A DNA stretch of 64,000 nucleotides from Pseudomonas syringae CC1557 (lineage in GTDB: Bacteria > Pseudomonadota > Gammaproteobacteria > Pseudomonadales > Pseudomonadaceae): contig NZ_CP007014.1 of assembly GCF_000452705.1 (NCBI RefSeq), positions 1,240,001 to 1,304,000 of the forward strand, read 5' to 3'. A program made the position numbers and the translations under genes. This document shows positions 1 through 64,000 of the stretch, piece by piece (positions within the stretch are counted from its first letter, which is position 1; every line of letters begins with the position of its first letter). Below the pieces are notes generated by a model. That model did no database searches, was not told the origin of the DNA, and saw nothing but the letters and a program-made list of their open reading frames with translations.

Positions 1-130
1 CGAACGATAGTCGGGATTTTCGTTCCGCACGCTCTGGCGGGAACGCCTTGCGTGACGCTCTGCGTCACAGGTCCATGCAGCACCGTGCGATCACGAGAGG
101 ACGCAGAGCGTTGGCGTGATAGTCAGAGTC
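1..130. repeat. REP/BIME-like palindromic intergenic repeat
   Basis: Positions 52-68 form a 7-bp inverted repeat around a 3-base loop (GTGACGC-TCT-GCGTCAC). A second copy of the core in the opposite orientation (GACGCAGAGCGT) lies at about 99-110. The same core recurs near 9700, 28090, 28110, 45130 and 56410, always between genes. It sits downstream of glpR, toward the left edge. Confidence 0.6.
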
Positions 131-148
131 AGGCCCCCATACGCACAG

Positions 149-904
149 TCAAACCACTTCCAGACGAATCTTGTGCTGGTTCAGCAGTTGTTGCAGCGCA
201 GGCACCGGAGGCTGGTCGGTGACCAGGCAGTCGATAAGGGTGATCGGCCCGAGCCGGACCATGGCGTTGCGCCCGAATTTACTGGAGTCAGCCGCCAGCA
301 GCACTTTGCGCGCGTTGGCAATGATCGCTTGGGAAACCCGCACTTCCTGATAGTCGAAGTCCAGCAGGCTGCCATCTTCGTCGATGCCGCTGATGCCGAC
401 CAGCGCGAAGTCGACCTTGAACTGGCTGATGAAATCGATACTGCCCTGACCCACAACACCGCCGTCACGGCGCACATTACCGCCTGCGATCAAGACCTCG
501 AAATCGTCCTTGGTACTGAGAATCGACGCCACATGCAGGTTATTGGTGATGATTTTCAGGTTGTTGTGATTGAGCAGAGCGCGGGCAATGGATTCGGTGG
601 TGGTGCCGATATTGATGAACAACGACGCGTTGTCCGGGATCTGTGCGGCGATGGCCTCGGCGATCCGTTGTTTCTCATCACGCATCTGGTCCGCACGCAT
701 GGCGTAAGCGGTGTTTTCGATGCTGGAGTCATAAGCTGCGCCGCCGTGGTAGCGACGCAGCAGGTTCATTTCCGCCAGCTGATTGATATCGCGGCGGATG
801 GTTTGTGGGGTCACGACGAACAGCGTCGCCATTTCCTCAATGCTGACGTAGCCACGGTCACGGACCAGTTCGAGGATCTGTTGTTGGCGGGGAGGCAGGT
901 TCAT
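149..904 (-). CDS. glpR: DeoR-family glycerol-3-phosphate regulon repressor GlpR
   Basis: A 251-residue DeoR-family repressor. The N-terminus (about residues 5-55) is a winged helix with the family pattern of a helix-turn-helix followed by TIRRDINQL. The rest is the DeoR C-terminal sensor domain, which in GlpR binds glycerol-3-phosphate. The gene lies 99 bases downstream of glpK on the same strand, so it closes a glpF-glpK-glpR operon. GlpR is known to repress glycerol uptake and catabolism. A candidate operator lies upstream of glpF at 3527-3538. The ATG at 904 gives the full family length. glpD, its usual neighbour, would lie left of the window. Confidence 0.93.
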
Positions 905-1003
905 TGTTTTTCCTTGAGCGCCCTCTACAAATGGCGCCCATCATGCCGCAGGCAAGTGTGACCTGTCAGCCGGAATCCTGTTCTCCCCACTCAACAGCAG
1001 CGA

Positions 1004-2524
<1,521 letters not shown>

Positions 2525-2538
2525 TTATTAGGTGGGAT

Positions 2539-3396
2539 TCAAGATGAAGCCTGAACTTTGCCGCGAACCACTGGAGCGTTTTTTTCGTTTTCAACAGGAA
2601 CGGCGCTTGGCAGGTGACGCGCAATCAGCGCGCGATAGCCGGCCGCACCCAGGCAGGCACCCAGAATGGGCGCAAAAATCGGAACCAGGAAATAAGGTAT
2701 GTCACGACCGCCGGTGAACGCTATTTCACCCCAGCCGGCGAAGAAGGTCATCAGCTTCGGACCGAAGTCGCGAGCCGGGTTCATGGCGAAACCGGTCAGC
2801 GGTCCCATCGAGCTGCCGATCACCGCCACCAGCAGGCCGATCAGCAGGGGGGCCAGCGGGCCGCGTGGCAAGCCGTTGCCGTCATCGCCCAAAGCCATGA
2901 TCACGCCCATCAGAATGGTGGTGATGACCACTTCGACCAGAAATGCCTGACCCACGGAAATGGCCGGGTTTGGATAGGTCGAGAATACCGACGCGAGTTC
3001 GAGGCTTTGCTCGCTGCCGCGGATAATGTGATGAGCATGTTCGAAGTCGAAAAAGAGGCTGATGTACAACAGGTACACAAGACCCGCGCCGAAAAACGCG
3101 CCAGCGATCTGTGACGAGATGTAAAACGGCAATTTACGTTTTTCGAAACCGGCGAACAGGCTCAGCGCGATGCTGACGGCCGGGTTGAGGTGCGCGCCGG
3201 AAACACCCGCGCTGAGGTAGATCCCCATGCTGACGGCCATGCCCCAGATGATGCAGATTTCCCATAAGCCGAAAGTTGCACCCGCGACCTTGAGCGCTGC
3301 GACGCACCCGGTTCCGAAAAAGATCATCAGGGCAGTGCCCAGAAATTCAGCCAGGCATTGCCCGGTCAGTGTCGGTTGTTTTAGTGCAATGGTCAT
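2539..3396 (-). CDS. glpF: Glycerol uptake facilitator (aquaglyceroporin)
   Basis: A 285-residue MIP-family channel for facilitated diffusion of glycerol across the inner membrane. Both pore half-helix motifs are visible: NPAVSIAL in the first half and NPARDFGP in the second, between six predicted membrane segments. The C-terminal extension (about residues 255-285) is hydrophilic. It is the first gene of the glp operon. Its upstream region is AT-rich and carries an inverted repeat fitting a DeoR-type operator. Confidence 0.96.
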   Translation of the reverse strand: MTIALKQPTLTGQCLAEFLGTALMIFFGTGCVAALKVAGATFGLWEICIIWGMAVSMGIYLSAGVSGAHLNPAVSIALSLFAGFEKRKLPFYISSQIAGAFFGAGLVYLLYISLFFDFEHAHHIIRGSEQSLELASVFSTYPNPAISVGQAFLVEVVITTILMGVIMALGDDGNGLPRGPLAPLLIGLLVAVIGSSMGPLTGFAMNPARDFGPKLMTFFAGWGEIAFTGGRDIPYFLVPIFAPILGACLGAAGYRALIARHLPSAVPVENEKNAPVVRGKVQASS

Positions 3397-3748
3397 GGAT
3401 ACCTCATTTTTTGTTTTTGTCTCGGCACCCTGAAACAGGCGTGGGTGCTCGTTATTCGTGCGTATCAGAAAAACCCCATTTCTGATCGCCGGTGCGAGTT
3501 ATACCGAAAAATGGCTTTCGATAATATTCGTAAACGAAAAAATATAGACAAGAACCCCCCCTGTCAAAGGTCGGAACCGAACGGTCAGGAAATCTTCCTC
3601 ATCCCCTAAAGACGCTTTGCGCGCGCTGTAGTACGGGACATTGAGGCTGTTTGCAAAAGGCCATCAGTGTTGCAGGTGGCGTGAATCAAGGCATGTTCAT
3701 TTTACTTGGCTTAAAGTGAGGGTCGTCTCGAACCCGTTGGAGCGTTAC
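3397..3748. other. Intergenic region between divergent glpF and ybaK
   Basis: This 352-base divergent promoter region holds an AT-rich stretch (3500-3555) next to glpF, with the candidate GlpR operator, and then a run of C (about 3556-3561). An in-frame extension upstream of ybaK exists, but it lacks similarity to the family. No further gene was seen. Confidence 0.6.
3527..3538. promoter_or_regulatory. Candidate GlpR operator upstream of glpF
   Basis: TTCGT-AA-ACGAA is an inverted repeat of 5 bp with a 2-base spacer, in an AT-rich stretch about 130 bases upstream of the glpF start. A related half-site (TTTCGATA) precedes it. DeoR/GlpR operators are typically TTCG/CGAA half-sites. The assignment to GlpR is inferred from position. 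Confidence 0.5.
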
Positions 3749-4219
3749 ATGACACCCGCACTGGATTTACTGAAAAAACTTCGCGCGGAGCACCGGATTC
3801 ATAGCTATGAACATGATCCGAAAGCGGCGTCGTATGGGCTGGAGGCAGCGGAAAAGCTGGGGCTGGAGCCGGCGCGGGTGTTCAAGACACTGTTGGCCAG
3901 TACCGAAAAGGGTGAATTGCTGGTCGCTGTCGTGCCGGTCGTCGGAACGCTTGATCTGAAGGCTCTGGCGCAGGCTGCCGGGGTCAAGAAAACCGAAATG
4001 GCAGACCCTGCGGCTGCACAACGTTCCACCGGATACCTGCTGGGCGGCATCAGCCCGCTAGGTCAGAAGAAGCGGCTGCGTACGTTCATCGACGACACTG
4101 CACAGAACTTTGAAAGCATTTATGTCAGCGCTGGCAGGCGGGGGCTGGAAGTGGAATTGGCGGCTGCGGTGCTGGCCGAACACACGCAAGCCAGATTCGC
4201 TCCGGTCGGTCGTGGATAG
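3749..4219 (+). CDS. ybaK: Cys-tRNA(Pro) deacylase YbaK/EbsC
   Basis: A 156-residue YbaK/ProX-domain protein. The family hydrolyses Cys-tRNA(Pro) formed by misacylation by prolyl-tRNA synthetase, so it acts in trans-editing in the cytoplasm. Visible features are the conserved LGLEPARVFKTLL segment near residue 40 and the GGISPLGQKK segment near residue 100. The ATG at 3749 was chosen because it begins the conserved domain (MTPALDLLKKL) and gives the family length. The reading frame is open further upstream, but that part has no family similarity. It is monocistronic and convergent with the next gene. Confidence 0.92.
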   Translation: MTPALDLLKKLRAEHRIHSYEHDPKAASYGLEAAEKLGLEPARVFKTLLASTEKGELLVAVVPVVGTLDLKALAQAAGVKKTEMADPAAAQRSTGYLLGGISPLGQKKRLRTFIDDTAQNFESIYVSAGRRGLEVELAAAVLAEHTQARFAPVGRG

Positions 4220-4226
4220 GCCGCCA

Positions 4227-5303
4227 TCAGTCGCCCGTGATGTGCGCCGCGATGCTCCCCTGCGCCGCAAACAGCACCAGATGGTCCGCCGCCACGCGAA
4301 TGCCGACGTCGTCACCTTGCAGGTGATCGGCATGGCTGGGAAATATCGCTTCAAGCTGGCTACCGGTGGGCAGTTGCAGGCGATACAAGGTCGAAGCGCC
4401 CTGAAACGTCCGGCCCGTGACACGCGCTTTCAAGTTGCTGTCGGGTGCATAAACGATGTCGTCAGGGCGCAGTAAGACATCCACGGCACTGCCGCTGACA
4501 CCTGAATACGCCCGGTTACCGCGCAGAACGCCGAGTTCGGTATTCACCGATTGTGGATCGATCATCTGCCCGCGAATGAAATACCCCTGACCAATGAAGC
4601 TGGCGACAAAGGGCGTCTGCGGTTCGTGGTACAGGTTGTAAGGCGTATCCCACTGTTCCAGACGACCCTCCTTGAATACGCCCACGTGATCGCTGACTGC
4701 GAAGGCTTCTTCCTGATCGTGAGTCACCAGAATGGCGCTGGTGCCACGCGCCTTGAGAATGTCTCGTACTTCATGGCTCAGCCGCCGACGCAGCTCTCCG
4801 TCCAGGTTGGAAAACGGCTCGTCGAGCAGCAATAGCTGAGGTTCCGGTGCCAGCGCTCTGGCCAGCGCGACACGCTGTTGCTGCCCACCGGACAGCTCGT
4901 GAGGATAGCGCTTGCCCAGAGCGCCGAGGTTGACCAGTTCCAGCAACTCGGCGATCACCTGATCCAGGCGCGGGTGTTTGCGAATGCCGAACGCAATGTT
5001 GTCGGCAACGCTCAGGTGCGGGAACAGGGCGTAATCCTGAAACACCATGCCAATGCGGCGCTTCTCTGGAGCCAGCGTCCAGCCAGGGCGGGAAATTACT
5101 TCACCCGCCAGGCTGATTTCCCCGGCGTGGATCGGTTCGAAACCGGCGATCGCGCGCAGGGTCGTGGTCTTGCCGCAGCCTGATGAGCCCAGCAGACAGC
5201 CGATATCACCGGCGTTGAGGTGCAGATTCAGGTCCTGCACCACGCGTTGGTTCTGATAGCCGCAGGCCAGGTTGCGCAGGCTCAGCAGCAACGGCTGGCT
5301 CAT
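4227..5303 (-). CDS. ABC transporter ATP-binding protein, FbpC/PotA-like
   Basis: A 358-residue ABC ATPase with a C-terminal TOBE-type regulatory extension. It has the Walker [10 protein letters not shown] (about residues 38-46), the signature [15 protein letters not shown] and the Walker [13 protein letters not shown]. The closest family pattern is the iron(III) (FbpC) or polyamine/sulfate group. No permease or binding-protein gene is adjacent, so the ATPase is an orphan here and must pair with membrane partners encoded elsewhere. The gene overlaps the end of argF by 4 bases (ATGA type), so the two are probably translated together. Substrate is unknown; iron is a guess from similarity. Confidence 0.8.
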
Positions 5304-6220
5304 GCGGGCTGGCAGCCCGGTGCGACGAGAAACTCCAGCAACGCCTTTTGCGCGTGCAGGCGGTTTTCGGCCTGATCCCAGGCAACCGAACGAGGGTCAT
5401 CCAGTACATCGACACTGATTTCTTCGCCGCGATGGGCGGGCAGGCAGTGCATGAACAGCACGTCCTTGTCGGCCAGGTCGAGCAGGGCGCGTGTGACCTG
5501 AAACGGCGCGAACAATTTCTTGCGCCGAGCGGTTTCCTCTTCCTGGCCCATGGAGGTCCACACATCGGTGCTGACCAGATGAGCCCCGGTGACCGCCGCC
5601 TGTGGATCGCGAACCACCGTCACCCGGTCACCGGCCAGCGCCAGAAACTCGGGGTTGGGTTCGTAGCCGGCAGGGCAGGCCACGCGCAACTGGAAGTCGA
5701 ATTGAATCGCCGCTTCTATATAGCTGTTGCACATGTTGTTGCCATCGCCGATCCAGGCCACGGTCTTGCCCTTGATCGAGCCGCGATGCTCAAGGAAGGT
5801 CTGCATGTCGGCCAGTAACTGGCAAGGATGCAGGTCATCGGACAGGCCATTGATCACCGGTACGCGGGAGTTGGCAGCGAATTCCGTCAGATTGCTATGT
5901 GCATAGGTGCGGATCATTACCGCATCAAGCATGCGCGACATGACTTTTGCACTGTCGGCCACCGGCTCGCCACGGCCCAATTGAGTGTCGCGATGCGACA
6001 AAAAGATTGCCTGACCACCCAGATGAATCATCCCTGCTTCAAACGAAAGACGGGTACGTGTCGAGGATTTTTCAAAGATCATCCCCAGCACCCGGTTTTT
6101 CAGCGGCTCAAAGAGTACGCCGCGATTTCGCAGGTCTTTGAGCTCTACGCCACGACGGATCAAGCCCAGAAGTTCGTCCGGGGTGTAATCCATCATCGAG
6201 AGAAAGTGCCTGGGGTTCAT
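5300..6220 (-). CDS. argF: Ornithine carbamoyltransferase (anabolic)
   Basis: A 306-residue enzyme that converts ornithine and carbamoyl phosphate to citrulline in arginine biosynthesis. The carbamoyl-phosphate loop [12 protein letters not shown] is at about residues 51-62 and the ornithine-site motif [12 protein letters not shown] is near residue 255. Length and motifs fit the anabolic ArgF. The first pathway partner in this window, argG, is at 13.8 kb. The stop overlaps the start of an ABC ATPase gene by 4 bases. The upstream region is long and AT-rich near the start. Confidence 0.96.
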
Positions 6221-6670
6221 GATTAACTACCTTTTTTGCAACAGACCGCAGGTTATCAAAGCCGGTTTTTATCGGGAAAACGGCCAGACCTGCGGCGGAA
6301 GCCGCACGGGGCGACGAATAGGAAAGGCGCGATAGTATAAAAAAATGTCGCGTCTTACCAATAGCATGCGTATTTCGGAGAAGCCAACGTCACTGGCGCT
6401 GCCCGTCGAGGCACGCCGTCATGGTTCAGTGACGCGCTAAAAGTTGACTATGCTGAGGAGGCTAATAGCCACCTCCGGCTTTTCCGAAGGCAGCATTTGT
6501 ACACTGCTCAAATAGCGCTTGGCAATTAGTACCAATCCTGCAACAGTCCGCTTTTACGCGGGCGCGCTTAATATGAAAGACGTCATGGAATTGAAACCGT
6601 GGCCGTTCCTTTAATGCCTTGCGTAGGTTATAAAACAGTGCCGATACATTACTGATCGAGGGGTGGGGGA
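6221..6670. other. Intergenic region between divergent argF and a small gene
   Basis: This 450-base region has no convincing gene. The part next to argF includes an A/T-rich promoter-like stretch near 6330-6350, which suggests a minus-strand promoter. A 72-codon open frame on the minus strand (6462-6680) overlaps the start of the next gene and has no features of a protein. Confidence 0.5.
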
Positions 6671-6964
6671 ATGGACTCAAAAGAGCATCAATTGACGGAG
6701 TTATTGGGTCTCACTGCTCGTACGCTTACCCACCTGACGGCTTCAATGACTTCAATGTCTTTTGAGCTGCTGCGCAGCGAAGACGAAGTCACACGGACCG
6801 CAGGGCGACGCATGATCGATCGCATGGCAACCATCAGCGCAGGCCTTGACGAGCACTGGCGTCTGATCGGCGACCTGACGGGCGTGCATCTTGCTCAGGA
6901 ACAGATCGAAACCGTCACTGAAATTCAGCTGCAGCGCAAGGTCGTCACACCTATCGGCGGTTGA
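6671..6964 (+). CDS. Small conserved hypothetical protein (97 aa)
   Basis: A soluble 97-residue protein that I do not recognise. It is predicted to be mostly helical (Leu-, Thr-, Met-rich N-terminal half, then DRMATISAGLDEHW), without signal peptide or membrane segment. The ATG at 6671 follows a purine-rich GAGGGGTGGGGG stretch that can act as ribosome binding site. The gene is separated by about 130 bases from the molybdopterin oxidoreductase gene downstream on the same strand. Function cannot be assigned. It may be a Pseudomonas-specific family. Confidence 0.6.
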   Translation: MDSKEHQLTELLGLTARTLTHLTASMTSMSFELLRSEDEVTRTAGRRMIDRMATISAGLDEHWRLIGDLTGVHLAQEQIETVTEIQLQRKVVTPIGG

Positions 6965-7097
6965 TGTGGCCTGACCATGGGCGCACATGATACTTCTCGA
7001 TTCACACGACGAACGTCAGTGGCGCGGGCCATGGCAAGGCACCATAGTGCTTGTTCAGCAATCGATCGAATTGCCATGACAAGAACATGAGGCTGCG

Positions 7098-9206
7098 ATG
7101 ACCCGCACCGAACACTACCGCGCCTGTCACCTGTGCGAGGCCATTTGCGGTCTTGTGATTGAAACCGTCACCACGCCGGATTCCAGCCCGTCTATTGCAT
7201 CCATCAAAGGTGATCCACAGGATACCTTCAGTCGCGGCCACATCTGCCCCAAGGCGGTCGCGCTGCAGGATATCCAGAACGACCCTGATCGCCTGCGCCA
7301 ACCCATGCTGCGTACCGGTGAGCAATGGCAGCCGATTGCCTGGCAGCAAGCATTCGATCTGGTGGCTGAGCGGCTTTACGCCAATCAACAACGCCACGGG
7401 CAAAATGCGGTGGCGATTTATCAGGGCAATCCCAGCGTTCATAACTACGGGTTAATGACCCACAGCAATTATTTCCTCGGCCTGCTCAAAACCCGCAATC
7501 GTTTTTCGGCGACGTCGGTTGATCAGTTGCCGCATCACCTCACCAGCTTCCTGATGTACGGCCACGGCATGCTGCTGCCGATTCCGGATATCGATCACAC
7601 CGACTTCATGCTGATCCTGGGTGGTAACCCGCTGGCGTCCAACGGCAGCATCATGACCGTTCCGGACGTTGAGAAGCGTCTGAAAGCCATTCAGCAACGC
7701 GGCGGCAAACTGGTGGTGATCGATCCACGGCGCAGCGAGACGGCAGCCATCGCCGATCAACATGTATTCGTCCGCCCTGGCGGCGACGCCGCGTTGCTGT
7801 TCGGGCTGCTCAACACTCTGTTCGAAGAGCGGCTGACCCGCGAAAGCCATTTGCCAATCGATGGTCTGGATCAAGTCAGGCATGCCATTGCCGGCTTTCA
7901 CGCGGAGGCCATGGGCCCGCGCTGCGGCGTGCCCGCCGAGCAGATTCGACAGTTGGCGCGGGATTTTGCGGCGGCTGACAAAGCGGTGTGTTACGGACGC
8001 ATGGGTGTGTCGACGCAAGCCTTCGGTACGCTGTGCCATTGGCTGGCGCAGTTGATCAATCTGGTCACCGGCAATCTGGACCGTGTCGGTGGCACGCTGT
8101 GTACTGAACCTGCGGTGGATCTGGTCAGTTCGACATCCGGCGGGCATTTCAATCTGTGGCAAAGCCGCGTCTCTGGCCTGCCGGAGTACGGCGGCGAGCT
8201 GCCGGTATCAGCGCTCGCCGAGGAAATGCTGGTGGAGGGGGAAGGGCAGGTTCGCGCACTGGTGACGGTCGCGGGCAACCCTGTGCTGTCGACACCCAAC
8301 GGGCGTCAACTGGATCAGGCGTTGAGCGGGCTGGAATTCATGGTCAGCATTGACCTGTACATCAACGAGACAACCCGTCATGCCGATTTGATTCTGCCGT
8401 CGACCTCGGCCCTGGAAAACGATCATTACGACACCACATTCAACACGCTCGCGGTGCGTAACGTCACGCGCTTCAACCGCGCCATTTTTGACAAGCCAGA
8501 GGGTGCGCTGCACGACTGGGAGATCTTTGTCGGTCTGGCCAAGGCTTTTGCCGCCAAAGCCGGGCGCGAACTCAAGGCGACCCTGCCGCCCGCACAGATG
8601 ATCGATCGCGGCCTGCGGGCGGGGCTTTACGGTGATGCTTCTCCGCACAAGCTGTCGTTGGAAACATTGGCCAGTCATCCGCATGGGCTGGATCTGGGGG
8701 CTCTCAAGGCCAATTTGACCGAGCGACTGAAAACCGCCAATGGCCGTATTCAGGCCGCGCCAGGGGTAATCATGGCGGATCTGGCGCGCTTTGCCGCTGC
8801 TCCCGCCCCCAAGCCCGGCGAGTTGCTGCTGATTGGCCGCAGGCACGTACGCAGCAATAACTCCTGGATGCACAACTATCACCGGCTGGTGAAAGGCAAG
8901 CCTCGTCATCAGTTGCTCATGCATCCCGATGATCTGGCCTGTCGCGGGCTGAGCGACGGCCAGCAGGTCAGCGTCAGCTCGCGGGTCGGGATGATCGAGG
9001 TGCAAGTGCAGGGCAGTCTGGACATGATGCCAGGGGTGGTCAGCCTGCCGCACGGCTGGGGCCATTCGCGAGCGGGCGTCAAGATGGAGATTGCCCGGAG
9101 CCAGCCTGGCGCAAGCGCCAACGACCTGACCGACGAACGGCAATTGGATGTTCTGTCCGGCAATGCGGCGCTGAACGGGGTACCGGTGCAGGTGGCTTCG
9201 TGTTGA
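7098..9206 (+). CDS. Molybdopterin-dependent oxidoreductase, COG0243 type
   Basis: A 702-residue protein of the molybdopterin/bis-MGD superfamily. Cysteines C10, C13, C17 and the later Cys in GHICPKAV form the N-terminal [4Fe-4S] motif. The molybdopterin domains follow, and the C-terminal cofactor-binding domain begins around residue 570 (GELLLIGRRHVRSNNSW). At the place where NapA or FdhF carry the Mo-ligating Cys or Sec, the sequence reads ATSVDQLP, so an Asp or another residue may be the ligand. There is no Tat signal, so it is likely cytoplasmic. No electron-transfer subunit gene is adjacent. Substrate is unknown. Confidence 0.85.
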   Translation: MTRTEHYRACHLCEAICGLVIETVTTPDSSPSIASIKGDPQDTFSRGHICPKAVALQDIQNDPDRLRQPMLRTGEQWQPIAWQQAFDLVAERLYANQQRHGQNAVAIYQGNPSVHNYGLMTHSNYFLGLLKTRNRFSATSVDQLPHHLTSFLMYGHGMLLPIPDIDHTDFMLILGGNPLASNGSIMTVPDVEKRLKAIQQRGGKLVVIDPRRSETAAIADQHVFVRPGGDAALLFGLLNTLFEERLTRESHLPIDGLDQVRHAIAGFHAEAMGPRCGVPAEQIRQLARDFAAADKAVCYGRMGVSTQAFGTLCHWLAQLINLVTGNLDRVGGTLCTEPAVDLVSSTSGGHFNLWQSRVSGLPEYGGELPVSALAEEMLVEGEGQVRALVTVAGNPVLSTPNGRQLDQALSGLEFMVSIDLYINETTRHADLILPSTSALENDHYDTTFNTLAVRNVTRFNRAIFDKPEGALHDWEIFVGLAKAFAAKAGRELKATLPPAQMIDRGLRAGLYGDASPHKLSLETLASHPHGLDLGALKANLTERLKTANGRIQAAPGVIMADLARFAAAPAPKPGELLLIGRRHVRSNNSWMHNYHRLVKGKPRHQLLMHPDDLACRGLSDGQQVSVSSRVGMIEVQVQGSLDMMPGVVSLPHGWGHSRAGVKMEIARSQPGASANDLTDERQLDVLSGNAALNGVPVQVASC

Positions 9207-9288
9207 GGTTCAAGCGTCTGGCTCGGGATTTCGTTACAATGCGCCACCGTGCCGACAACTGAGTCGGATATTTCAGCCGAGGTGCTCC

Positions 9289-9615
9289 ATGGATATCATC
9301 GAAACAATCAAAGAGCAGATTTCCAGCAACACTATTCTGCTTTACATGAAAGGCGCTCCAAACGCTCCGCAATGCGGTTTTTCGGCCAAGGCCTCTCAGG
9401 CGTTGATGGCGTGTGGCGAAAAGTTTGCCTACGTCGACATCCTGCAAAACCCTGAAATCCGCGCCAACCTGCCCAAGTACGCCAACTGGCCGACTTTCCC
9501 GCAACTGTGGGTTGCCGGTGAACTGGTGGGTGGTAGCGACATCATCACCGAGATGATGGCCGACGGCTCGCTGCAGACGCTGGTCAAGGAAGCATCGGCC
9601 GCCAAAGCCGAGTAA
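9289..9615 (+). CDS. grxD: Monothiol glutaredoxin Grx4/GrxD
   Basis: A 108-residue monothiol glutaredoxin with the CGFS active site (in APQCGFSAKA, about residues 28-37) and the glutathione-binding WPTFPQLWV and GGSDI segments. Family members bind a [2Fe-2S] cluster with glutathione and hand it on in iron-sulfur assembly. The start at 9289 gives MDIIETIKEQI, the usual N-terminus. It is convergent with bfr across a strong bidirectional terminator, which keeps two iron-handling genes side by side. Confidence 0.97.
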   Translation: MDIIETIKEQISSNTILLYMKGAPNAPQCGFSAKASQALMACGEKFAYVDILQNPEIRANLPKYANWPTFPQLWVAGELVGGSDIITEMMADGSLQTLVKEASAAKAE

Positions 9616-9689
9616 AGCCTTGCGTTCGAACGGCATTCCGGCGCGGAGCATTGGCAGATAGTTGATTATCTTCCCCTAAGCTCCAGTGG

Positions 9690-9775
9690 AATGCCCTTCA
9701 CGACGCTCTGCGTCGCAAGATGACGCTGAGCATCCTGAACCGCATGCCCACGCGGAGCATGCGCACGATAGGTCA
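9690..9775. repeat. REP/BIME-like repeat downstream of grxD
   Basis: CGACGC-TCT-GCGTCG (9701-9715) is a 6-bp inverted repeat with a TCT loop. Next to it are the related ATGACGCTGAGCATC and ACGCGGAGCATGCG elements. The CGATAG end matches the CGATAGTC flank of the copies at 1 and 28044-28156. Confidence 0.6.
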
Positions 9776-9815
9776 GGGTGCCAAGTGTTGTGAGCAACAT
9801 GTTTTTACCGACAAG

Positions 9816-9848
9816 AAAAAGCCCGCTCTCGATTGAGGCGGGCTTTTT
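9816..9848. terminator. Bidirectional terminator between grxD and bfr
   Basis: An A5 run, then GCCCGC and a CTC/GAG extension, pair with GCGGGC followed by T5. The symmetric A and T tracts allow termination for both converging genes. Confidence 0.85.
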
Positions 9849-9869
9849 CGTTGCAGCGCAGTCGGCGAA

Positions 9870-10340
9870 TCAGTCGCCCATCTGCGATTGCAGGTAGTTC
9901 TCGATACCGACCTTGACGATCAGCCCCAGCTGCGTTTCCAGCCAGTCGATGTGCTCTTCCTTGGGCTCAAGGATGTCTTCCAGCAGCTCACGGCTGCCGA
10001 AATCACCCACGGTCTCGAAGTGAGCAATCGCCGCTTTAAGATCAGCCAAGCCTTTCTGCTCGATCTTCAAGTCACACTCAAGCATTTCCTTGGTGTGCTC
10101 GCCGATCAGGATCTTGCCCAGCTCTTGCAGGTTCGGCAGGCCTTCGAGAAACAGGGTGCGCTTGATGAGTTTGTCAGCGTGCTTCATCGCATGGATGGAC
10201 TCGTGATACTCATGCCCACCGAGCTTTTTCAGACCCCAGTCTTCGTACATGCGTGCATGCAGAAAATACTGATTGATAGCGACCAGCTCGTTTCCGAGGA
10301 TCTTATTGAGATGCTGGATGACTGTAATGTCGCCTTTCAT
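9870..10340 (-). CDS. bfr: Bacterioferritin subunit, probably heme-binding but ferroxidase-deficient
   Basis: A 156-residue bacterioferritin subunit, with E18, Y25, M52, H54, E94 and H130 conserved. M52 is the residue that binds the inter-subunit heme. In catalytic Pseudomonas bacterioferritin the di-iron ligands are E18, E51, H54, E94, E127 and H130. Here residue 51 is Ala (SIHAMKHAD) and residue 127 is Lys (EPKEEHID). The subunit therefore probably cannot run a normal ferroxidase reaction, as described for beta-type subunits of mixed bacterioferritin shells. A catalytic partner should be encoded elsewhere. bfd lies about 200 bases upstream on the same strand. Confidence 0.9.
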
Positions 10341-10500
10341 GTTCGAGGTCCTGCCGATGGATGGTGTCGATAAGCTGCAAGTGTGAGCTGCGCCTAAACG
10401 TCTGTCAAACCTAAGTAATTGAATAATAAGTGAATTTAAATAGGAATAAGAATGTTTGAGTTCCGCATCTTGATGCTAAGCGCTTGAATTACAGGCATAA

Positions 10501-10526
10501 AAAAACCGGACATGGCGTCCGGTTCT
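10501..10526 (-). terminator. Terminator downstream of bfd
   Basis: CCGGA-CATGGCG-TCCGG (10507-10523) is preceded by an A run on the plus strand, which is a T run on the minus strand. It lies just after the bfd stop and separates bfd from bfr. Confidence 0.7.
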
Positions 10527-10540
10527 TTAAAAAGGGGTAT

Positions 10541-10759
10541 TCAGGCCGCTGAAAATTCTGTGGAATAGGCCAGTGCTGCATGACTGCTTTGCAGTTCGGT
10601 CAACGTGTCGCGCACCACTTCCTTAGCCAGGCAGGCGCATTTTCCACATTTACTCGCGACGCCAAGCGTTTCGCGGACTTCACGGTAACTGCAGCAGCCT
10701 TCCAGAATTGCATCCCGGATTTGACCGTCTGTGACACCTTGGCAGAGGCAAACATACAT
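10541..10759 (-). CDS. bfd: Bacterioferritin-associated ferredoxin Bfd
   Basis: A 72-residue BFD-like [2Fe-2S] protein with cysteines C4, C6, C38 and C41 in the CxC...CxxC arrangement. In Pseudomonas, Bfd binds heme-containing Bfr and passes electrons into it, which releases stored iron as Fe(II). The family is usually induced at low iron by Fur. Here it is transcribed toward bfr, with a terminator in between, so the two are separately controlled. Confidence 0.95.
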   Translation of the reverse strand: MYVCLCQGVTDGQIRDAILEGCCSYREVRETLGVASKCGKCACLAKEVVRDTLTELQSSHAALAYSTEFSAA

Positions 10760-10902
10760 AAGCTATGGACCGTCGCTGGTTTATTGCTTGGTGCCGAGGA
10801 GCTTAATGTTAATGAGAATGCTTGTCAAAACTGTTTTGGGTCCTATTCAGGAAGCGGCGATGAGTGGTCATCCAGAACACATGCTTTTCGACAAACATGA
10901 AA

Positions 10903-10923
10903 AAACCGGCACTGGGCCGGTTT
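10903..10923 (-). terminator. Terminator downstream of rnt
   Basis: AAACCGGC-ACTG(G)-GCCGGTTT lies directly after the rnt stop, with A/T tails. It is on the minus-strand side of the gene end. Confidence 0.7.
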
Positions 10924-10941
10924 GCTCATCACGCATCGGCA

Positions 10942-11616
10942 TCAATCGTCGAAGTCTTCCCAACCGCCCATCTCTTTCCAGCGGTTGACGATGCCGCAGA
11001 ACAGCTCGGCAGTCTTTTCCGTGTCGTAGCGGGCCGAGTGGGCTTCGCGGCCGTCGAAGTCGATGCCGGCAGCCTGGCAGGCTTTGGCCAGTACCGTCTG
11101 ACCGTAGGCAAGGCCGGCGAGGGTGGCGGTATCAAAGCTGGAGAACGGGTGAAACGGGTTGCGCTTCATGTCCATGCGGGCGACGGCGGCGTTGACGAAG
11201 CCGAGGTCGAAGCTGGCGTTATGGCCGACCAGCACGGCGCGTTTGCAGCCATTGGCCTTGAGGGCCTTGCGTACGCCACGGAAGATGTCGTTCAGCGCAG
11301 TTTCTTCACTGACCGCCATGCGCAGCGGGTGATCGAGCTTGATGCCGGTGAATTCCAGCGCTGCGGCTTCGATGTTGGCGCCTTCGAAGGGCTCGACCCG
11401 GAAGAAATAGGTGTGCTCGGGGAACACGAAGCCTTTTTCGTCCATGCCGATGGTCACCGCAGCGATTTCCAGCAGCGCGTCGGTGGCCGAGTTGAAGCCA
11501 CCGGTTTCTACGTCAACGACTACCGGCAGGTAGCCGCGAAAGCGCGCTGCCATCGGGTGACGTGAACCGCCACCGCCGTGGCCTTCCTGTTCGTCATCGA
11601 AATGATCTTCACTCAC
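10942..11616 (-). CDS. rnt: Ribonuclease T
   Basis: A 224-residue DEDD-family 3'-5' exoribonuclease that trims tRNA and other stable RNA 3' ends. The Exo I motif [10 protein letters not shown] is at about residues 33-42. Exo II is in [12 protein letters not shown], and the Exo III His is near [15 protein letters not shown]. The ATG lies inside the end of pyrC, with a 4-base overlap, so it is translationally coupled. The C-terminus is acidic (GGWEDFDD). Confidence 0.96.
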
Positions 11617-12656
11617 GCGTGTTCCTCCAGACGCCAGCGCAGTTTTTCACCCGCGCGCAGCGGAATAACGGTCAACTCGCCAAACGGCAGGCTGGCAGGG
11701 GCGGTCCACTCGTCACGTACCAGCGTGATGGTGTCCTGATTGGCGGGCAGGCCGTAGAACGCTGGACCGTGAAGGCTGGCGAAGCCCTCCAGCCGATCCA
11801 GAGCGTTACGTTGCTCGAAAGCTTCTGCATACAGCTCGATGGCGGCGTAGGCGGTGTAGCAACCGGCGCAACCGCAGGCGTTTTCCTTGGCGTGCTGGGC
11901 ATGGGGTGCCGAGTCTGTGCCGAGGAAGAACTTGCCGCTGCCGCTGGTGGCCGCGTCGAGCAGAGAAGCCTGATGCGTATTGCGCTTGAGAATCGGCAGG
12001 CAATAGAAGTGCGGACGAATCCCGCCGACCAGCATGTGGTTGCGGTTATACAGCAGGTGATGTGCGGTGATGGTCGCCGCGACGTTGGCCGAGGCCTCAT
12101 TGACGAATTGCACCGCTTCGCCGGTGGTGATGTGTTCGAACACCACCTTGAGCGCCGGAAAGCGTTCGACGACGCGGCGCAGGTGTTCTTCGATGAACAC
12201 TTTTTCGCGATCAAAGACGTCGACTTCACCGCGCGTCACTTCACCGTGTACCAGCAGCAGCATGCCGACTTCGGCCATGGCTTCAAGCGCAGGGAATATC
12301 TTGTCGATGCTGGTGACACCGGAATCGGAGTTGGTCGTCGCGCCGGCCGGATACAGCTTGGCGGCGTGGACGAAGCCGGTTGCCTTGGCGGTGCGAATGT
12401 CTTCAGCCGTGGTCTGGTCGGTGAGATAAAGCACCATCAGCGGCTCGAAGCGGCTACCAGCCGGGCGTGCGGCCAGAATGCGCTGGCGATAGGCATCGGC
12501 TTGCACCGCGTTGCGAACAGGCGGCACGAGGTTGGGCATGATGATTGCGCGACCAAAGGTTCGCGCTACGTCGGCAACGGTATGCGGCAAAACAGCTCCA
12601 TCACGGAGGTGAATATGCCAGTCGTCGGGGCGCAGAAGGGTCAGGCGATCAGACAT
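11613..12656 (-). CDS. pyrC: Dihydroorotase, homodimeric type
   Basis: A 348-residue class II dihydroorotase that interconverts carbamoyl aspartate and dihydroorotate in pyrimidine synthesis. The metal-binding motif [10 protein letters not shown] is at about residues 11-20. The metal-bridging carboxylated Lys should lie in [14 protein letters not shown]. The ATG at 12656 was preferred because it begins the conserved [14 protein letters not shown]. Its stop overlaps the start of rnt. Confidence 0.96.
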
Positions 12657-12804
12657 TGGGGATTCCAGGCGGGTCAAACTCGCTGGGAATGCTACCGGAA
12701 AAGACTCTGTCAGGCATCCGCTATCAAGTTTTGTATGAAGTTACCGATAGCTCCCCTGTAAGGAAGTAATTTCTGTTTCGCGTTCATTTTCAGTGGAGCC
12801 TCCC

Positions 12805-13710
12805 GTGCGCCAGCGATATCTAGCCCTGCTCAGCATGTTTGCCAGCCTTCCGGTGATGGCTATGAATTTCCAGACGCGTCTGGAGAGCATCGAGTGGAAA
12901 GTCGAAGGCGATCAATTCGAGTGCCGCCTGACTCAGCCGATCACCGATTTCGGTGCGGGCGAGTTCGTGCGTCGTGCGGGCGAGCAGGCGACGTTTCGCC
13001 TCAAGGCTGCTTACAACATGCTTGGCAATGGTTCTGCGACGCTGCTGGCCGCTGCGGCTCCGTGGCAGCCTGGGCGCGGTGACATCAACCTCGGATCGGT
13101 GCGCGTCAGCAATGGCGATATTCCGTTCAATACCTCTCAGGCCCAGGCCGGGCGGTTGATCAATGGCCTGATGGACGGGCGCAGTCCGCTCATCAGGCAC
13201 TACAACCGCGACGGAGGGCAGATGGAAATTCGCTTGCTGCCCGTCAAGTTCAGCAAGGCGTTCAGCGATTATCAGGCCTGCACCGCGAAGCTGTTGCCGA
13301 TGAATTTCGATCAGATCAAGCAGGCCGAAGTCGGCTTCCCGGGTGGAGGTATCGAACTGGATGCCGCCGCCAAGGCACGCCTGGACAATATGGTCGCCTA
13401 TTTGAAGGCTGACCCGACCGTCAACCGTATCGAACTGGATGGCCATTCGGACAACAGCGGCAATCGCCTGACCAACCGCGACCTGTCGCGTCGTCGTGCG
13501 CTGGCGGTCATGGATTATTTCAAGGCGCAGGGTATTCCCGAACAGCAGATCACCCTGCGTTTTCACGGCGAACGTTACCCGCTGGCGCCCAACACCAACA
13601 ACGCCAATCGTGCACGCAACCGCCGCGTGAACGTGCACTTGGAGCGTGTTGCTCCCGAAGAGCGTCCGGTACCGGTTGCCTCCTCGGCTAGCGCTGCGCA
13701 TACCTCGTAA
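12805..13710 (+). CDS. motY: OmpA-family flagellar stator-associated protein, MotY-like
   Basis: A 301-residue exported protein. A signal peptide (LALLSMFASLPVMA) precedes the mature chain, which starts near FQTRLESIEWK. The C-terminal OmpA-like peptidoglycan-binding domain (about residues 195-285) carries IELDGHSDNSGN and the NRRVNVHLER end. The start at GTG 12805 has GGAG seven bases upstream. The neighbourhood rnt-pyrC-motY-argG is that of P. aeruginosa MotY, a T-ring component needed for stator function. The identification as MotY is from context plus domain. Confidence 0.86.
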   Translation: MRQRYLALLSMFASLPVMAMNFQTRLESIEWKVEGDQFECRLTQPITDFGAGEFVRRAGEQATFRLKAAYNMLGNGSATLLAAAAPWQPGRGDINLGSVRVSNGDIPFNTSQAQAGRLINGLMDGRSPLIRHYNRDGGQMEIRLLPVKFSKAFSDYQACTAKLLPMNFDQIKQAEVGFPGGGIELDAAAKARLDNMVAYLKADPTVNRIELDGHSDNSGNRLTNRDLSRRRALAVMDYFKAQGIPEQQITLRFHGERYPLAPNTNNANRARNRRVNVHLERVAPEERPVPVASSASAAHTS

Positions 13711-13830
13711 ATCCTGTCTGTAATTACTGCTGAACGTCGCCTTGTCGTCACAAGCTGTCGCGCCCCTGTAAATTTGCTGGTTTGAACGGTAGAATCAGCG
13801 GTTTTCCGTACAACCTGGTGGAGTGATGGC

Positions 13831-15048
13831 ATGGCGGACGTAAACAAGGTAGTTCTCGCGTATTCCGGTGGCCTGGATACTTCGGTAATCCTCAAGTGGC
13901 TGCAAGATACGTACAACTGCGAAGTGGTGACCTTTACCGCTGACCTGGGTCAGGGTGAAGAAGTCGAACCGGCACGCGCCAAGGCTCAGGCCATGGGCGT
14001 CAAGGAAATCTACATCGACGACCTGCGCGAAGAGTTCGTGCGTGATTTCGTGTTCCCGATGTTCCGTGCCAACACTGTCTATGAAGGCGAGTACCTGCTG
14101 GGTACATCCATCGCTCGTCCGTTGATCGCCAAGCGTTTGATCGAAATCGCCAACGAGACCGGCGCTGACGCCATTTCCCACGGCGCAACCGGCAAAGGTA
14201 ACGATCAGGTCCGTTTCGAGCTGGGCGCCTACGCGCTGAAGCCGGGCGTCAAAGTGATCGCTCCGTGGCGCGAATGGGATCTGCTGTCGCGTGAAAAGCT
14301 GATGGACTACGCCGAGAAGCACAACATTCCGATCGAGCGTCACGGCAAGAAGAAATCGCCGTACTCCATGGATGCCAACCTGTTGCACATCTCGTATGAA
14401 GGCGGCGTGCTGGAAGACACCTGGACCGAGCACGAAGAAGAGATGTGGCGCTGGACCAAGTCCCCGGAGGACGCACCGAACGTTGCAACTTATCTTGAAC
14501 TGACCTACCGCAATGGCGATATCGTCGCGCTGGACGGCGTTGAGATGACTCCGGCCACCGTGTTGGCAACCCTGAACCGCATTGGCGGCGAAAACGGCAT
14601 TGGTCGTCTGGATATCGTGGAAAACCGCTATGTGGGCATGAAGTCCCGTGGCTGCTATGAAACGCCAGGCGGCACGATCATGCTGCGCGCACACCGTGCT
14701 ATCGAATCAATCACGCTGGACCGCGAAGTCGCTCACCTCAAGGATGAGCTGATGGTGAAGTACGCCAGCCTGATCTATACCGGTTACTGGTGGAGCCCTG
14801 AGCGTCTGATGCTGCAACAGATGATCGATGCGTCCCAGGCTCATGTGAATGGCGTGGTGCGTCTCAAACTCTATAAGGGCAATGTGATCGTCACAGGCCG
14901 CAAGTCCGACGATTCGTTGTTTGATGCCAACATCGCAACATTCGAAGATGACGCAGGTGCTTACGATCAGGCCGACGCAGCAGGCTTTATCAAGCTTAAT
15001 GCATTGCGTATGCGGATCGCTGCAAACAAGGGCCGCAAACTGTTCTGA
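13831..15048 (+). CDS. argG: Argininosuccinate synthase
   Basis: A 405-residue enzyme that joins citrulline and aspartate using ATP to form argininosuccinate. The PP-loop [10 protein letters not shown] is at about residues 10-19, with [16 protein letters not shown] further on. The start at ATG 13831 follows GGTGGAGTG. It completes the arginine pathway step downstream of argF found at 5.3 kb in the same window. Confidence 0.98.
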
Positions 15049-15386
15049 TTGCGCGTCCCGTTCTGCCAGGTGCAGCCCCTTGCAGGGCTGCACCTGGATA
15101 ATGATAGTTGTTCCTGTGCAAGCAATAGCCTGGCGGGTATTAATGAACGTAGCATTGCAACGATGCCACGTTGAATACGGTAAGGTGCCCAGTGGTTTCT
15201 TACAGCACGCCGCAGTGTTCTATAAAGTCCCTTGTACTTTCTTACAGGTGATGTCGCATTAGCGGTTTTAAAGGTAGTCCTCTGCAGAGCTTTTTTCCAA
15301 AGGCTGTTCGCACCTGACGGCCTTTTGGTTTATGAGTGGCTATACCTTCCTGTTGAAACGTCTGATGCATCAGTTCGTGCCGAACG
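15049..15386. other. Intergenic region after argG
   Basis: A 338-base stretch. It starts with a long hairpin after argG and then becomes AT-richer toward the next gene. No convincing gene was seen: short open frames here have no coding features. It marks the left boundary of the accessory stretch to 17.8 kb. Confidence 0.5.
15066..15097 (+). terminator. Long hairpin downstream of argG
   Basis: CCAGGTGCAGCCC pairs perfectly with GGGCTGCACCTGG (13 bp) around a 6-base loop. No T tract follows, so termination efficiency is uncertain; it may stabilise the mRNA end. Confidence 0.55.
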
Positions 15387-15914
15387 TCATGGCGTATCGC
15401 TGTCGCGGCGTTGCCGGAATTCGATTCGGTACGCCTTGCCGATGTCCCACACCTGCCTGAGGGTAAGGTCCAGCACCTGCGCAATCTCCGATGCGGTGTA
15501 GCCAAGGCTCGAGTAGTGCAGGGCGTGGCCCGCAACCACGTCATCGACATCCCCCGGATCATGTCGGGCCTCCCTTCTCAGGGCTCGAACAGGCTGACTA
15601 AAGCTGATTTTCACGCCATTCTCGGTGGCCAGTTGCCGGATATCCTTCCTGTTCATCCTTAATGAATACTGCAAAGCGGTAAAGCCGGCGCCCTTGGCTG
15701 CCAGGCGCTTCAACAGTTCCACTTTGGCCGCTTGCTCGAGGCTGATATCGGCGTCCGCAGACAGATCGGTTGATGAAGTGGCTGATGAGCCTGCTGTTTC
15801 GCCATCCGCGATGACTGCGATAACACCACCTTTGTCAACAAACGTGTTCACTGCCTTGATCAGGTCAAGGGCAGTGGACTCACTTGCGGGCGAACGAGAG
15901 TGTTTGTTGTTCAT
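15387..15914 (-). CDS. Hypothetical protein with two helix-turn-helix-like segments
   Basis: A 175-residue soluble protein of unknown family. The N-terminal third is low-complexity and acidic (Ala, Ser, Asp). Two segments look like DNA-binding helices: about residues 83-113 (GFTALQYSLRMNRKDIRQL) and about residues 138-168 (SLGYTASEIAQVLDLTLRQV). The ATG at 15914 has AAGGGA seven bases upstream, and the frame extends only weakly further 5'. The arrangement suggests a small DNA-binding or regulatory protein. No neighbour is co-transcribed. Function unknown. Confidence 0.55.
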   Translation of the reverse strand: MNNKHSRSPASESTALDLIKAVNTFVDKGGVIAVIADGETAGSSATSSTDLSADADISLEQAAKVELLKRLAAKGAGFTALQYSLRMNRKDIRQLATENGVKISFSQPVRALRREARHDPGDVDDVVAGHALHYSSLGYTASEIAQVLDLTLRQVWDIGKAYRIEFRQRRDSDTP

Positions 15915-16959
15915 GATATATCCCTTTTTGAACATGGTTATACACATGACCCATTCAAAGAATTTGTCACGCGTCCAGGTGCGCTTCAAAAGCGTGCGTG
16001 ATAGGCCATGTGCGTATCGTCGAAATCCGTCCGACGCTTGTGGTGTGCATGAACGGTGCATGAGCACTGTTTGTTTGGAGTATTCACAGGGTGGCATTCA
16101 TTTAATGGCGTCCCCAGTGGTTTGATATTAAAAAAGTAACGACTGGTAATAAGATTTGCAAGTGAAAAGTGGGAGGCTACATAAATCGATCAGGGCTTTC
16201 TTGGGGTGTCTTACAGGTTTTAGTTTGACGTCTGTGACCTGTGTAGTCTTTTTCCTATTTGATGAGTCAGGTATGGAACTGAAATAAATTATGGTATTAG
16301 CTTCTTGTCGAATCAGCCATAAATTATCTTAAGTAGTGTAGGGTGATGCCATCGTCTCTGTAAGAATTCGTGAATGTACGCATTTCAGGGCGTAATCGGT
16401 GCGGAGAGTCAGCGTGCCGCTTGGGGCTATCGTGGTATGAGGTGGTTATAGGGATAAAGCTTTGCCGTAGGATTTATCGGGCGGACCTGTAGGAAACGTC
16501 CTTATATAACTATTTGTACGGAATTTAACGGTAAATGTGTAATTTTTCATAACCGTTTACGTATTAAGGGTGCCACTGATCAGCGATGGGTTACAAGGCG
16601 CAGGCGGGTCGATGCTGAATGCATCGGAAGGCCTGCATGATTTGATATATAAAAGCTTCATTTGCAGGTAACGGCTCGCCAGCGTTCTATATTTATTTAG
16701 AGGTGTTTGGGCGAGCAGCATTTGCGGAGTGGCGACAGGCTTAAGCAGTCCAATATCGCTGGCTATAGGCCACTTAAATCTTGCGGTCGGCCGCCTGTGC
16801 AGCAAGCGTTCAGAGAGAATTTAACAGTGGTGGCGTGATCAGGCTGAACATGAGTGATCACTCTGATCATGTCACATCCAATTATCTACTGGTGTCGCGA
16901 CGCCTTATGTCATCGACCCTAGCAGCAACAATTCATCGGATTCCGAAAAGGAAGGCTCT
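15915..16959. other. AT-rich region without a firm gene
   Basis: About 1 kb with lower GC than its surroundings. It contains no gene I can support. A possible 37-codon ORF at 16850-16963 ends in an ATGA overlap with the small ORF at 16960. A palindrome AGTGATCACT lies at 16853-16862. This may be the regulatory region of the downstream response regulator, or a remnant of transferred DNA. Confidence 0.5.
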
Positions 16960-17140
16960 ATGAAAATTAATAAAAAGTATGCGTTCGTGCCGAGTTTTGT
17001 AGGAAGTTTCTGCCGTAATTGTAGGAATGGTCTTTGGCTGTCAGTCCTCAGGGGTGAGCGCCATGCAAAGCAGTAAACGACTAAGTTATTGTGCTGGCTC
17101 TGAAAATTCGAATAGCGAAAAATGGACTGCCCATGAATAA
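16960..17140 (+). pseudogene. Possible small lipoprotein gene interrupted by a frameshift
   Basis: An ATG at 16960 with a strong AGGAAGG upstream begins MKINKKYAFVPSFVGS in one frame, which stops at 17076. From about 17009 the next frame reads SAVIVGMVFGCQSSGVS and ends in AHE at 17140. Removing one T near 17007-17009 would join them into a 58-residue chain with a signal peptide and lipobox (VFGC). The end of the second frame overlaps the start of the response regulator at 17133. That overlap fits translational coupling of an intact ancestor. Whether the shift is real or a sequencing error cannot be told. Confidence 0.4.
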
Positions 17141-17759
17141 AGTGCTGATCGTGGATGATCATCCCGTCATTCGCCTTGCTGTGCGCATGCTGATGGAGCG
17201 TCATGGCTATGAGGTCATTGCGGAGACTGACAACGGTGTGGATGCGTTGCAGCTTGCACGTGAGCACCTGCCCGATATCGTCATTCTCGACATCGGTATT
17301 CCCAAACTCGACGGACTCGAAGTCATTGCCCGGTTGTCGGCCATGACATTGCCATTCAAGGTTCTGATCCTGACGTCCCAGGCGCCAGGTCACTTCTCGA
17401 TGCGCTGCATGCAGGCGGGTGCTGCCGGTTATGTCTGCAAGCAGCAGGACTTGACCGAATTGCTCAGTGCCATCAAGGCGGTACTGTCGGGTTACAGCTA
17501 TTTCCCCAATCAGGCTTTGCATACCGTGCGGTCGAGCATGGGAAATGCGAGCGAATCAGACATGGTCGATCGTCTGTCCGGTCGGGAGATGATGGTTCTG
17601 CAACAGCTGGCCCGAGGGAAAACCAACAAGGAAATCGCTGACGGGATGTTTTTGAGCAATAAAACCGTGAGCACTTACAAAACGCGCCTGCTGCTCAAGC
17701 TGAATGCTCATTCTCTGGTCGATCTGATTGAATTGGCACAGCGCAACGGGCTGGTCTGA
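17133..17759 (+). CDS. LuxR-family response regulator, BvgA/EvgA/RocA-like
   Basis: A 208-residue response regulator. The receiver domain occupies about residues 1-118: acidic pocket VDDH at 6-9, phospho-acceptor Asp near residue 53 in VILDIGIP, a Thr/Ser in LILTSQ, and Lys in CKQQD. The C-terminal LuxR/GerE helix-turn-helix (about residues 143-205) contains LSGREMMVLQQLARGKTNKEIAD. No histidine kinase is adjacent, so the partner is encoded elsewhere. The start codon overlaps the end of a small upstream frame. Targets are unknown. Confidence 0.9.
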   Translation: MNKVLIVDDHPVIRLAVRMLMERHGYEVIAETDNGVDALQLAREHLPDIVILDIGIPKLDGLEVIARLSAMTLPFKVLILTSQAPGHFSMRCMQAGAAGYVCKQQDLTELLSAIKAVLSGYSYFPNQALHTVRSSMGNASESDMVDRLSGREMMVLQQLARGKTNKEIADGMFLSNKTVSTYKTRLLLKLNAHSLVDLIELAQRNGLV

Positions 17760-17850
17760 AGCTGGATAGTCAGTGAGTCCCGCCTTGGGTCAACGGTCGT
17801 GGCCTCGATTTCCACGGTGTCGAGGCCTCTTTCTGGAGGCTTCGAACTGT

Positions 17851-18033
17851 CTAGAGATCAAAGTCGTAGTCAGCCAGCTGTTTTTGCAGTCGCCGTTCTT
17901 CCAGAAGGTTGTCGATGGTGCGCCGTTTGCTCAGATTGGTCTTCGCTGGCTCGACGATTACCTGTTCGCTTTCGTCTGCATCGGCGGCGACCAGTTCATC
18001 ATCAACATCCAGTTGCTCTTTGCCAGTACTCAT
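17851..18033 (-). CDS. PA3496-type small acidic protein
   Basis: A 60-residue acidic protein with a conserved C-terminal stretch (KRRTIDNLLEERRLQKQL). It belongs to the Pseudomonas PA3496 family, described as a putative envelope integrity protein on limited evidence. Start ATG at 18033 with GGAG 9 bases upstream. It lies beside nth, as its PAO1 counterpart does. No signal peptide or membrane segment was seen, so the name should be taken with caution. Confidence 0.75.
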   Translation of the reverse strand: MSTGKEQLDVDDELVAADADESEQVIVEPAKTNLSKRRTIDNLLEERRLQKQLADYDFDL

Positions 18034-18140
18034 GAAGTTGACTCCAAGGCTTGGTTTCTCTCTGGCGCACCTTATATCGACAATCCACGAACGGGTAAAA
18101 AAGATTTTTTCAATCGATCCATAGGCAATTCCCGATCAGC

Positions 18141-18779
18141 TCAATCGTCGGAGGTTTTCTCCTTGTAATCGCACAAGTCCTCAATACGGCAGCTGCCGCA
18201 ACGCGGTTTGCGCGCCTGGCAGACATAGCGCCCATGCAGGATCAACCAGTGGTGCGCATCGAGAAGGTAGTTTTTAGGCACAAACTTCATCAACTGCTTC
18301 TCGACCTCCACCACGTTTTTCCCGGGTGCGATGCCGGTGCGATTGCTGACGCGAAAGATGTGCGTATCAACGGCCATCGCAATCTGCCGGAAAGCGGTAT
18401 TGAGCACCACATTGGCGGTCTTGCGTCCCACGCCCGGCAGCGCTTCGAGCGCTTCCCGGGTTTGCGGTACTTCGCCATTGTGCAAGTCCACCAGCATGCG
18501 GCAGGTTTCGATCACATTTTTGGCCTTGCTGTTGTACAGGCCGATGGTCTTTATGTATTCCGACAAACCTTCGACGCCAAGGTCATGGATAGCCTGTGGC
18601 GTATTGGCGACCGGGTAGAGTCTGGCCGTTGCCTTGTTGACGCTGACGTCGGTTGCCTGAGCAGAAAGGATCACCGCAATCAGCAACTCGAAGGGGGTCG
18701 TGTAGGCCAGTTCGGTCTTGGGGTCCGGATTGTCCTCGTGCAGCCTGCGAAAGATTTCCTGACGTTTTGCGGCATTCAT
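18141..18779 (-). CDS. nth: Endonuclease III
   Basis: A 212-residue DNA glycosylase/AP lyase that removes oxidised pyrimidines. The helix-hairpin-helix [14 protein letters not shown] (about residues 113-126) contains the catalytic Lys, and the catalytic Asp is in [11 protein letters not shown]. The C-terminal four-Cys loop C...C..C.....C for a [4Fe-4S] cluster is intact. Its start overlaps the end of rsxB by 4 bases, so it is co-translated with it. Confidence 0.97.
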
Positions 18780-19651
18780 GAACAGAACGTTTCCTGAGTA
18801 TCGGTCGTGGAAGAAGCTGTCAGCAGCGTATCGAGCGCCTGCTCGGCTGCTTCGTACTCGCGTTGTAATTCCACAAGCCTGGCAGCCTGCTCCGCAACAG
18901 GAGGGTGGCCGAACGCCTTGAGCGACTTGTTCAACTGCGCACGGCTCATGGCCAATGCGATCCTGGCTTTTTTCAGGGCTTCATCTGGTGTCGCAGCGTT
19001 GTTGGCCTGAACATGTTTTACGACAGAGCCAGGGGCGGCGTTACGGATGGATTCGGTTTTTTTGCTGCGAGCCAGGCGCTCTGTCAGGCGCGCCTGCTGT
19101 TCGCGATGCAGGCGTGCGTTACGCGACTCGAAACGCAGACGGGCATGGATGCGTTTTTTCAGGCGTGCCTGTTGCAGCTCCGTGGTTGGCGCCAGACCAC
19201 CCACTATCGGTGTAACAGTCGCCCAGGGTAGCGGATGCATTTCAATGCAATCGACCGGGCAGGGCGCAACGCAGAGATCGCAGCCTGTGCATTCATCGAT
19301 GATCACGGTATGCATCAGCTTGGATGCGCCGACAATCGCGTCTACCGGGCAGGCCTGGATGCATTTGGTACAGCCGATGCATTCCGCTTCACGGATAAAG
19401 GCGACCTGGGCGGGGGCCGAGCCGCGTTCGGTATCCAGCGGCAGGGTCGGTACAGACAGCAGACCGGCCAGTTGAGCAATGGTTTCGTCACCGCCCGGCG
19501 GGCATTTATTGATGGCTTCGCCGCCCGCAATACCTTCGGCGTATGGCTGGCAGCCGGAATGACCGCATTTGCCGCACTGAGTTTGCGGCAGAAGCGCGTC
19601 GATGCGCTGGACCAGTTCCACGCTGGGGAGTAAACGAATCAAGTCAGTCAT
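18776..19651 (-). CDS. rsxB: RsxB/RnfB-like iron-sulfur protein, orphan
   Basis: A 291-residue protein with the RnfB-type [4Fe-4S] motif (CGKCGHSGC, about residues 26-34, and a distal Cys) and then two ferredoxin-like 4Fe-4S motifs ([14 protein letters not shown] and [14 protein letters not shown]). The C-terminal third is Ala/Gln/Lys-rich helix. It lacks the N-terminal membrane segment of typical RnfB, and no rnfA, C, D, G or E gene is adjacent. It lies directly between metG and nth. Its role could be a soluble remnant of an Rnf/Rsx complex or an electron donor for repair enzymes such as Nth; neither is proven. Confidence 0.85.
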
Positions 19652-19733
19652 GATCTTTTTGGGGGTGAACGGCCTGTTCAGGATCTTTGGCGACCCATGT
19701 TACCGGCCGCCGGTGAGTCTTGCGAATACACGA

Positions 19734-19772
19734 AGGCCCGGTATCCGCTGCCATTTAGCGGATACCGGGCCT
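19734..19772 (-). terminator. Strong hairpin downstream of metG
   Basis: A 16-bp perfect inverted repeat (AGGCCCGGTATCCGCT with AGCGGATACCGGGCCT) around a 7-base loop lies right after the metG stop. It has no clear T run, but the stem is very stable. Confidence 0.7.
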
Positions 19773-19780
19773 CGCGGGTG

Positions 19781-21829
19781 TTACTTGATTCGCTGACCCG
19801 GCTTGGCGCCGCTGTCCGGACTGAGCAGGTAGATTTCCTCGCCGCCAGGACCTGCCGCCATGACCATGCCTTCCGAGATACCGAAACGCATTTTGCGCGG
19901 CTTGAGGTTGGCGATCATCATCGTCAAACGACCTTCCAGCTCGGCGGGGTTCGGGTAGGCACTCTTGATCCCGGAGAAGACATTACGCTGCTCGTCACCG
20001 ATATCCAGGGTCAGGCGCAACAGCTTGTCGGCACCTTCCACGTGTTCGGCCCTGAGAATCAGTGCCACACGCAGATCGACAGCAGCAAAGGTATCGAAAT
20101 CGATTTCCGCAGACAGCGGGTCCTTGGCCAGTTCGCCATTGCCGATTGGCGCGGCGGCAGTGTTGGTATCCGTGGCCGTCAGGTCTTCCTTGGATGCTGT
20201 GGCCATGGCCTCTACCTTGGCCGGGTCGATCCGCGTCATCAGTGCCGAAAACGGGTTGAGTTGATGATTGGCCAGCAAGGTCTTGTGATCATTCCAGGTC
20301 AGCGGCGCGACGTTGAGGAACTTCTCGGCGTCAGCGGCCAGATTCGGCAACACTGGTTTGAGGAAAATGACCAGTTGGCGGAACAGGTTGATGCCCAGTG
20401 CACACACTGCCTGGACCTCGTCCTGTTTGCCTTCCTGCTTGGCCAGTGCCCAGGGCGCTTTTTCTGCGATATAGGCATTGGCGCGGTCGGCCAGGGCCAT
20501 CGTCTCGCGCATGGCACGGGCGAAGTCGCGGGCTTCGTAGGCGTCGGCAATGCTCGGTGCGGCAGCCAGGAACGCGTCCGTCAGTTCAGGCGCGGCATTG
20601 GCCTCGACCATCACACCGGCATTGCCCTTGTGGATGAATCCGGCGCAACGGCTGGCAATGTTCACAACCTTGCCGATCAGGTCGGAGTTGACCTTCTGCA
20701 CGAAGTCTTCGAGATTCAGGTCCAGATCGTCTACGCCGCGGCCCAGTTTCGACGCGTAGTAGTAGCGCAGGTATTCCGGTGGCAAATGATCAAGATAAGT
20801 ACGTGCCTTGATGAAGGTACCGCGCGATTTCGACATCTTCTGGCCGTTGACGGTCAGGTAGCCATGGACATTGATGCCGGTCGGTTTGCGCAGGTCTGTG
20901 CCTTCCAGCATCGCAGGCCAGAACAGGGCGTGGAAGTTGACGATGTCCTTGCCGATGAAGTGGTACAGCTCGGTGGTCGCGTCTTTACCCCAATACGCGT
21001 CGAAGTCCAGGTCCGGACGACGCGCGCACAGGTTCTTGAAGCTGGCCATGTAGCCGATCGGCGCATCGAGCCAGACGTAGAAATATTTGCCTGGCTCGTC
21101 GGGAATTTCGAAACCGAAATACGGTGCATCGCGGGAGATGTCCCACTGCTGCAGGCCACTGTCGAGCCATTCGGCGATCTTGTTGGCCACTGCGTCCTGC
21201 AACGTGCCGCTACGCGTCCAGCTTTTCAGCATGGCATCGAAGGCTGGCAGGTCGAAGAAGAAGTGCTTCGAATCCTTGAGGACAGGCGTTGCACCGGAAA
21301 TCGCCGACTTGGGATCTTTCAGGTCGGTCGGTGCGTAGGTGGCACCGCATTTTTCGCAGTTATCACCATACTGGTCTTCAGCCGCACATTTCGGGCAGGT
21401 GCCCTTGATGAAGCGGTCGGCCAGGAACATTTTCTTTTCCGGGTCGAAATACTGGGTAACCGAACGTGTAGCGATATGGCCCGCATCGCGCAGGCGCGTG
21501 TAGATCATGCTCGACAGCTCGCGGTTTTCATCCGAGTGCGTCGAGTGGAAGTTATCGAAGTCCACCAGGAAATCGGCAAAGTCGGCGCTGTGCTCAGCCT
21601 TGACGTTGTCGATCAGTTGTTCCGGGGTGATGCCTTCCTTTTCGGCGCGCAGCATGACTGCCGAACCATGAGCGTCGTCCGCGCAGACATAAATGCATTG
21701 ATTGCCGCGGTGCTTCTGGAAACGCACCCACATGTCGGTCTGGATGTACTCGAGCATGTGGCCAAGGTGAATGGAACCATTGGCATAGGGCAGGGCGCTG
21801 GTAACGAGAATCTTGCGTGGCTCGGACAT
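19781..21829 (-). CDS. metG: Methionyl-tRNA synthetase
   Basis: A 682-residue class I synthetase of the long, dimeric type. The HIGH-like motif [13 protein letters not shown] is near residues 17-29 and the KMSKS loop in [10 protein letters not shown]. The zinc-binding Cys-rich knuckle ([18 protein letters not shown]) is intact. The C-terminal tRNA-binding (EMAP-like) domain begins near residue 575. No defects were seen. Confidence 0.98.
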
Positions 21830-22002
21830 GGGGCTCGGCTACTTGAAGTGAAACGGAGGTCGGTCACTATAAAGGTCTGAGCGATTTTTTTCACCCCGCG
21901 CGGCTGTGGGAATGCGCCTGAAGATGTGCCGAAATTATGTGGGCACCTGGCAGAACAGGTACGATAGCTGCCTGTTTTAGTCAGTCTTTTCGGAGTAAGC
22001 CC

Positions 22003-23097
22003 ATGAGCGCAGTCAATCGCGCAGCGGTGGAGACGATTCTTCGCCAGTACACCGACCCTTATCTGAATCAGGACCCGGTCAGCGCCGGTTGCGTCAGGTC
22101 CATCGACATTCAGGGTACGCACGTCAGTGTGCAGCTTGAGTTGGGTTACGCCGCTGATCTGTTCAGGAACGGCTGGGCGCAGGTCCTGAAAACCGCCCTC
22201 GAGAATCTGGACGGCGTGACGTCAGCCAGGGTGGATATAAACAGTGTGATCGTTGCGCACAAGGCGCAGAGCCAGATCCCCGGCCTGGCCAATGTGAAGA
22301 ATATTGTCGCCGTGGCTTCTGGCAAGGGGGGTGTGGGCAAATCCACAACGGCCGCCAATCTTGCACTGGCCTTGTCTCGTGAAGGCGCACGGGTCGGGAT
22401 TCTTGATGCGGATATCTATGGGCCGAGTCAGGGCGTGATGTTTGGTATCCCTGAGGGGACACGGCCGAAGATCAAGGATCAGAAATGGTTTGTGCCGATC
22501 GAGGCGCACGGCATCGACGTGATGTCGATGGCCTTTCTGACTGATGACAACACGCCGATGGTCTGGCGTGGGCCGATGGTGTCTGGCGCATTGCTGCAAC
22601 TGGTGACCCAGACTGCGTGGAATGACCTGGATTATCTGGTCATCGACATGCCACCCGGCACCGGGGACATTCAGCTGACGCTGGCGCAGAAGGTTCCGGT
22701 CGCCGGTGCGGTGATCGTCACCACGCCTCAGGACCTGGCGTTGCTGGATGCAAAAAAGGGCGTGGAGATGTTCCGCAAGGTCAATATTCCGGTATTGGGT
22801 GTCGTGGAAAACATGGCGGTGCATATCTGCTCGAATTGTGGGCATGCCGAACACCTGTTCGGTGAGGGCGGAGGCGAGAAGCTGGCGTCGCAGTACGATG
22901 TCGAGCTGCTGGCTTCACTGCCATTGTCGATGCTGATTCGCGAGCAGGCAGATGGCGGGAAGCCGACGGCGATTGCCGAGCCGGAAAGTCAGATTGCGAT
23001 GGTTTATCAGGAACTGGCGCGTCACGTCGGCGCACGTATCGTGTTGCAGGAAGCTGCCAGCCCGGCCATGCCGACCATTTCGGTCAGCGACGACTGA
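22003..23097 (+). CDS. apbC: Iron-sulfur cluster carrier protein ApbC/Mrp
   Basis: A 364-residue Mrp/NBP35-type P-loop ATPase that carries [4Fe-4S] clusters to apoproteins. The N-terminal MIP18-like domain (about residues 1-90) is followed by the deviant Walker A GKGGVGKST at about residues 107-115. The C-terminal CxxC is in HICSNCGHAEH. Start ATG at 22003 is preceded by GGAG; the frame extends upstream but without family similarity. It is divergent from metG. Confidence 0.95.
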   Translation: MSAVNRAAVETILRQYTDPYLNQDPVSAGCVRSIDIQGTHVSVQLELGYAADLFRNGWAQVLKTALENLDGVTSARVDINSVIVAHKAQSQIPGLANVKNIVAVASGKGGVGKSTTAANLALALSREGARVGILDADIYGPSQGVMFGIPEGTRPKIKDQKWFVPIEAHGIDVMSMAFLTDDNTPMVWRGPMVSGALLQLVTQTAWNDLDYLVIDMPPGTGDIQLTLAQKVPVAGAVIVTTPQDLALLDAKKGVEMFRKVNIPVLGVVENMAVHICSNCGHAEHLFGEGGGEKLASQYDVELLASLPLSMLIREQADGGKPTAIAEPESQIAMVYQELARHVGARIVLQEAASPAMPTISVSDD

Positions 23098-23192
23098 CTC
23101 TGTAGCGATGCTCTGGTGGGGGGGGGAGGTGGCGGTTCAGCCTTCCCTGATCAGGCTTGATGAATGGGCGAATGCTCAAACAGCAGGCAATA

Positions 23193-23222
23193 AAAAACCC
23201 CGCTTTTAAGGGCGGGGTTTTT
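23193..23222. terminator. Bidirectional terminator between apbC and the cold-shock gene
   Basis: AAAAACCCCGC pairs with GCGGGGTTTTT. It serves apbC on the plus strand and the cold-shock gene on the minus strand. Confidence 0.9.
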
Positions 23223-23239
23223 AAGCGAATCAGTACAAG

Positions 23240-23449
23240 TTAGATAACTTGAACTTCTTCAGCTTGCATGCCTTTCTGACCGCGGGTAGCGATGAAAGAA
23301 ACCTGTTGGCCTTCTTTCAGGCTTTTGAAGCCGTCGGATTGGATAGCTTTGAAGTGCACGAACAGGTCGTCACCGGATTGTGGAGTGATGAAGCCGAAGC
23401 CTTTTTCATCGTTGAACCACTTAACGGTACCAGTTTGGCGATTAGACAT
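23240..23449 (-). CDS. Cold-shock-domain protein
   Basis: A 69-residue CspA-type protein with both RNA-binding motifs, KGFGFITP and DLFVHF. It binds single-stranded RNA or DNA and acts as an RNA chaperone. Pseudomonas genomes carry several paralogues, so no letter is assigned. The upstream region (about 320 bases to dcd) may contain a cold-shock leader. Confidence 0.95.
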
Positions 23450-23768
23450 AGTATATCTCCTTGGACAAAGTTAACTGCGGCGTAGGAAGAGCCCTGGCCG
23501 AGACTGAGTGCAAAGAGCTGGAAAATTCATGGAGATGGTTGGATCGAAATTCAACATCGTGTAGAGATTCTCAGTGACACAAGCAACACAGTGACGCCAC
23601 CTTAACCCTTTTTTTCGAACGTGCCAATGGTCTGTTGATGATTATTTCCATTCGCAGCAAATCGACGTGGCGCGCTACCCAAACTCTCTATCTGTTGCCT
23701 TTGAACCGTTGGCCCCACCCCGGTAAGATGCCGGATATCTTTTTTACCTCGCTATTCAGGACACCGCC
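23450..23768. other. Intergenic region between the cold-shock gene and dcd
   Basis: A divergent 319-base promoter region. It probably holds the 5' leader of the cold-shock gene (minus strand) and the dcd promoter. A T run at 23610-23617 lies in the middle. No gene was seen. Confidence 0.5.
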
Positions 23769-24335
23769 ATGAGCATCAAATCAGACAAGTGGATTCGCCG
23801 CATGGCGCAGGAACACGGGATGATCGAGCCTTTCGTCGAGCGTCAGGTACGTGGCGAAGGCGCCAACCGGGTGATCTCTTTCGGCGTGTCCAGCTACGGC
23901 TACGACGTGCGTTGCGCGGACGAATTCAAGGTGTTCACCAACATCAATTCGGCGACGGTCGACCCGAAAAATTTCGATGAAAAAAGTTTTGTCGATATCA
24001 AAAGTGACGTGTGCATCATCCCGCCGAACTCGTTCGCGCTGGCGCGCACCGTGGAATATTTCCGCATTCCACGTAATGTTCTGACTATCTGCCTGGGCAA
24101 AAGCACCTATGCGCGCTGCGGCATCATTGTCAACGTCACGCCGCTTGAACCGGAGTGGGAAGGCCATGTGACGCTGGAGTTCTCCAACACCACGACCTTG
24201 CCGGCCAAGATCTACGCCAACGAGGGTGTGGCGCAGATGCTGTTTCTCGAATCCGATGAGGAGTGCGAGGTTTCGTACAAGGACCGCGGCGGCAAGTACC
24301 AGGGCCAGCGTGGCGTCACCCTGCCACGCACTTGA
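23769..24335 (+). CDS. dcd: dCTP deaminase
   Basis: A 188-residue trimeric dCTP deaminase that makes dUTP for thymidylate synthesis. Conserved stretches [10 protein letters not shown] (about residues 112-121) and [18 protein letters not shown], including the catalytic Glu, are present. Start ATG at 23769. It is monocistronic and downstream of the cold-shock gene in divergent orientation. Confidence 0.97.
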
Positions 24336-24447
24336 TTTGCGAGTCAGGCGACTAGTGGAATTGAATTAATGCTCTATTTCGTACTCTATCTGCTCACACG
24401 CTTTCGCATAATCATGACGTGCGATGGCCTTTGATCTGGAGTGCCCT

Positions 24448-24669
24448 ATGAAGACTCATTTTAAAATCTCTGACCAGGTTCAATCTCCACTTAACGAGAT
24501 CGGTTTGCTGGCCTGGTCATTGATGGCTCATTCGGATCTTCTGCCGGAGCTCAATATGGTCGGTGGCGGAATTCCGGGTGATCCGGGCCCTGATACGCCG
24601 TACCCGGAGCCTACAGAGCCGGGCGGCCCTACAGTCCCGGACGAACCGCCGCCAGCACCGGTTGCCTGA
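24448..24669 (+). CDS. Small proline-rich peptide with double-glycine-like leader
   Basis: A 73-residue protein of unknown function. The N-terminal 41 residues have no signal peptide but end in ELNMVGGG, which fits the ELxx(I/V)xGG end of double-glycine leaders. The remaining 32 residues contain 13 prolines and 6 acidic residues and no basic residue. ATG 24448 has TGGAG eight bases upstream. A terminator follows. No peptidase-transporter or modification enzyme is adjacent. It could be a secreted peptide precursor or an unrelated proline-rich protein; the first is inferred only from the motif. Confidence 0.5.
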   Translation: MKTHFKISDQVQSPLNEIGLLAWSLMAHSDLLPELNMVGGGIPGDPGPDTPYPEPTEPGGPTVPDEPPPAPVA

Positions 24670-24682
24670 TTCGATTACGCCT

Positions 24683-24713
24683 GCCCGCTGGATCAGCGAG
24701 CGGGCGTTTTTCA
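24683..24713 (+). terminator. Terminator downstream of the proline-rich peptide gene
   Basis: GCCCGCT and AGCGGGC pair around a 9-base loop and are followed by GTTTTT. It lies 14 bases after the stop, so the gene is probably a single-gene transcript. Confidence 0.85.
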
Positions 24714-24741
24714 TTAGCGTGCGGCATCGGTGCGGCATCGG

Positions 24742-25398
24742 TCAGATGACTCGCCAGACGGCATCCCCGCCCGTCACATAGACCGAGCTGCCTTCCTCCG
24801 GCCTGATACGGAATCCTCCTGTGAATTCGCCGAAAGCCGGTAACAGGGTGATCCGCTTGCCGATGTAGAAGCATGCCAGACGCAAACTCTGCCGACCGCG
24901 TCCGTACAGGTGATAAACCGGGTGAACGTGCCCGGCCAGAACGTGAAACTCAGGATGCGGGTCAGGTTCGTGTTGTAGCGCAAACGGGCCCACGATCAGC
25001 GGCTCTGGTACCACCTCGATGTTCAGGTAAGCGGGCGGGTCGCCTGCGCGCTTGTCGTGATTGCCCCGGATCAGTGTGATGGGCAGCGTCGGGCGTCCTG
25101 CTCGCCAGTGTTCCAGCGCCGCCAGCGTGCCTGCGGCATGTGATTCTGGCGCATGCAGAAAATCTCCCAGAAAAATCAGGTGCTCAGTGGGGTACTCGTT
25201 CAGCAGGCTGTCCAGTCGGCGCAGATTCTCCTGAGTCGTGCCATGCGGCACCGGTTGCCCAAGCTTGCGGTAGGCCGCTGCCTTGCCAAAATGCGCGTCG
25301 GCGATCAGCAAGGCTCGTCTGGCGGGGTAGTAGATTGCCTTGTCGGCCAGCAACCACAGCTCTTCACCTGCCAGCGTCATGCTCAGGTAAGGCGTCAT
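24742..25398 (-). CDS. pdeM: Ligase-associated DNA damage response endonuclease PdeM
   Basis: A 218-residue calcineurin-like metallophosphoesterase. Metal motifs are visible: [10 protein letters not shown] (about residue 33), [16 protein letters not shown] and GHVHPVY. PdeM belongs with the ligase-associated helicase, exonuclease and DNA ligase, a repair set proposed for bacteria. Its start overlaps the end of the helicase gene by 4 bases. The other two members are 8 kb away on the same strand. Confidence 0.92.
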
Positions 25399-27887
25399 TG
25401 CTCATGCTCCGGGCCTGCTGCCTTCTCAAGATCGCGGACCATGCGGGCGATGCGATCGGCCAGTTTTTCCGAGCTGAGGCTTTCGCGAAAGCGCTCTACC
25501 AGTAACGGGAATGCCAGGGGCGTCGCGCGTTTTATCGCGTGCAGGTCCAGTCTGCGACTGTTGATCTGTCTCAAGGTCAGCTCAAGACGCTGCAGATCCA
25601 GCTCTTGGCGCAGCACCTCTTCCTGAGCCTGGGTCAGCAGCATGTTATCGGCGTCGTACTGTTTGAACACTTCGAAAAACAGCCCGCTCGAGGCCTGAAG
25701 CTGTCGGTTGCTCTTGGCCGCGCCGGGGTAGCCGGAAAATACCAGCCCGGAGATGCGGGCAATTTCCCGGAAGCGTCGCAGCGCCAGTTCACCTGCGTTG
25801 AGGCTGGCCATGATGTCGGCGAGCAGATCGGTTTCACTGAACAGCTCGGCATTCAAGGTTTCGACCCAGTCGATTTCGCTGGCGCTGAGCAGCTCCAGGC
25901 CATAGTCGTTGACCGCAATCGAGAAGGTCAGTGGCCGATCACGGCTGAGTCGCCATGCCAGCAGGCTGCCCAGCCCCAGATGCACATGACGTCCGGCAAA
26001 CGGATAGAGAAACAGGTGCCAGCCCTCGCGGGACTTGAGTGTTTCGACCAGCAATGTATCGCGCTGCGGCAGGGCAGACCACTGTTGCTGCACTTCCAGC
26101 AAGGGCTTGATGGCCTGCATTTCCGGGCTGTTGAATTCTCCCCGTGCGGCAGCATCGAATTTCTCGACCACCGCGTCCGCCAGTTCGCTGGACAGGGGCA
26201 TTCGCCCGCCATTCCAGCGTGGCACGGCAGCTTTTTTGCCGCTCGCGCGTTTGACGTACGCTGTCATGTTTTCGACGCGGACCAGCTCCAGCAGGCGTCC
26301 GCCGAACAGAAAGCCGTCGCCGGGCTTGAGCCGGGCGATAAAGCCTTCCTCGACGCTACCCAGCGAGCCGCCTCCACCGCCTTTTTTCCAGTATTTCAGG
26401 TTTACAGTGGCCTCACTGACGATCGTGCCGACCCCCATCCGATGGCGACGTGCCAGGCGTGCATCCGGCACCCGCCAGACGCCGTGTTCATCGGGCTCTG
26501 CGCGGCGGTAGTCGGGATAAGCGGTCAGCGAGTGGCCACCGTTGCGCACAAAAGCCAGTGCCCATTGCCATTGCTCGTCGCTGAGGTCGCGATAGGCCCA
26601 GGCGCTACGCACTTCGGTCAGCAGCTCGTCGGGCAGAAAACCGCCGCCCAGAGCCATGCTGACCAAGTGCTGGACCAGAACGTCCAACGGTTGGTGCGGC
26701 GATTCGCGTGGTTCGATCATGCGGGCGGCCACGGCGTCGTGTGCCGCTGCGGCTTCTACCAGCTCGAGGCTGTGGGTCGGCACCAGCGTCACGCGAGAAG
26801 GGCGGCCCGGCGCGTGTCCCGAACGTCCGGCGCGCTGCATGAGGCGGGCGACGCCTTTGGGCGAGCCAATTTGCAGTACACGTTCGACCGGCAGGAAATC
26901 CACGCCCAGGTCGAGGCTGGAGGTACACACCACGGCTTTCAGAGAACCCTCTTTCAGAGCACGCTCAACCCAATCGCGCACCTCGCGGGCCAGCGACCCA
27001 TGGTGCAGCGCAATCAGGCCGGCCCAGTCCGGGCGCGCTTCGAGCAGCGCCTGATACCAGATTTCCGATTGTGCCCGAGTGTTGGTGAACACCAGGCAAC
27101 TGGCGCTGCTTTCTACCTCTGCCACCACCTGCGGCAACATGCGCAGGCCCATATGCCCGGCCCACGGGAAGCGCTCGATGGAAGGCGGCAGGAGCGTATC
27201 CACTTGCAAGTCCTTGACGATCTTGCCTTGCACGGTCACACCGCCGTCGCCAATCAGTACCTGTTGTGCGTGCTGCTGATTGCCGAGTGTTGCGGAAATA
27301 CCCCACACAATCAGCTGCGGATTCCACTGGCGCAGACGAGCCAGCGCCAGTTGCAACTGCACGCCGCGCTTGTTGCCGATCAGTTCGTGCCACTCGTCCA
27401 CGACGACCATCTTCAGCGTCGACAAGGCGACCTGCGCATCGGCGCGGGTCAGCAGCAGGGTCAGACTCTCGGGTGTGGTGATCAGCGCAGACGGTAAACG
27501 ACGACCCTGACGTGCGCGCTCACTGCTGCTGGTATCGCCGGTGCGCAACCCTACTGACCACGGAATATCCAACTCGGCCAGCGGTGCTTCAAGGGCGCGG
27601 GCGGTATCGGCGGCCAGCGCACGCATCGGCGTGATCCACATGACACTCAGCGGTGCGGCGGGTGGTTTGCGTTTGCGGGGTTTGTCGTCGGCGGTCAGCG
27701 TATTGGCTTTGGCGAATTGATTGAGAGCGGCGAACCACACCGCGTAGGTCTTGCCCGAACCGGTACTGGCATGCAGCAACCCTGACTCACCCTTCTTCAC
27801 CGCTGCCCAGACGTCCTTCTGAAACGCGAACGGCTTCCAGCCTCGGGCGAGAAACCATCGTCGAGCGAAATCGGTGGGTCTGCTCAT
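25395..27887 (-). CDS. Ligase-associated DNA damage response DEXH-box helicase
   Basis: An 830-residue Lhr-family helicase. Motif [10 protein letters not shown] (about residues 39-47), DEXH box DEWH, the Lhr-core motif [10 protein letters not shown], and the large C-terminal Lhr-type domain are present. It unwinds DNA/RNA and acts with PdeM, which overlaps its stop by 4 bases. The ligase and exonuclease partners lie at 32.8-35.5 kb, separated by an ABC transporter operon. A 3' REP cluster and a 324-base gap separate it from the next gene. Confidence 0.93.
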
Positions 27888-28211
27888 CCGTTTGAGTAGG
27901 CTCTGAGGGGGTTAAGTCAGAGACAGCGGAGAAAGGGTAATAGTTTTAAATGGTTATGGGATTGATCGCTCGTAGATTCCGGGGAAACGAGATTCGACTC
28001 TTGGGCCGATGCGCAGCGCTCATCGTAAGACATAAATCTAACGGACTATCGTGCCGATGCTCCGCGTCGGCATGCAGTTCTGGACGCTCTGCGTCCTGGT
28101 TGTGACGCAGAGCGTCACGAAGTGCATTCCCACGCTGGAGCGTGGGGACGATAGTCGTGGATATTTCAGTCCCGGTTTCCAGGCATTTCCGGCTGTGGCA
28201 CAAAAAACGTG
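27888..28211. other. Intergenic region with REP cluster
   Basis: A 324-base gap between the basic amino-acid ATPase gene and the helicase gene. Its right half is filled by the multi-hairpin repeat at 28044-28156. The left part (27890-28040) is AT-rich, likely the helicase promoter. No gene. Confidence 0.6.
28044..28156. repeat. BIME-like element of four hairpins
   Basis: The element is bounded by GACTATCGT and its inverted copy ACGATAGTC. Inside are four stem-loops: GCCGATGC/GCGTCGGC (28053-28071), GGACGC-TCT-GCGTCC (28082-28096), GTGACGC-AGA-GCGTCAC (28102-28118) and CCCACGC-TGGA-GCGTGGG (28130-28147). It has the layout of two REP units in opposite orientation. Single units of the same family lie elsewhere in the window. 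Confidence 0.75.
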
Positions 28212-28976
28212 CTACTTCAGATTGCCACTCAAAAACTGCTGCAAACGCTCGCTCTTCGGGTTGTTAAGTACTTCGTCCGGGTGGCCGGATTCTTCGATCT
28301 GCCCTTGGTGCAAAAACACCACCTGGCTGGCAACCTTACGGGCGAAGCCCATCTCGTGGGTGACCAGAATCATGGTCCGGCCTTCTTCTGCCAGGCCCTG
28401 AATGACTTTCAGCACCTCACCGACCAGTTCCGGGTCGAGCGCCGAGGTCGGTTCGTCGAACAGCATGATTTCCGGTTCCATCGCCAGCGCCCGGGCAATC
28501 GCCACGCGCTGCTGCTGGCCGCCAGACAGAAACGCCGGGTACTGACCGGCGACCCGCTCTGGCAGGCCGACCTTTTCCAGGTATTTGCGCGCGCGGGCCT
28601 CGGCTTCGGCCTTGGGCACGCCGAGCACACGGCGCGGCGCCATGGTGATGTTTTCCAGCACGGTCATGTGCGCCCACAGATTGAAATGTTGAAACACCAT
28701 CGCCAGACGGGTACGTATACGTTGCAGCTCATCGGCGTCGGCCACGCGCATGCCGTCCTTGTCGCTGACCATGCGCACTTGCTTGCCGTCCAGGCTCATT
28801 GCGCCGTCGTTGGGCTGTTCGAGAAAGTTGATGCAGCGCAGGAACGTGCTCTTGCCCGAGCCGCTTGCGCCGATCAGGCAGATCACATCACCGCTGCTGG
28901 CCTTGAGCGATACGCCTTTGAGCACTTCGTTGTCGCCGTAGCTCTTGTGCAGGCCATCGATGGTCAGTTTGTACAT
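28212..28976 (-). CDS. aotP: Basic amino-acid ABC transporter ATP-binding protein, AotP/HisP-like
   Basis: A 254-residue ABC ATPase of the polar amino-acid class. It has Walker A GASGSGKST, the signature [16 protein letters not shown] and Walker B IMLFDEPTSALD. It is the last gene of a five-gene operon, reading from right to left: binding protein, two permeases, an aspartoacylase-family enzyme and this ATPase. That order matches the aotJQMOP arginine/ornithine operon of P. aeruginosa. The argR regulator that follows aotP in PAO1 is not present here. Substrate by family: Arg, Orn, Lys or His. Confidence 0.88.
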   Translation of the reverse strand: MYKLTIDGLHKSYGDNEVLKGVSLKASSGDVICLIGASGSGKSTFLRCINFLEQPNDGAMSLDGKQVRMVSDKDGMRVADADELQRIRTRLAMVFQHFNLWAHMTVLENITMAPRRVLGVPKAEAEARARKYLEKVGLPERVAGQYPAFLSGGQQQRVAIARALAMEPEIMLFDEPTSALDPELVGEVLKVIQGLAEEGRTMILVTHEMGFARKVASQVVFLHQGQIEESGHPDEVLNNPKSERLQQFLSGNLK

Positions 28977-28985
28977 GACAGGTCC

Positions 28986-30104
28986 TCAAGGAGAAAGTAG
29001 ATAGCCGCTGCGATAGGCCTGAGTGCCCGCGATATGAGCGATGACCATGCCCGCCGTGGCCATGCGGCGCAGCGAGCGTGCGTACAGCAGGCCGCCATTC
29101 AGGGCATGGATACAGGTCACGCTGTCGCTGATCGGGTCGATGACCTCGGCAATCAGTTGGCCGGCCTCGACGTATTCGCCGGGCATCGCGCAAAACACCA
29201 ACAGACCGCCGACCGGTGTCGCGACCGGTTCGACCGCAGCCAGCGGCGTGGCGGGGTAGAGCAATTCGGGAGGCGGCGACAGCTCGCCATCAATGAGACC
29301 GGCGTCGATCAGGTAATGAATGATCGCCTGGCAGTCGCGGCTGGCGAGGGCATGATTGACATCACCCTGGCCACGCAGCTCCAGGGTTACCGAAAAGCTG
29401 CCCATCGGTATCGGGAAGCGCTCGCCGAAGCGTTGCTGCAATTGCCACCAGACCAATGTGAAGCATTCATCGAACGACTGACCGCCAGAATCCGTTGCCA
29501 GCAGGCTCGCCTGCGCGCCCAGATAACGCGACAGCGTCTCGACTTTTGGCCATGCTTCAGGCGTGGTGTACAGGTGTTCGACCGACTCGAAGTCGCAGTG
29601 CAGGTCCAGCACCATGTCGGCATCGCAGGCCAGACGTTGCAGCGTCAAGCGTAGCGATTCCAGCTGAGTGGTTGCCGTTTGAGCATTCAGTGCCGCCAGC
29701 AGGCTTTCCCGCACCAGCGTGCGGTTTTGCTCGGCGTCGGCGGTCAGTCGTGTCTCGATAGCATCGCCGACTTGCGCGCCGAGGTCGCTGAACCGGCGAT
29801 TGAAGTTTTGCCCGCTCTCCAGTTCGTAGCGTCCCAGCGGCGTATCCATCAGGACCTGTTCCAAACCGATCGGGTTGGCGACCGGCACCACCACGATTTC
29901 GCCCAGCAGCCGCCCGGCACTTTCCAGTTCGGCCAAGCGCTGCTTCAAGCACCAGGCGACCAGCATCCCCGGCAGTTCGTCGGCGTGTAGCGACGCCTGA
30001 ATGTAGACTTTCCCCGCGCCGTCCTGCGGCCCGTAATGAAAGCTGTGAATGTGCCGGGCAGTGCCCGGCACAGGGGACAGCAAGTCGTGGGTGTTATGGC
30101 GCAT
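28986..30104 (-). CDS. Succinylglutamate desuccinylase/aspartoacylase-family protein in the transporter operon
   Basis: A 372-residue zinc carboxypeptidase-like protein. The zinc site HADELPG (about residues 41-47) and a second His in DLHCD (near residue 153) are present. It starts 2 bases after the stop of the second permease and is followed by the ATPase gene, so it is part of the operon (position of aotO). An earlier in-frame start would overlap the permease gene. It probably deacylates an imported or derived amino acid. Exact substrate unknown. Confidence 0.8.
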   Translation of the reverse strand: MRHNTHDLLSPVPGTARHIHSFHYGPQDGAGKVYIQASLHADELPGMLVAWCLKQRLAELESAGRLLGEIVVVPVANPIGLEQVLMDTPLGRYELESGQNFNRRFSDLGAQVGDAIETRLTADAEQNRTLVRESLLAALNAQTATTQLESLRLTLQRLACDADMVLDLHCDFESVEHLYTTPEAWPKVETLSRYLGAQASLLATDSGGQSFDECFTLVWWQLQQRFGERFPIPMGSFSVTLELRGQGDVNHALASRDCQAIIHYLIDAGLIDGELSPPPELLYPATPLAAVEPVATPVGGLLVFCAMPGEYVEAGQLIAEVIDPISDSVTCIHALNGGLLYARSLRRMATAGMVIAHIAGTQAYRSGYLLSP

Positions 30105-30106
30105 GA

Positions 30107-30817
30107 TCAGCGGGCCGGTCCGAGAAAGGCCAGCCAGCGCCGTTCTGCCAGACGAAACAGTCCAACCAGAATAAAGGTCACGGTCAGGTACATGACGGCA
30201 GCGATGCCGAACGACTGGAAGGTCATGAAGGTTGCGGAGTTGGCGTCCCGAGCTACTTTGAGAATGTCCGGCACCGTGGCGGTGAACGCGACGGTGGTCG
30301 AATGCAGCATCAGGATCACTTCGTTGCTGTAATACGGCAGCGAGCGACGCAGCGCCGATGGCATGATCACGTAGGCGTAGAGCTTCCAGCCGTTCAGCCC
30401 ATAAGCCTTGGCGGCTTCGACTTCTCCATGGGCCATGCTGCGAATCGCACCGGCGAAGATTTCCGTGGTGTACGCGCACGTGTTCAGGGCGAAGGCCAGG
30501 ATTGTGCAGTTCATCGCATCACGAAAGAACGCATCCAGTACCGGTTGCTCACGCACCGCAGCGAGACTGTAAATGCCGGTGTAGCAGATCAGCAGCTGTA
30601 TATAGAGTGGCGTGCCGCGAAACAGGTAGGTGTAGAACTGCACCGGCCAGCGCACCCAACGATTGTTCGACACGCGAGCGATGGACAGCGGAATGGACAC
30701 GCAGAAACCGATGGCAATCGAGGCGCTGAGCAGCCACAGGGTCATGGCCAGACCGGTGATATTCACGCCGTCTGTATAAAGGAAGGGTTTCCAGTATTCC
30801 TGTAACAACTCGATCAT
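30107..30817 (-). CDS. aotM: Basic amino-acid ABC transporter permease, AotM/HisM-like
   Basis: A 236-residue inner-membrane permease of the HisMQ family with about five transmembrane segments. The EAA-like loop is EVEAAKAYGLNGWKLYAYVIMP. Its start overlaps the end of the first permease gene by 4 bases. It forms the heterodimeric channel with the next protein. Confidence 0.9.
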   Translation of the reverse strand: MIELLQEYWKPFLYTDGVNITGLAMTLWLLSASIAIGFCVSIPLSIARVSNNRWVRWPVQFYTYLFRGTPLYIQLLICYTGIYSLAAVREQPVLDAFFRDAMNCTILAFALNTCAYTTEIFAGAIRSMAHGEVEAAKAYGLNGWKLYAYVIMPSALRRSLPYYSNEVILMLHSTTVAFTATVPDILKVARDANSATFMTFQSFGIAAVMYLTVTFILVGLFRLAERRWLAFLGPAR

Positions 30818-31542
30818 CGCTGCGCCTCCCGACTGCCTGCGGCGTAATGCCGTTCAGCCCAGCGCAGGGCGAAGTTCGAGGCGCTGGTGATCAGCAGATA
30901 GATCAACGCCGCCAGCACCAGAAAGTAAAACAGCTGGTAGGTGCTTTTACCCGCGTCCTGCGAGGCCTTGACCAGATCGGCCAGGCCAATGATCGACACC
31001 AGCGCGGTGGCTTTGAGCAGGACTTGCCAGTTGTTGCCGATGCCCGGCAGGGCGTAACGCATCATTTGCGGGAACACCACATAGCGGAATCGCTGGCCAC
31101 GCTTCAAGCCGTACGCCGTCGCCGCTTCTACCTGGCCACGAGGCACGGACAGAATCGCGCCACGGAACGTCTCGGTGAAATAGGCCCCATAAATGAAGCC
31201 CAGAGTGATGACACCTGCGCCGAACGGGTTGATCTCGATGTATTCCCAGTCCATGGCATCGGTGAGCATGGTCAGCCAGGTTTGCAGGCTGTAGAAAATC
31301 AGCAGCATCAACACCAGATCCGGTACACCGCGGATCAGTGTTGTATAAATTTGTGCCGGTATGCGCAGCAGCGCTGAACTCGACAGTTTGGCAGTGGCCC
31401 CGATCAGCCCGAGCAGAATGCTCAGCGCGAGCGACAGTACAGCCAGTTTGACGGTCATCCAGGTGCCTTCCAGCAACAGCGGGCCAAAGCCCTTCAGGCT
31501 GAGCGCCGAGAGTCCCAGGTTTTGCAGGAGTGCATCGAACAT
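30814..31542 (-). CDS. aotQ: Basic amino-acid ABC transporter permease, AotQ/HisQ-like
   Basis: A 242-residue HisMQ-family permease. It has about five membrane segments and the cytoplasmic EAA loop QVEAATAYGLKRGQRFRYVVFP. The gene begins 80 bases after the binding-protein stop, across a hairpin that may limit read-through, and ends with a 4-base overlap with the second permease. Confidence 0.9.
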   Translation of the reverse strand: MFDALLQNLGLSALSLKGFGPLLLEGTWMTVKLAVLSLALSILLGLIGATAKLSSSALLRIPAQIYTTLIRGVPDLVLMLLIFYSLQTWLTMLTDAMDWEYIEINPFGAGVITLGFIYGAYFTETFRGAILSVPRGQVEAATAYGLKRGQRFRYVVFPQMMRYALPGIGNNWQVLLKATALVSIIGLADLVKASQDAGKSTYQLFYFLVLAALIYLLITSASNFALRWAERHYAAGSREAQR

Positions 31543-31569
31543 GGATAGGCCTTGCGTCTACAAACAGAA

Positions 31570-31614
31570 ACGCCCATCAACCGGGCGGCGAATCATCGCC
31601 GGAATCGATGGGCG
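31570..31614 (-). promoter_or_regulatory. Intergenic hairpin between binding-protein and permease genes
   Basis: CGCCCATC pairs with GATGGGCG, enclosing an inner GGCGA-TCAT-CGCC stem. Such hairpins after the binding-protein gene often protect its mRNA or attenuate transcription into the permease genes. The role here is inferred. Confidence 0.5.
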
Positions 31615-31622
31615 TCGGGGTG

Positions 31623-32405
31623 TTATTTGCCGCTGTACAGGTTCAGGTCACCGAAGTGCTTTTTCTGGATTTCGGCGTAGGTGCCGTCATCGTGCATCGC
31701 CTTGATGCCTTTATCCAGCAGCGCCTTCAGCTCTTTGTTGCCCTTGGCGATACCGATGGCTGTCTTAGCAGGCAGCAACTCGCTGTCGACCGGTTTGCTG
31801 ACTTCATAATCAGCACCGGCTGGCGACTTCAGAAAGCCCAGTTCGGCTTGCAGCATGTCCTGGATCGAGGCGTCCAGACGGCCGGACGTCAGGTCGGCGT
31901 ATACCTGATCCTGGTTGGCGTAGGCCTTGGTGGTCACGCCTGCCTTGTCCAGCACGGCTTTGGCGTAGGCTTCCTGAATGGTGCCCTGCTCATAGCCCAC
32001 GGTCTTGCCCTTCAGGCTGGCCGGGTCGGCAGTGAAGGCGGCGCCTTTCTTGAACACCAGCGAGGTCGGGCCGGAGAACAGTTCATTGGAGAAATCGATG
32101 ACTTTCTCGCGCGCCGGGGTCACGGTCATCGAGGAAATCACGCCATCGAATTTACGCGCCTTGAGGCCGGGAATCATGCCGTCGAAGTCGCTTTCGACCC
32201 ATTTGCAGGTGACTTTCAGCTCTTTGCAGATCGCATTGCCCAGATCGATATCGAAGCCGACCAGGCTGCCATCAGCGGCTTTGGATTCGAACGGCGCATA
32301 GGATGGGTCGACGCCAAAGCGCAGTTCTTTGTATTCCTTGGCCATGGTGTTACCGGCGGCGATGCACAGAGCCAGTGCAGAAAGAGTCAGCCATGCTTTT
32401 TTCAT
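31623..32405 (-). CDS. aotJ: Periplasmic basic amino-acid binding protein, AotJ/HisJ-like
   Basis: A 260-residue bacterial extracellular solute-binding protein family 3. The signal peptide MKKAWLTLSALALCIAAG ends before AKEYKELRFG. The Lys/Arg/Orn/His-binding protein pattern (VDPSYAPFESKA, GFDIDLGNAICKEL, SDFDGMIPGLKARKFD) is clear. It is the first gene of the transporter operon and feeds the two permeases through the periplasm. Confidence 0.93.
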   Translation of the reverse strand: MKKAWLTLSALALCIAAGNTMAKEYKELRFGVDPSYAPFESKAADGSLVGFDIDLGNAICKELKVTCKWVESDFDGMIPGLKARKFDGVISSMTVTPAREKVIDFSNELFSGPTSLVFKKGAAFTADPASLKGKTVGYEQGTIQEAYAKAVLDKAGVTTKAYANQDQVYADLTSGRLDASIQDMLQAELGFLKSPAGADYEVSKPVDSELLPAKTAIGIAKGNKELKALLDKGIKAMHDDGTYAEIQKKHFGDLNLYSGK

Positions 32406-32749
32406 TGTTCAGTCCTTAAAACCTTAAATGGGGCGTTGGGAACACGCGAGGCTTGCTACCGGCGAGTGCCAGACTGGCTAAGGTTAGCAATTTCCGAACC
32501 ATACGGATGAACGTGCGTTTGAAATGTAAGGCGTTGTCGCTATTTCGTATAAACCGCTGGCAATCTGCCTGCTCGGCGCGTTTAACGGACGGGTGTTGAC
32601 TGCCTGGCCTTAAGGCAGACGTCTGTTCTGGTGAGGCGGAACGGCAGAATAGTAACGAACGTGTGAAGTTTCCTACGAGCAGGCAAGTCGATTCATCTCA
32701 CAGTGTTTCAAAAAGGTGCGCGGAATTTGCTGTGCGCTTTTTTGGTGCT
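32406..32749. other. Intergenic region between the transporter operon and the DNA ligase gene
   Basis: A 344-base gap. The part next to the transporter operon (about 32420-32640) probably holds its promoter. A weak GCGC stem with A/T tails (32711-32743) may terminate the ligase transcript. No gene. Confidence 0.5.
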
Positions 32750-34453
32750 TCAGTTGAGCAGGTCTTGTAACGTCACCAGACTGTCCGCTTCCGCAACCGG
32801 CTTGTCCTGACGCCAGCGCAGCATGCGCGGGAAGCGCACGGCAATGCCGCTTTTGTGGCGTTTGGACAGCGCGATGCCTTCAAAACCCAGTTCAAATACC
32901 AGCGTCGGCGTCACGCTGCTCACCGGTCCGAATTTTTCGACGGTGGTCTTGCGAACGATAGCGTCGACTTTGCGCATCTCTTCGTCGGTCAGCCCCGAGT
33001 AGGCCTTGGCGAATGGCACCAGTGTGCGCTCGCTTGCTTCCGGCGGGCCGTCCCAGACGGCAAAGGTGTAATCGCTATAAAGGCTGGCACGTCGCCCATG
33101 ACCGCGTTGCGCATAGATCAGCACGGCATCGACACTGAACGGGTCGATCTTCCATTTCCACCACACGCCCATGTCCTTGGTGCGCCCGACGCCATATAAG
33201 GAGTCGCGGGCCTTGAGCATCATGCCCTCGACACCCAGGCTGCGAGAGGCTTCGCGCTGGGTGGCCAAGTCCAGCCAGTCCTTGCCCTTGAGCACCGGGG
33301 AGGGCATCAGCACCTCGCTCTGGCAGCTTTCGATCAGGCCTTCCAGTTGGGTGCGACGCTCGTGTTGCGGTCGGCTGCGCCAGTCATCGCCCTGCCACTC
33401 CAGCAGGTCATAGGCCAGCACCACCACAGGTACGTCGGTCAGGATTTTTTTGCCCAGGGTTTTGCGGCCAATGCGTTGTTGCAGCAGGGCGAACGGTTGC
33501 ACCGACGGCGCAGCCTGTGGCGCGTCGCTGTTCAAGGCGAACTCTGCGTCGCTGTCAGGGCTTGCCTCGGGTGCTTTCCAGACCACGATTTCGCCGTCGA
33601 TAACGGTGCCGTCCGGCAGGCATTTCACCAGGCTGTGCAGTTCCGGAAAACGGTCAGTCACCAGTTCCTCACCCCGCGACCAGATCCACAACCTGCCGTC
33701 ACGTTTGACTAACTGCGCACGAATGCCATCCCACTTCCATTCCACCTGCCAGTTTTCGGCAGCGCCCAGCAGCGTTTCGAACTGGTCGACGGGCTGTTGC
33801 AAGGAATGCGCAAGAAAGAACGGGTAGGGCTGGCCGCCACGTTGCGCGTGCTCGTCTTCCGATTCAGGCGCGATCAGCTTCAGATAACGCTCTGCGCTGG
33901 GCCGATGCGACAGGTCGGTATAGCCGACCAGCCGTTGGGCGACACGCTTGCTGTCGATGTCGGCCAGCGCTGCCAGGGCACGGGTAACCAGCAGTTTGGA
34001 TACGCCAACGCGGAAGCTTCCGGTGATCAACTTGATACAGACCATCAGGCTGCTGCGGTCCAGTTGCGACCAGAACAGCGGCAGACGCTCGGCCAGTTCT
34101 TCAGGTGGCAGGCCGCGCAGTGGCAACAGCTTGTCTTCCATCCAGGTGGCCAGGCCTTCGTCGTTGCTGTGATCTGCCTGAGGCAGTAACAGCGAGAGCG
34201 TTTCGGCGAGGTCGCCGACCGCCTGATAGCTTTCTTCGAACAGCCACTCCGGCAGGCTGGCCAGTGTCATGGCCTGCTCGCGCAGGACGCGGGTGGGGAC
34301 CAGTTGGCGTGGACGGCCACCCGACAGAAAGTACACTGCCCACGCTGCATCTTCCGGCGCGGCGTTCTCGAAGTAGTCGCGCATGGCGGCCAGTTTGGCG
34401 TTGCTGGAGGTGGTGGCATCCAGTTGCGCGTACAGCTCGGCGAAGGCTTTCAT
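32750..34453 (-). CDS. ATP-dependent DNA ligase, repair-associated
   Basis: A 567-residue ATP-dependent DNA ligase. The nucleotidyltransferase motif I is EWKWDGIRAQL (AMP-accepting Lys in KWDG, about residue 238). Motif III ELHSL and motif IV DGEIVVWK follow, and motif V is in KWKIDPF. An N-terminal DNA-binding domain covers the first 200 residues. It overlaps the exonuclease gene by 4 bases. This is one half of the split repair operon. Confidence 0.93.
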   Translation of the reverse strand: MKAFAELYAQLDATTSSNAKLAAMRDYFENAAPEDAAWAVYFLSGGRPRQLVPTRVLREQAMTLASLPEWLFEESYQAVGDLAETLSLLLPQADHSNDEGLATWMEDKLLPLRGLPPEELAERLPLFWSQLDRSSLMVCIKLITGSFRVGVSKLLVTRALAALADIDSKRVAQRLVGYTDLSHRPSAERYLKLIAPESEDEHAQRGGQPYPFFLAHSLQQPVDQFETLLGAAENWQVEWKWDGIRAQLVKRDGRLWIWSRGEELVTDRFPELHSLVKCLPDGTVIDGEIVVWKAPEASPDSDAEFALNSDAPQAAPSVQPFALLQQRIGRKTLGKKILTDVPVVVLAYDLLEWQGDDWRSRPQHERRTQLEGLIESCQSEVLMPSPVLKGKDWLDLATQREASRSLGVEGMMLKARDSLYGVGRTKDMGVWWKWKIDPFSVDAVLIYAQRGHGRRASLYSDYTFAVWDGPPEASERTLVPFAKAYSGLTDEEMRKVDAIVRKTTVEKFGPVSSVTPTLVFELGFEGIALSKRHKSGIAVRFPRMLRWRQDKPVAEADSLVTLQDLLN

Positions 34454-35496
34454 GGCTGCGCCTCGCTGGCACTCGCTGTTTCAGGTTCAGCGGTGGCCGG
34501 GTTGCTGTCCTCTTCATCGCCGTATTCGGTACTGAAGCCCTGCGCGTCCAGCCCCAGTTCGCACAGATAGCGCACCAGTATGCCGACCGAGCCATGGGTG
34601 ACCATGACGCGCTCGGCGCCGGTCTGCTCGATGGCCCATAACAGGCCTGGCCAGTCGGCATGATCGGAAAGTACGAAGCCGCGATCCACACCGCGCCGCC
34701 GCCGTGTGCCGCGCAACATCATCCAGCCGCTGGCAAACGCATCGCTGTATTCGCCAAAGCGCTTCATCCAGCTGCTGCCACCGGCCGAGGGCGGGGCGAG
34801 GATCAGTGCCTGACGCAGGGCCGGGTCAGTTTTCTTGAAGTCGCCCGCGTAGTGGGTTTCCGGGATGCGGATACCACCTTCGCGATAGACACGGTTCAAG
34901 GGCTCGACTGCGCCATGGACCAGAATCGGCCCGATCTGCGAGTCGATCCCGTGCAGAATGCGTTGCGCCTTGCCGAAGGAATAGGCAAACAGCACGCTGG
35001 CCTTGCCCTGCGCAGCATTGCCGCGCCACCACTGGTTGATGCCTTCGAAAATCTGCGATTGCGGTGCCCAGCGATAGATCGGCAGGCCGAAGGTCGATTC
35101 GGTGATAAACGTGTGGCAGCGCACCGGTTCGAATGGCGCACAGGTGCCGTCCGGTTCGACTTTGTAGTCTCCGGAAGCCACCCAGACTTCGCCCTGGTAT
35201 TCCAGCCGCACTTGCGCTGAACCCAGTACATGCCCGGCTGGGTGCAGACTCAGCTTCACGCCATGATGGGTAATGGTTTCGCCATATTCCAGGGTTTGCA
35301 GATTGATGTCCTGCCCCAGACGCGAGCGCAGAATGCCTTCGCCACTGGCGGTTGACAGGTAATGCTGATTGCCGGTGCGGGCGTGATCGCCATGCGCATG
35401 AGTGATGACCGCCCGCTCCACCGAGCGCCACGGATCAATATAAAAATCCCCGGGCGGGCAATACAATCCTTCAGGACGAGCAACGACAAGATCCAT
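34450..35496 (-). CDS. Ligase-associated DNA exonuclease, beta-CASP/metallo-beta-lactamase type
   Basis: A 348-residue metallo-beta-lactamase-fold protein. The zinc motif HAHGDHA is at about residues 34-40; a later Asp-His pair is in LSDHADWPGL. The family is named for its gene linkage to an ATP-dependent ligase and is homologous to mRNA 3'-end processing factors. The stop codon overlaps the ligase start. It is the first gene of this half-operon. The upstream region contains the large palindrome at 35689-35769. Confidence 0.9.
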   Translation of the reverse strand: MDLVVARPEGLYCPPGDFYIDPWRSVERAVITHAHGDHARTGNQHYLSTASGEGILRSRLGQDINLQTLEYGETITHHGVKLSLHPAGHVLGSAQVRLEYQGEVWVASGDYKVEPDGTCAPFEPVRCHTFITESTFGLPIYRWAPQSQIFEGINQWWRGNAAQGKASVLFAYSFGKAQRILHGIDSQIGPILVHGAVEPLNRVYREGGIRIPETHYAGDFKKTDPALRQALILAPPSAGGSSWMKRFGEYSDAFASGWMMLRGTRRRRGVDRGFVLSDHADWPGLLWAIEQTGAERVMVTHGSVGILVRYLCELGLDAQGFSTEYGDEEDSNPATAEPETASASEAQP

Positions 35497-35911
35497 GGTG
35501 CAACCGTATGGATGGGCTTGTTAGCTATGAGCCGAGGCGGGGCGGGAAGTTCGGGGAGTTTGCGTGAGCACTGCTGAGGTGAGTCGCGATAGGTGTCTTG
35601 GAGAACGCGATCGTGCATAAAAGCGCTTTTTTATCGCGATGGCACTGACGACGCAGAGTGCGACGTAAGTGACGGCTGAGCCCTGGCGCTGATCCGGGGG
35701 TAGCCTGGCAGGACGCCAGGCTAGCCGCACCGGGCCATGGATGGCCCGTTGCGGCGACCCCCGGATCAGGGTCAGGGCGAAGGAACCCGACGAAGTCGGG
35801 CCGGAAACGGAGCCGGGACTTTGCCTACTTTGGTCCCTCAAAGTAGGGCGCCGTAAGGGCGCAAAGGTGACCTGAGCCTGAGGCAAATATCACTGACATC
35901 GCAGAACAGTA
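35497..35911. other. Intergenic region with structured palindrome
   Basis: A 415-base gap between two minus-strand genes. It contains the three-way palindrome (35689-35769) and following conserved-looking GC-rich text with CGAAGTCG and TACTTTGGTCCCTCAAAGTA inverted repeats. A minus-strand open frame here (35521-35886) is likely a by-product of this repeat. Confidence 0.6.
35689..35769. repeat. Three-way-junction palindrome
   Basis: The outer stem CTGATCCGGGGGT/ACCCCCGGATCAG is a perfect 13-bp inverted repeat (35689-35701 with 35757-35769). Inside it, one hairpin is AGCCTGGC-AGGAC-GCCAGGCT (35702-35722). A second is GCCGCA and CGGGCCA around TGGA, pairing with TGGCCCG and TGCGGC (35724-35755). 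Together they can form a cruciform with two arms. It is likely a dispersed intergenic element of Pseudomonas. Confidence 0.7.
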
Positions 35912-38392
35912 TTACTTGCCCGGCGTCAGCGTCAGACGTTGTTTGCCGTAGCCTTTTTCGTAGTTCTGCTGTTGCACCGGGATCGACGTGTATTGCGCTT
36001 TCTGCCATGCCTCGATGCTGTTGGCGTAATACGGGCTGGCCGGGTTGCCGGACTGGCCGGTGCTGATCATGCCGGTCATGGGTTCAACCAGGCTGAAGTC
36101 TACGATCATGCGCAGGCCGGGCGCCATACGTGCGTCGAAGCCTTTGCCCCACTCAAAGCCCGATACGTTCAGCGTGGTGTGATCGCCTCCGGCAGGTGTA
36201 GCGCTGCGGTTGAAGTCGCCACCACCCAGTTGCCTGGCCAACGGATTGGCCGAGACCCAGTTGTCGCGATGCAGTTTGCCCCACTGCCAGGCTTTGTGAT
36301 CGCTGCCCAGCAGGCTGTCGCCGCTGGTGATCGCGGCCGCCAGGCTGCGCGCCAGAATGGCTGGCTTGTCTTCTTTCTGCGGCGTTTTGATGTCATCCCA
36401 GTAAGGGCTGTCATCACGGCCCAGCAGGTGGTCGGCCTGCGGCGAATACGATGAGCTGGCGTTGGCCACCAGTGCCTGCCAGGCTAGGCTGGTTTCCGGG
36501 CCCAGTTCATCGAGGAAAATCTGTTTGGCGCTTTCCTGCAAGAACAGCTCATAAAGAGCGGCGTCAGCCGAACCGGCACTGAGCTTGCCATCGAACGCCA
36601 TCAGGCGAGTGAATGCCTCGCGGGCCTTGTTGCGATCGGCTTCCGGCAATGCATCAATAGCCTGCTTGAGCGGCTTGCTCATGCCCGGCGCCTGGAACAT
36701 GGTCTTGAGTTTGGCCGCAAACGTCGTGGTCTGGTCGTACTGCATGGCGATAGTGCTGCGCAGGTCCTGCTTGCCGCCATTGGCCAGCTCGGCAATTCGC
36801 TCGGCACGCTCCGGGTAGCCCCACGAATTGGAAAGCTGCATACCGTAGCCTTTCGGAATCGTGCGCTGGTTAGCTGCTGCGAGCCAGCCCTGACGCGGGT
36901 CCTGATCGTAGGGATGGAGCATCGAGTCGGCAAAACCGTCCCAGTCATACTTGCCTTCCCAGCCCGGCGAAGGCAGCAGGCCCTGGCCTTCACGGCGGTT
37001 GGGGAAGCGACCGGTCACCTGCCAGCCAATGTTCGACGCATCGGCGAACACCATGTTCAGGGTGATCGCACGAATCTCGCGGCTGGTATCGAACGCTTTT
37101 TCGACGTTGGGCGCGCGCGACAGGTCGAAAAATGCATCCAGGCTCTTGTCGTCCTTGAAGCTCGGCACTTGCAGCGCCAGGCTCAACCCGTTGCCGGGCG
37201 GCGTCGCGCTGGCATTGAGCAGCGCGCCATGACGGGTTTCGTACACGGTTTCGCGAAGCGGACTGCCGCCTTTGACCAGAAAGGTTTCCTGATGCGCGGT
37301 CGCAGGCACCCATTTGCCGTCAGCCATATAAGACACACGGTTGCCTTCGCGCTTGATCTTCTCCAGGAACAGGTCCTGGTTGTCGCCTTTGACGTTGCTC
37401 ATGCTCCACGCCAGCTTGCCGTTGAAACCACTCAGGACCAGTGGCAGGCCGGCGATGGATACACCAGACACCTGATATTTCGGTGCGCGGATCTGCACAA
37501 AGCTCCAGGCCGAATTGAGGCCGGCCGGCAACTGCATGTCGCTGGCCAACAGGCTCTTGCCGTTGCGGCTGCGTTGCGGCGCGATGGCCCAGTTGCTGGA
37601 GGCGGCGACACCGAGCATGTTCAGGTCCGAGAGCTGCAAGGCGACCCTGTTCAGGTCATTCAGGCCGGTCACCTGATTGTTCAGATTCAGGCCTTTGAGC
37701 TTGTCGGCTTCGGCGAACGGCAGCTCTTCGTCAGGGTAGGTCGGCAGCAGCCAGGCGAGCTTGTCAGCCCCGACTTTCTGCGCCAGTACCAGCGATGACA
37801 GTTCTTCTTGCAGATTCACCGACAGGCTGAAGTTGAGCAGGCTGAAAATCAGCGCCGAGTCCTCCGGCTTCCAGTATTCAGGCTTGTAACCGGAGTTGGC
37901 GATGTCGGCTGGCAGCTTGTCGCGGTAGCGAAACAGGTAAGCATTGACGCCACGTGCGTAGACATCGAAGAAGCGTTTGAGGCGAGGCGAAGCTGCGTTG
38001 TACAAGTCACTGGCGTTCTGCTTGAGGTTGACCGAGCGCATCAGGCGGTCGACTTCCAACGCATCAGCCCCGGCCATTTCCGACAGACGGCCCTGCGCCA
38101 GCAGGCGCATGCCGAGCATCTGGCTCAGGCGATCACCTGCGTGCACATAACCCAACGTAAACAGCGCGTCATGGTAACTGCTGCTTTCAATCAGCGGCAT
38201 GCCCATGGTGTTGCGCCGTACCGAGACATTCTGTGCCAGCCCTTTGACCGGAAAGGTCCCGGAAACAGGCAGCACGGTATCGGGATCGCTGCTGCCCAAC
38301 TGGCAGCCGGCAAGGCTCAGGAAACTCGCCGCAGCGGCGGCAGCGCCGAATCGGGGGAGAAAATGAAGAAGGGCTGGCGAGGCCATGGGCAA
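35912..38392 (-). CDS. Penicillin acylase-family lipoprotein, possible acyl-homoserine-lactone acylase
   Basis: An 826-residue Ntn-hydrolase precursor. The N-terminus has a lipoprotein signal with LAGC lipobox (Cys 30). The alpha domain is followed by the expected autocleavage site: the Ser in ASSNWAI near residues 265-266 would become the N-terminal nucleophile of the beta chain. Related Pseudomonas enzymes (PvdQ, QuiP, HacB) degrade long-chain N-acyl-homoserine lactones or cleave siderophore precursors. The substrate here is unknown. The lipobox is unusual for these periplasmic acylases. It lies alone between the repair operon and a GST. Confidence 0.85.
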
Positions 38393-38556
38393 GCTCCTGG
38401 AGGGGTAACGTACAAAAGCCGCTACGTTAGAGAGCCGTCAGGCAGCACGCAAGCGGCAAGGACCAGTTTATTTCAGGATTTTTCACAAGTAGGCCAGACA
38501 CCCCTGCATGCCAATGCTGAGCACTGGCAAGAGAGGCGGCATTACCGCGCAGCGGC

Positions 38557-39201
38557 TCAAGCCTTCGGCGGATTGATCTTGTCAGCCAGCGCATACGCAC
38601 GTTTAGTCGCGTCGCGGCTGGCGATGCTGTCGAACCAGCGCTTGAGGTGGGGGAAGTCGTTCAGGTCCTGCTGCTGATAGGTGTGTGGCACGATCCACGG
38701 ATAGATCGCCATGTCGGCGATGCTGTATTCATTGCCCGCGACGAATTCACGATCCGCCAGGCGCTTGTTCAGCACGCCGTACAAACGCGCCGTTTCATTG
38801 ACGTAGCGCTCGATGGCATAAGGAATCTTTTCTTTGGCGAATCGGTTGAAGTGATGGTTCTGACCCGCCATCGGCCCCAGGCCGCCCATCTGCCAGAACA
38901 GCCATTGCGACACTTCCTGACGCCCGCGCAGATCCTGCGGGATGAACCGGCCGGTCTTTTCCGCCAGATACAGCAGGATAGCGCCTGACTCGAACAGGCT
39001 CAGAGGTGCGCCGCCATCGGCCGGCTGGTGATCGACAATGGCCGGAATGCGGTTGTTGGGGGATATCTTCAGGAATTCGGGTTTGAACTGATCATTGTTG
39101 CCAATGTTGACCGGAAAGATCGTGTACGGCAGGCCGCTTTCTTCCAGAAACAGGGTGATTTTGTGGCCGTTGGGCGTGGTCCAGTAGTGAAGGTCGATCA
39201 T
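38557..39201 (-). CDS. yfcG: Glutathione S-transferase, YfcG/nu-class-like
   Basis: A 214-residue protein with the typical YfcG pattern (TTPNGHKITLFLEE, SPNNRIPAIVDH, SLFESGAILLYLAEKTG, LFWQMGGLGPMAGQNHH). The glutathione-binding thioredoxin fold covers the first 85 residues and the helical domain the rest. Nu-class enzymes show disulfide reductase activity with glutathione. Start at ATG 39201, preceded by GGAG, is preferred over an upstream ATG at 39213. A terminator separates it from the SEC-C gene upstream. Confidence 0.93.
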   Translation of the reverse strand: MIDLHYWTTPNGHKITLFLEESGLPYTIFPVNIGNNDQFKPEFLKISPNNRIPAIVDHQPADGGAPLSLFESGAILLYLAEKTGRFIPQDLRGRQEVSQWLFWQMGGLGPMAGQNHHFNRFAKEKIPYAIERYVNETARLYGVLNKRLADREFVAGNEYSIADMAIYPWIVPHTYQQQDLNDFPHLKRWFDSIASRDATKRAYALADKINPPKA

Positions 39202-39268
39202 TGGGCGCTCCATGTGGGTGATCGCAAGCCACTGTTTTACGCTTCCTTGAGCAGCCCGTACAAATGAA

Positions 39269-39291
39269 AACGGCCTGCAAGGCAGGCCGTT
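39269..39291 (-). terminator. Terminator downstream of the SEC-C gene
   Basis: AACGGCCTGC pairs perfectly with GCAGGCCGTT around a 3-base loop. The minus strand continues with T-rich sequence. Confidence 0.75.
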
Positions 39292-39309
39292 GGCAGAACG
39301 CTCAGCGCA

Positions 39310-39516
39310 TCACGCGCCGTGGCATTTCTTGAATTTCTTGTCGCTGCCGCATGGGCAGGGATCGTTGCGACCCACGTCCTTCAGGGTATTGCGCACCGGC
39401 TCCTGGTGGGCGTGACCGCAGTTCGGACCGTGGACATGGCCGTGCTGGTGGTCATGATGATCATGGTCGTGATCGTGGTTGCAATCGGGGCCATGAACAT
39501 GGGCTTGCTGGTTCAT
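39310..39516 (-). CDS. Histidine-rich SEC-C motif protein
   Basis: A 68-residue protein. Fourteen His residues occur, most of them in the first 36 residues, in two copies of HVHGP(D/N)C(N/G)H separated by [13 protein letters not shown]. The C-terminal SEC-C zinc finger is [18 protein letters not shown]. The His tract suggests binding of Zn, Ni or Co. The ATG at 39516 was chosen since the codons upstream have no similarity. It is divergent from the PrtR-like repressor. Function unknown. Confidence 0.8.
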
Positions 39517-39620
39517 CGGGTGTACTCCACAGTGAAATCTGTAATCAATCTGGCGCGCATTATCCCGCAAATCATCGTCAAGCAGTAACAGTGCGTTGTT
39601 TTTTGCGTTCAGCGGTTTTT

Positions 39621-39633
39621 TTAAGTATGCTTA
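39621..39633. promoter_or_regulatory. Candidate operator in the repressor promoter
   Basis: TTAAGTATGCTTA lies about 55 bases before the repressor start. The extended TTTTTAAGTATGCTTA is repeated exactly at 40773-40788. The half-sites AAG/CTT make it nearly palindromic. Binding by the neighbouring repressor is inferred. Confidence 0.55.
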
Positions 39634-39689
39634 GTTTTAGCCGGGCGTTTTCAGCGTCCCTATATTTCCTGCAGCGCCGAGCGAGCCCT

Positions 39690-40346
39690 ATGACCAGACA
39701 CGAACGTATTGCCAAGGCCATCGCCGCCAGCGGCAAGAAGAAGGGCGAAATCGCCGCGCAATGCGGGGTCGCCAACTCGGCGGTTACCCAGTGGATAAGC
39801 GGCGAGAGCAAGAGCCTGCGACCTGAGAATCTCTACGCGCTGGCCAGGGCCACCGGCTTTCGAGCCGAGTGGCTGGCCATTGGTGAAGGGCCCGAGAAGG
39901 CTCTAGAGTTCGACGCCAACGTTGCCTTGATCGATCAGCCGGAAATGTCCTTTCGCTATCCGGTGATCAGTTGGGTATCCGCCGGGTCGTGGGAGGAGGC
40001 TGTGCAGCCTTATCCCGATGGGTTCTCGGACCGCTATGAAATCTCCGACTACGACTCCAAAGGTCCGGCATTCTGGCTTGAGGTCAAGGGCGACTCGATG
40101 ACCGCGCCCACCGGCGTCAGCGTGCCTGAGGGGATGCTGATTCTTGTGGACACCGAAGCGGATGTTCAGCCTGGCAAACTGGTCATTGCCAAGCTGCCCG
40201 CCAGCAATGAGGCGACGTTCAAGAAGCTGGTCGAGGATGGTGGCACCCGTTATCTGAAGCCGCTTAACCCGGCGTACAAAATGATCGAGTGCGGCGCCGA
40301 CTGTCGCATTATCGGTGTCGCGGTAAGGATGACGGCCAGGCTGTAA
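39690..40346 (+). CDS. LexA-like XRE-family repressor with S24 peptidase domain, PrtR-like
   Basis: A 218-residue repressor. The XRE-type HTH (about residues 14-62, GEIAAQCGVANSAVTQWISG) is followed by the self-cleavage site Ala98-Gly99 (SWVSAGS) and the S24 catalytic pair, Ser136 in KGDSM and a Lys in ATFKKLV. It resembles PrtR, which holds down pyocin gene expression until RecA promotes its self-cleavage after DNA damage. ATG at 39690 follows a GAGC purine stretch. The shared 16-bp sequences at 39618 and 40773 are its likely operators. No prophage genes adjoin. Confidence 0.85.
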   Translation: MTRHERIAKAIAASGKKKGEIAAQCGVANSAVTQWISGESKSLRPENLYALARATGFRAEWLAIGEGPEKALEFDANVALIDQPEMSFRYPVISWVSAGSWEEAVQPYPDGFSDRYEISDYDSKGPAFWLEVKGDSMTAPTGVSVPEGMLILVDTEADVQPGKLVIAKLPASNEATFKKLVEDGGTRYLKPLNPAYKMIECGADCRIIGVAVRMTARL

Positions 40347-40437
40347 GCCTTGAGCTACAGGCGTTTTTAGAGCTTCTATCGATTGCCGGCACTGCGAAAC
40401 GTCATACGATCTGCTTGCCGGAATTCTGCGCCTGTAA

Positions 40438-40457
40438 TACTGTATTTATATACAGTA
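40438..40457 (+). promoter_or_regulatory. LexA-type SOS box upstream of the DUF1654 gene
   Basis: TACTGTATTTATATACAGTA contains CTGT-N8-ACAG, the gamma-proteobacterial LexA box, as an imperfect palindrome. Its end lies 17 bases before the ATG at 40475, which fits repression at the promoter. Binding by LexA is inferred from the match. Confidence 0.85.
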
Positions 40458-40474
40458 AAGCCTCGGAGGTCATC

Positions 40475-40726
40475 ATGGCTTACCACCCAGATTCTACGTC
40501 GAGCACGACCTCTTCCTACGAGTTGATCGGCAGACGTATTCAACGGCTGGTCTCGGCCCCGGACGTGCAGAAAATTCAGTGGGTCATCGTCACGCGCAAG
40601 GATGACGAGCCGCTGGACAGCTGGGACAGGGTGCTCCGGGAAATCGGAGAAACCGACGGAATTCAGGTCGACCGCCAGCAGGACGGGTCCATCCGGATTG
40701 GCTGGCAACGCTACATCGATAACTGA
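40475..40726 (+). CDS. DUF1654-family protein, LexA-box controlled
   Basis: An 83-residue protein of the DUF1654 family, found in Pseudomonas and often next to damage-induced prophage or pyocin regulators. The conserved core is SYELIGRRIQRLVSAPDVQKIQWVIV and the C-terminus is GWQRYIDN. It has no membrane segment or signal. The ATG at 40475 is preceded by CGGAGGTCATC (SD GGAGG). The LexA-type box just upstream makes it a probable SOS gene. It follows the repressor gene in the same direction, 128 bases later. Confidence 0.85.
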   Translation: MAYHPDSTSSTTSSYELIGRRIQRLVSAPDVQKIQWVIVTRKDDEPLDSWDRVLREIGETDGIQVDRQQDGSIRIGWQRYIDN

Positions 40727-40772
40727 GCATTGCGGATGACCGACGACCGGATGAATCAGTCGCTTGATTATA

Positions 40773-40796
40773 TTTTTAAGTATGCTTAAATTAAGC
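40773..40796 (+). promoter_or_regulatory. Second candidate repressor operator upstream of the holin-like gene
   Basis: TTTTTAAGTATGCTTA repeats exactly the sequence in front of the repressor gene. It continues into GCTTAAATTAAGC (40784-40796), a perfect 13-base palindrome. The holin-like start lies about 190 bases downstream. Confidence 0.55.
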
Positions 40797-40982
40797 TTCC
40801 TTGTTTAGTATTTCGATCGACATTTAATTGCAGCAACGCAAGGATGCGACAAGGGCATGGCGGCCCATGTGTCAGACCGGATGACTTCCATTCCTCTCTC
40901 CCTGCCGATTTTCCGGCAGACGTTAAGTACCTGAGTTTTTCTGTGTTCGAACGGCTGTTATCTCTTGGACGGAGTCAGGCTG

Positions 40983-41309
40983 ATGGATCTCTTGAACGGT
41001 TTGGCAGACAGAGGCGAATGGTTGGTGGCCGGCCTGGTTGGCGCGATCATCTCTGGCTGGTGGCACAAGACGGCGCTGCCCGACTGGCGCGCCTGGATGG
41101 TTTTTCTCGTCACAGGCGTGGCCTGCGCAGTGTTCCTCACCGGCATTGCCAGTGTTTACCTGGGCGTTGCCGAGCCTCGTAACATCACCGGTGTTGGCTT
41201 TCTGTTGGGCTCGTTTGGTGGCGCGCTGATCAGCGCAGTCAATCGGGCGTTATGGGCAGCAGACGTCTGGAAGTTTCTGATGGAGCTGATCAAAGGCAGG
41301 CTGGGCTGA
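40983..41309 (+). CDS. Holin-like small membrane protein
   Basis: A 108-residue protein with three hydrophobic stretches (WLVAGLVGAIISGWW, about 19-33; WMVFLVTGVACAVFLTGI, about 44-61; and GVGFLLGSFGGALISAV, about 75-91). The N-terminus is short and the C-terminus is positively charged. That layout fits a small phage/pyocin holin. The ATG at 40983 has GGAG upstream. The context (repressor, DUF1654 gene, shared operator) supports a holin role, but no endolysin, spanin or tail gene follows. Sequence similarity to a named holin cannot be checked here. Confidence 0.65.
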   Translation: MDLLNGLADRGEWLVAGLVGAIISGWWHKTALPDWRAWMVFLVTGVACAVFLTGIASVYLGVAEPRNITGVGFLLGSFGGALISAVNRALWAADVWKFLMELIKGRLG

Positions 41310-41320
41310 GCATGATCCGG

Positions 41321-41815
41321 TTACCGGCGGTCTTTGATCAGGTCGCCTGGAACCACATCGCCAGAACGCAGGATGCGCACATTGTGGTGAAACAGAATGC
41401 CAGTCTTGAGCTTGCCCTCAAGCTGGTAATGGATGGTCTGATCAGGCTTCTTCAGCAGTTTGGCGATGTATCTGGCGTGCTGCCACAGGTTGGTCCGGAC
41501 GGATATCAGCAGGGTTTTCCGACTGTCGCCGTCGACAAAAAACCAGTCGCTGGATGTGCCCTCGGCCAGCATTTCCTCATTCAGCATGATTTTGTAATTC
41601 AGGCCGCGCACCAGCAGTCGTGAGTCATTGGGATTATCGACTTCGAAATACAGTTTGAAATCCTGATGCGTCAGCCGGGCCTTGATCACCTCGACTTTCA
41701 GCAGGTGCACTTCCGGGTCCTGAACGCTGTCAAAGTTCAGTAACGAGCATCCGCTCAGCCCCAACATGACCAACGCAAGGCTTATGAATCTTGTAATGTG
41801 CGCCTGAAAAGACAT
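41321..41815 (-). CDS. LEA2/WHy-domain lipoprotein
   Basis: A 164-residue lipoprotein. The signal peptide with LSGC lipobox (about residue 23) is followed by a beta-rich LEA14/WHy-like domain (DFKLYFEVDNPNDSRLLVRGLNYKI). The family occurs in Pseudomonas envelopes and is linked to dehydration or desiccation stress in general terms. Start ATG at 41815 chosen to begin the signal. It converges with the holin-like gene. Function here is unproven. Confidence 0.8.
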   Translation of the reverse strand: MSFQAHITRFISLALVMLGLSGCSLLNFDSVQDPEVHLLKVEVIKARLTHQDFKLYFEVDNPNDSRLLVRGLNYKIMLNEEMLAEGTSSDWFFVDGDSRKTLLISVRTNLWQHARYIAKLLKKPDQTIHYQLEGKLKTGILFHHNVRILRSGDVVPGDLIKDRR

Positions 41816-41927
41816 GGATGTGCTCCGTTTGAAGTCCGAGTCTAACAACTCGACGGCCACGGGTAACGCGCTTGTTGCGCGGTCTGACGCTACGCCATAC
41901 TTTTATTGACGTACCAATGGTGTCTCC

Positions 41928-42491
41928 ATGAATCTCTACGAAATCGTCTTCAGCGCCGAACTGGTCGCTGGAGCCCAGCCCGAGAAGGTCAGGGCCAACC
42001 TCGGCAAGCTGTTCCAGGCGGATGCCGAGCGCCTTGAATTGTTGTTCTCCGGACGTCGACTGGTCCTCAAAAATAATCTCGACGCGGCGACTGCCGAGAA
42101 ATACCGCGCCACTCTGGAACGGGCGGGTGCGCGGGTTCACGTTGTGGAAATGCTTACCGAACCGGACGAGCCGCCGCACATGGAAGAGGTCGAGCTGGCG
42201 CCGCCGCCTGACGCACCGACCTGGGTGCGCAAGTCTGCGCAGAGCCAGGCCCGTCTGCAGATCAAGCCACGCGATGTTTACATGGCAGCCTTCGTGGACG
42301 TCGATGCCCCGGATTATTCGGTCGCCGAAGCGGGTGCTGACCTGGTGCCTGCACAGCCTCAGCCGGTTGCGCCGGCACTGGACCTCTCCCGATTGAGCCT
42401 GGCACCGGTGGGCAGCGATATGGGCCAGGCCGAAAAGCCTGCGGCGCAGGCGGCGCCTGATACCTCGCGTTTGCGCGTCATCCCCGAATAA
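41928..42491 (+). CDS. Conserved hypothetical protein with small N-terminal alpha/beta domain
   Basis: A 187-residue soluble protein. About residues 1-75 form a compact domain (YEIVFSAELVAGAQPEKV... RATLERAGARVHVVEM). The remainder is a long low-complexity Pro/Ala/Asp-rich tail without clear fold. I do not recognise a family with confidence. The start ATG at 41928 lies in a good context. It is not in an operon with its neighbours. A regulatory or scaffold role is possible, but nothing in the sequence shows it. Confidence 0.65.
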   Translation: MNLYEIVFSAELVAGAQPEKVRANLGKLFQADAERLELLFSGRRLVLKNNLDAATAEKYRATLERAGARVHVVEMLTEPDEPPHMEEVELAPPPDAPTWVRKSAQSQARLQIKPRDVYMAAFVDVDAPDYSVAEAGADLVPAQPQPVAPALDLSRLSLAPVGSDMGQAEKPAAQAAPDTSRLRVIPE

Positions 42492-42602
42492 ACGCCCGCG
42501 ACATCCGAAACCTGAAACGGAATTATTTTCAATCAGCCCTGTTACTTTTTACGGTTCACTCGGCTAACAGGCATTGAGAAATATTCCATCAGGAGTTGCC
42601 CG

Positions 42603-45037
42603 ATGTCCCGCTCGTTAGACACCTTGCTGCGCCCCAGTCTGTTGGCCATGACCATTGCCTTTTGCTCGCCTCTGGTCAGCCCGTTGCTGATGGCTGCGCA
42701 ACAGGCTGGTGTGGTTGCCTACGTCTGCCCGCTGCACCGCTGGCAACTACGCTGAATCAGATCGCCAGCCAGGGCGGCCTTGCGCTAAGCCTCGATCCGG
42801 CGCTGGCCGCTGGCAAGACAAGCGCGCCCGTGAAAGGGAATTTCGACGCGGCGACAGCATTGCGCGAGGCGCTGCGTGGCAGTGGATTGCAACTGACGCA
42901 AAGCAGCGCCGGGACCTACACCCTGATGGCCATGGAGCAGGGCGCGTTGAACCTGTCCGACGTCAACATCAACGCCAGCAGCGCCCCCGCCGAAGGTTCG
43001 GAAGCGGCGGGTTATCGCAGCGAGAACATCAGCAGTGTCGGTGCGCTGGGTGGCATGAAGCTTCAGGACGCGCCGTATTCCATCAGCGTGACGCCTCAGG
43101 CCTTACTGAAAAACATCCAGGCCACTTCGCTGGACGACGTGATCAAGCACAATCCGTTCACCCAGATGTATTCGCCGACCAGTGCCGGTTATGCGAGCGC
43201 CGTCAATATTCGTGGGTTCAGCAGCGCGGGCAGTCTGAACATTGCCAACGATGGCCTGCGTTTCTCCAACGGGGCTGACGGCAGCAATTATCTGGAAGAA
43301 ATGGAACAGCTGGAAATAATTACCGGCCTGACCGGCTTTCTGTACGGCCCTGCGTCGCCGGGCGGGCTGGTCAACTATGTGATCAAGCGACCGACCTACG
43401 AGCGTTACAGCAGCGTGACCCTGGGCAATGCCGGTGGCGAGAATTACTACCTGCATGGCGACTTCGGCGGACCGATCGACAGTGAAGGTACATTCGCCTA
43501 TCGCCTCAATGTGCTGACCCAGGATGGCGAAACTGCTATCGACCTGAACAAGCGTCGTCGCGAGATGATTTCCCTGGCACTGGACTGGAACGTGTCCGAT
43601 GACCTGCTGGTGCAGTTCGACGCGTCGCACAAGAAGACCGAAATACGCGGCCTGACCAGCTACTGGTATTTCAATGACCAATCGTTGCGCCCCAGTGCTG
43701 CGTCGCTGGACAACGACAAACTCTATAGCCAGAAGTGGTCGTTCTCCGATTATGAGTCTGACAAGGCGGGCGTACGTGCCAAGTGGCGCTTGAACGACAC
43801 CTTCACCTTGCGCGCGGCCTTTGCCGCCCAGCAGTACACCTCGGAAAACACCTACACCGGCCCCACGGTTTCCAGTGCAGGTCTCTACTCGCAGCCGCTG
43901 TACGCGTTCGCCCCGATCGAAACCGAGGAAAAGACCGGCTCGCTGTTTCTGGATGCTGCGTTCGATACCGGCTTCCTCGGCCATAAAGTCACGATGGGCT
44001 ATCAGGGCAACACCTCGCGCCAGAAACAGTACGAGGACCACATCCCGTACACGCCTGATCAGCCTGGTCCGCAATACACCTCGCCTGTGGGCACGATCCC
44101 GCTGGATCAGACGCCTCAGGTCGGCAAGCCCTCGTACTCGATTGGCCACGGCGATCAGCGTCTGGCCAATAGCACCGAGAGCAACAACTTCCTGATCGGT
44201 GACGTCATTACTTTCAATGAGCAGTGGTCGGCGATCCTTGGTGTGACCAACACGCAGATCAAGACCTACGCCAACGAGTTCGTCTACGCCAGAGCGTTCG
44301 GCTCGGCGGAAACCGAGACCACCTACAACGAGAGCAAAACCTCGCCGAACCTCTCGCTGGTCTACAAGCCACTGCCGTGGCTGACCACCTATGCGACTTA
44401 TATAGAAGGTCTGCAATCGGGAGGCATCGCGCCAAGCGGTACGGCCAATGCCGGTCAGGCCTTTGCGCCTGAAGTCAGCGAGCAATACGAAATCGGTGCC
44501 AAGGCCACTGTGGGCGAAACGCTGTTTACCCTCGCGCTGTTCAACATCGAGAAGCCGAACGGCTACACCACGGGCGGCAACGTTTACGTGGTTGACGGGC
44601 GTCAGGAAAACAACGGGCTGGAGTTCAGCGTTACCGGCAAGGTCATTCCGGAACTGACTCTGGTCGGCGGCTTCACCTTGCTGGACCCGAAGATCAAGAA
44701 AACCGGCGTCGCGGCAGATGAAGGCAATGTGCCGACCAACGTCGCCAAACAACTGGCCAAGGTCTATGCCGAATACGACATCAACCAGGTGCCAGGCCTG
44801 GCCATGACCGGCGGTGCGTTCTATACCGGCAAGCAATACACCGACCAGAGCAACGAAAACGACCTGCCGTCGTTCACCACCTTTGACGCCGGGGCCCGCT
44901 ACCGCATGCGCGTTTCAGAAAACGATCTGACCTTGCGAGTCAACGTCAGCAACCTGGGCAACAAGGAATACTGGCTCAACAGCAGCTACCTGGGCGACCC
45001 GCGCACCGTCGCTTTCTCGGCACAGCTGGAGTTCTGA
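42603..45037 (+). pseudogene. TonB-dependent siderophore receptor interrupted by a frameshift
   Basis: An outer-membrane receptor gene of about 811 codons. An ATG at 42603 with AGGAG upstream starts a signal peptide (LLAMTIAFCSPLVSPLLMAA) that reads into LPAAPLATTLNQ only if one base is added near 42723. After that, the secretin/TonB N-terminal (STN) domain, plug and beta-barrel read openly to a C-terminal Phe (SAQLEF). The receptor is probably for a ferric siderophore of the FpvA/ferrioxamine type. The frameshift either breaks it or is a sequencing error. The STN domain suggests control by an anti-sigma factor not seen here. Confidence 0.75.
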
Positions 45038-45069
45038 TCGCGGCATTACGCCGACCTGACTGCTGAAGC

Positions 45070-45150
45070 GTGAGGAACGAGAGTCCCGACTATCGTAAGT
45101 CGCTCCGCGTCGTATGCTGTTCTGGACGCTCTGCGTCCGATGTTGAGTTG
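45070..45150. repeat. REP-like unit downstream of the receptor gene
   Basis: The GACTATCGT boundary (45088-45096) is followed by GGACGC-TCT-GCGTCC (45124-45138), identical to the hairpin in the 28 kb element. A gene-free 141-base gap lies between the receptor and the YchJ gene. Confidence 0.65.
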
Positions 45151-45178
45151 GGCAGTGCGGTTCTGGGTTGGGACTCAG

Positions 45179-45652
45179 TCAAACTACATACCCGGAGCAA
45201 CACTTCTTGAATTTCTGCTCACTGCCACACGGGCACGCATCGTTGCGGCTGGCTTTCAGCGGAACGGTGGAGTCGATGAAATACCAGCGGCCCTGATTCT
45301 GCACGAACGACGAGCGCTCCTTGTGGCTGTGTTCGCCGTTGCCATCGTGCCAACGAGCAGTGAAGGTCACAAACGCATGCTCAGGCTTGCCGCCGAACAC
45401 CTCCGCGCTTTCCACCTCCAGCCCCAGCCAGGTGCTTTGCGCACTCCACTGGGCGATGGCTTCACGGTCCAGTGCGCTTTGCTGCACCGGCAGCGTGGTC
45501 TGCACCAGATAATCGGTCAGCCCCAGCACATAAGCGCTGTAACGCGAGCGCATCAGCTTTTCCGCGCACGGCGCAGGCTGGCCAGCGTGATAGCGGCCGC
45601 AGCAGGCCAACAACAGATCGCCGTTGCCGCACGGGCAAATAGCACTACTCAT
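45179..45652 (-). CDS. YchJ-family SEC-C protein (UPF0225)
   Basis: A 157-residue protein with two Cys-rich zinc-binding ends: [14 protein letters not shown] at the N-terminus and [13 protein letters not shown] at the C-terminus. A NTF2-like domain with [16 protein letters not shown] lies between them. The family is conserved, of unknown function. It is 3 bases away from the DUF6231 gene and probably in one transcript with it. Confidence 0.9.
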
Positions 45653-45655
45653 GAT

Positions 45656-46153
45656 TCACCACCAGTATTTTCCAAAATTCTCCGGGTTGGCCCAGTACTT
45701 CGCGTTCAGCCAGTCGGGCACCTGTTTGTATTCGCGCAAATCGTAGGTGAACAGATTCATCACCTGTTCGTCGCGGGCAAAGCGTTCGCTGGATTGCAGG
45801 GCCAGCGAGAAGAAGTCAGTCTCCTGCCAGTCGCAAGCCTGCAAATCGGCCAGGACCGCGATGCGGCTGGCGTTCAGGTTGCGGATACCGCCCAGCAACT
45901 CAAGCCCAATGCGCTTGGGGATGTGTTCCAGGCAGTCGACCACCAATGCCAGATCGAAGCGTTGCGCGGCCAGATGCGCAGGCAGCGTACCGGGTTCCGC
46001 CAGCGCCACAGTGGTGTGTGGATGTGCGTCCTGGAAGGCTTGCAACGCAGGAAAGGCGTGCGCCCCGATTACCAGCAGGCGTTCGGGTGCATAAAGATCG
46101 AGCAGGGCAGCCAGCGCTTGCTGAGGTGTGCGGGTGGAATAGCCGACGGTCAT
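45656..46153 (-). CDS. DUF6231-family protein
   Basis: A 165-residue Pseudomonas protein with a Rossmann-like outline (LLVIGAHAFPALQAF near residue 27; FDLALVVDCLEHI near residue 65), similar to SAM-dependent methyltransferases but without their full motifs. The C-terminus ends in aromatic YWANPENFGKYWW. Function unknown. It is coupled to the YchJ gene. Confidence 0.75.
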   Translation of the reverse strand: MTVGYSTRTPQQALAALLDLYAPERLLVIGAHAFPALQAFQDAHPHTTVALAEPGTLPAHLAAQRFDLALVVDCLEHIPKRIGLELLGGIRNLNASRIAVLADLQACDWQETDFFSLALQSSERFARDEQVMNLFTYDLREYKQVPDWLNAKYWANPENFGKYWW

Positions 46154-46370
46154 CGAAAGTCCTCTGGTTGACTGGCAAGACTAGCCTGCCGAGCCGGCTC
46201 TGAACAGCCGCCAGCCTGCGCGTTGACAACCTCTTATTAAGGATAACGATCTATGCTTTATCTTTTTCAATTCACTGCTGGCATATTCGCTGAACAGCAC
46301 GTCTACTGTGCGGCGACGAAAAGCATGCGCAGACTTCGCTTTCGGAACAGATCATGACAAGGGGCAGGCG

Positions 46371-46646
46371 ATGAAGGTGTTTTGGGGGCTGGGAAAGATC
46401 TTGGTGCTGGGCTTCTGGCTGGTGGTGCTGGCCAATGCGCTGATTGAAGCGCCCAGCCCGTTCGGCGTGATGATCGACATGGCGGGCGCAGTCCTGCTGC
46501 TGACTCATCTGCTGGAACTGATTCTGTTCAACGGCAGCCTGCGCGGTCGTCGGCATCCGTGGCGCGACCGGGGCAAAATCATCCTGTTCGGCATCTTCCA
46601 TCTGCAATCCATCAGCCGTTCGGCTTCGGGGCACTCTCATGCGTAA
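46371..46646 (+). CDS. DUF1145-family membrane protein
   Basis: A 91-residue protein with two hydrophobic stretches near the N-terminus (VFWGLGKILVLGFWLVVLANALI and FGVMIDMAGAVLLLTHLLELILF), and a basic tail. It is a small inner-membrane protein of unknown function. The ATG at 46371 has GGGG upstream. Its stop overlaps the next gene by 8 bases. Confidence 0.75.
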   Translation: MKVFWGLGKILVLGFWLVVLANALIEAPSPFGVMIDMAGAVLLLTHLLELILFNGSLRGRRHPWRDRGKIILFGIFHLQSISRSASGHSHA

Positions 46647-47397
46647 TCTCGTTCTGCTGGCGGCACTGTTCAGCCCTTTGGCCATGGCACAGGCAATTAT
46701 TGTCGCGCCGCACTCGCTGATGCGCCTGCCCGGCAACAGCAGCGTCCTGCAACTGGATCGCCTTGAAGTGTCCGATTACGGCACCTTGTTGATCCCGGCC
46801 AATATCGACGACGTGAAAATCGGTGAGCTGGTATTGGGACACGAAGCGCGTATTGCCATCGTTCCTGGCGTGCAGGCCTTCAATATGATCGTGACGCACG
46901 GTGAGTTCGGCACCGGCAGCCAGATCACGGCGCGTGGCGCACCGGGCACGTTCGAGAAGCCGGCGCTGCCTGGTCGCAACCTGACCGTGCGCCTGCAAAA
47001 CCTCAACGCGGAAGAATTATCGATCGACGCACGCGGCGGCGCAGGCAGCCCGGGTTATGTCGGCCTGGATGGCGGCTACGGCGAACAACCGGGCTGTATC
47101 TGGGGGCAGGCTGGACATGGCTACGATGGTCAAAATGGCAGCACCGGCCGGGACGGCGCGGCGGGCGCTCAGGTGCGCCTGGAGTTGCCGCAGAGTTTCC
47201 CGACTGATCGCATCAAGGTGAACGTTGCCGGCGGTGCGGCCGGCAAAGGCGGCGAGGGTGGCAAGGCCGGTAAAGGCGGACTGTCCAAAGGCTGTTTCGT
47301 GTACCGCGCTGATGGCGGCAAGGCCGGTAAAGAGGGCGAGCCTGGCCAGCCGGGTGTTGCCGGTCCTGCGGGCGCGTTGATTCTGCAACGCCTGTAA
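46639..47397 (+). CDS. Secreted protein with collagen-like Gly-X-Y repeats
   Basis: A 252-residue exported protein. The signal peptide MRNLVLLAALFSPLAMA precedes a beta-rich domain (about residues 20-125). The second half is glycine-rich, with Gly-X-Y triplets from about 133-170 and again about 205-245 (GGEGGKAGKGG, GEPGQPGVAGPAG). The triplets are imperfect and may form a short collagen-like rod or a Gly-rich coil. It overlaps the DUF1145 gene by 8 bases. Two Cys (in GCIWG and GCFVYR) may form a disulfide. Function unknown. Confidence 0.7.
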   Translation: MRNLVLLAALFSPLAMAQAIIVAPHSLMRLPGNSSVLQLDRLEVSDYGTLLIPANIDDVKIGELVLGHEARIAIVPGVQAFNMIVTHGEFGTGSQITARGAPGTFEKPALPGRNLTVRLQNLNAEELSIDARGGAGSPGYVGLDGGYGEQPGCIWGQAGHGYDGQNGSTGRDGAAGAQVRLELPQSFPTDRIKVNVAGGAAGKGGEGGKAGKGGLSKGCFVYRADGGKAGKEGEPGQPGVAGPAGALILQRL

Positions 47398-47407
47398 GCC
47401 TCAAGAC

Positions 47408-47444
47408 ACTGTCCGGATCGGGCGCAAGGCCCTGTTCCGGACAG
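47408..47444. terminator. Bidirectional terminator between two convergent genes
   Basis: ACTGTCCGGA and TCCGGACAGT pair perfectly (10 bp), enclosing an inner GGGC/GCCC stem. It lies between the collagen-like gene (plus) and the NUP gene (minus). No strong T run is present. Confidence 0.65.
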
Positions 47445-47463
47445 TCGTCACAACGTCACGTTT

Positions 47464-48486
47464 TTACTGCGGTACGCCTTTCTCCCAGTTCTTCCAGTCG
47501 CTGACTATCGCTTGCACCAGAGGGTTGCCGGTGCGGTACAGGTTCTCCAGTGCCGGCACGAATGCGCCCTGATCGGCGTACTTGAGCAGGTTATCGACCT
47601 CGCTGTAGCCAGGGTACGGACGATCGAAGTCGGAACCGGCGCGCACCACGGCCAGACGGTTCACATCGACCTTGCCCGCCTTGCTGGCCCGCAGCAGGGC
47701 TTCATACGTGGAGTTGTCCTCCTGCTGGGTAGTGCAATAGACGCCTTTGCCGTCAGTCAGCAGCTTGGTCCAGACTTCCGCCCGTTCGCTCAAGCGCGTT
47801 CCGGAAAACCACGTATTGCCGGCCACGGTGTCACATTGAGTGACCTGCGGCGGCTGATTGGCCGGGGCGTAAGGGTATTTGACGCGCCATGCAGCTGACT
47901 CCTTGCTCTCGCTGAGCGCCACTTTTTGTGACAGGGCGAACGCTTTGGCCTGAAGCTTTGGGTTTAGCTCGAAGACTTCGGTCTTGTAGTCCAGCGGCGG
48001 CTTCTCGTTCGGACCTTTGGTGTTGATGCCCAGATAACCGGTCGGCCAATCCTTGGGTACGTCGCGGGAATCGATTTCCCACTGGGTGCCGAACTCCACC
48101 AGATAATGCGCCCAGGCGGTGGTGCCGAGGCTGCCGTGATGCGGGTTGATCCCGGCGATACCGGCGACGATGAAGTAGGTCTTGCGCAGATCGAATTGCG
48201 GCGACAACGCCAGTGCGAGGGTCGAGGCGGCGGCATTGGTCTGGCCCATGCCGGTGACCATCAGGCACACGTCCTGCTCGTTGCAGCGGATGGCCGGGTA
48301 TTCGGCTGCCAGGCCTGGCACCTGAATTTCCCTGGTCAGGTGCAGACGATCAATCCAGTTCTGCGCTTCAGGCGCAAACATGGCGACCAATATGACCTTG
48401 GGCGTGACCGGTGCGGCGGCGGCCCAGATACCGGGGCTGAGCAGTGCCAGTGTGGCGCAGAGTGCATTGCGAGTGATGTGCTTCAT
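47464..48486 (-). CDS. NUP-family purine nucleoside phosphorylase-like periplasmic protein
   Basis: A 340-residue protein with a signal peptide (ending near IWAAAA) and the purine nucleoside permease (NUP) fold, related to nucleoside phosphorylases. Conserved text includes VMVTGMGQTNAA-like ... and AGIAGINPHHGSLG. The ATG at 48486 is chosen to begin the signal peptide. It lies directly downstream of the Tsx-type channel gene on the same strand (26 bases), so uptake and handling of nucleosides are coupled. Catalytic activity is unproven. Confidence 0.85.
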   Translation of the reverse strand: MKHITRNALCATLALLSPGIWAAAAPVTPKVILVAMFAPEAQNWIDRLHLTREIQVPGLAAEYPAIRCNEQDVCLMVTGMGQTNAAASTLALALSPQFDLRKTYFIVAGIAGINPHHGSLGTTAWAHYLVEFGTQWEIDSRDVPKDWPTGYLGINTKGPNEKPPLDYKTEVFELNPKLQAKAFALSQKVALSESKESAAWRVKYPYAPANQPPQVTQCDTVAGNTWFSGTRLSERAEVWTKLLTDGKGVYCTTQQEDNSTYEALLRASKAGKVDVNRLAVVRAGSDFDRPYPGYSEVDNLLKYADQGAFVPALENLYRTGNPLVQAIVSDWKNWEKGVPQ

Positions 48487-48512
48487 GAAAACTCCTGTAG
48501 TCAATATCATGA

Positions 48513-49472
48513 TCAGAACTGATAACCCACGCCTGCGTAGTAACCCCAGCCGTCGGAACGTGCGCGGAAATTGCCTTCACCGAAGTTCAGCTCGCTGCCG
48601 TCCTCCCAGTTGCCACCGTTGTGGAAATAACGGCCTACCAGCGTGAAACGCAGGTGCGTGAAGGCATACAGCAACACGTTGGTGGCAACCGTGGAATTGC
48701 CGGTGCGCGCCGGATCGTTCTTGAGGTCCGAACCGAAATCAAAGTTGGTGAAGCCGATGTAGGTCAGCGACGCGCCATTGTCGAACGTGCTGATCGGCAC
48801 GATGTACTTGAGCTGCGCCCGATAACCATCCCATGAGTACTCGTTGCTGGCGCCGTAGTTTTCCCACTGATAGCGACCGTAGAAGTTGGCCGACAGATTG
48901 ACCCGCGAGTGGGTGTCGATGTCGGTGCCCAGGCCGCTGTACAAGGTGTTGGCACGGTTGGCAGAGTTGCTGCCGTGGTCGTAGATCCAGTCGAAGGCGA
49001 CGTACCATTCCTTGAACGGTCCCACGGCCAGGCTGCGGCCAGCGAGATAATCGATGGAGATGCGCGGCTCGTGTTCCATGAACAGCGGCGAGCCATGGTC
49101 CCAGACGCCCTTGTCATTATCATTGCCGATGCCGAGGATCTTCGGCACGTCGACGTAGCCGTACAGTTCAAACGGCCCCTTGCGGCCGAAGTACTCGTAC
49201 TCCAGGTAGATGTCATCGTTCGGCTTGGGGCCGAAGCTGATGTCCTTGCTGCCGATCAGGGTCAGGTCCTGATTGAACCAGTCTGAGAAATACGCGCCTT
49301 TTACTTCCTTGGGCGAGGCGGGCGGGCTGAGCGCTTCACCTTGCGCCGAGTCTTCGGTCGCAGTGGGCTGAGCCTGCGCCGTCATACACGGTAATGCTGC
49401 AGCTGCGGCGAGCAGCAGAGGAATCAGTGTTTTGCAGGATGCTGCGGGCTGGACGGATAGCTGCTTGGGCAT
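48513..49472 (-). CDS. Tsx-family nucleoside-specific outer-membrane channel
   Basis: A 319-residue protein. A signal peptide (about 34 residues, ending in TAQA) is followed by the Tsx/OmpK-type beta barrel (GAYFSDWFNQDLTLIGSKDISFGPKP, EHEPRISIDYLAG, and the C-terminal Phe in GVGYQF). The ATG at 49472 is used because it begins the signal. It heads the operon with the NUP gene. A GCAAACGTTTGC palindrome lies 35 bases upstream and fits LacI/PurR-type control. Confidence 0.85.
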   Translation of the reverse strand: MPKQLSVQPAASCKTLIPLLLAAAAALPCMTAQAQPTATEDSAQGEALSPPASPKEVKGAYFSDWFNQDLTLIGSKDISFGPKPNDDIYLEYEYFGRKGPFELYGYVDVPKILGIGNDNDKGVWDHGSPLFMEHEPRISIDYLAGRSLAVGPFKEWYVAFDWIYDHGSNSANRANTLYSGLGTDIDTHSRVNLSANFYGRYQWENYGASNEYSWDGYRAQLKYIVPISTFDNGASLTYIGFTNFDFGSDLKNDPARTGNSTVATNVLLYAFTHLRFTLVGRYFHNGGNWEDGSELNFGEGNFRARSDGWGYYAGVGYQF

Positions 49473-49506
49473 TGAAATTCCTTTTTGTGGTCGCGTACTG
49501 CTGATC

Positions 49507-49518
49507 GCAAACGTTTGC
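49507..49518. promoter_or_regulatory. PurR/LacI-type operator palindrome upstream of the Tsx gene
   Basis: GCAAACGTTTGC is a perfect 12-base palindrome, identical to the core of the E. coli PurR operator. It ends 35 bases before the Tsx start codon. Nucleoside genes under LacI-family control make this location sensible. The regulator gene is not in the window. Confidence 0.6.
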
Positions 49519-49652
49519 ACAGCTCATGCCAAAGCGCTTCAACCTGTTGAAAGCCATGGATATAAGGTGAGGAAGATGACCAGGCAGGCAGGAAACTGCG
49601 CACCAGCTGTGCGCGATGTCACCTCTCGTGCCCTGTGATGTTCCGTTTCGTC

Positions 49653-50117
49653 TCAAAATCCTGGACGGGCAGCCGCCAGGGCGACCACGGCCAGGCCGAT
49701 GATCAGATTGATTGCGACCAGCCTGCGGATATGGCCGAGTGCTGCTGCGCCTTGCGCCCATTGCTCTGCTTCCACGGCGCGGCGCAGCTCCGGCAATTGC
49801 AAGGAATGGATACGAAGAAACAGCGCGACCATCACCACATACAGGCCCATCATGATTTGCACGTAGTGCGGCGCGGTTTCAAAGCCGGTGAAATTCAGCT
49901 GGATCATGCCAATGCCGGTGATCGGCAAGATCACGATGGTTGCCCAGACCCATATAAAGAAGCGCGGAAACACCTGGACCCACACTTTCAAGCGGGCCGG
50001 GCCTTCAAGTGCTGCAATAACGGCTGGACGCAAAACCATCCAGGCGAAAAACATGCCGCCAACCCAGATCAGGGCAGCCAGCACATGCAGCGTATAGACA
50101 GTGGAAAAAGCGGTCAT
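49653..50117 (-). CDS. CopD-family membrane protein
   Basis: A 154-residue protein with four hydrophobic segments, of the CopD-domain/DUF family (HVLAALIWVGGMFFAWMVLRPA at about residues 10-31). The conserved His and Trp are in the first segment. CopD proteins are tied to copper transport, but no copC or copper genes adjoin, so that function cannot be assumed. It is divergent from dinG. Confidence 0.75.
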   Translation of the reverse strand: MTAFSTVYTLHVLAALIWVGGMFFAWMVLRPAVIAALEGPARLKVWVQVFPRFFIWVWATIVILPITGIGMIQLNFTGFETAPHYVQIMMGLYVVMVALFLRIHSLQLPELRRAVEAEQWAQGAAALGHIRRLVAINLIIGLAVVALAAARPGF

Positions 50118-50224
50118 CGGACACTCCGTTCTGCGCGGATGGATTTAGCGCGCTATGATAGCGCCCACTCAGAACCACTGAAAATTTATCCAGCCTTTTT
50201 AGTCGTGCCCCCGAACCGAAGCCA

Positions 50225-52369
50225 ATGATCAGTACCGAACTCAAAACCCAGATCCAGGGCGCTTACTCGCGTTTCCTCGAAGCCAAGAGCCTCAAACCGC
50301 GCTACGGCCAGCGATTGATGATCGCTGAAGTCGCCAGGGTGCTGGGGGACATTGACACCGATGAAGAGGGCCGTCGGTCGGGCGACCCGGCCGTGGTAGC
50401 GGTCGAGGCGGGCACCGGCACCGGCAAAACCGTGGCTTACGCTATCGCTTCGATTCCGACCGCCAAGGCGGCGGGCAAGCGGCTGGTCATTGCTACGGCC
50501 ACCGTCGCGCTACAGGAGCAGATCGTCTACAAGGACCTGCCGGACCTGATGCGCAACAGCGGTCTCAACTTCACCTTCGCCCTGGCCAAGGGGCGCGGCC
50601 GTTACATGTGCCTGTCCAAGCTCGACATGCTGTTGCAGGAAAGTGACGCGACCAACGCGACCGCGCAGCTGTTCGAAGAAGAAGGCTTCAAGATCGAGGT
50701 CGATGAAGCCAGTCAGAAGCTGTTCACCACCATGTTGCAGAAGCTGGCTGGCAACAAATGGGACGGTGACCGCGACAGCTGGCCTCAGGAGCTGGCCGAT
50801 CAGGACTGGGCACGTGTCACCACCGACCACAGCCAGTGCACCAACCGCCATTGTCCAAACTTCCAGCAGTGCGCCTTCTATAAGGCGCGCGAAGGCATGG
50901 GCAAGGTCGATGTGATCGTCACCAACCACGACATGGTGCTGGCTGACCTGGCGCTCGGCGGCGGGGCAGTGTTGCCAGATCCGCGTGACACGCTGTACGT
51001 GTTCGACGAGGGCCATCACCTGCCAGACAAGGCCATCGGCCACTTTGCCCATTACACCCGCTTGAAATCGACCGCCGACTGGCTGGAACAGACCGCCAAG
51101 AACCTCGCCAAGCTGCTGGCTCAGCACCCGTTGCCTGGCGATCTGGGCAAGTTGATCGAGCAGGTGCCGGAGCTGGCCCGCGAGATAAAGGGCCATCAGC
51201 AGTTCATGTTCGGCGCCTGTGAGCAACTGGCCGATTTTCGTGCCGGTGAAGACATGCAGGGTCGCGAACGCCCGCGTCACCGCTTTATCGGCGGGGTGAT
51301 TCCCGAGCACATCCGCGAGATGGGCGTCGAACTGAAAAAGGGTTTTGCGCGCCTCGACGATCTGTTCACGCGCCTGACTGAATTGCTTAAAGAGGGTATG
51401 GACGGCGAGGTCAACATCGGCATTGCCAGCCATCAGGCCGAAGAATGGTATCCGCTGTTCGGCAGTCTGCTGGCTCGTGCCCATGGCAATTGGGAGTTGT
51501 GGACGGCCTTCACCGCCGAAGACCCGGAAGACAATCCGCCGATGGCGCGCTGGCTGACCCTGGCCGACAGCGGCGCGCTGTTCGATATCGAGGTCAACGC
51601 CAGCCCGATTCTGGCTGCCGAAATGCTGCGTCGTAATCTGTGGAACATTGCTTATGGTGCGCTGGTGACCTCGGCTACCTTGACCGCGCTGGGCAAGTTC
51701 GACCGCTATCGCATGCGTGCCGGCCTGCCGAAATGTGCTGTGACTGCCGTCGTGCCCAGCCCGTTTCACCATGCCGATGCCGGCGTGCTGCGGGTCCCGG
51801 ACCTCAAAGCCGACCCGCGCGACTCGGTGGCGCACACGGCGGCGATCATTCGTGATCTGCCCGGTCTTGTGGAAGGTTCGCGGGGCACACTGGTGTTGTA
51901 TTCCTCGCGCAAGCAGATGCAGGACGTTTTCGATGGCCTGGACCGTGACTGGCGCAAGCAGGTGTTCATTCAGGGCAATCTTTCCAAGCAGGAAACCCTC
52001 AACAAGCACAAGGCGCGGGTCGACAGCGGTGAGTCCAGCGTGCTGTTCGGGCTCGCCAGCTTTGCCGAAGGCGTGGATTTGCCCGGTGCCTATTGCGAGC
52101 ATGTGGTGATTGCGAAGATTCCATTCGCGGTGCCGGACGATCCGGTCGAGGCGGCGCTGGCCGAATGGATCGAGGCGCGTGGCGGCAACCCGTTCATGGA
52201 AATCGCTGTGCCCGATGCATCGCTGCGTCTGGTACAGGCTTGCGGCCGCTTGCTGCGTACTGAAGAGGACCGCGGCACCATCACGCTGCTGGACCGCCGG
52301 GTGGTCACCCAGCGTTACGGCAAGGCGATTCTCAATGCGCTGCCACCGTTTCGACGCGAGATATCCTGA
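50225..52369 (+). CDS. dinG: ATP-dependent DNA helicase DinG
   Basis: A 714-residue superfamily 2 helicase that unwinds R-loops and D-loops. Walker A GTGTGKTV (about residues 66-73), DEGH box (about residue 262) and the four Cys of the [4Fe-4S] domain (C at YMCLSKL and in CTNRHCPNFQQC) are present. The C-terminal motif VI is ACGRLLRTEEDRG. In other bacteria dinG is LexA-controlled; no CTGT-N8-ACAG box was found upstream here, though it is adjacent in class to the SOS gene at 40.4 kb. Confidence 0.96.
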   Translation: MISTELKTQIQGAYSRFLEAKSLKPRYGQRLMIAEVARVLGDIDTDEEGRRSGDPAVVAVEAGTGTGKTVAYAIASIPTAKAAGKRLVIATATVALQEQIVYKDLPDLMRNSGLNFTFALAKGRGRYMCLSKLDMLLQESDATNATAQLFEEEGFKIEVDEASQKLFTTMLQKLAGNKWDGDRDSWPQELADQDWARVTTDHSQCTNRHCPNFQQCAFYKAREGMGKVDVIVTNHDMVLADLALGGGAVLPDPRDTLYVFDEGHHLPDKAIGHFAHYTRLKSTADWLEQTAKNLAKLLAQHPLPGDLGKLIEQVPELAREIKGHQQFMFGACEQLADFRAGEDMQGRERPRHRFIGGVIPEHIREMGVELKKGFARLDDLFTRLTELLKEGMDGEVNIGIASHQAEEWYPLFGSLLARAHGNWELWTAFTAEDPEDNPPMARWLTLADSGALFDIEVNASPILAAEMLRRNLWNIAYGALVTSATLTALGKFDRYRMRAGLPKCAVTAVVPSPFHHADAGVLRVPDLKADPRDSVAHTAAIIRDLPGLVEGSRGTLVLYSSRKQMQDVFDGLDRDWRKQVFIQGNLSKQETLNKHKARVDSGESSVLFGLASFAEGVDLPGAYCEHVVIAKIPFAVPDDPVEAALAEWIEARGGNPFMEIAVPDASLRLVQACGRLLRTEEDRGTITLLDRRVVTQRYGKAILNALPPFRREIS

Positions 52370-52479
52370 GACAGAGATGAAGAGCGTTTCACATAGGTTC
52401 CCAAATCCTTCGATCGCTGGAACAATGCGCACCTATTCAGCCTGTCGTCAGGCTCATGCTGCCAGTCAGGAGTCAGTCG

Positions 52480-53628
52480 TTGCAGATTCAGGGTCACTAC
52501 GAACTTCAATTTGAAGCGGTGCGTGAGGCGTTCGCCGCGCTTTTTGACGATCCTCAGGAGCGTGGCGCGGCCTTGTGCATTCAGGTCGGCGGCCAGACGG
52601 TTGTCGATCTGTGGGCCGGTACGGCCGACAAGGACGGTGCCGAGGCTTGGCACAGCGATACCATTGCCAATCTTTTTTCCTGCACCAAAACCTTCACCAG
52701 CGTTGCTGCGCTGCAACTGGTCGAGGAAGGCAAGCTGAAGCTGGACGAGCCCGTTGCCAGCCTCTGGCCGGAATTCGCTGCTGCGGGCAAGGCGTCGATC
52801 ACCCTGCGTCAATTGCTCTGCCACCAGGCCGGTCTGCCCGCGCTGCGCGAGCAATTGCCCGCAGAAGCGCTTTATCAGTGGGACATCATGACCGCGGCGC
52901 TGGCGGCTGAAGAGCCTTGGTGGACGCCGGGTCAGGGGCACGGCTACGCAGCGATCACCTACGGCTGGCTGGTGGGCGAGATGTTGCGCCGGGCCGACGG
53001 TCGCGGGCCGGGTGAGTCGATTGCCGCACGCATCTCGCGTCCATTAGGGCTGGATTTCCATGTCGGGCTGGCCGATGACCAGTTTTATCGCGTGGCGCAT
53101 ATCGCTCGTGGCAAAGGCAACAACGGTGATGACGCTGCTCAGCGCGTGCTGCAAGCGACAATGCGCGAACCTGCTTCCATCACGGCCAGGGCCTTTACCA
53201 ATCCGCCTTCGATCATGACCAGCACCAACAAGCCTGAATGGCGGCGCATGCAGCAGCCAGCGGCCAATGGTCATGGCAATGCGCGCAGTCTGGCAGGCTT
53301 TTATAACGGCCTGCTGGATGGCAGCCTGCTGGAAGCCGACATGCTCAATGAGCTGACCCGCGAACACAGCATCGGTCAGGATAAGACCCTACTGACGTCG
53401 ACTCGTCTTGGGCTGGGCTGCATGCTTGACCAGCCGACCGTGCCCAACGCCACGTATGGCCTGGGCCCCAAGGCGTTTGGGCATCCCGGCGCAGGTGGCT
53501 CGGTGGGCTTTGCCGATCCGGATTATGAAGTGGCTTTCGGCTTCGTGACCAACACGCTGGGCCCTTACATTCTGATGGACCCGAGGGCACAGAAACTGGT
53601 TGGCAAATTGCGTGAGTGTTTGCAGTAA
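52480..53628 (+). CDS. Serine beta-lactamase-family hydrolase (EstB-like esterase)
   Basis: A 382-residue serine hydrolase of the class C beta-lactamase/DD-peptidase family. The catalytic Ser-x-x-Lys is SCTK (about residues 67-70), Tyr is in ITYGW, and a Gly-rich KTG-like region is near HPGAGG. There is no signal peptide, so it is likely cytoplasmic and an esterase rather than a beta-lactamase. The TTG at 52480 has AGGAG seven bases upstream. It starts about 110 bases after dinG. Confidence 0.82.
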   Translation: MQIQGHYELQFEAVREAFAALFDDPQERGAALCIQVGGQTVVDLWAGTADKDGAEAWHSDTIANLFSCTKTFTSVAALQLVEEGKLKLDEPVASLWPEFAAAGKASITLRQLLCHQAGLPALREQLPAEALYQWDIMTAALAAEEPWWTPGQGHGYAAITYGWLVGEMLRRADGRGPGESIAARISRPLGLDFHVGLADDQFYRVAHIARGKGNNGDDAAQRVLQATMREPASITARAFTNPPSIMTSTNKPEWRRMQQPAANGHGNARSLAGFYNGLLDGSLLEADMLNELTREHSIGQDKTLLTSTRLGLGCMLDQPTVPNATYGLGPKAFGHPGAGGSVGFADPDYEVAFGFVTNTLGPYILMDPRAQKLVGKLRECLQ

Positions 53629-53781
53629 GTATCGCCCATAAGTGCTTGTTTAATACCGACTGTCAGTTAATAGGCTGTAACCGGAACCGTACGACGGTTT
53701 CTTTTTCCAACTGCGTCTTTATGCGTGTTATACGGACATAGTCACGTTCCCCTGTCTGATCAAAACCGTTGCGGGTCATCC

Positions 53782-54948
53782 ATGTCGTCTAATAAAAGCC
53801 TCGTTCTTGCTCTGTGCATTGCCGTTACCGGCTGTGCTCAAACTCCTCAATCCGACTCTGCTGCAACTGGAGGCCATTGGTGGCAGTTCGGTTCCAGCAA
53901 CGAGTCTGCCAATGCAGGCGCTGCTGCCAAGGCTCCGGCACCGAGCCCGGCTCCGGCTCCGGTGGCCAAGGCCGCTGCAACAACGGCACCTGCGGCTGGC
54001 GCTGAAAGCAGCGCCCCGTGGTACTGGCCGTTTGGCTCGAACGACAACGCTCAGGTGAAACCTGATGCGGTAGCCAGCAAAGCGGCAGACAAGCCTGCTG
54101 CGCCTGCGATGGTCGCCAAGTCCGAAACCGACACCAAGTGGTGGTGGCCGTTTGGTGCAAACGATGGCGCCAAGGACGAGCCTAAAGGGCTGCCGACGCC
54201 TGATCCGAAAGTGACCCAAGCCTGGCTTGATGAGTACGAACCGCGTTTGCGCGCTGCCATCAAGGACAGCCCGTTCCAGCTGGAGCGTCGCGAAGACCTG
54301 CTGGCGATCACCGCGCCGGTAGACACCTCGTTCAACCCGGATCGCCCGGCCATGCTGCTGCCCAACACTCTGGGTCCGATCACGCGTCTGGCGAAAGTGG
54401 TTGAAGGTGATCAGAAAACTGCCGTGCTGATTCTCGGTCATGCCGACACTTCCGGTCCCACCGAAGCCAACCAGAAGATCAGCCAGGAACGTGCGCAGTC
54501 GGTTGCCGCGATCTTTCGTCTCAGTGGTCTGGAGCGTAATCGCCTGAGCCAGCGCGGCATGGGCGCGGTCATGCCGCGTGCCGCCAACGACAGCTTGGAG
54601 GGGCGTGCGCTCAACCGCCGCGTCGAGATCCTCATGACGCCGCAAGACACCATGCGCGTCCTGATGGCCCGTTACGCGCTGCCTCCGGTGGCACCCGTCA
54701 TGGTTGCTACCCAGGACGTCAAGCCTGTCGTACCTGCGCCAGCCGCTCCTGCCAAGAAAGCAGCAGCCCCGGCGAAGAAAGCCACGGCCAAAAAAGCTGC
54801 ACCGGCCAAGGCCAGCACTGCCAAGAAAGCAGCGCCAGCCAAGACCACCGCAGCCGCGAAGAAACCGGCAGCAAGCAAAAACACTGACAAGGCCCCGGCC
54901 AAGACTACAACGTCAGCCAAGAAGGATGACAGTCAGGCCAACAACTGA
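53782..54948 (+). CDS. OmpA-family lipoprotein with WWPFG repeats and Lys/Ala tail
   Basis: A 388-residue lipoprotein. The lipobox is AVTGC (Cys 18). Three similar motifs, WWQFG (33-37), WYWPFG (80-85) and WWWPFG (120-125), lie in a low-complexity linker and are followed by S/N-N/D. The OmpA-like peptidoglycan-binding domain covers about residues 170-290 (ILGHADTSGPTEANQ, NRRVEILMTP). The C-terminal 75 residues are histone H1-like PAKKA repeats. This is a fusion of a cell-wall anchor with two unusual low-complexity regions. Confidence 0.82.
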   Translation: MSSNKSLVLALCIAVTGCAQTPQSDSAATGGHWWQFGSSNESANAGAAAKAPAPSPAPAPVAKAAATTAPAAGAESSAPWYWPFGSNDNAQVKPDAVASKAADKPAAPAMVAKSETDTKWWWPFGANDGAKDEPKGLPTPDPKVTQAWLDEYEPRLRAAIKDSPFQLERREDLLAITAPVDTSFNPDRPAMLLPNTLGPITRLAKVVEGDQKTAVLILGHADTSGPTEANQKISQERAQSVAAIFRLSGLERNRLSQRGMGAVMPRAANDSLEGRALNRRVEILMTPQDTMRVLMARYALPPVAPVMVATQDVKPVVPAPAAPAKKAAAPAKKATAKKAAPAKASTAKKAAPAKTTAAAKKPAASKNTDKAPAKTTTSAKKDDSQANN

Positions 54949-54984
54949 GGTCTGACGCGGGGCGACCAGACACAACTGACTGAT

Positions 54985-55025
54985 TCTCGTGCCAGCGCTC
55001 CGCGTTGGCATGCAGTTGTTCATGA
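54985..55025. repeat. Single REP-like hairpin before pdxH
   Basis: GTGCCAGCGCTCCGCGTTGGCA has the same design as the first stem of the 28 kb element. It lies in the short gap between the OmpA-type gene and pdxH. Confidence 0.45.
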
Positions 55026-55046
55026 CATCTGCGCAGGAATGAACCC

Positions 55047-55694
55047 ATGACCCAGACCCTGGCCGACATGCGCCGTGACTACACGCGTGACGGATTGACC
55101 GAATCTCAGTCACCGGACGAGCCGTTTGCGCTCTTCCACACGTGGTTCGACGAAGCGCTAAAAACCGAGCAGCCGCCGGTCGAGGTCAATGCCATGACCC
55201 TGGCGACCGTCGATGAGCAAGGCCGTCCGCATTGCCGCGTTCTGCTGCTCAAAGGGCTTGATACCCAAGGCTTCACATTCTTTACCAACTACGACAGCGC
55301 CAAGGGCCAGCAACTGGCTGCACGACCCTTTGCCGCCATGACCTTTTTCTGGCCCACGCTGGAGCGCCAGGTGCGTATTGAAGGTCGAGTCGAGAAAGTC
55401 AGTGCCCAGGAGTCCGATGCGTATTACCAGGTTCGTCCGCTGGGCAGTCGCCTGGGCGCATGGGCATCGCCGCAAAGCCGGGTGATTGCCGATCGCGACG
55501 AACTGGAAGGTCTGATCAGACAAACGCAACAACGCTTTTCCGACGCCCAGCCACACTGCCCGGAACACTGGGGAGGCTACCGTCTCTTGCCTGAGCGAAT
55601 CGAGTTCTGGCAGGGCAGATCCAGCCGCCTTCACGATCGTTTGAACTATCGCTGGGTAGACGGTGAGTGGACACGCGAGCGTCTAGCGCCCTGA
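55047..55694 (+). CDS. pdxH: Pyridoxamine 5'-phosphate oxidase
   Basis: A 215-residue FMN-dependent enzyme that oxidises PNP or PMP to pyridoxal 5'-phosphate. FMN-binding [24 protein letters not shown] and the C-terminal [10 protein letters not shown] with the substrate-site Arg and Tyr are present. ATG at 55047. It is a single gene between REP elements. Confidence 0.97.
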
Positions 55695-55840
55695 TTGAAT
55701 TTTTTGTCTGCCGGGTCGTCTGAGCGTTATACGGACGGTCGCTGTATGACGCCTGAATGAACTTAATTTGCGGAGCCGGGGCCGTGACAGCACCCTTGTA
55801 GGGTAGTCTAATGGCCACTGGTTCCTCTGGAGATACCGTT

Positions 55841-56305
55841 ATGCGCAAGTCTGCTCTTCTGGTTGCTTCGTTCACTGCCCTGGCCTTGACCCTGGGTGGG
55901 TGTGCTTCGAATCTGACCGGCGATTCCTATTCCCGTGATGAAGCCAGGACCGTACAGACCGTCCGCATGGGCACCATCGAATCGCTGCGTCCAGTCAAGA
56001 TCGAAGGCACCAAAACGCCAATCGGCGGCGCTGCAGGTGCAGTCGTCGGTGGCGTTGGCGGCAGCGCCATCGGTGGCGGTCGCGGGAGCATCGTGGCGGC
56101 AGTGATCGGTGCGGTGGCAGGTGGTCTGCTGGGTTCGGCGACCGAAGAAGGCCTGACGCGCACGCAAGGTGTTGAAATCACCGTGCGTGAAGACGACGGC
56201 AGCATGCGTGCCTATGTGCAGCAGGTTCAGGAAAACGAGATTTTCCGGGTCGGCGAGCGCGTGCGCATCATGAGCGTCAACGGCACCAGCCGCGTTACTC
56301 ACTGA
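55841..56305 (+). CDS. Glycine-zipper 2TM lipoprotein, SlyB-like
   Basis: A 154-residue lipoprotein. The lipobox GGC lies at about residue 21 (TLGGC). The middle is a glycine zipper with two hydrophobic stretches (AAGAVVGGVGGSAIGGG and VAAVIGAVAGGLLGSA). The C-terminus (VEITVREDDGSMRAYVQQ) resembles the SlyB/PCP family. SlyB-type proteins sit in the outer membrane and help stabilise it. ATG at 55841 with GGAG upstream. A terminator follows. Confidence 0.88.
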   Translation: MRKSALLVASFTALALTLGGCASNLTGDSYSRDEARTVQTVRMGTIESLRPVKIEGTKTPIGGAAGAVVGGVGGSAIGGGRGSIVAAVIGAVAGGLLGSATEEGLTRTQGVEITVREDDGSMRAYVQQVQENEIFRVGERVRIMSVNGTSRVTH

Positions 56306-56322
56306 TTCGCAGCACCGTAAAC

Positions 56323-56354
56323 AAAAACCCCGAGCCAGAATGCTCGGGGTTTTT
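56323..56354 (+). terminator. Terminator downstream of the glycine-zipper gene
   Basis: AAAAACCCCGAGC pairs with GCTCGGGGTTTTT around a 6-base loop. It ends in a T run and can also act toward the minus strand. Confidence 0.9.
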
Positions 56355-56374
56355 TATTGCCTGGCGTGAATATC

Positions 56375-56425
56375 GCGCTAATGCTCTGCGTTGGCATGCG
56401 GTTCTGGACGCTTCGCGTCCGATCC
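56375..56425. repeat. REP-like hairpin before the FAD oxidoreductase gene
   Basis: GGACGC-TTC-GCGTCC (56406-56420) is close to the hairpins at 28082 and 45124. The preceding GCTAATGCTCTGCGTTGGCATGC is a diverged first stem. Confidence 0.55.
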
Positions 56426-56459
56426 TTACTGTTAGCCGCAGCTTTTAATCATCCAGGGG

Positions 56460-58073
56460 TCAGCCCTCGATCCCCAACATATCCCGCACCAACGCTTCCG
56501 CAATCCGGATGCCGTCCACGCCTGCTGACAGAATCCCGCCCGCATAGCCCGCGCCTTCACCGGCCGGGTACAGGCCTTTGGTGTTCAGACTCTGCAGGGT
56601 CGGGCCGCGCGTGATGCGCAGCGGGGCGGAGGTGCGGGTTTCGATGCCGGTCAGCACTGCATCGTGCAGCGAAAAGCCTTTGATCTGCTTGTCGAACGCA
56701 GGCAACGCTTCACGAATGGCTTCGATGGCAAAGGCGGGCAGGGCATCGGCCAGGTCCACCAGCTTCACACCCGGCTTGTAGGATGGTTCTACACTGCCCA
56801 AGGCTGTCGACGCCCGGCCAGCGATGAAGTCGCCAACCAGTTGTGCCGGGGCCTCGTAGCTGCTGCCGCCCAGCAGGTAGGCGTGAGATTCCAGGCGCTC
56901 CTGCAGTTCGATACCGGCCAACGGGCTGCCAGGGTAGTCCTGCTCCGGAGAGATACCGACGACGATGCCCGAGTTGGCGTTGCGCTCGTTGCGTGAGTAC
57001 TGACTCATGCCGTTGGTGACCACCCGGCCAGGCTCGGAGGTCGCGGCGACGACTGTCCCGCCAGGGCACATGCAGAAGCTGTAGACCGAGCGACCGTTGC
57101 TGGCGTGATGCACCAGCTTGTAATCGGCTGCGCCCAGTTTTGGGTGACCGGCGTACTTGCCCAGGCGAGCGCGGTCGATCAGCGACTGCGGGTGCTCGAT
57201 GCGGAAGCCCACCGAGAACGGCTTGGCCTCCATGTACACGCCACGCCCGTGCAGCATGCGGAAGGTATCGCGGGCACTGTGGCCCAGCGCCAGAATGATG
57301 TGCCGGGACTCGATCTGTTCGCCGCTGTCCAGCTGGACGCCGAGTACCTGACCGTCCTCGATCATCAGGTCGGTGACGCGCTGCTGAAAGCGCACTTCGC
57401 CGCCCATGGCTTCGATCTGGTGACGCATGTTTTCCACCACACCGGTCAGGCGGAACGTGCCGATGTGCGGTTTGCTGACGTAGAGGATTTCTTCCGGCGC
57501 ACCGGCTTTCACGAACTCGTGCAGCACCTTGCGGCCGATAAATTTAGGGTCCTTGATCTGGCTGTACAGCTTGCCGTCCGAGAACGTCCCGGCACCGCCT
57601 TCGCCAAACTGCACATTGGACTCGGGGTTGAGCACATTCTTGCGCCACAACGCCCACGTGTCCTTGGTGCGCTGGCGCACTTCGGTACCACGCTCAAGGA
57701 TGATCGGCTTGAAACCCATCTGCGCCAGCAGCAGCCCGGCGAAGATACCGCACGGGCCGAAACCGACCACAATCGGGCGTTCGGTCAAGCCTTCGGGAGC
57801 ATGGCCGACCACTTTGTAACTGACGTCGGGCGCAGGGCCGATGTGGCGATCGTTGGCCAGCTTGCGTAACAATGCCTCTTCATCCCTGACCTGAAAGTCG
57901 ATGGTGTAGATGAAGCACAGTTCAGAGGACTTTTTACGCGCGTCGTAACTGCGCTTGAACAGGGTGAAGTCCAGCAGTTCGCTGCTGTCGATGCCCAGAT
58001 GCTGCAAGAGTGCAACGCGCAGGTCTTCGTCCGGATGATCGATCGGCAGCTTGAGTTCGGTGATTCGTAACAT
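56460..58073 (-). CDS. FAD-dependent oxidoreductase, COG2509 type
   Basis: A 537-residue protein of the uncharacterised FAD-dependent dehydrogenase family. The FAD dinucleotide-binding motif IVVGFGPCGIFAGLLLAQ is at about residues 101-118. The second GAGEGAGYAGG motif is near residue 505. An N-terminal 95-residue domain (LRITELKLPIDHPDED) precedes it. Reaction and substrate are unknown. It is probably cytoplasmic, and no co-transcribed partner is obvious. Confidence 0.88.
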   Translation of the reverse strand: MLRITELKLPIDHPDEDLRVALLQHLGIDSSELLDFTLFKRSYDARKKSSELCFIYTIDFQVRDEEALLRKLANDRHIGPAPDVSYKVVGHAPEGLTERPIVVGFGPCGIFAGLLLAQMGFKPIILERGTEVRQRTKDTWALWRKNVLNPESNVQFGEGGAGTFSDGKLYSQIKDPKFIGRKVLHEFVKAGAPEEILYVSKPHIGTFRLTGVVENMRHQIEAMGGEVRFQQRVTDLMIEDGQVLGVQLDSGEQIESRHIILALGHSARDTFRMLHGRGVYMEAKPFSVGFRIEHPQSLIDRARLGKYAGHPKLGAADYKLVHHASNGRSVYSFCMCPGGTVVAATSEPGRVVTNGMSQYSRNERNANSGIVVGISPEQDYPGSPLAGIELQERLESHAYLLGGSSYEAPAQLVGDFIAGRASTALGSVEPSYKPGVKLVDLADALPAFAIEAIREALPAFDKQIKGFSLHDAVLTGIETRTSAPLRITRGPTLQSLNTKGLYPAGEGAGYAGGILSAGVDGIRIAEALVRDMLGIEG

Positions 58074-58169
58074 TAAAGGGTCCAGTTTTCGGGCCGCAGG
58101 TTCAGCCCGACAGCACTACAAGACCGGCGATTATAAGCGCTGAACCCCTTTGGCGGCGAGCCTGCCCGA

Positions 58170-58850
58170 TCAATCGTCGCGCGAGCCGCCGTAATAGCCG
58201 CAGCCACGCTGGGCCTGGCCATTGATACGCAGCTCGGCAGTCAGGTGTTGCATCGAGCCGTTTACGCTGTCTACACAACGCTGTGGTGCTACCCAGAGCT
58301 CGATACGCTGGTTATTGGCCTCACTGCTGATGCTGAAACTGCCATCGGGCAGTTTTTCTTCGACATACGGCACCGCCAGTGGCGCTGCACCTTCGCGCTC
58401 CAGGACCATACCCTTGCCACTGACATTGACGTTCCAGGCCGGTTTATTGCCATTGACGTGCAGGGTCAGACGCTTGAAGTTGAGGTCTTCACACGACTGG
58501 CCGGGACGCTCGACGCGATACAGCTGGTGCAGGTCCAGCAGCCCGTCGCTGTTGCCTGCCTTGCTCGCAGTGAAGTTACCGCGCAGATCGGCAAACACCT
58601 TGCCCTTGCTGTCGGCGAGAGAAGCCGCTTCCTGAAGAACGCCGGTATTACCGCGATCCTTGACCACGTAGCGACGCTGCTCGTTGCACGGTTTGAACAG
58701 CAACTGACCGTTTTCGCCCGTCAGGTCGCCCTGCATACGGAGCATGCCCGCCGTGGAAACCGTTGGCGCATCGGCAGATTTGCCAAGCAACTGACATCCG
58801 GCGAACAAAGGAAGAAGGGCAAATACGAGGACGGAACGAACAGCAAACAT
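58170..58850 (-). CDS. Lipoprotein of unknown function (COG3650/META-like)
   Basis: A 226-residue lipoprotein. The signal peptide ends in LFAGC (Cys 19). The chain is a beta-rich envelope protein with two paired Cys (near CEDLNF and RCVDS) and a terminal GCGYYGG. It resembles Pseudomonas lipoproteins of the NlpE/META class, without a firm assignment. ATG at 58850 begins the signal. It is separate from the FAD gene by about 96 bases. Confidence 0.7.
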   Translation of the reverse strand: MFAVRSVLVFALLPLFAGCQLLGKSADAPTVSTAGMLRMQGDLTGENGQLLFKPCNEQRRYVVKDRGNTGVLQEAASLADSKGKVFADLRGNFTASKAGNSDGLLDLHQLYRVERPGQSCEDLNFKRLTLHVNGNKPAWNVNVSGKGMVLEREGAAPLAVPYVEEKLPDGSFSISSEANNQRIELWVAPQRCVDSVNGSMQHLTAELRINGQAQRGCGYYGGSRDD

Positions 58851-58965
58851 GGATTGATCTCCAGACAAGTGCCGCCACGTTACTCAGACTGGAGATGCAT
58901 CACAAGGGTTGGAATGTTATCGCGCGGGCAGTGGCTTCGACTATCGTGCAGGTCTGACTCTGACA

Positions 58966-59070
58966 GTAGGAGCGAACTTGTTCGCGAAAGGGCCGTCGTG
59001 TTCGACGAAAATGCATCGTCTAAACGACCGCCTTCGCGAACAAGCGAAGCGTCGCCCGGTTCGCTCTTAC
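58966..59070. repeat. REPIN: two inverted GTAGGAGCGAAC-type REP units
   Basis: GTAGGAGCGAACTTGTTCGC at 58966 is the classic Pseudomonas REP end. The inverted partner at 59033-59070 contains TTCGCGAACAAGCGAAGC and ends in TCGCTCTTAC. The gene-free 256-base gap between the lipoprotein and livF is largely filled by it. Confidence 0.85.
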
Positions 59071-59106
59071 AAAACCCTTCTCGGCCTCTCGGGACGTGGT
59101 GTGCGC

Positions 59107-59808
59107 TTAACCGCCCAGATACGCATCCCGTACTTTCGGATCGACCAGCAGTTCTTCGCCAGTGCCTTGCATAACCACGCGGCCGTTCTCCAGCACGTAG
59201 GCGCGGTCCGCGACTTTCAGGGCCTGGTTGGCGTTTTGCTCGACCAGGAACACTGTTACGCCGTCGCGGCGCAGTTGTTCGACAATCTCGAAAATCTGCT
59301 GAATGATGATCGGTGCCAAGCCCAGCGAGGGCTCGTCGAGCAACAGCAGCTTGGGTTTGCTCATCAATGCGCGGCCGATGGCGAGCATCTGCTGTTCACC
59401 ACCGGACATGGTGCCGCCGCGTTGATTGAAGCGTTCCTTGAGGCGTGGGAACAGGTGCAGGACCTTGTCCATCTGCTCTTGATAGTCAGCCTTTTCCGTG
59501 AAAAAGCCGCCCATTGCCAGGTTTTCTTCGACCGTCAGACGCGCAAACACACGACGGCCTTCCGGCACTACGGCAATGCTCTTGCGCATGATGATCGATG
59601 ATTCCTGACCGACCAGCTCTTCGCCCATATAACGGATGCTGCCACTGTGGGCGCGGGGTGAGCCGCACAGGGTCATCAGCAGGGTGGACTTGCCGGCGCC
59701 GTTGGCACCGATCAGGGTCACGATCTCGCCCTGACGCACTTCCACGTTGACGCTGTGCAGCGCCTGGATCTTGCCGTAGAAGGTGGAAACGTTTTCGAAT
59801 TGCAGCAT
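59107..59808 (-). CDS. livF: Branched-chain amino-acid ABC transporter ATP-binding protein LivF
   Basis: A 233-residue ABC ATPase. Walker A GANGAGKST, signature MSGGEQQMLAIGRALM and Walker B LLLLDEPSLGLAP are present. It starts at 59808, one base left of the livG stop, so translation is coupled. It works with LivG under the LivH/LivM channel. Confidence 0.95.
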   Translation of the reverse strand: MLQFENVSTFYGKIQALHSVNVEVRQGEIVTLIGANGAGKSTLLMTLCGSPRAHSGSIRYMGEELVGQESSIIMRKSIAVVPEGRRVFARLTVEENLAMGGFFTEKADYQEQMDKVLHLFPRLKERFNQRGGTMSGGEQQMLAIGRALMSKPKLLLLDEPSLGLAPIIIQQIFEIVEQLRRDGVTVFLVEQNANQALKVADRAYVLENGRVVMQGTGEELLVDPKVRDAYLGG

Positions 59809-60576
59809 TTACGCTTCCCCCAGGTAGGCTTTGATCACGTCAGGATTGTCGCGAATCTGTTCCGGTGTTCCGTCCGCCAGCGGTGTGCCCTGATTGATCA
59901 CGACGATGTGGTCGGAAATGCTCATCACCAGTTTCATGTCGTGCTCGATCAACAGCACGGTGGCGTCGTGATCGTTGCGCAGCACGCCGATCAGCGCTTT
60001 CAGATCGTCGGTCTCTCTGGGGTTCAGTCCGGCAGCCGGTTCGTCGAGCATCAGGATGCGCGGGCGGGTCATCATGCAGCGGGCGATCTCCAGCCGGCGT
60101 TGCTGACCGTAGGCCAGTGTGCCGGCAGGACGGTTGGCGAATTCCCGCAGGTTGACCGCTTCCAGCCAGTACTCGGCGTACTCCATGGCTTCGCGTTCAC
60201 TGCGGCGGAAGGCCGGGGTCTTGAATAGACCGGACAAAAAATTGGTATTCAAATGCCGATGCTGGGCAACCAGCAGGTTTTCCACGGCAGTCATTTCCTT
60301 GAACAGGCGCACGTTCTGGAAGGTGCGTACCACGCCCTTGCGAGCGATCTGGTGACCGGCGAGGCCCTGAATCGGCTCACCGTCCAGCAGAATGGTGCCG
60401 GCGCTGGGCCGGTAGAAACCGGTCAGGCAGTTGAAGACCGTGGTCTTGCCTGCGCCGTTGGGGCCGATCATCGACACGACCTGCCCTTTATTCACGGTCA
60501 GGGCAACGCCGTTGACCGCCAGCAGACCGCCGAAACGCATGCTCAAGCCGGTGGCTTGCAGTAATGGGCGGCTCAT
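59809..60576 (-). CDS. livG: Branched-chain amino-acid ABC transporter ATP-binding protein LivG
   Basis: A 255-residue ABC ATPase. It has Walker [10 protein letters not shown], the LivG-type signature [16 protein letters not shown], Walker [13 protein letters not shown] and the C-terminal [12 protein letters not shown]. Start overlaps livM by 4 bases and the stop abuts the livF start. Confidence 0.95.
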
Positions 60577-61838
60577 TTTGGCAGCTCCGCTTTCAATTTC
60601 ATTTCAGGGCGTTGCATCGGCAGGAAGCCCTGTGGACGCCAGATCATCATCAGCACCATCAGCGCGCCGAACATCAGCATGCGGTAGTCGCTGAACTCAC
60701 GCATCAGCTCAGGCAGCAGGATCATCACGATAGCTGCCAGAATCACGCCCAGTTGCGAGCCCATACCGCCCAGCACGACGATGGCCAGAATGATTGCCGA
60801 CTCGATGAAAGTGAACGATTCCGGGGTAATCAGACCCTGGCGCGCGGCAAAGAAACTGCCTGCGAAACCTGCGAAGGCTGCGCCAAGGGTGAAAGCCGAG
60901 AGCTTGATCACGGTAGGGTTCAGGCCCAGTGCGCGGCAGGCGATTTCGTCTTCGCGCAATGCTTCCCAGGCCCGGCCGATGGGCATGCGCAGCAGGCGAT
61001 TGATAACGAACAGTGCGGCCAGCGCGAGTAGCAGGGCGATCAGGTAGAGGAAGATAACCTTGTTGATCGAGTTGTACGGCAGGCCGAAGTATTCGTGAAA
61101 GGTCTGCATGCCTTCGGCAGCCTTGCGCTCGAAGGTCAGGCCGAAAAAGGTCGGCTTTTCGATATTGCTGATGCCGTTGGGCCCGCCGGTGATGTCGGTC
61201 AGGTTACGCAGGAAGATACGGATGATCTCGCCGAACCCCAGCGTCACGATTGCCAGATAGTCGCCGCGCAGACGAAGCACCGGAAAGCCCAGCAGGAACC
61301 CGAACAGCGCCGCCATCAACCCCGCAATCGGCAGGCAGATCCAGAAGCCAAACCCGTAGTAATGCGACAGCAGGGCATAGCTGTAAGCACCGACCGCGTA
61401 AAAGCCCACGTAGCCAAGGTCGAGCAGGCCCGCCAGCCCGACCACAATGTTCAGGCCGAGGCCGAGCATCACGTAGATCAGGATCAGCGTCGCAATGTCC
61501 ACCGCGCCGCGCGAACCGAAGAATGGCCAGATGAATGCCAGCACGATCAGCGCTGCAAGGCCCCAGCGCTGGGTTTTTGGCTGGCTCAGGAAGTCGCTGG
61601 TCTTTTGCGGGATCAGTGGTTTTTCGGAGCCGCGACGCATGCCGCTGATCTGCTCGGCGAACAGCACGCGCAGGAACAGCAGGACTGAACACACGGCAAT
61701 GATGGTCAGGGTCAGCGGGCTGGCATTCTGCACTTGCAGCGTGACGCCGGAGAAGGCCAGCTTCAGGCCGAACACCGGGTAGGCCACAGCCCAGACCAAT
61801 GCGGCGCTGAACAGCGCCTGTTTGAAAGACTTGCTCAT
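60573..61838 (-). CDS. livM: Branched-chain amino-acid ABC transporter permease LivM
   Basis: A 421-residue permease. The core is like BraE/LivM with eight or more membrane segments, and the conserved loop is [20 protein letters not shown]. The N-terminal 100 residues are an extension with three further hydrophobic segments, as in Pseudomonas LivM. Overlaps livG by 4 bases and livH by 4 bases. Confidence 0.95.
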
Positions 61839-62758
61839 ACTTTCTCAACCTCCGGACGACCCAGAATACCGGTCGGTCGGAACAGCAGCACCAGGACCAG
61901 CAGGCCGAAAGCCACGACGTCCTTGTACTGATCACCAAAAATGTCGGCGCCGAAGGCTTCGGCGACGCCCAGCACCAGGCCACCGAGCACTGCGCCCGGA
62001 ATCGAACCGATACCGCCCAGTACTGCGGCAGTGAACGCTTTCAGACCGACGAGGAAGCCCGCGTTGGGGTTGATCACGCCGTATTGCATGCTCAGCAGCA
62101 TCGCAGCGACGGCTGCGAGTGCCGCACCGATCACGAAGGTCAGGGCGATGATGTTGTTGGTGTTGATCCCCAGTAGGTTGGCCATCTTCATGTCTTCGGC
62201 GCAGGCGCGGCAGGCGCGGCCCATTCGCGAGCGGGAAATGAACAGGGTCAGGCCGGTCATGGCCAGCAGAGTGACGACAAACACCACGATCTGCATGTAG
62301 GAAATCAGCACCTCCTGCGAACCACCTGGCCCGAACGACAGGCTGCCGGGCAGCAGGTTGGGAATGGCAAAGTTGCCGGAACCCTGGGAAAGCTGAACCG
62401 AGTTCTGCAGGAAGATCGACATGCCGATCGCAGAAATCAGTGGAATCAAACGGTTGCTGTTGCGCAACGGGCGGTAGGCTACGCGCTCGATGCTGTATCC
62501 GTAGGCGCTGGTCACGATAATAGTTGCGGCAAAACCGGCAATCATCAGCAACGGCAGGCTGTGAATCCCCAGCATCGCCAGACCGGCGAGTGCCATGAAA
62601 GCAACATAGGAACCGATCATGTACACCTCGCCGTGGGCGAAGTTGATCATTCCGATGATGCCGTAGACCATCGTGTATCCGATGGCGATCAATGCATACG
62701 TACTGCCAATGGTCAGGCCATTGACCAGTTGCTGCATGTAGTGGAATAACTCGGGCAT
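61835..62758 (-). CDS. livH: Branched-chain amino-acid ABC transporter permease LivH
   Basis: A 307-residue permease with the LivH pattern [27 protein letters not shown] near the N-terminus and [21 protein letters not shown] in the cytoplasmic loop. It forms the channel with LivM. The gene is separated from the binding-protein gene by 223 bases that contain a terminator-like hairpin. Confidence 0.95.
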
Positions 62759-62936
62759 TTACCGCGCTCCTAAAAACCTGATCTGCATTTCTCTGCATCG
62801 AGCCGGGTCGCATTCTGTCGATACGTTGCTCGTGACGCTGTCAGAGAACCGCTGGCAACGGTTTTAAGATTTTCAGGGGGCTTCGTTGCGCAGGTCTGTT
62901 GTCAGAGGGTGCGAACGGGCCGGGATTTGTAAAACA

Positions 62937-62962
62937 AAGCCCACTGCACAGGCAGTGGGCTT
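62937..62962 (-). terminator. Hairpin after the binding-protein gene
   Basis: AAGCCCACTGC pairs with GCAGTGGGCTT around ACAG, with A/T-rich flanks. It lies between the binding-protein gene and livH, so it may partially terminate and give more binding protein than permease. Confidence 0.75.
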
Positions 62963-62981
62963 CGAGGGTTGACGCAGCAGC

Positions 62982-64000
62982 TTATTTGGCAGCTTCGGTC
63001 TTGGGCTTGCCGAAGTGCCACTCGTAGACCACGAACTGGAAGTTCTTCAGGTCGCCCTTGGCGTCATAGCTCAGCTCGCCCATTGGCGTCTTGAAGCTAC
63101 CGGCATGGATGGCGGCTGCCACCTTGGCGGTGTCTTCGGACTTGGCGGCAGTGATGCCGTCAGCAATGACCTGCACGGCGGAGTAGGACGGGTACACGAA
63201 CGGGCCGCTCGGGTCCTCCCCTTTGGCTTTGAAGGCTTCGGTCAGCGCCTGGTTGGCCGGGTCCTGGTCAAAGGATTTCGGCAGGGTGACCAGCAAGCCT
63301 TCGGAAGCTTCGCCAGCAATTTGCGAGATGGAATCGTTGCCGACGCCTTCAGGGCCCATGAACTTGGCGTTCAGGCCTTTTTCCTTGGACTGACGCAGGA
63401 TCTGGCCCAGCTCAGGGTGGTAGCCGCCGTAGTAGACGAAGTCGACGTTGGCCTGCTTGAGCTTGGCGATCAGCGACGAGAAGTCCTTGTCGCCAGCGTT
63501 GATGCCTTCGAAAAGTGCAACCTTGACGCCTTTTTTCTCCAGCGTTTGCTTGACTGCCGTCGCAATACCTTCGCCGTATTGCTGCTTGTCGTGGATGACA
63601 GCAACGATTTTCGGCTTGGCGACGTCGGCAATGTAGTTGCCTGCAGCCGGGCCCTGGGCGCTGTCGAGACCGATGGTACGGAATACCAGTTTGTAACCGC
63701 GCGCGGTGATTTCCGGGCTGGTGGCAGCCGGTGTCACCATGATGATGCCTTCGTCTTCATAGACGTCGGACGCAGGTTGAGTGGAGCTGGAGCAGAGGTG
63801 ACCGACAACGTATTTCACGCCGTCATTGACCACTTTGTTGGCGACTGCAACGGCCTGTTTCGGATCGCACACGTCATCATATTCGACGGCCTCAAGCTGC
63901 TTGCCGTCCACGCCGCCTTTGGCGTTGATCTGCTCGATCGCCATTTTGGCGCCGTTGAACTGCATGGTGCCGTATTCGGCAACCGGACCGGTTTTGGGGC
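62982..64000 (-). CDS. livJ: Branched-chain amino-acid binding protein (BraC/LivJ), 5' end outside the window
   Basis: The C-terminal 339 residues of a periplasmic Leu/Ile/Val-binding protein (type 1 fold). Conserved text includes FNGAKMAIEQINAKGGVDGKQLE, YVVGHLCSSSTQPASDVYEDEGI and DFVYYGGYHPELGQ. The gene continues beyond position 64000, so signal peptide and start codon are not visible. It is the first gene of the livJ-livH-livM-livG-livF order. Confidence 0.95.
   Translation of the reverse strand, partial: PKTGPVAEYGTMQFNGAKMAIEQINAKGGVDGKQLEAVEYDDVCDPKQAVAVANKVVNDGVKYVVGHLCSSSTQPASDVYEDEGIIMVTPAATSPEITARGYKLVFRTIGLDSAQGPAAGNYIADVAKPKIVAVIHDKQQYGEGIATAVKQTLEKKGVKVALFEGINAGDKDFSSLIAKLKQANVDFVYYGGYHPELGQILRQSKEKGLNAKFMGPEGVGNDSISQIAGEASEGLLVTLPKSFDQDPANQALTEAFKAKGEDPSGPFVYPSYSAVQVIADGITAAKSEDTAKVAAAIHAGSFKTPMGELSYDAKGDLKNFQFVVYEWHFGKPKTEAAK

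Follow-up and report, generated by a model that had tools for sequence, protein, structure and literature searches.

We consider a short segment of the Pseudomonas syringae CC1557 chromosome, lying in a window of 64,000 nucleotides (the whole stretch of DNA that was analysed, in whose numbering all positions are given). Three co-directional genes on the forward strand occupy 1.7 kb of it: a CI-like S24 repressor predicted to cleave itself (39690..40346, 218 aa), a DUF1654 gene (40475..40726, 83 aa) and a holin-family gene whose product has about three membrane helices (40983..41309, 108 aa). The flanks are host genes, both on the opposite strand, with a SEC-C gene on the left (39313..39519; PF02810, 2.3e-11) and the gene of a LEA2-domain lipoprotein on the right (41321..41788; PF03168, 1.2e-16). 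A preliminary description of this DNA had proposed a compact module of these three genes with no phage genes around it. All three genes are confirmed; the 1.8 kb from SEC-C to LEA2 contain just three genes recognised by Pfam or PHROG, with tail genes absent, and the flanking genes scanned around the module include no phage genes. A few kb from the module (32750-35496 of the window) lie a cisplatin-response ATP-dependent DNA ligase and its associated exonuclease. In the open-access literature on P. syringae damage and holins, tailocins, explosive cell lysis and F-type tailocins, the locus is absent from the titles and the starts of the abstracts.

The repressor has all the parts of a lambda-like CI protein, that is, a helix-turn-helix and an S24 domain (Pfam HTH_3, 1.4e-6, and Peptidase_S24, 1.6e-27), a cleavage site and the catalytic motifs, and in a search of PDB sequences it matches the lambda repressor with an E value of 3.1e-30. 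Ala98-Gly99 and Ser136 stand in the translation where the preliminary description had placed them, and a TFKK motif is found at 176-179, within which we take the catalytic lysine to lie. The SAGS, GDSM and TFKK motifs and the recognition helix NSAVTQW are present in all 17 module repressors (CC1557 included), and the motifs suggest that the protein can cleave itself. The earlier label "PrtR-like" is loose, and CI-like is the better name, the best phage-contig CI proteins being 85-87% identical to the module repressor versus 55% for the tailocin repressor of the same genome. In a midpoint-rooted tree, whose bootstrap has not settled, the module repressors form one clade (support 99/82) beside the phage repressors L163-L165.

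The 16-mer TTTTTAAGTATGCTTA occurs exactly, on the forward strand, at 39618-39633 (operator 1) and at 40773-40788 (operator 2), which bears out the reported pair of sites in front of the repressor and upstream of the holin. The first copy ends 56 bases before the repressor start; 46 bases separate the second from DUF1654 on its upstream side and 194 from the holin downstream. Within the window the two exact copies are the sole matches at up to three mismatches, while shuffles give a mean of 0.12 matches and at least two matches in 2 of 100. Over the 5.8-Mb genome there are 10 matches (the two exact ones and eight with three mismatches), with no third exact copy, and 13 for the pattern read backwards, so that the site is not common. 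All 16 module loci retain, amid diverged surrounding DNA, an 11-base core ahead of the repressor and again ahead of the holin, with a CAG form at both sites in P. californiensis. It should be kept in mind that the operator patterns were defined after the sites had been seen, and that the counts here and below are not independent because the phages and the module genomes are related.

The same class of sites is found in phages. We take 81 phage-contig repressors with 150 bases upstream and allow at most one mismatch: a site is present within 150 bp upstream in 54 of 54 repressors with the NSAVTQW helix versus 2 of 27 with other helices, an association whose Fisher value overstates independence because the phages are related. 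A fixed 13-mer at up to two mismatches is found in 45 of the 81 upstream regions versus 28 of 1620 random windows. Downstream of DUF1654 (within 250 bp), all 45 NSAVTQW phages have an operator-like site; the share is 6 of 22 among phages with other helices and 49 of 1340 among random windows. In that stretch the NSAVTQW phages usually have an array of two or three sites in steps of about 22 bases. In nine of the ten phages inspected (L186 differs), one operator has a TTGAC -35 box at its edge and the next is followed by a TAAAT -10 box. Related phages have the order operator, cI, DUF1654 and operator array with an early promoter, and the module keeps this layout, its cI and companion gene being flanked on either side by predicted operators homologous to the phage sites.

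Aligned by eye, the predicted PL-like holin promoter of the module (40764..40792, forward strand) shares the plan of the phage promoters. Its boxes TTGATT and TAAATT are 17 bases apart and agree with the consensus at 8 of 12 positions in CC1557, with operator 2 between the -35 and the -10; a promoter consensus scan returned none in 39500-41330. The neighbouring second operator is kept at up to one mismatch in 7 of the 16 module loci. A conserved hairpin leader before the holin was considered and rejected, the stretch being missing in viridiflava- and congelans-type loci. The anatomy of operator and promoter argues strongly that the repressor would shut the holin promoter.

Between repressor and holin, the DUF1654 product matches PF07867 (Pfam, 6.9e-27), and the perfect CTGT-N8-ACAG box reported for this gene is found as CTGTATTTATATACAG in front of it (40440-40455, forward strand). 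Every one of the 16 module loci has such an SOS box no more than 60 bases ahead of DUF1654, there is one perfect box per locus in 32 of 32 DUF1654-family loci (the module and the tailocin of CC1557 included), and among phage-contig DUF1654 genes 64 of 71 have one within 120 bases upstream, for 66 such boxes in the 672 kb of these loci. The remaining seven of the 71 are without it, and a perfect box before DUF1654 is absent in L062 and L073. The presence of a LexA site at this gene, in locus after locus, points strongly to LexA control. DUF1654 is present in 85 of 99 Pseudomonas genomes, and CC1557 has three such genes, in the module, in the tailocin and elsewhere. Among the papers listed in the open-access literature, one mentions DUF1654 together with Pseudomonas. 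Another well-conserved DUF1654 gene (G000:C1:2154960-2155166, locus L075, with L101-L129) has a perfect SOS box in 30 of 30 loci and is apparently an unstudied SOS gene of the genus. As to the fold, a DUF1654 model with a pLDDT of 79.6 gives a best Foldseek E value of 0.41, none of 1030 matches reaching 0.001. The candidate identification of DUF1654 as an AlpA protein was dropped, its best PDB sequence match having an E value of 1.2.

The third gene product matches PHROG 2359 "holin" (4.3e-28), its sole Pfam match being Wzy_C, under the family cut-off. The AlphaFold2 model (mean pLDDT 84.5) has three long helices and a short fourth, so that family match and membrane helices are both present and the small three-segment, holin-like membrane protein described earlier is borne out. 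The description had tied the module idea to holin relatives, and these exist in phages: three annotated phages encode a member of the same family in a lysis cassette, together with a late activator, an endolysin and a spanin. By its family, the protein would kill the cell; the module contains no endolysin, and lysis would need one from elsewhere. The gene is open in 16 of 17 copies (CC1557 included). In P. cerasi (L092, about 6001-6345) the first part is out of frame with the remainder, and the loss of the holin is therefore tolerated there.

How widely is the module kept? The holin query is matched in 36 of 199 genus genomes at E 0.001, and the whole module stands in the same place in four of the 199 besides CC1557 (G056, G094, G066 and G192). 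A holin scan of named genomes gives 22 loci, of which 16 (L079-L094) have the order SEC-C, repressor, DUF1654, holin, LEA2; of the remaining six, one is a locus in Methylorubrum and five are holin relatives in Pseudomonas, and L095-L099 (only a holin in the stretch) and L100 are left out of the module counts. The three-gene set is thus conserved in place, as the module idea had called for. L079-L094 include a strain labelled P. graminis and two Pseudomonas sp., the other names being presumably those of the P. syringae group. The named and the genus sets are not additive, because L081/G056, L089/G066 and L092/G192 coincide, and since the 16 loci were found via the holin, they give no measure of how often the module is missing from the group. 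Mean pairwise dN/dS against CC1557, over dS of about 0.4 and more and with dS near saturation for some pairs, is 0.037 for the repressor, 0.10 for the holin and 0.16 for DUF1654, next to 0.018 for SEC-C, 0.18 for LEA2 and 0.14 for the next gene. These ratios show purifying selection on all three module genes. Among phage and plasmid records, 35 and 21 respectively match the module, and none of them covers at least 80% of the query.

We turn to the insertion site. In 104 of the 112 genomes mapped (of 199), LEA2 and SEC-C are at most 40 bp apart; the remaining eight are five with the module and three with gaps of 117-224 bp. The LEA2 end runs into SEC-C in the outgroups. Module genomes have a LEA2 with a different C-terminus and a LEA2-end-like sequence left beside SEC-C, which is the pattern that an attachment site within a gene's 3' end should give, and the LEA2 3' end is the likely attachment site. 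A prophage contig (L245) has a phage integrase gene (PF00589, 3.8e-17) directly before the same SEC-C gene, the one contig among 29 with a related integrase to have it; among the other contigs, L380, whose integrase is 80% identical, is the same contig as L220, with a related repressor and DUF1654. In G018 (L052, 1479-1694) a gap of 213 bp between LEA2 and SEC-C contains a second LEA2-end-like sequence and no module. It is possibly the scar of another insertion at the same site; the idea of a decayed module was rejected, no module sequence being recognised beyond the LEA2-end-like copy. A further variable spot adjoins the site of the module: seven genomes (L043-L049) have a gap of several kb from SEC-C to GST, with a TonB-receptor-like match in six (not L044).

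The SEC-C query finds 14 viral contigs, two of which (L244, L245) have most of the protein or an open frame, the others matching just a short motif end. L186, L243 and L244 are one and the same contig. Record L243 (1-19163) starts inside SEC-C, after which come DUF1654 and a repressor, then two holins, four tail genes (for the tail terminator, the major tail protein, the tape measure and a tail-tip protein), an endolysin-like protein and Rz. PHROG files the endolysin-like protein under head and packaging; that filing apart, there is no clear head gene among the 11 proteins scanned, the far end of the contig being cut. We read L243 as an F-type-tailocin-like cluster. Its repressor and its holin, which belongs to the family of the module holin, are 75% and 49% identical to those of the module, some other phage contigs being nearer (87% and 61%), and its repressor-DUF1654 pair points the opposite way relative to SEC-C. 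The SEC-C location is not among the tailocin sites named in excerpts of PMC7815802, PMC2647930, PMC10686165, PMC7969949 and PMC11332147. The module is best read as what is left of a prophage's immunity region, placed at the LEA2 3' end. What stands of the remnant first suggested, a stripped pyocin or tailocin cluster, is a lambda-like immunity region that stayed behind where a phage had attached; in view of L243, its ancestor may have been a tailocin.

Combining these pieces, we consider it probable that a domesticated lambda-like prophage immunity region has been rewired so that it controls a holin. The inserting element, a prophage or a prophage-derived tailocin, would have entered at the LEA2 3' end in an ancestor of the P. 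syringae group and then lost all except operator, cI, DUF1654, operator with PL, and one holin gene. In undamaged cells the repressor would occupy the two operators, thereby restraining its own expression and keeping the holin promoter silent. Upon DNA damage, activated RecA would lead the repressor to cleave itself at Ala98-Gly99, and holin expression would follow immediately, with no need for the late activator or antiterminator of phages. In parallel, LexA cleavage would free DUF1654, which probably tunes the switch, for example by acting on the repressor; such modulation is our guess from the position of the gene and from the precedents of DdrR and gp7. Both the direct release of the holin by damage-triggered repressor cleavage and the release of DUF1654 by LexA are likely. 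The holin would then depolarise or perforate the inner membrane and the cell would die; alternatively, together with the endolysin of a co-induced tailocin or prophage, it would bring about lysis. The stand-alone DNA-damage switch offered in the preliminary description thereby gains partial support, from promoter anatomy and selection.

The repressor could be kept for other reasons. It is conceivable, if rather unlikely, that the module serves mainly as resident immunity against temperate phages that arrive with the same operators and are silenced by its repressor, the holin being a passenger or an added alarm. Over the 66 N-terminal residues the repressors of L163-L165 agree with that of CC1557 at 60 to 62, the operator class of the module recurs in phages that have its recognition helix, and of the three genes it is the repressor that is most strongly conserved; yet this leaves unexplained the purifying selection on the holin (0.10) and the operator and promoter kept before it, and the repressors found in cultured P. 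syringae phages are just 61-69% identical over part of the query. We also regard as unlikely a guard with two inputs, whose repressor would both block related phages and restrain the holin, and in which two triggers would kill the infected cell, DNA damage or the disabling of the repressor by a phage product. DUF1654, encoded next to S24 repressors in phages, in the tailocin and in the module, would then be a general modulator of S24 repressors in Pseudomonas. That the locus is a decaying remnant without function is very improbable: a prophage origin and one disrupted holin among 17 copies would agree with it, but the low dN/dS of all three genes at such divergence, and the operators and SOS box kept while the spacers diverged, would not.

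CC1557 has an R-type tailocin of its own, whose two flanking genes encode an anthranilate synthase I domain and a glutamine amidotransferase domain and are read here as trpE and trpG. Along with the related repressor (55%), it encodes DUF1654 with an SOS box, an endolysin and an Rz spanin, and the module might give it a holin in trans for its release on the same damage signal, a helper role that we find distinctly unlikely. These parts would suit such a role, as would the absence of a second homologue of the module holin from the CC1557 genome at E 0.001. The sole candidate holin among the tailocin proteins scanned belongs to PHROG 2658 ("hol-like chemotaxis"); this protein may, however, be the tailocin's holin. 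The tailocin sheath is matched in 12 of the 16 module genomes, one copy (L080) with an internal stop, and has no match in the other four, all drafts (P. asturiensis, P. triticifolii, P. californiensis and sp. v388), which makes a purely tailocin-serving role unlikely. G018 has a sheath 89% identical yet no module, and from both sides it follows that the module is not tied to this tailocin.

If the rewired immunity region is the right reading, one group of plant-associated bacteria has a fixed three-gene, damage-triggered holin switch that is simpler than Alp. It would be a tractable system for self-lysis, leakage, and the release of vesicles or extracellular DNA after UV or mitomycin, and DUF1654, an unknown found across the genus, would become testable. 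The immunity region of lambda has the layout OR-cI-rex-OL/PL. The module is like it in having a CI-like repressor, predicted operators on both sides, a small gene (DUF1654) in the position of rex and an early promoter downstream. It differs in that a holin follows the promoter, where the first early-left gene would be, that DUF1654 has its own SOS box, and that CC1557 has one intact operator per side and no surrounding phage.

The Alp programmed cell death pathway of P. aeruginosa, as described in excerpts of PMC7969949, is chromosomal and phage-like, with a repressor cleaved upon damage and a putative holin, alpB, as end product, and acts via the antiterminator AlpA and the alpBCDE operon. 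The module shares with it the phage-like character, the chromosomal location, a repressor predicted to cleave itself after damage and a holin as end product; unlike in Alp, a single holin would be under the direct control of the repressor, and among PDB sequences DUF1654 significantly matches neither AlpA nor any other protein. The logic of the module resembles that of Alp, yet it is not an Alp member. In Pseudomonas tailocin clusters, according to excerpts of PMC2647930 and PMC7815802, a PrtR-holin block has the repressor adjoining the holin, and the Pf-5 holin next to the repressor is lethal in E. coli (PMC2647930, likewise in excerpt). The module resembles this block in having a repressor next to a holin, and differs from it in being without tail or lysin genes and at a different locus. 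DdrR and gp7 are small modulators of S24 repressors linked to the damage response (excerpts of PMC11332147), to which DUF1654 may be likened by size and setting alone. The module is thus best read as a minimal SOS-to-holin switch, a variant of the known prophage-derived death switches rather than a new category.
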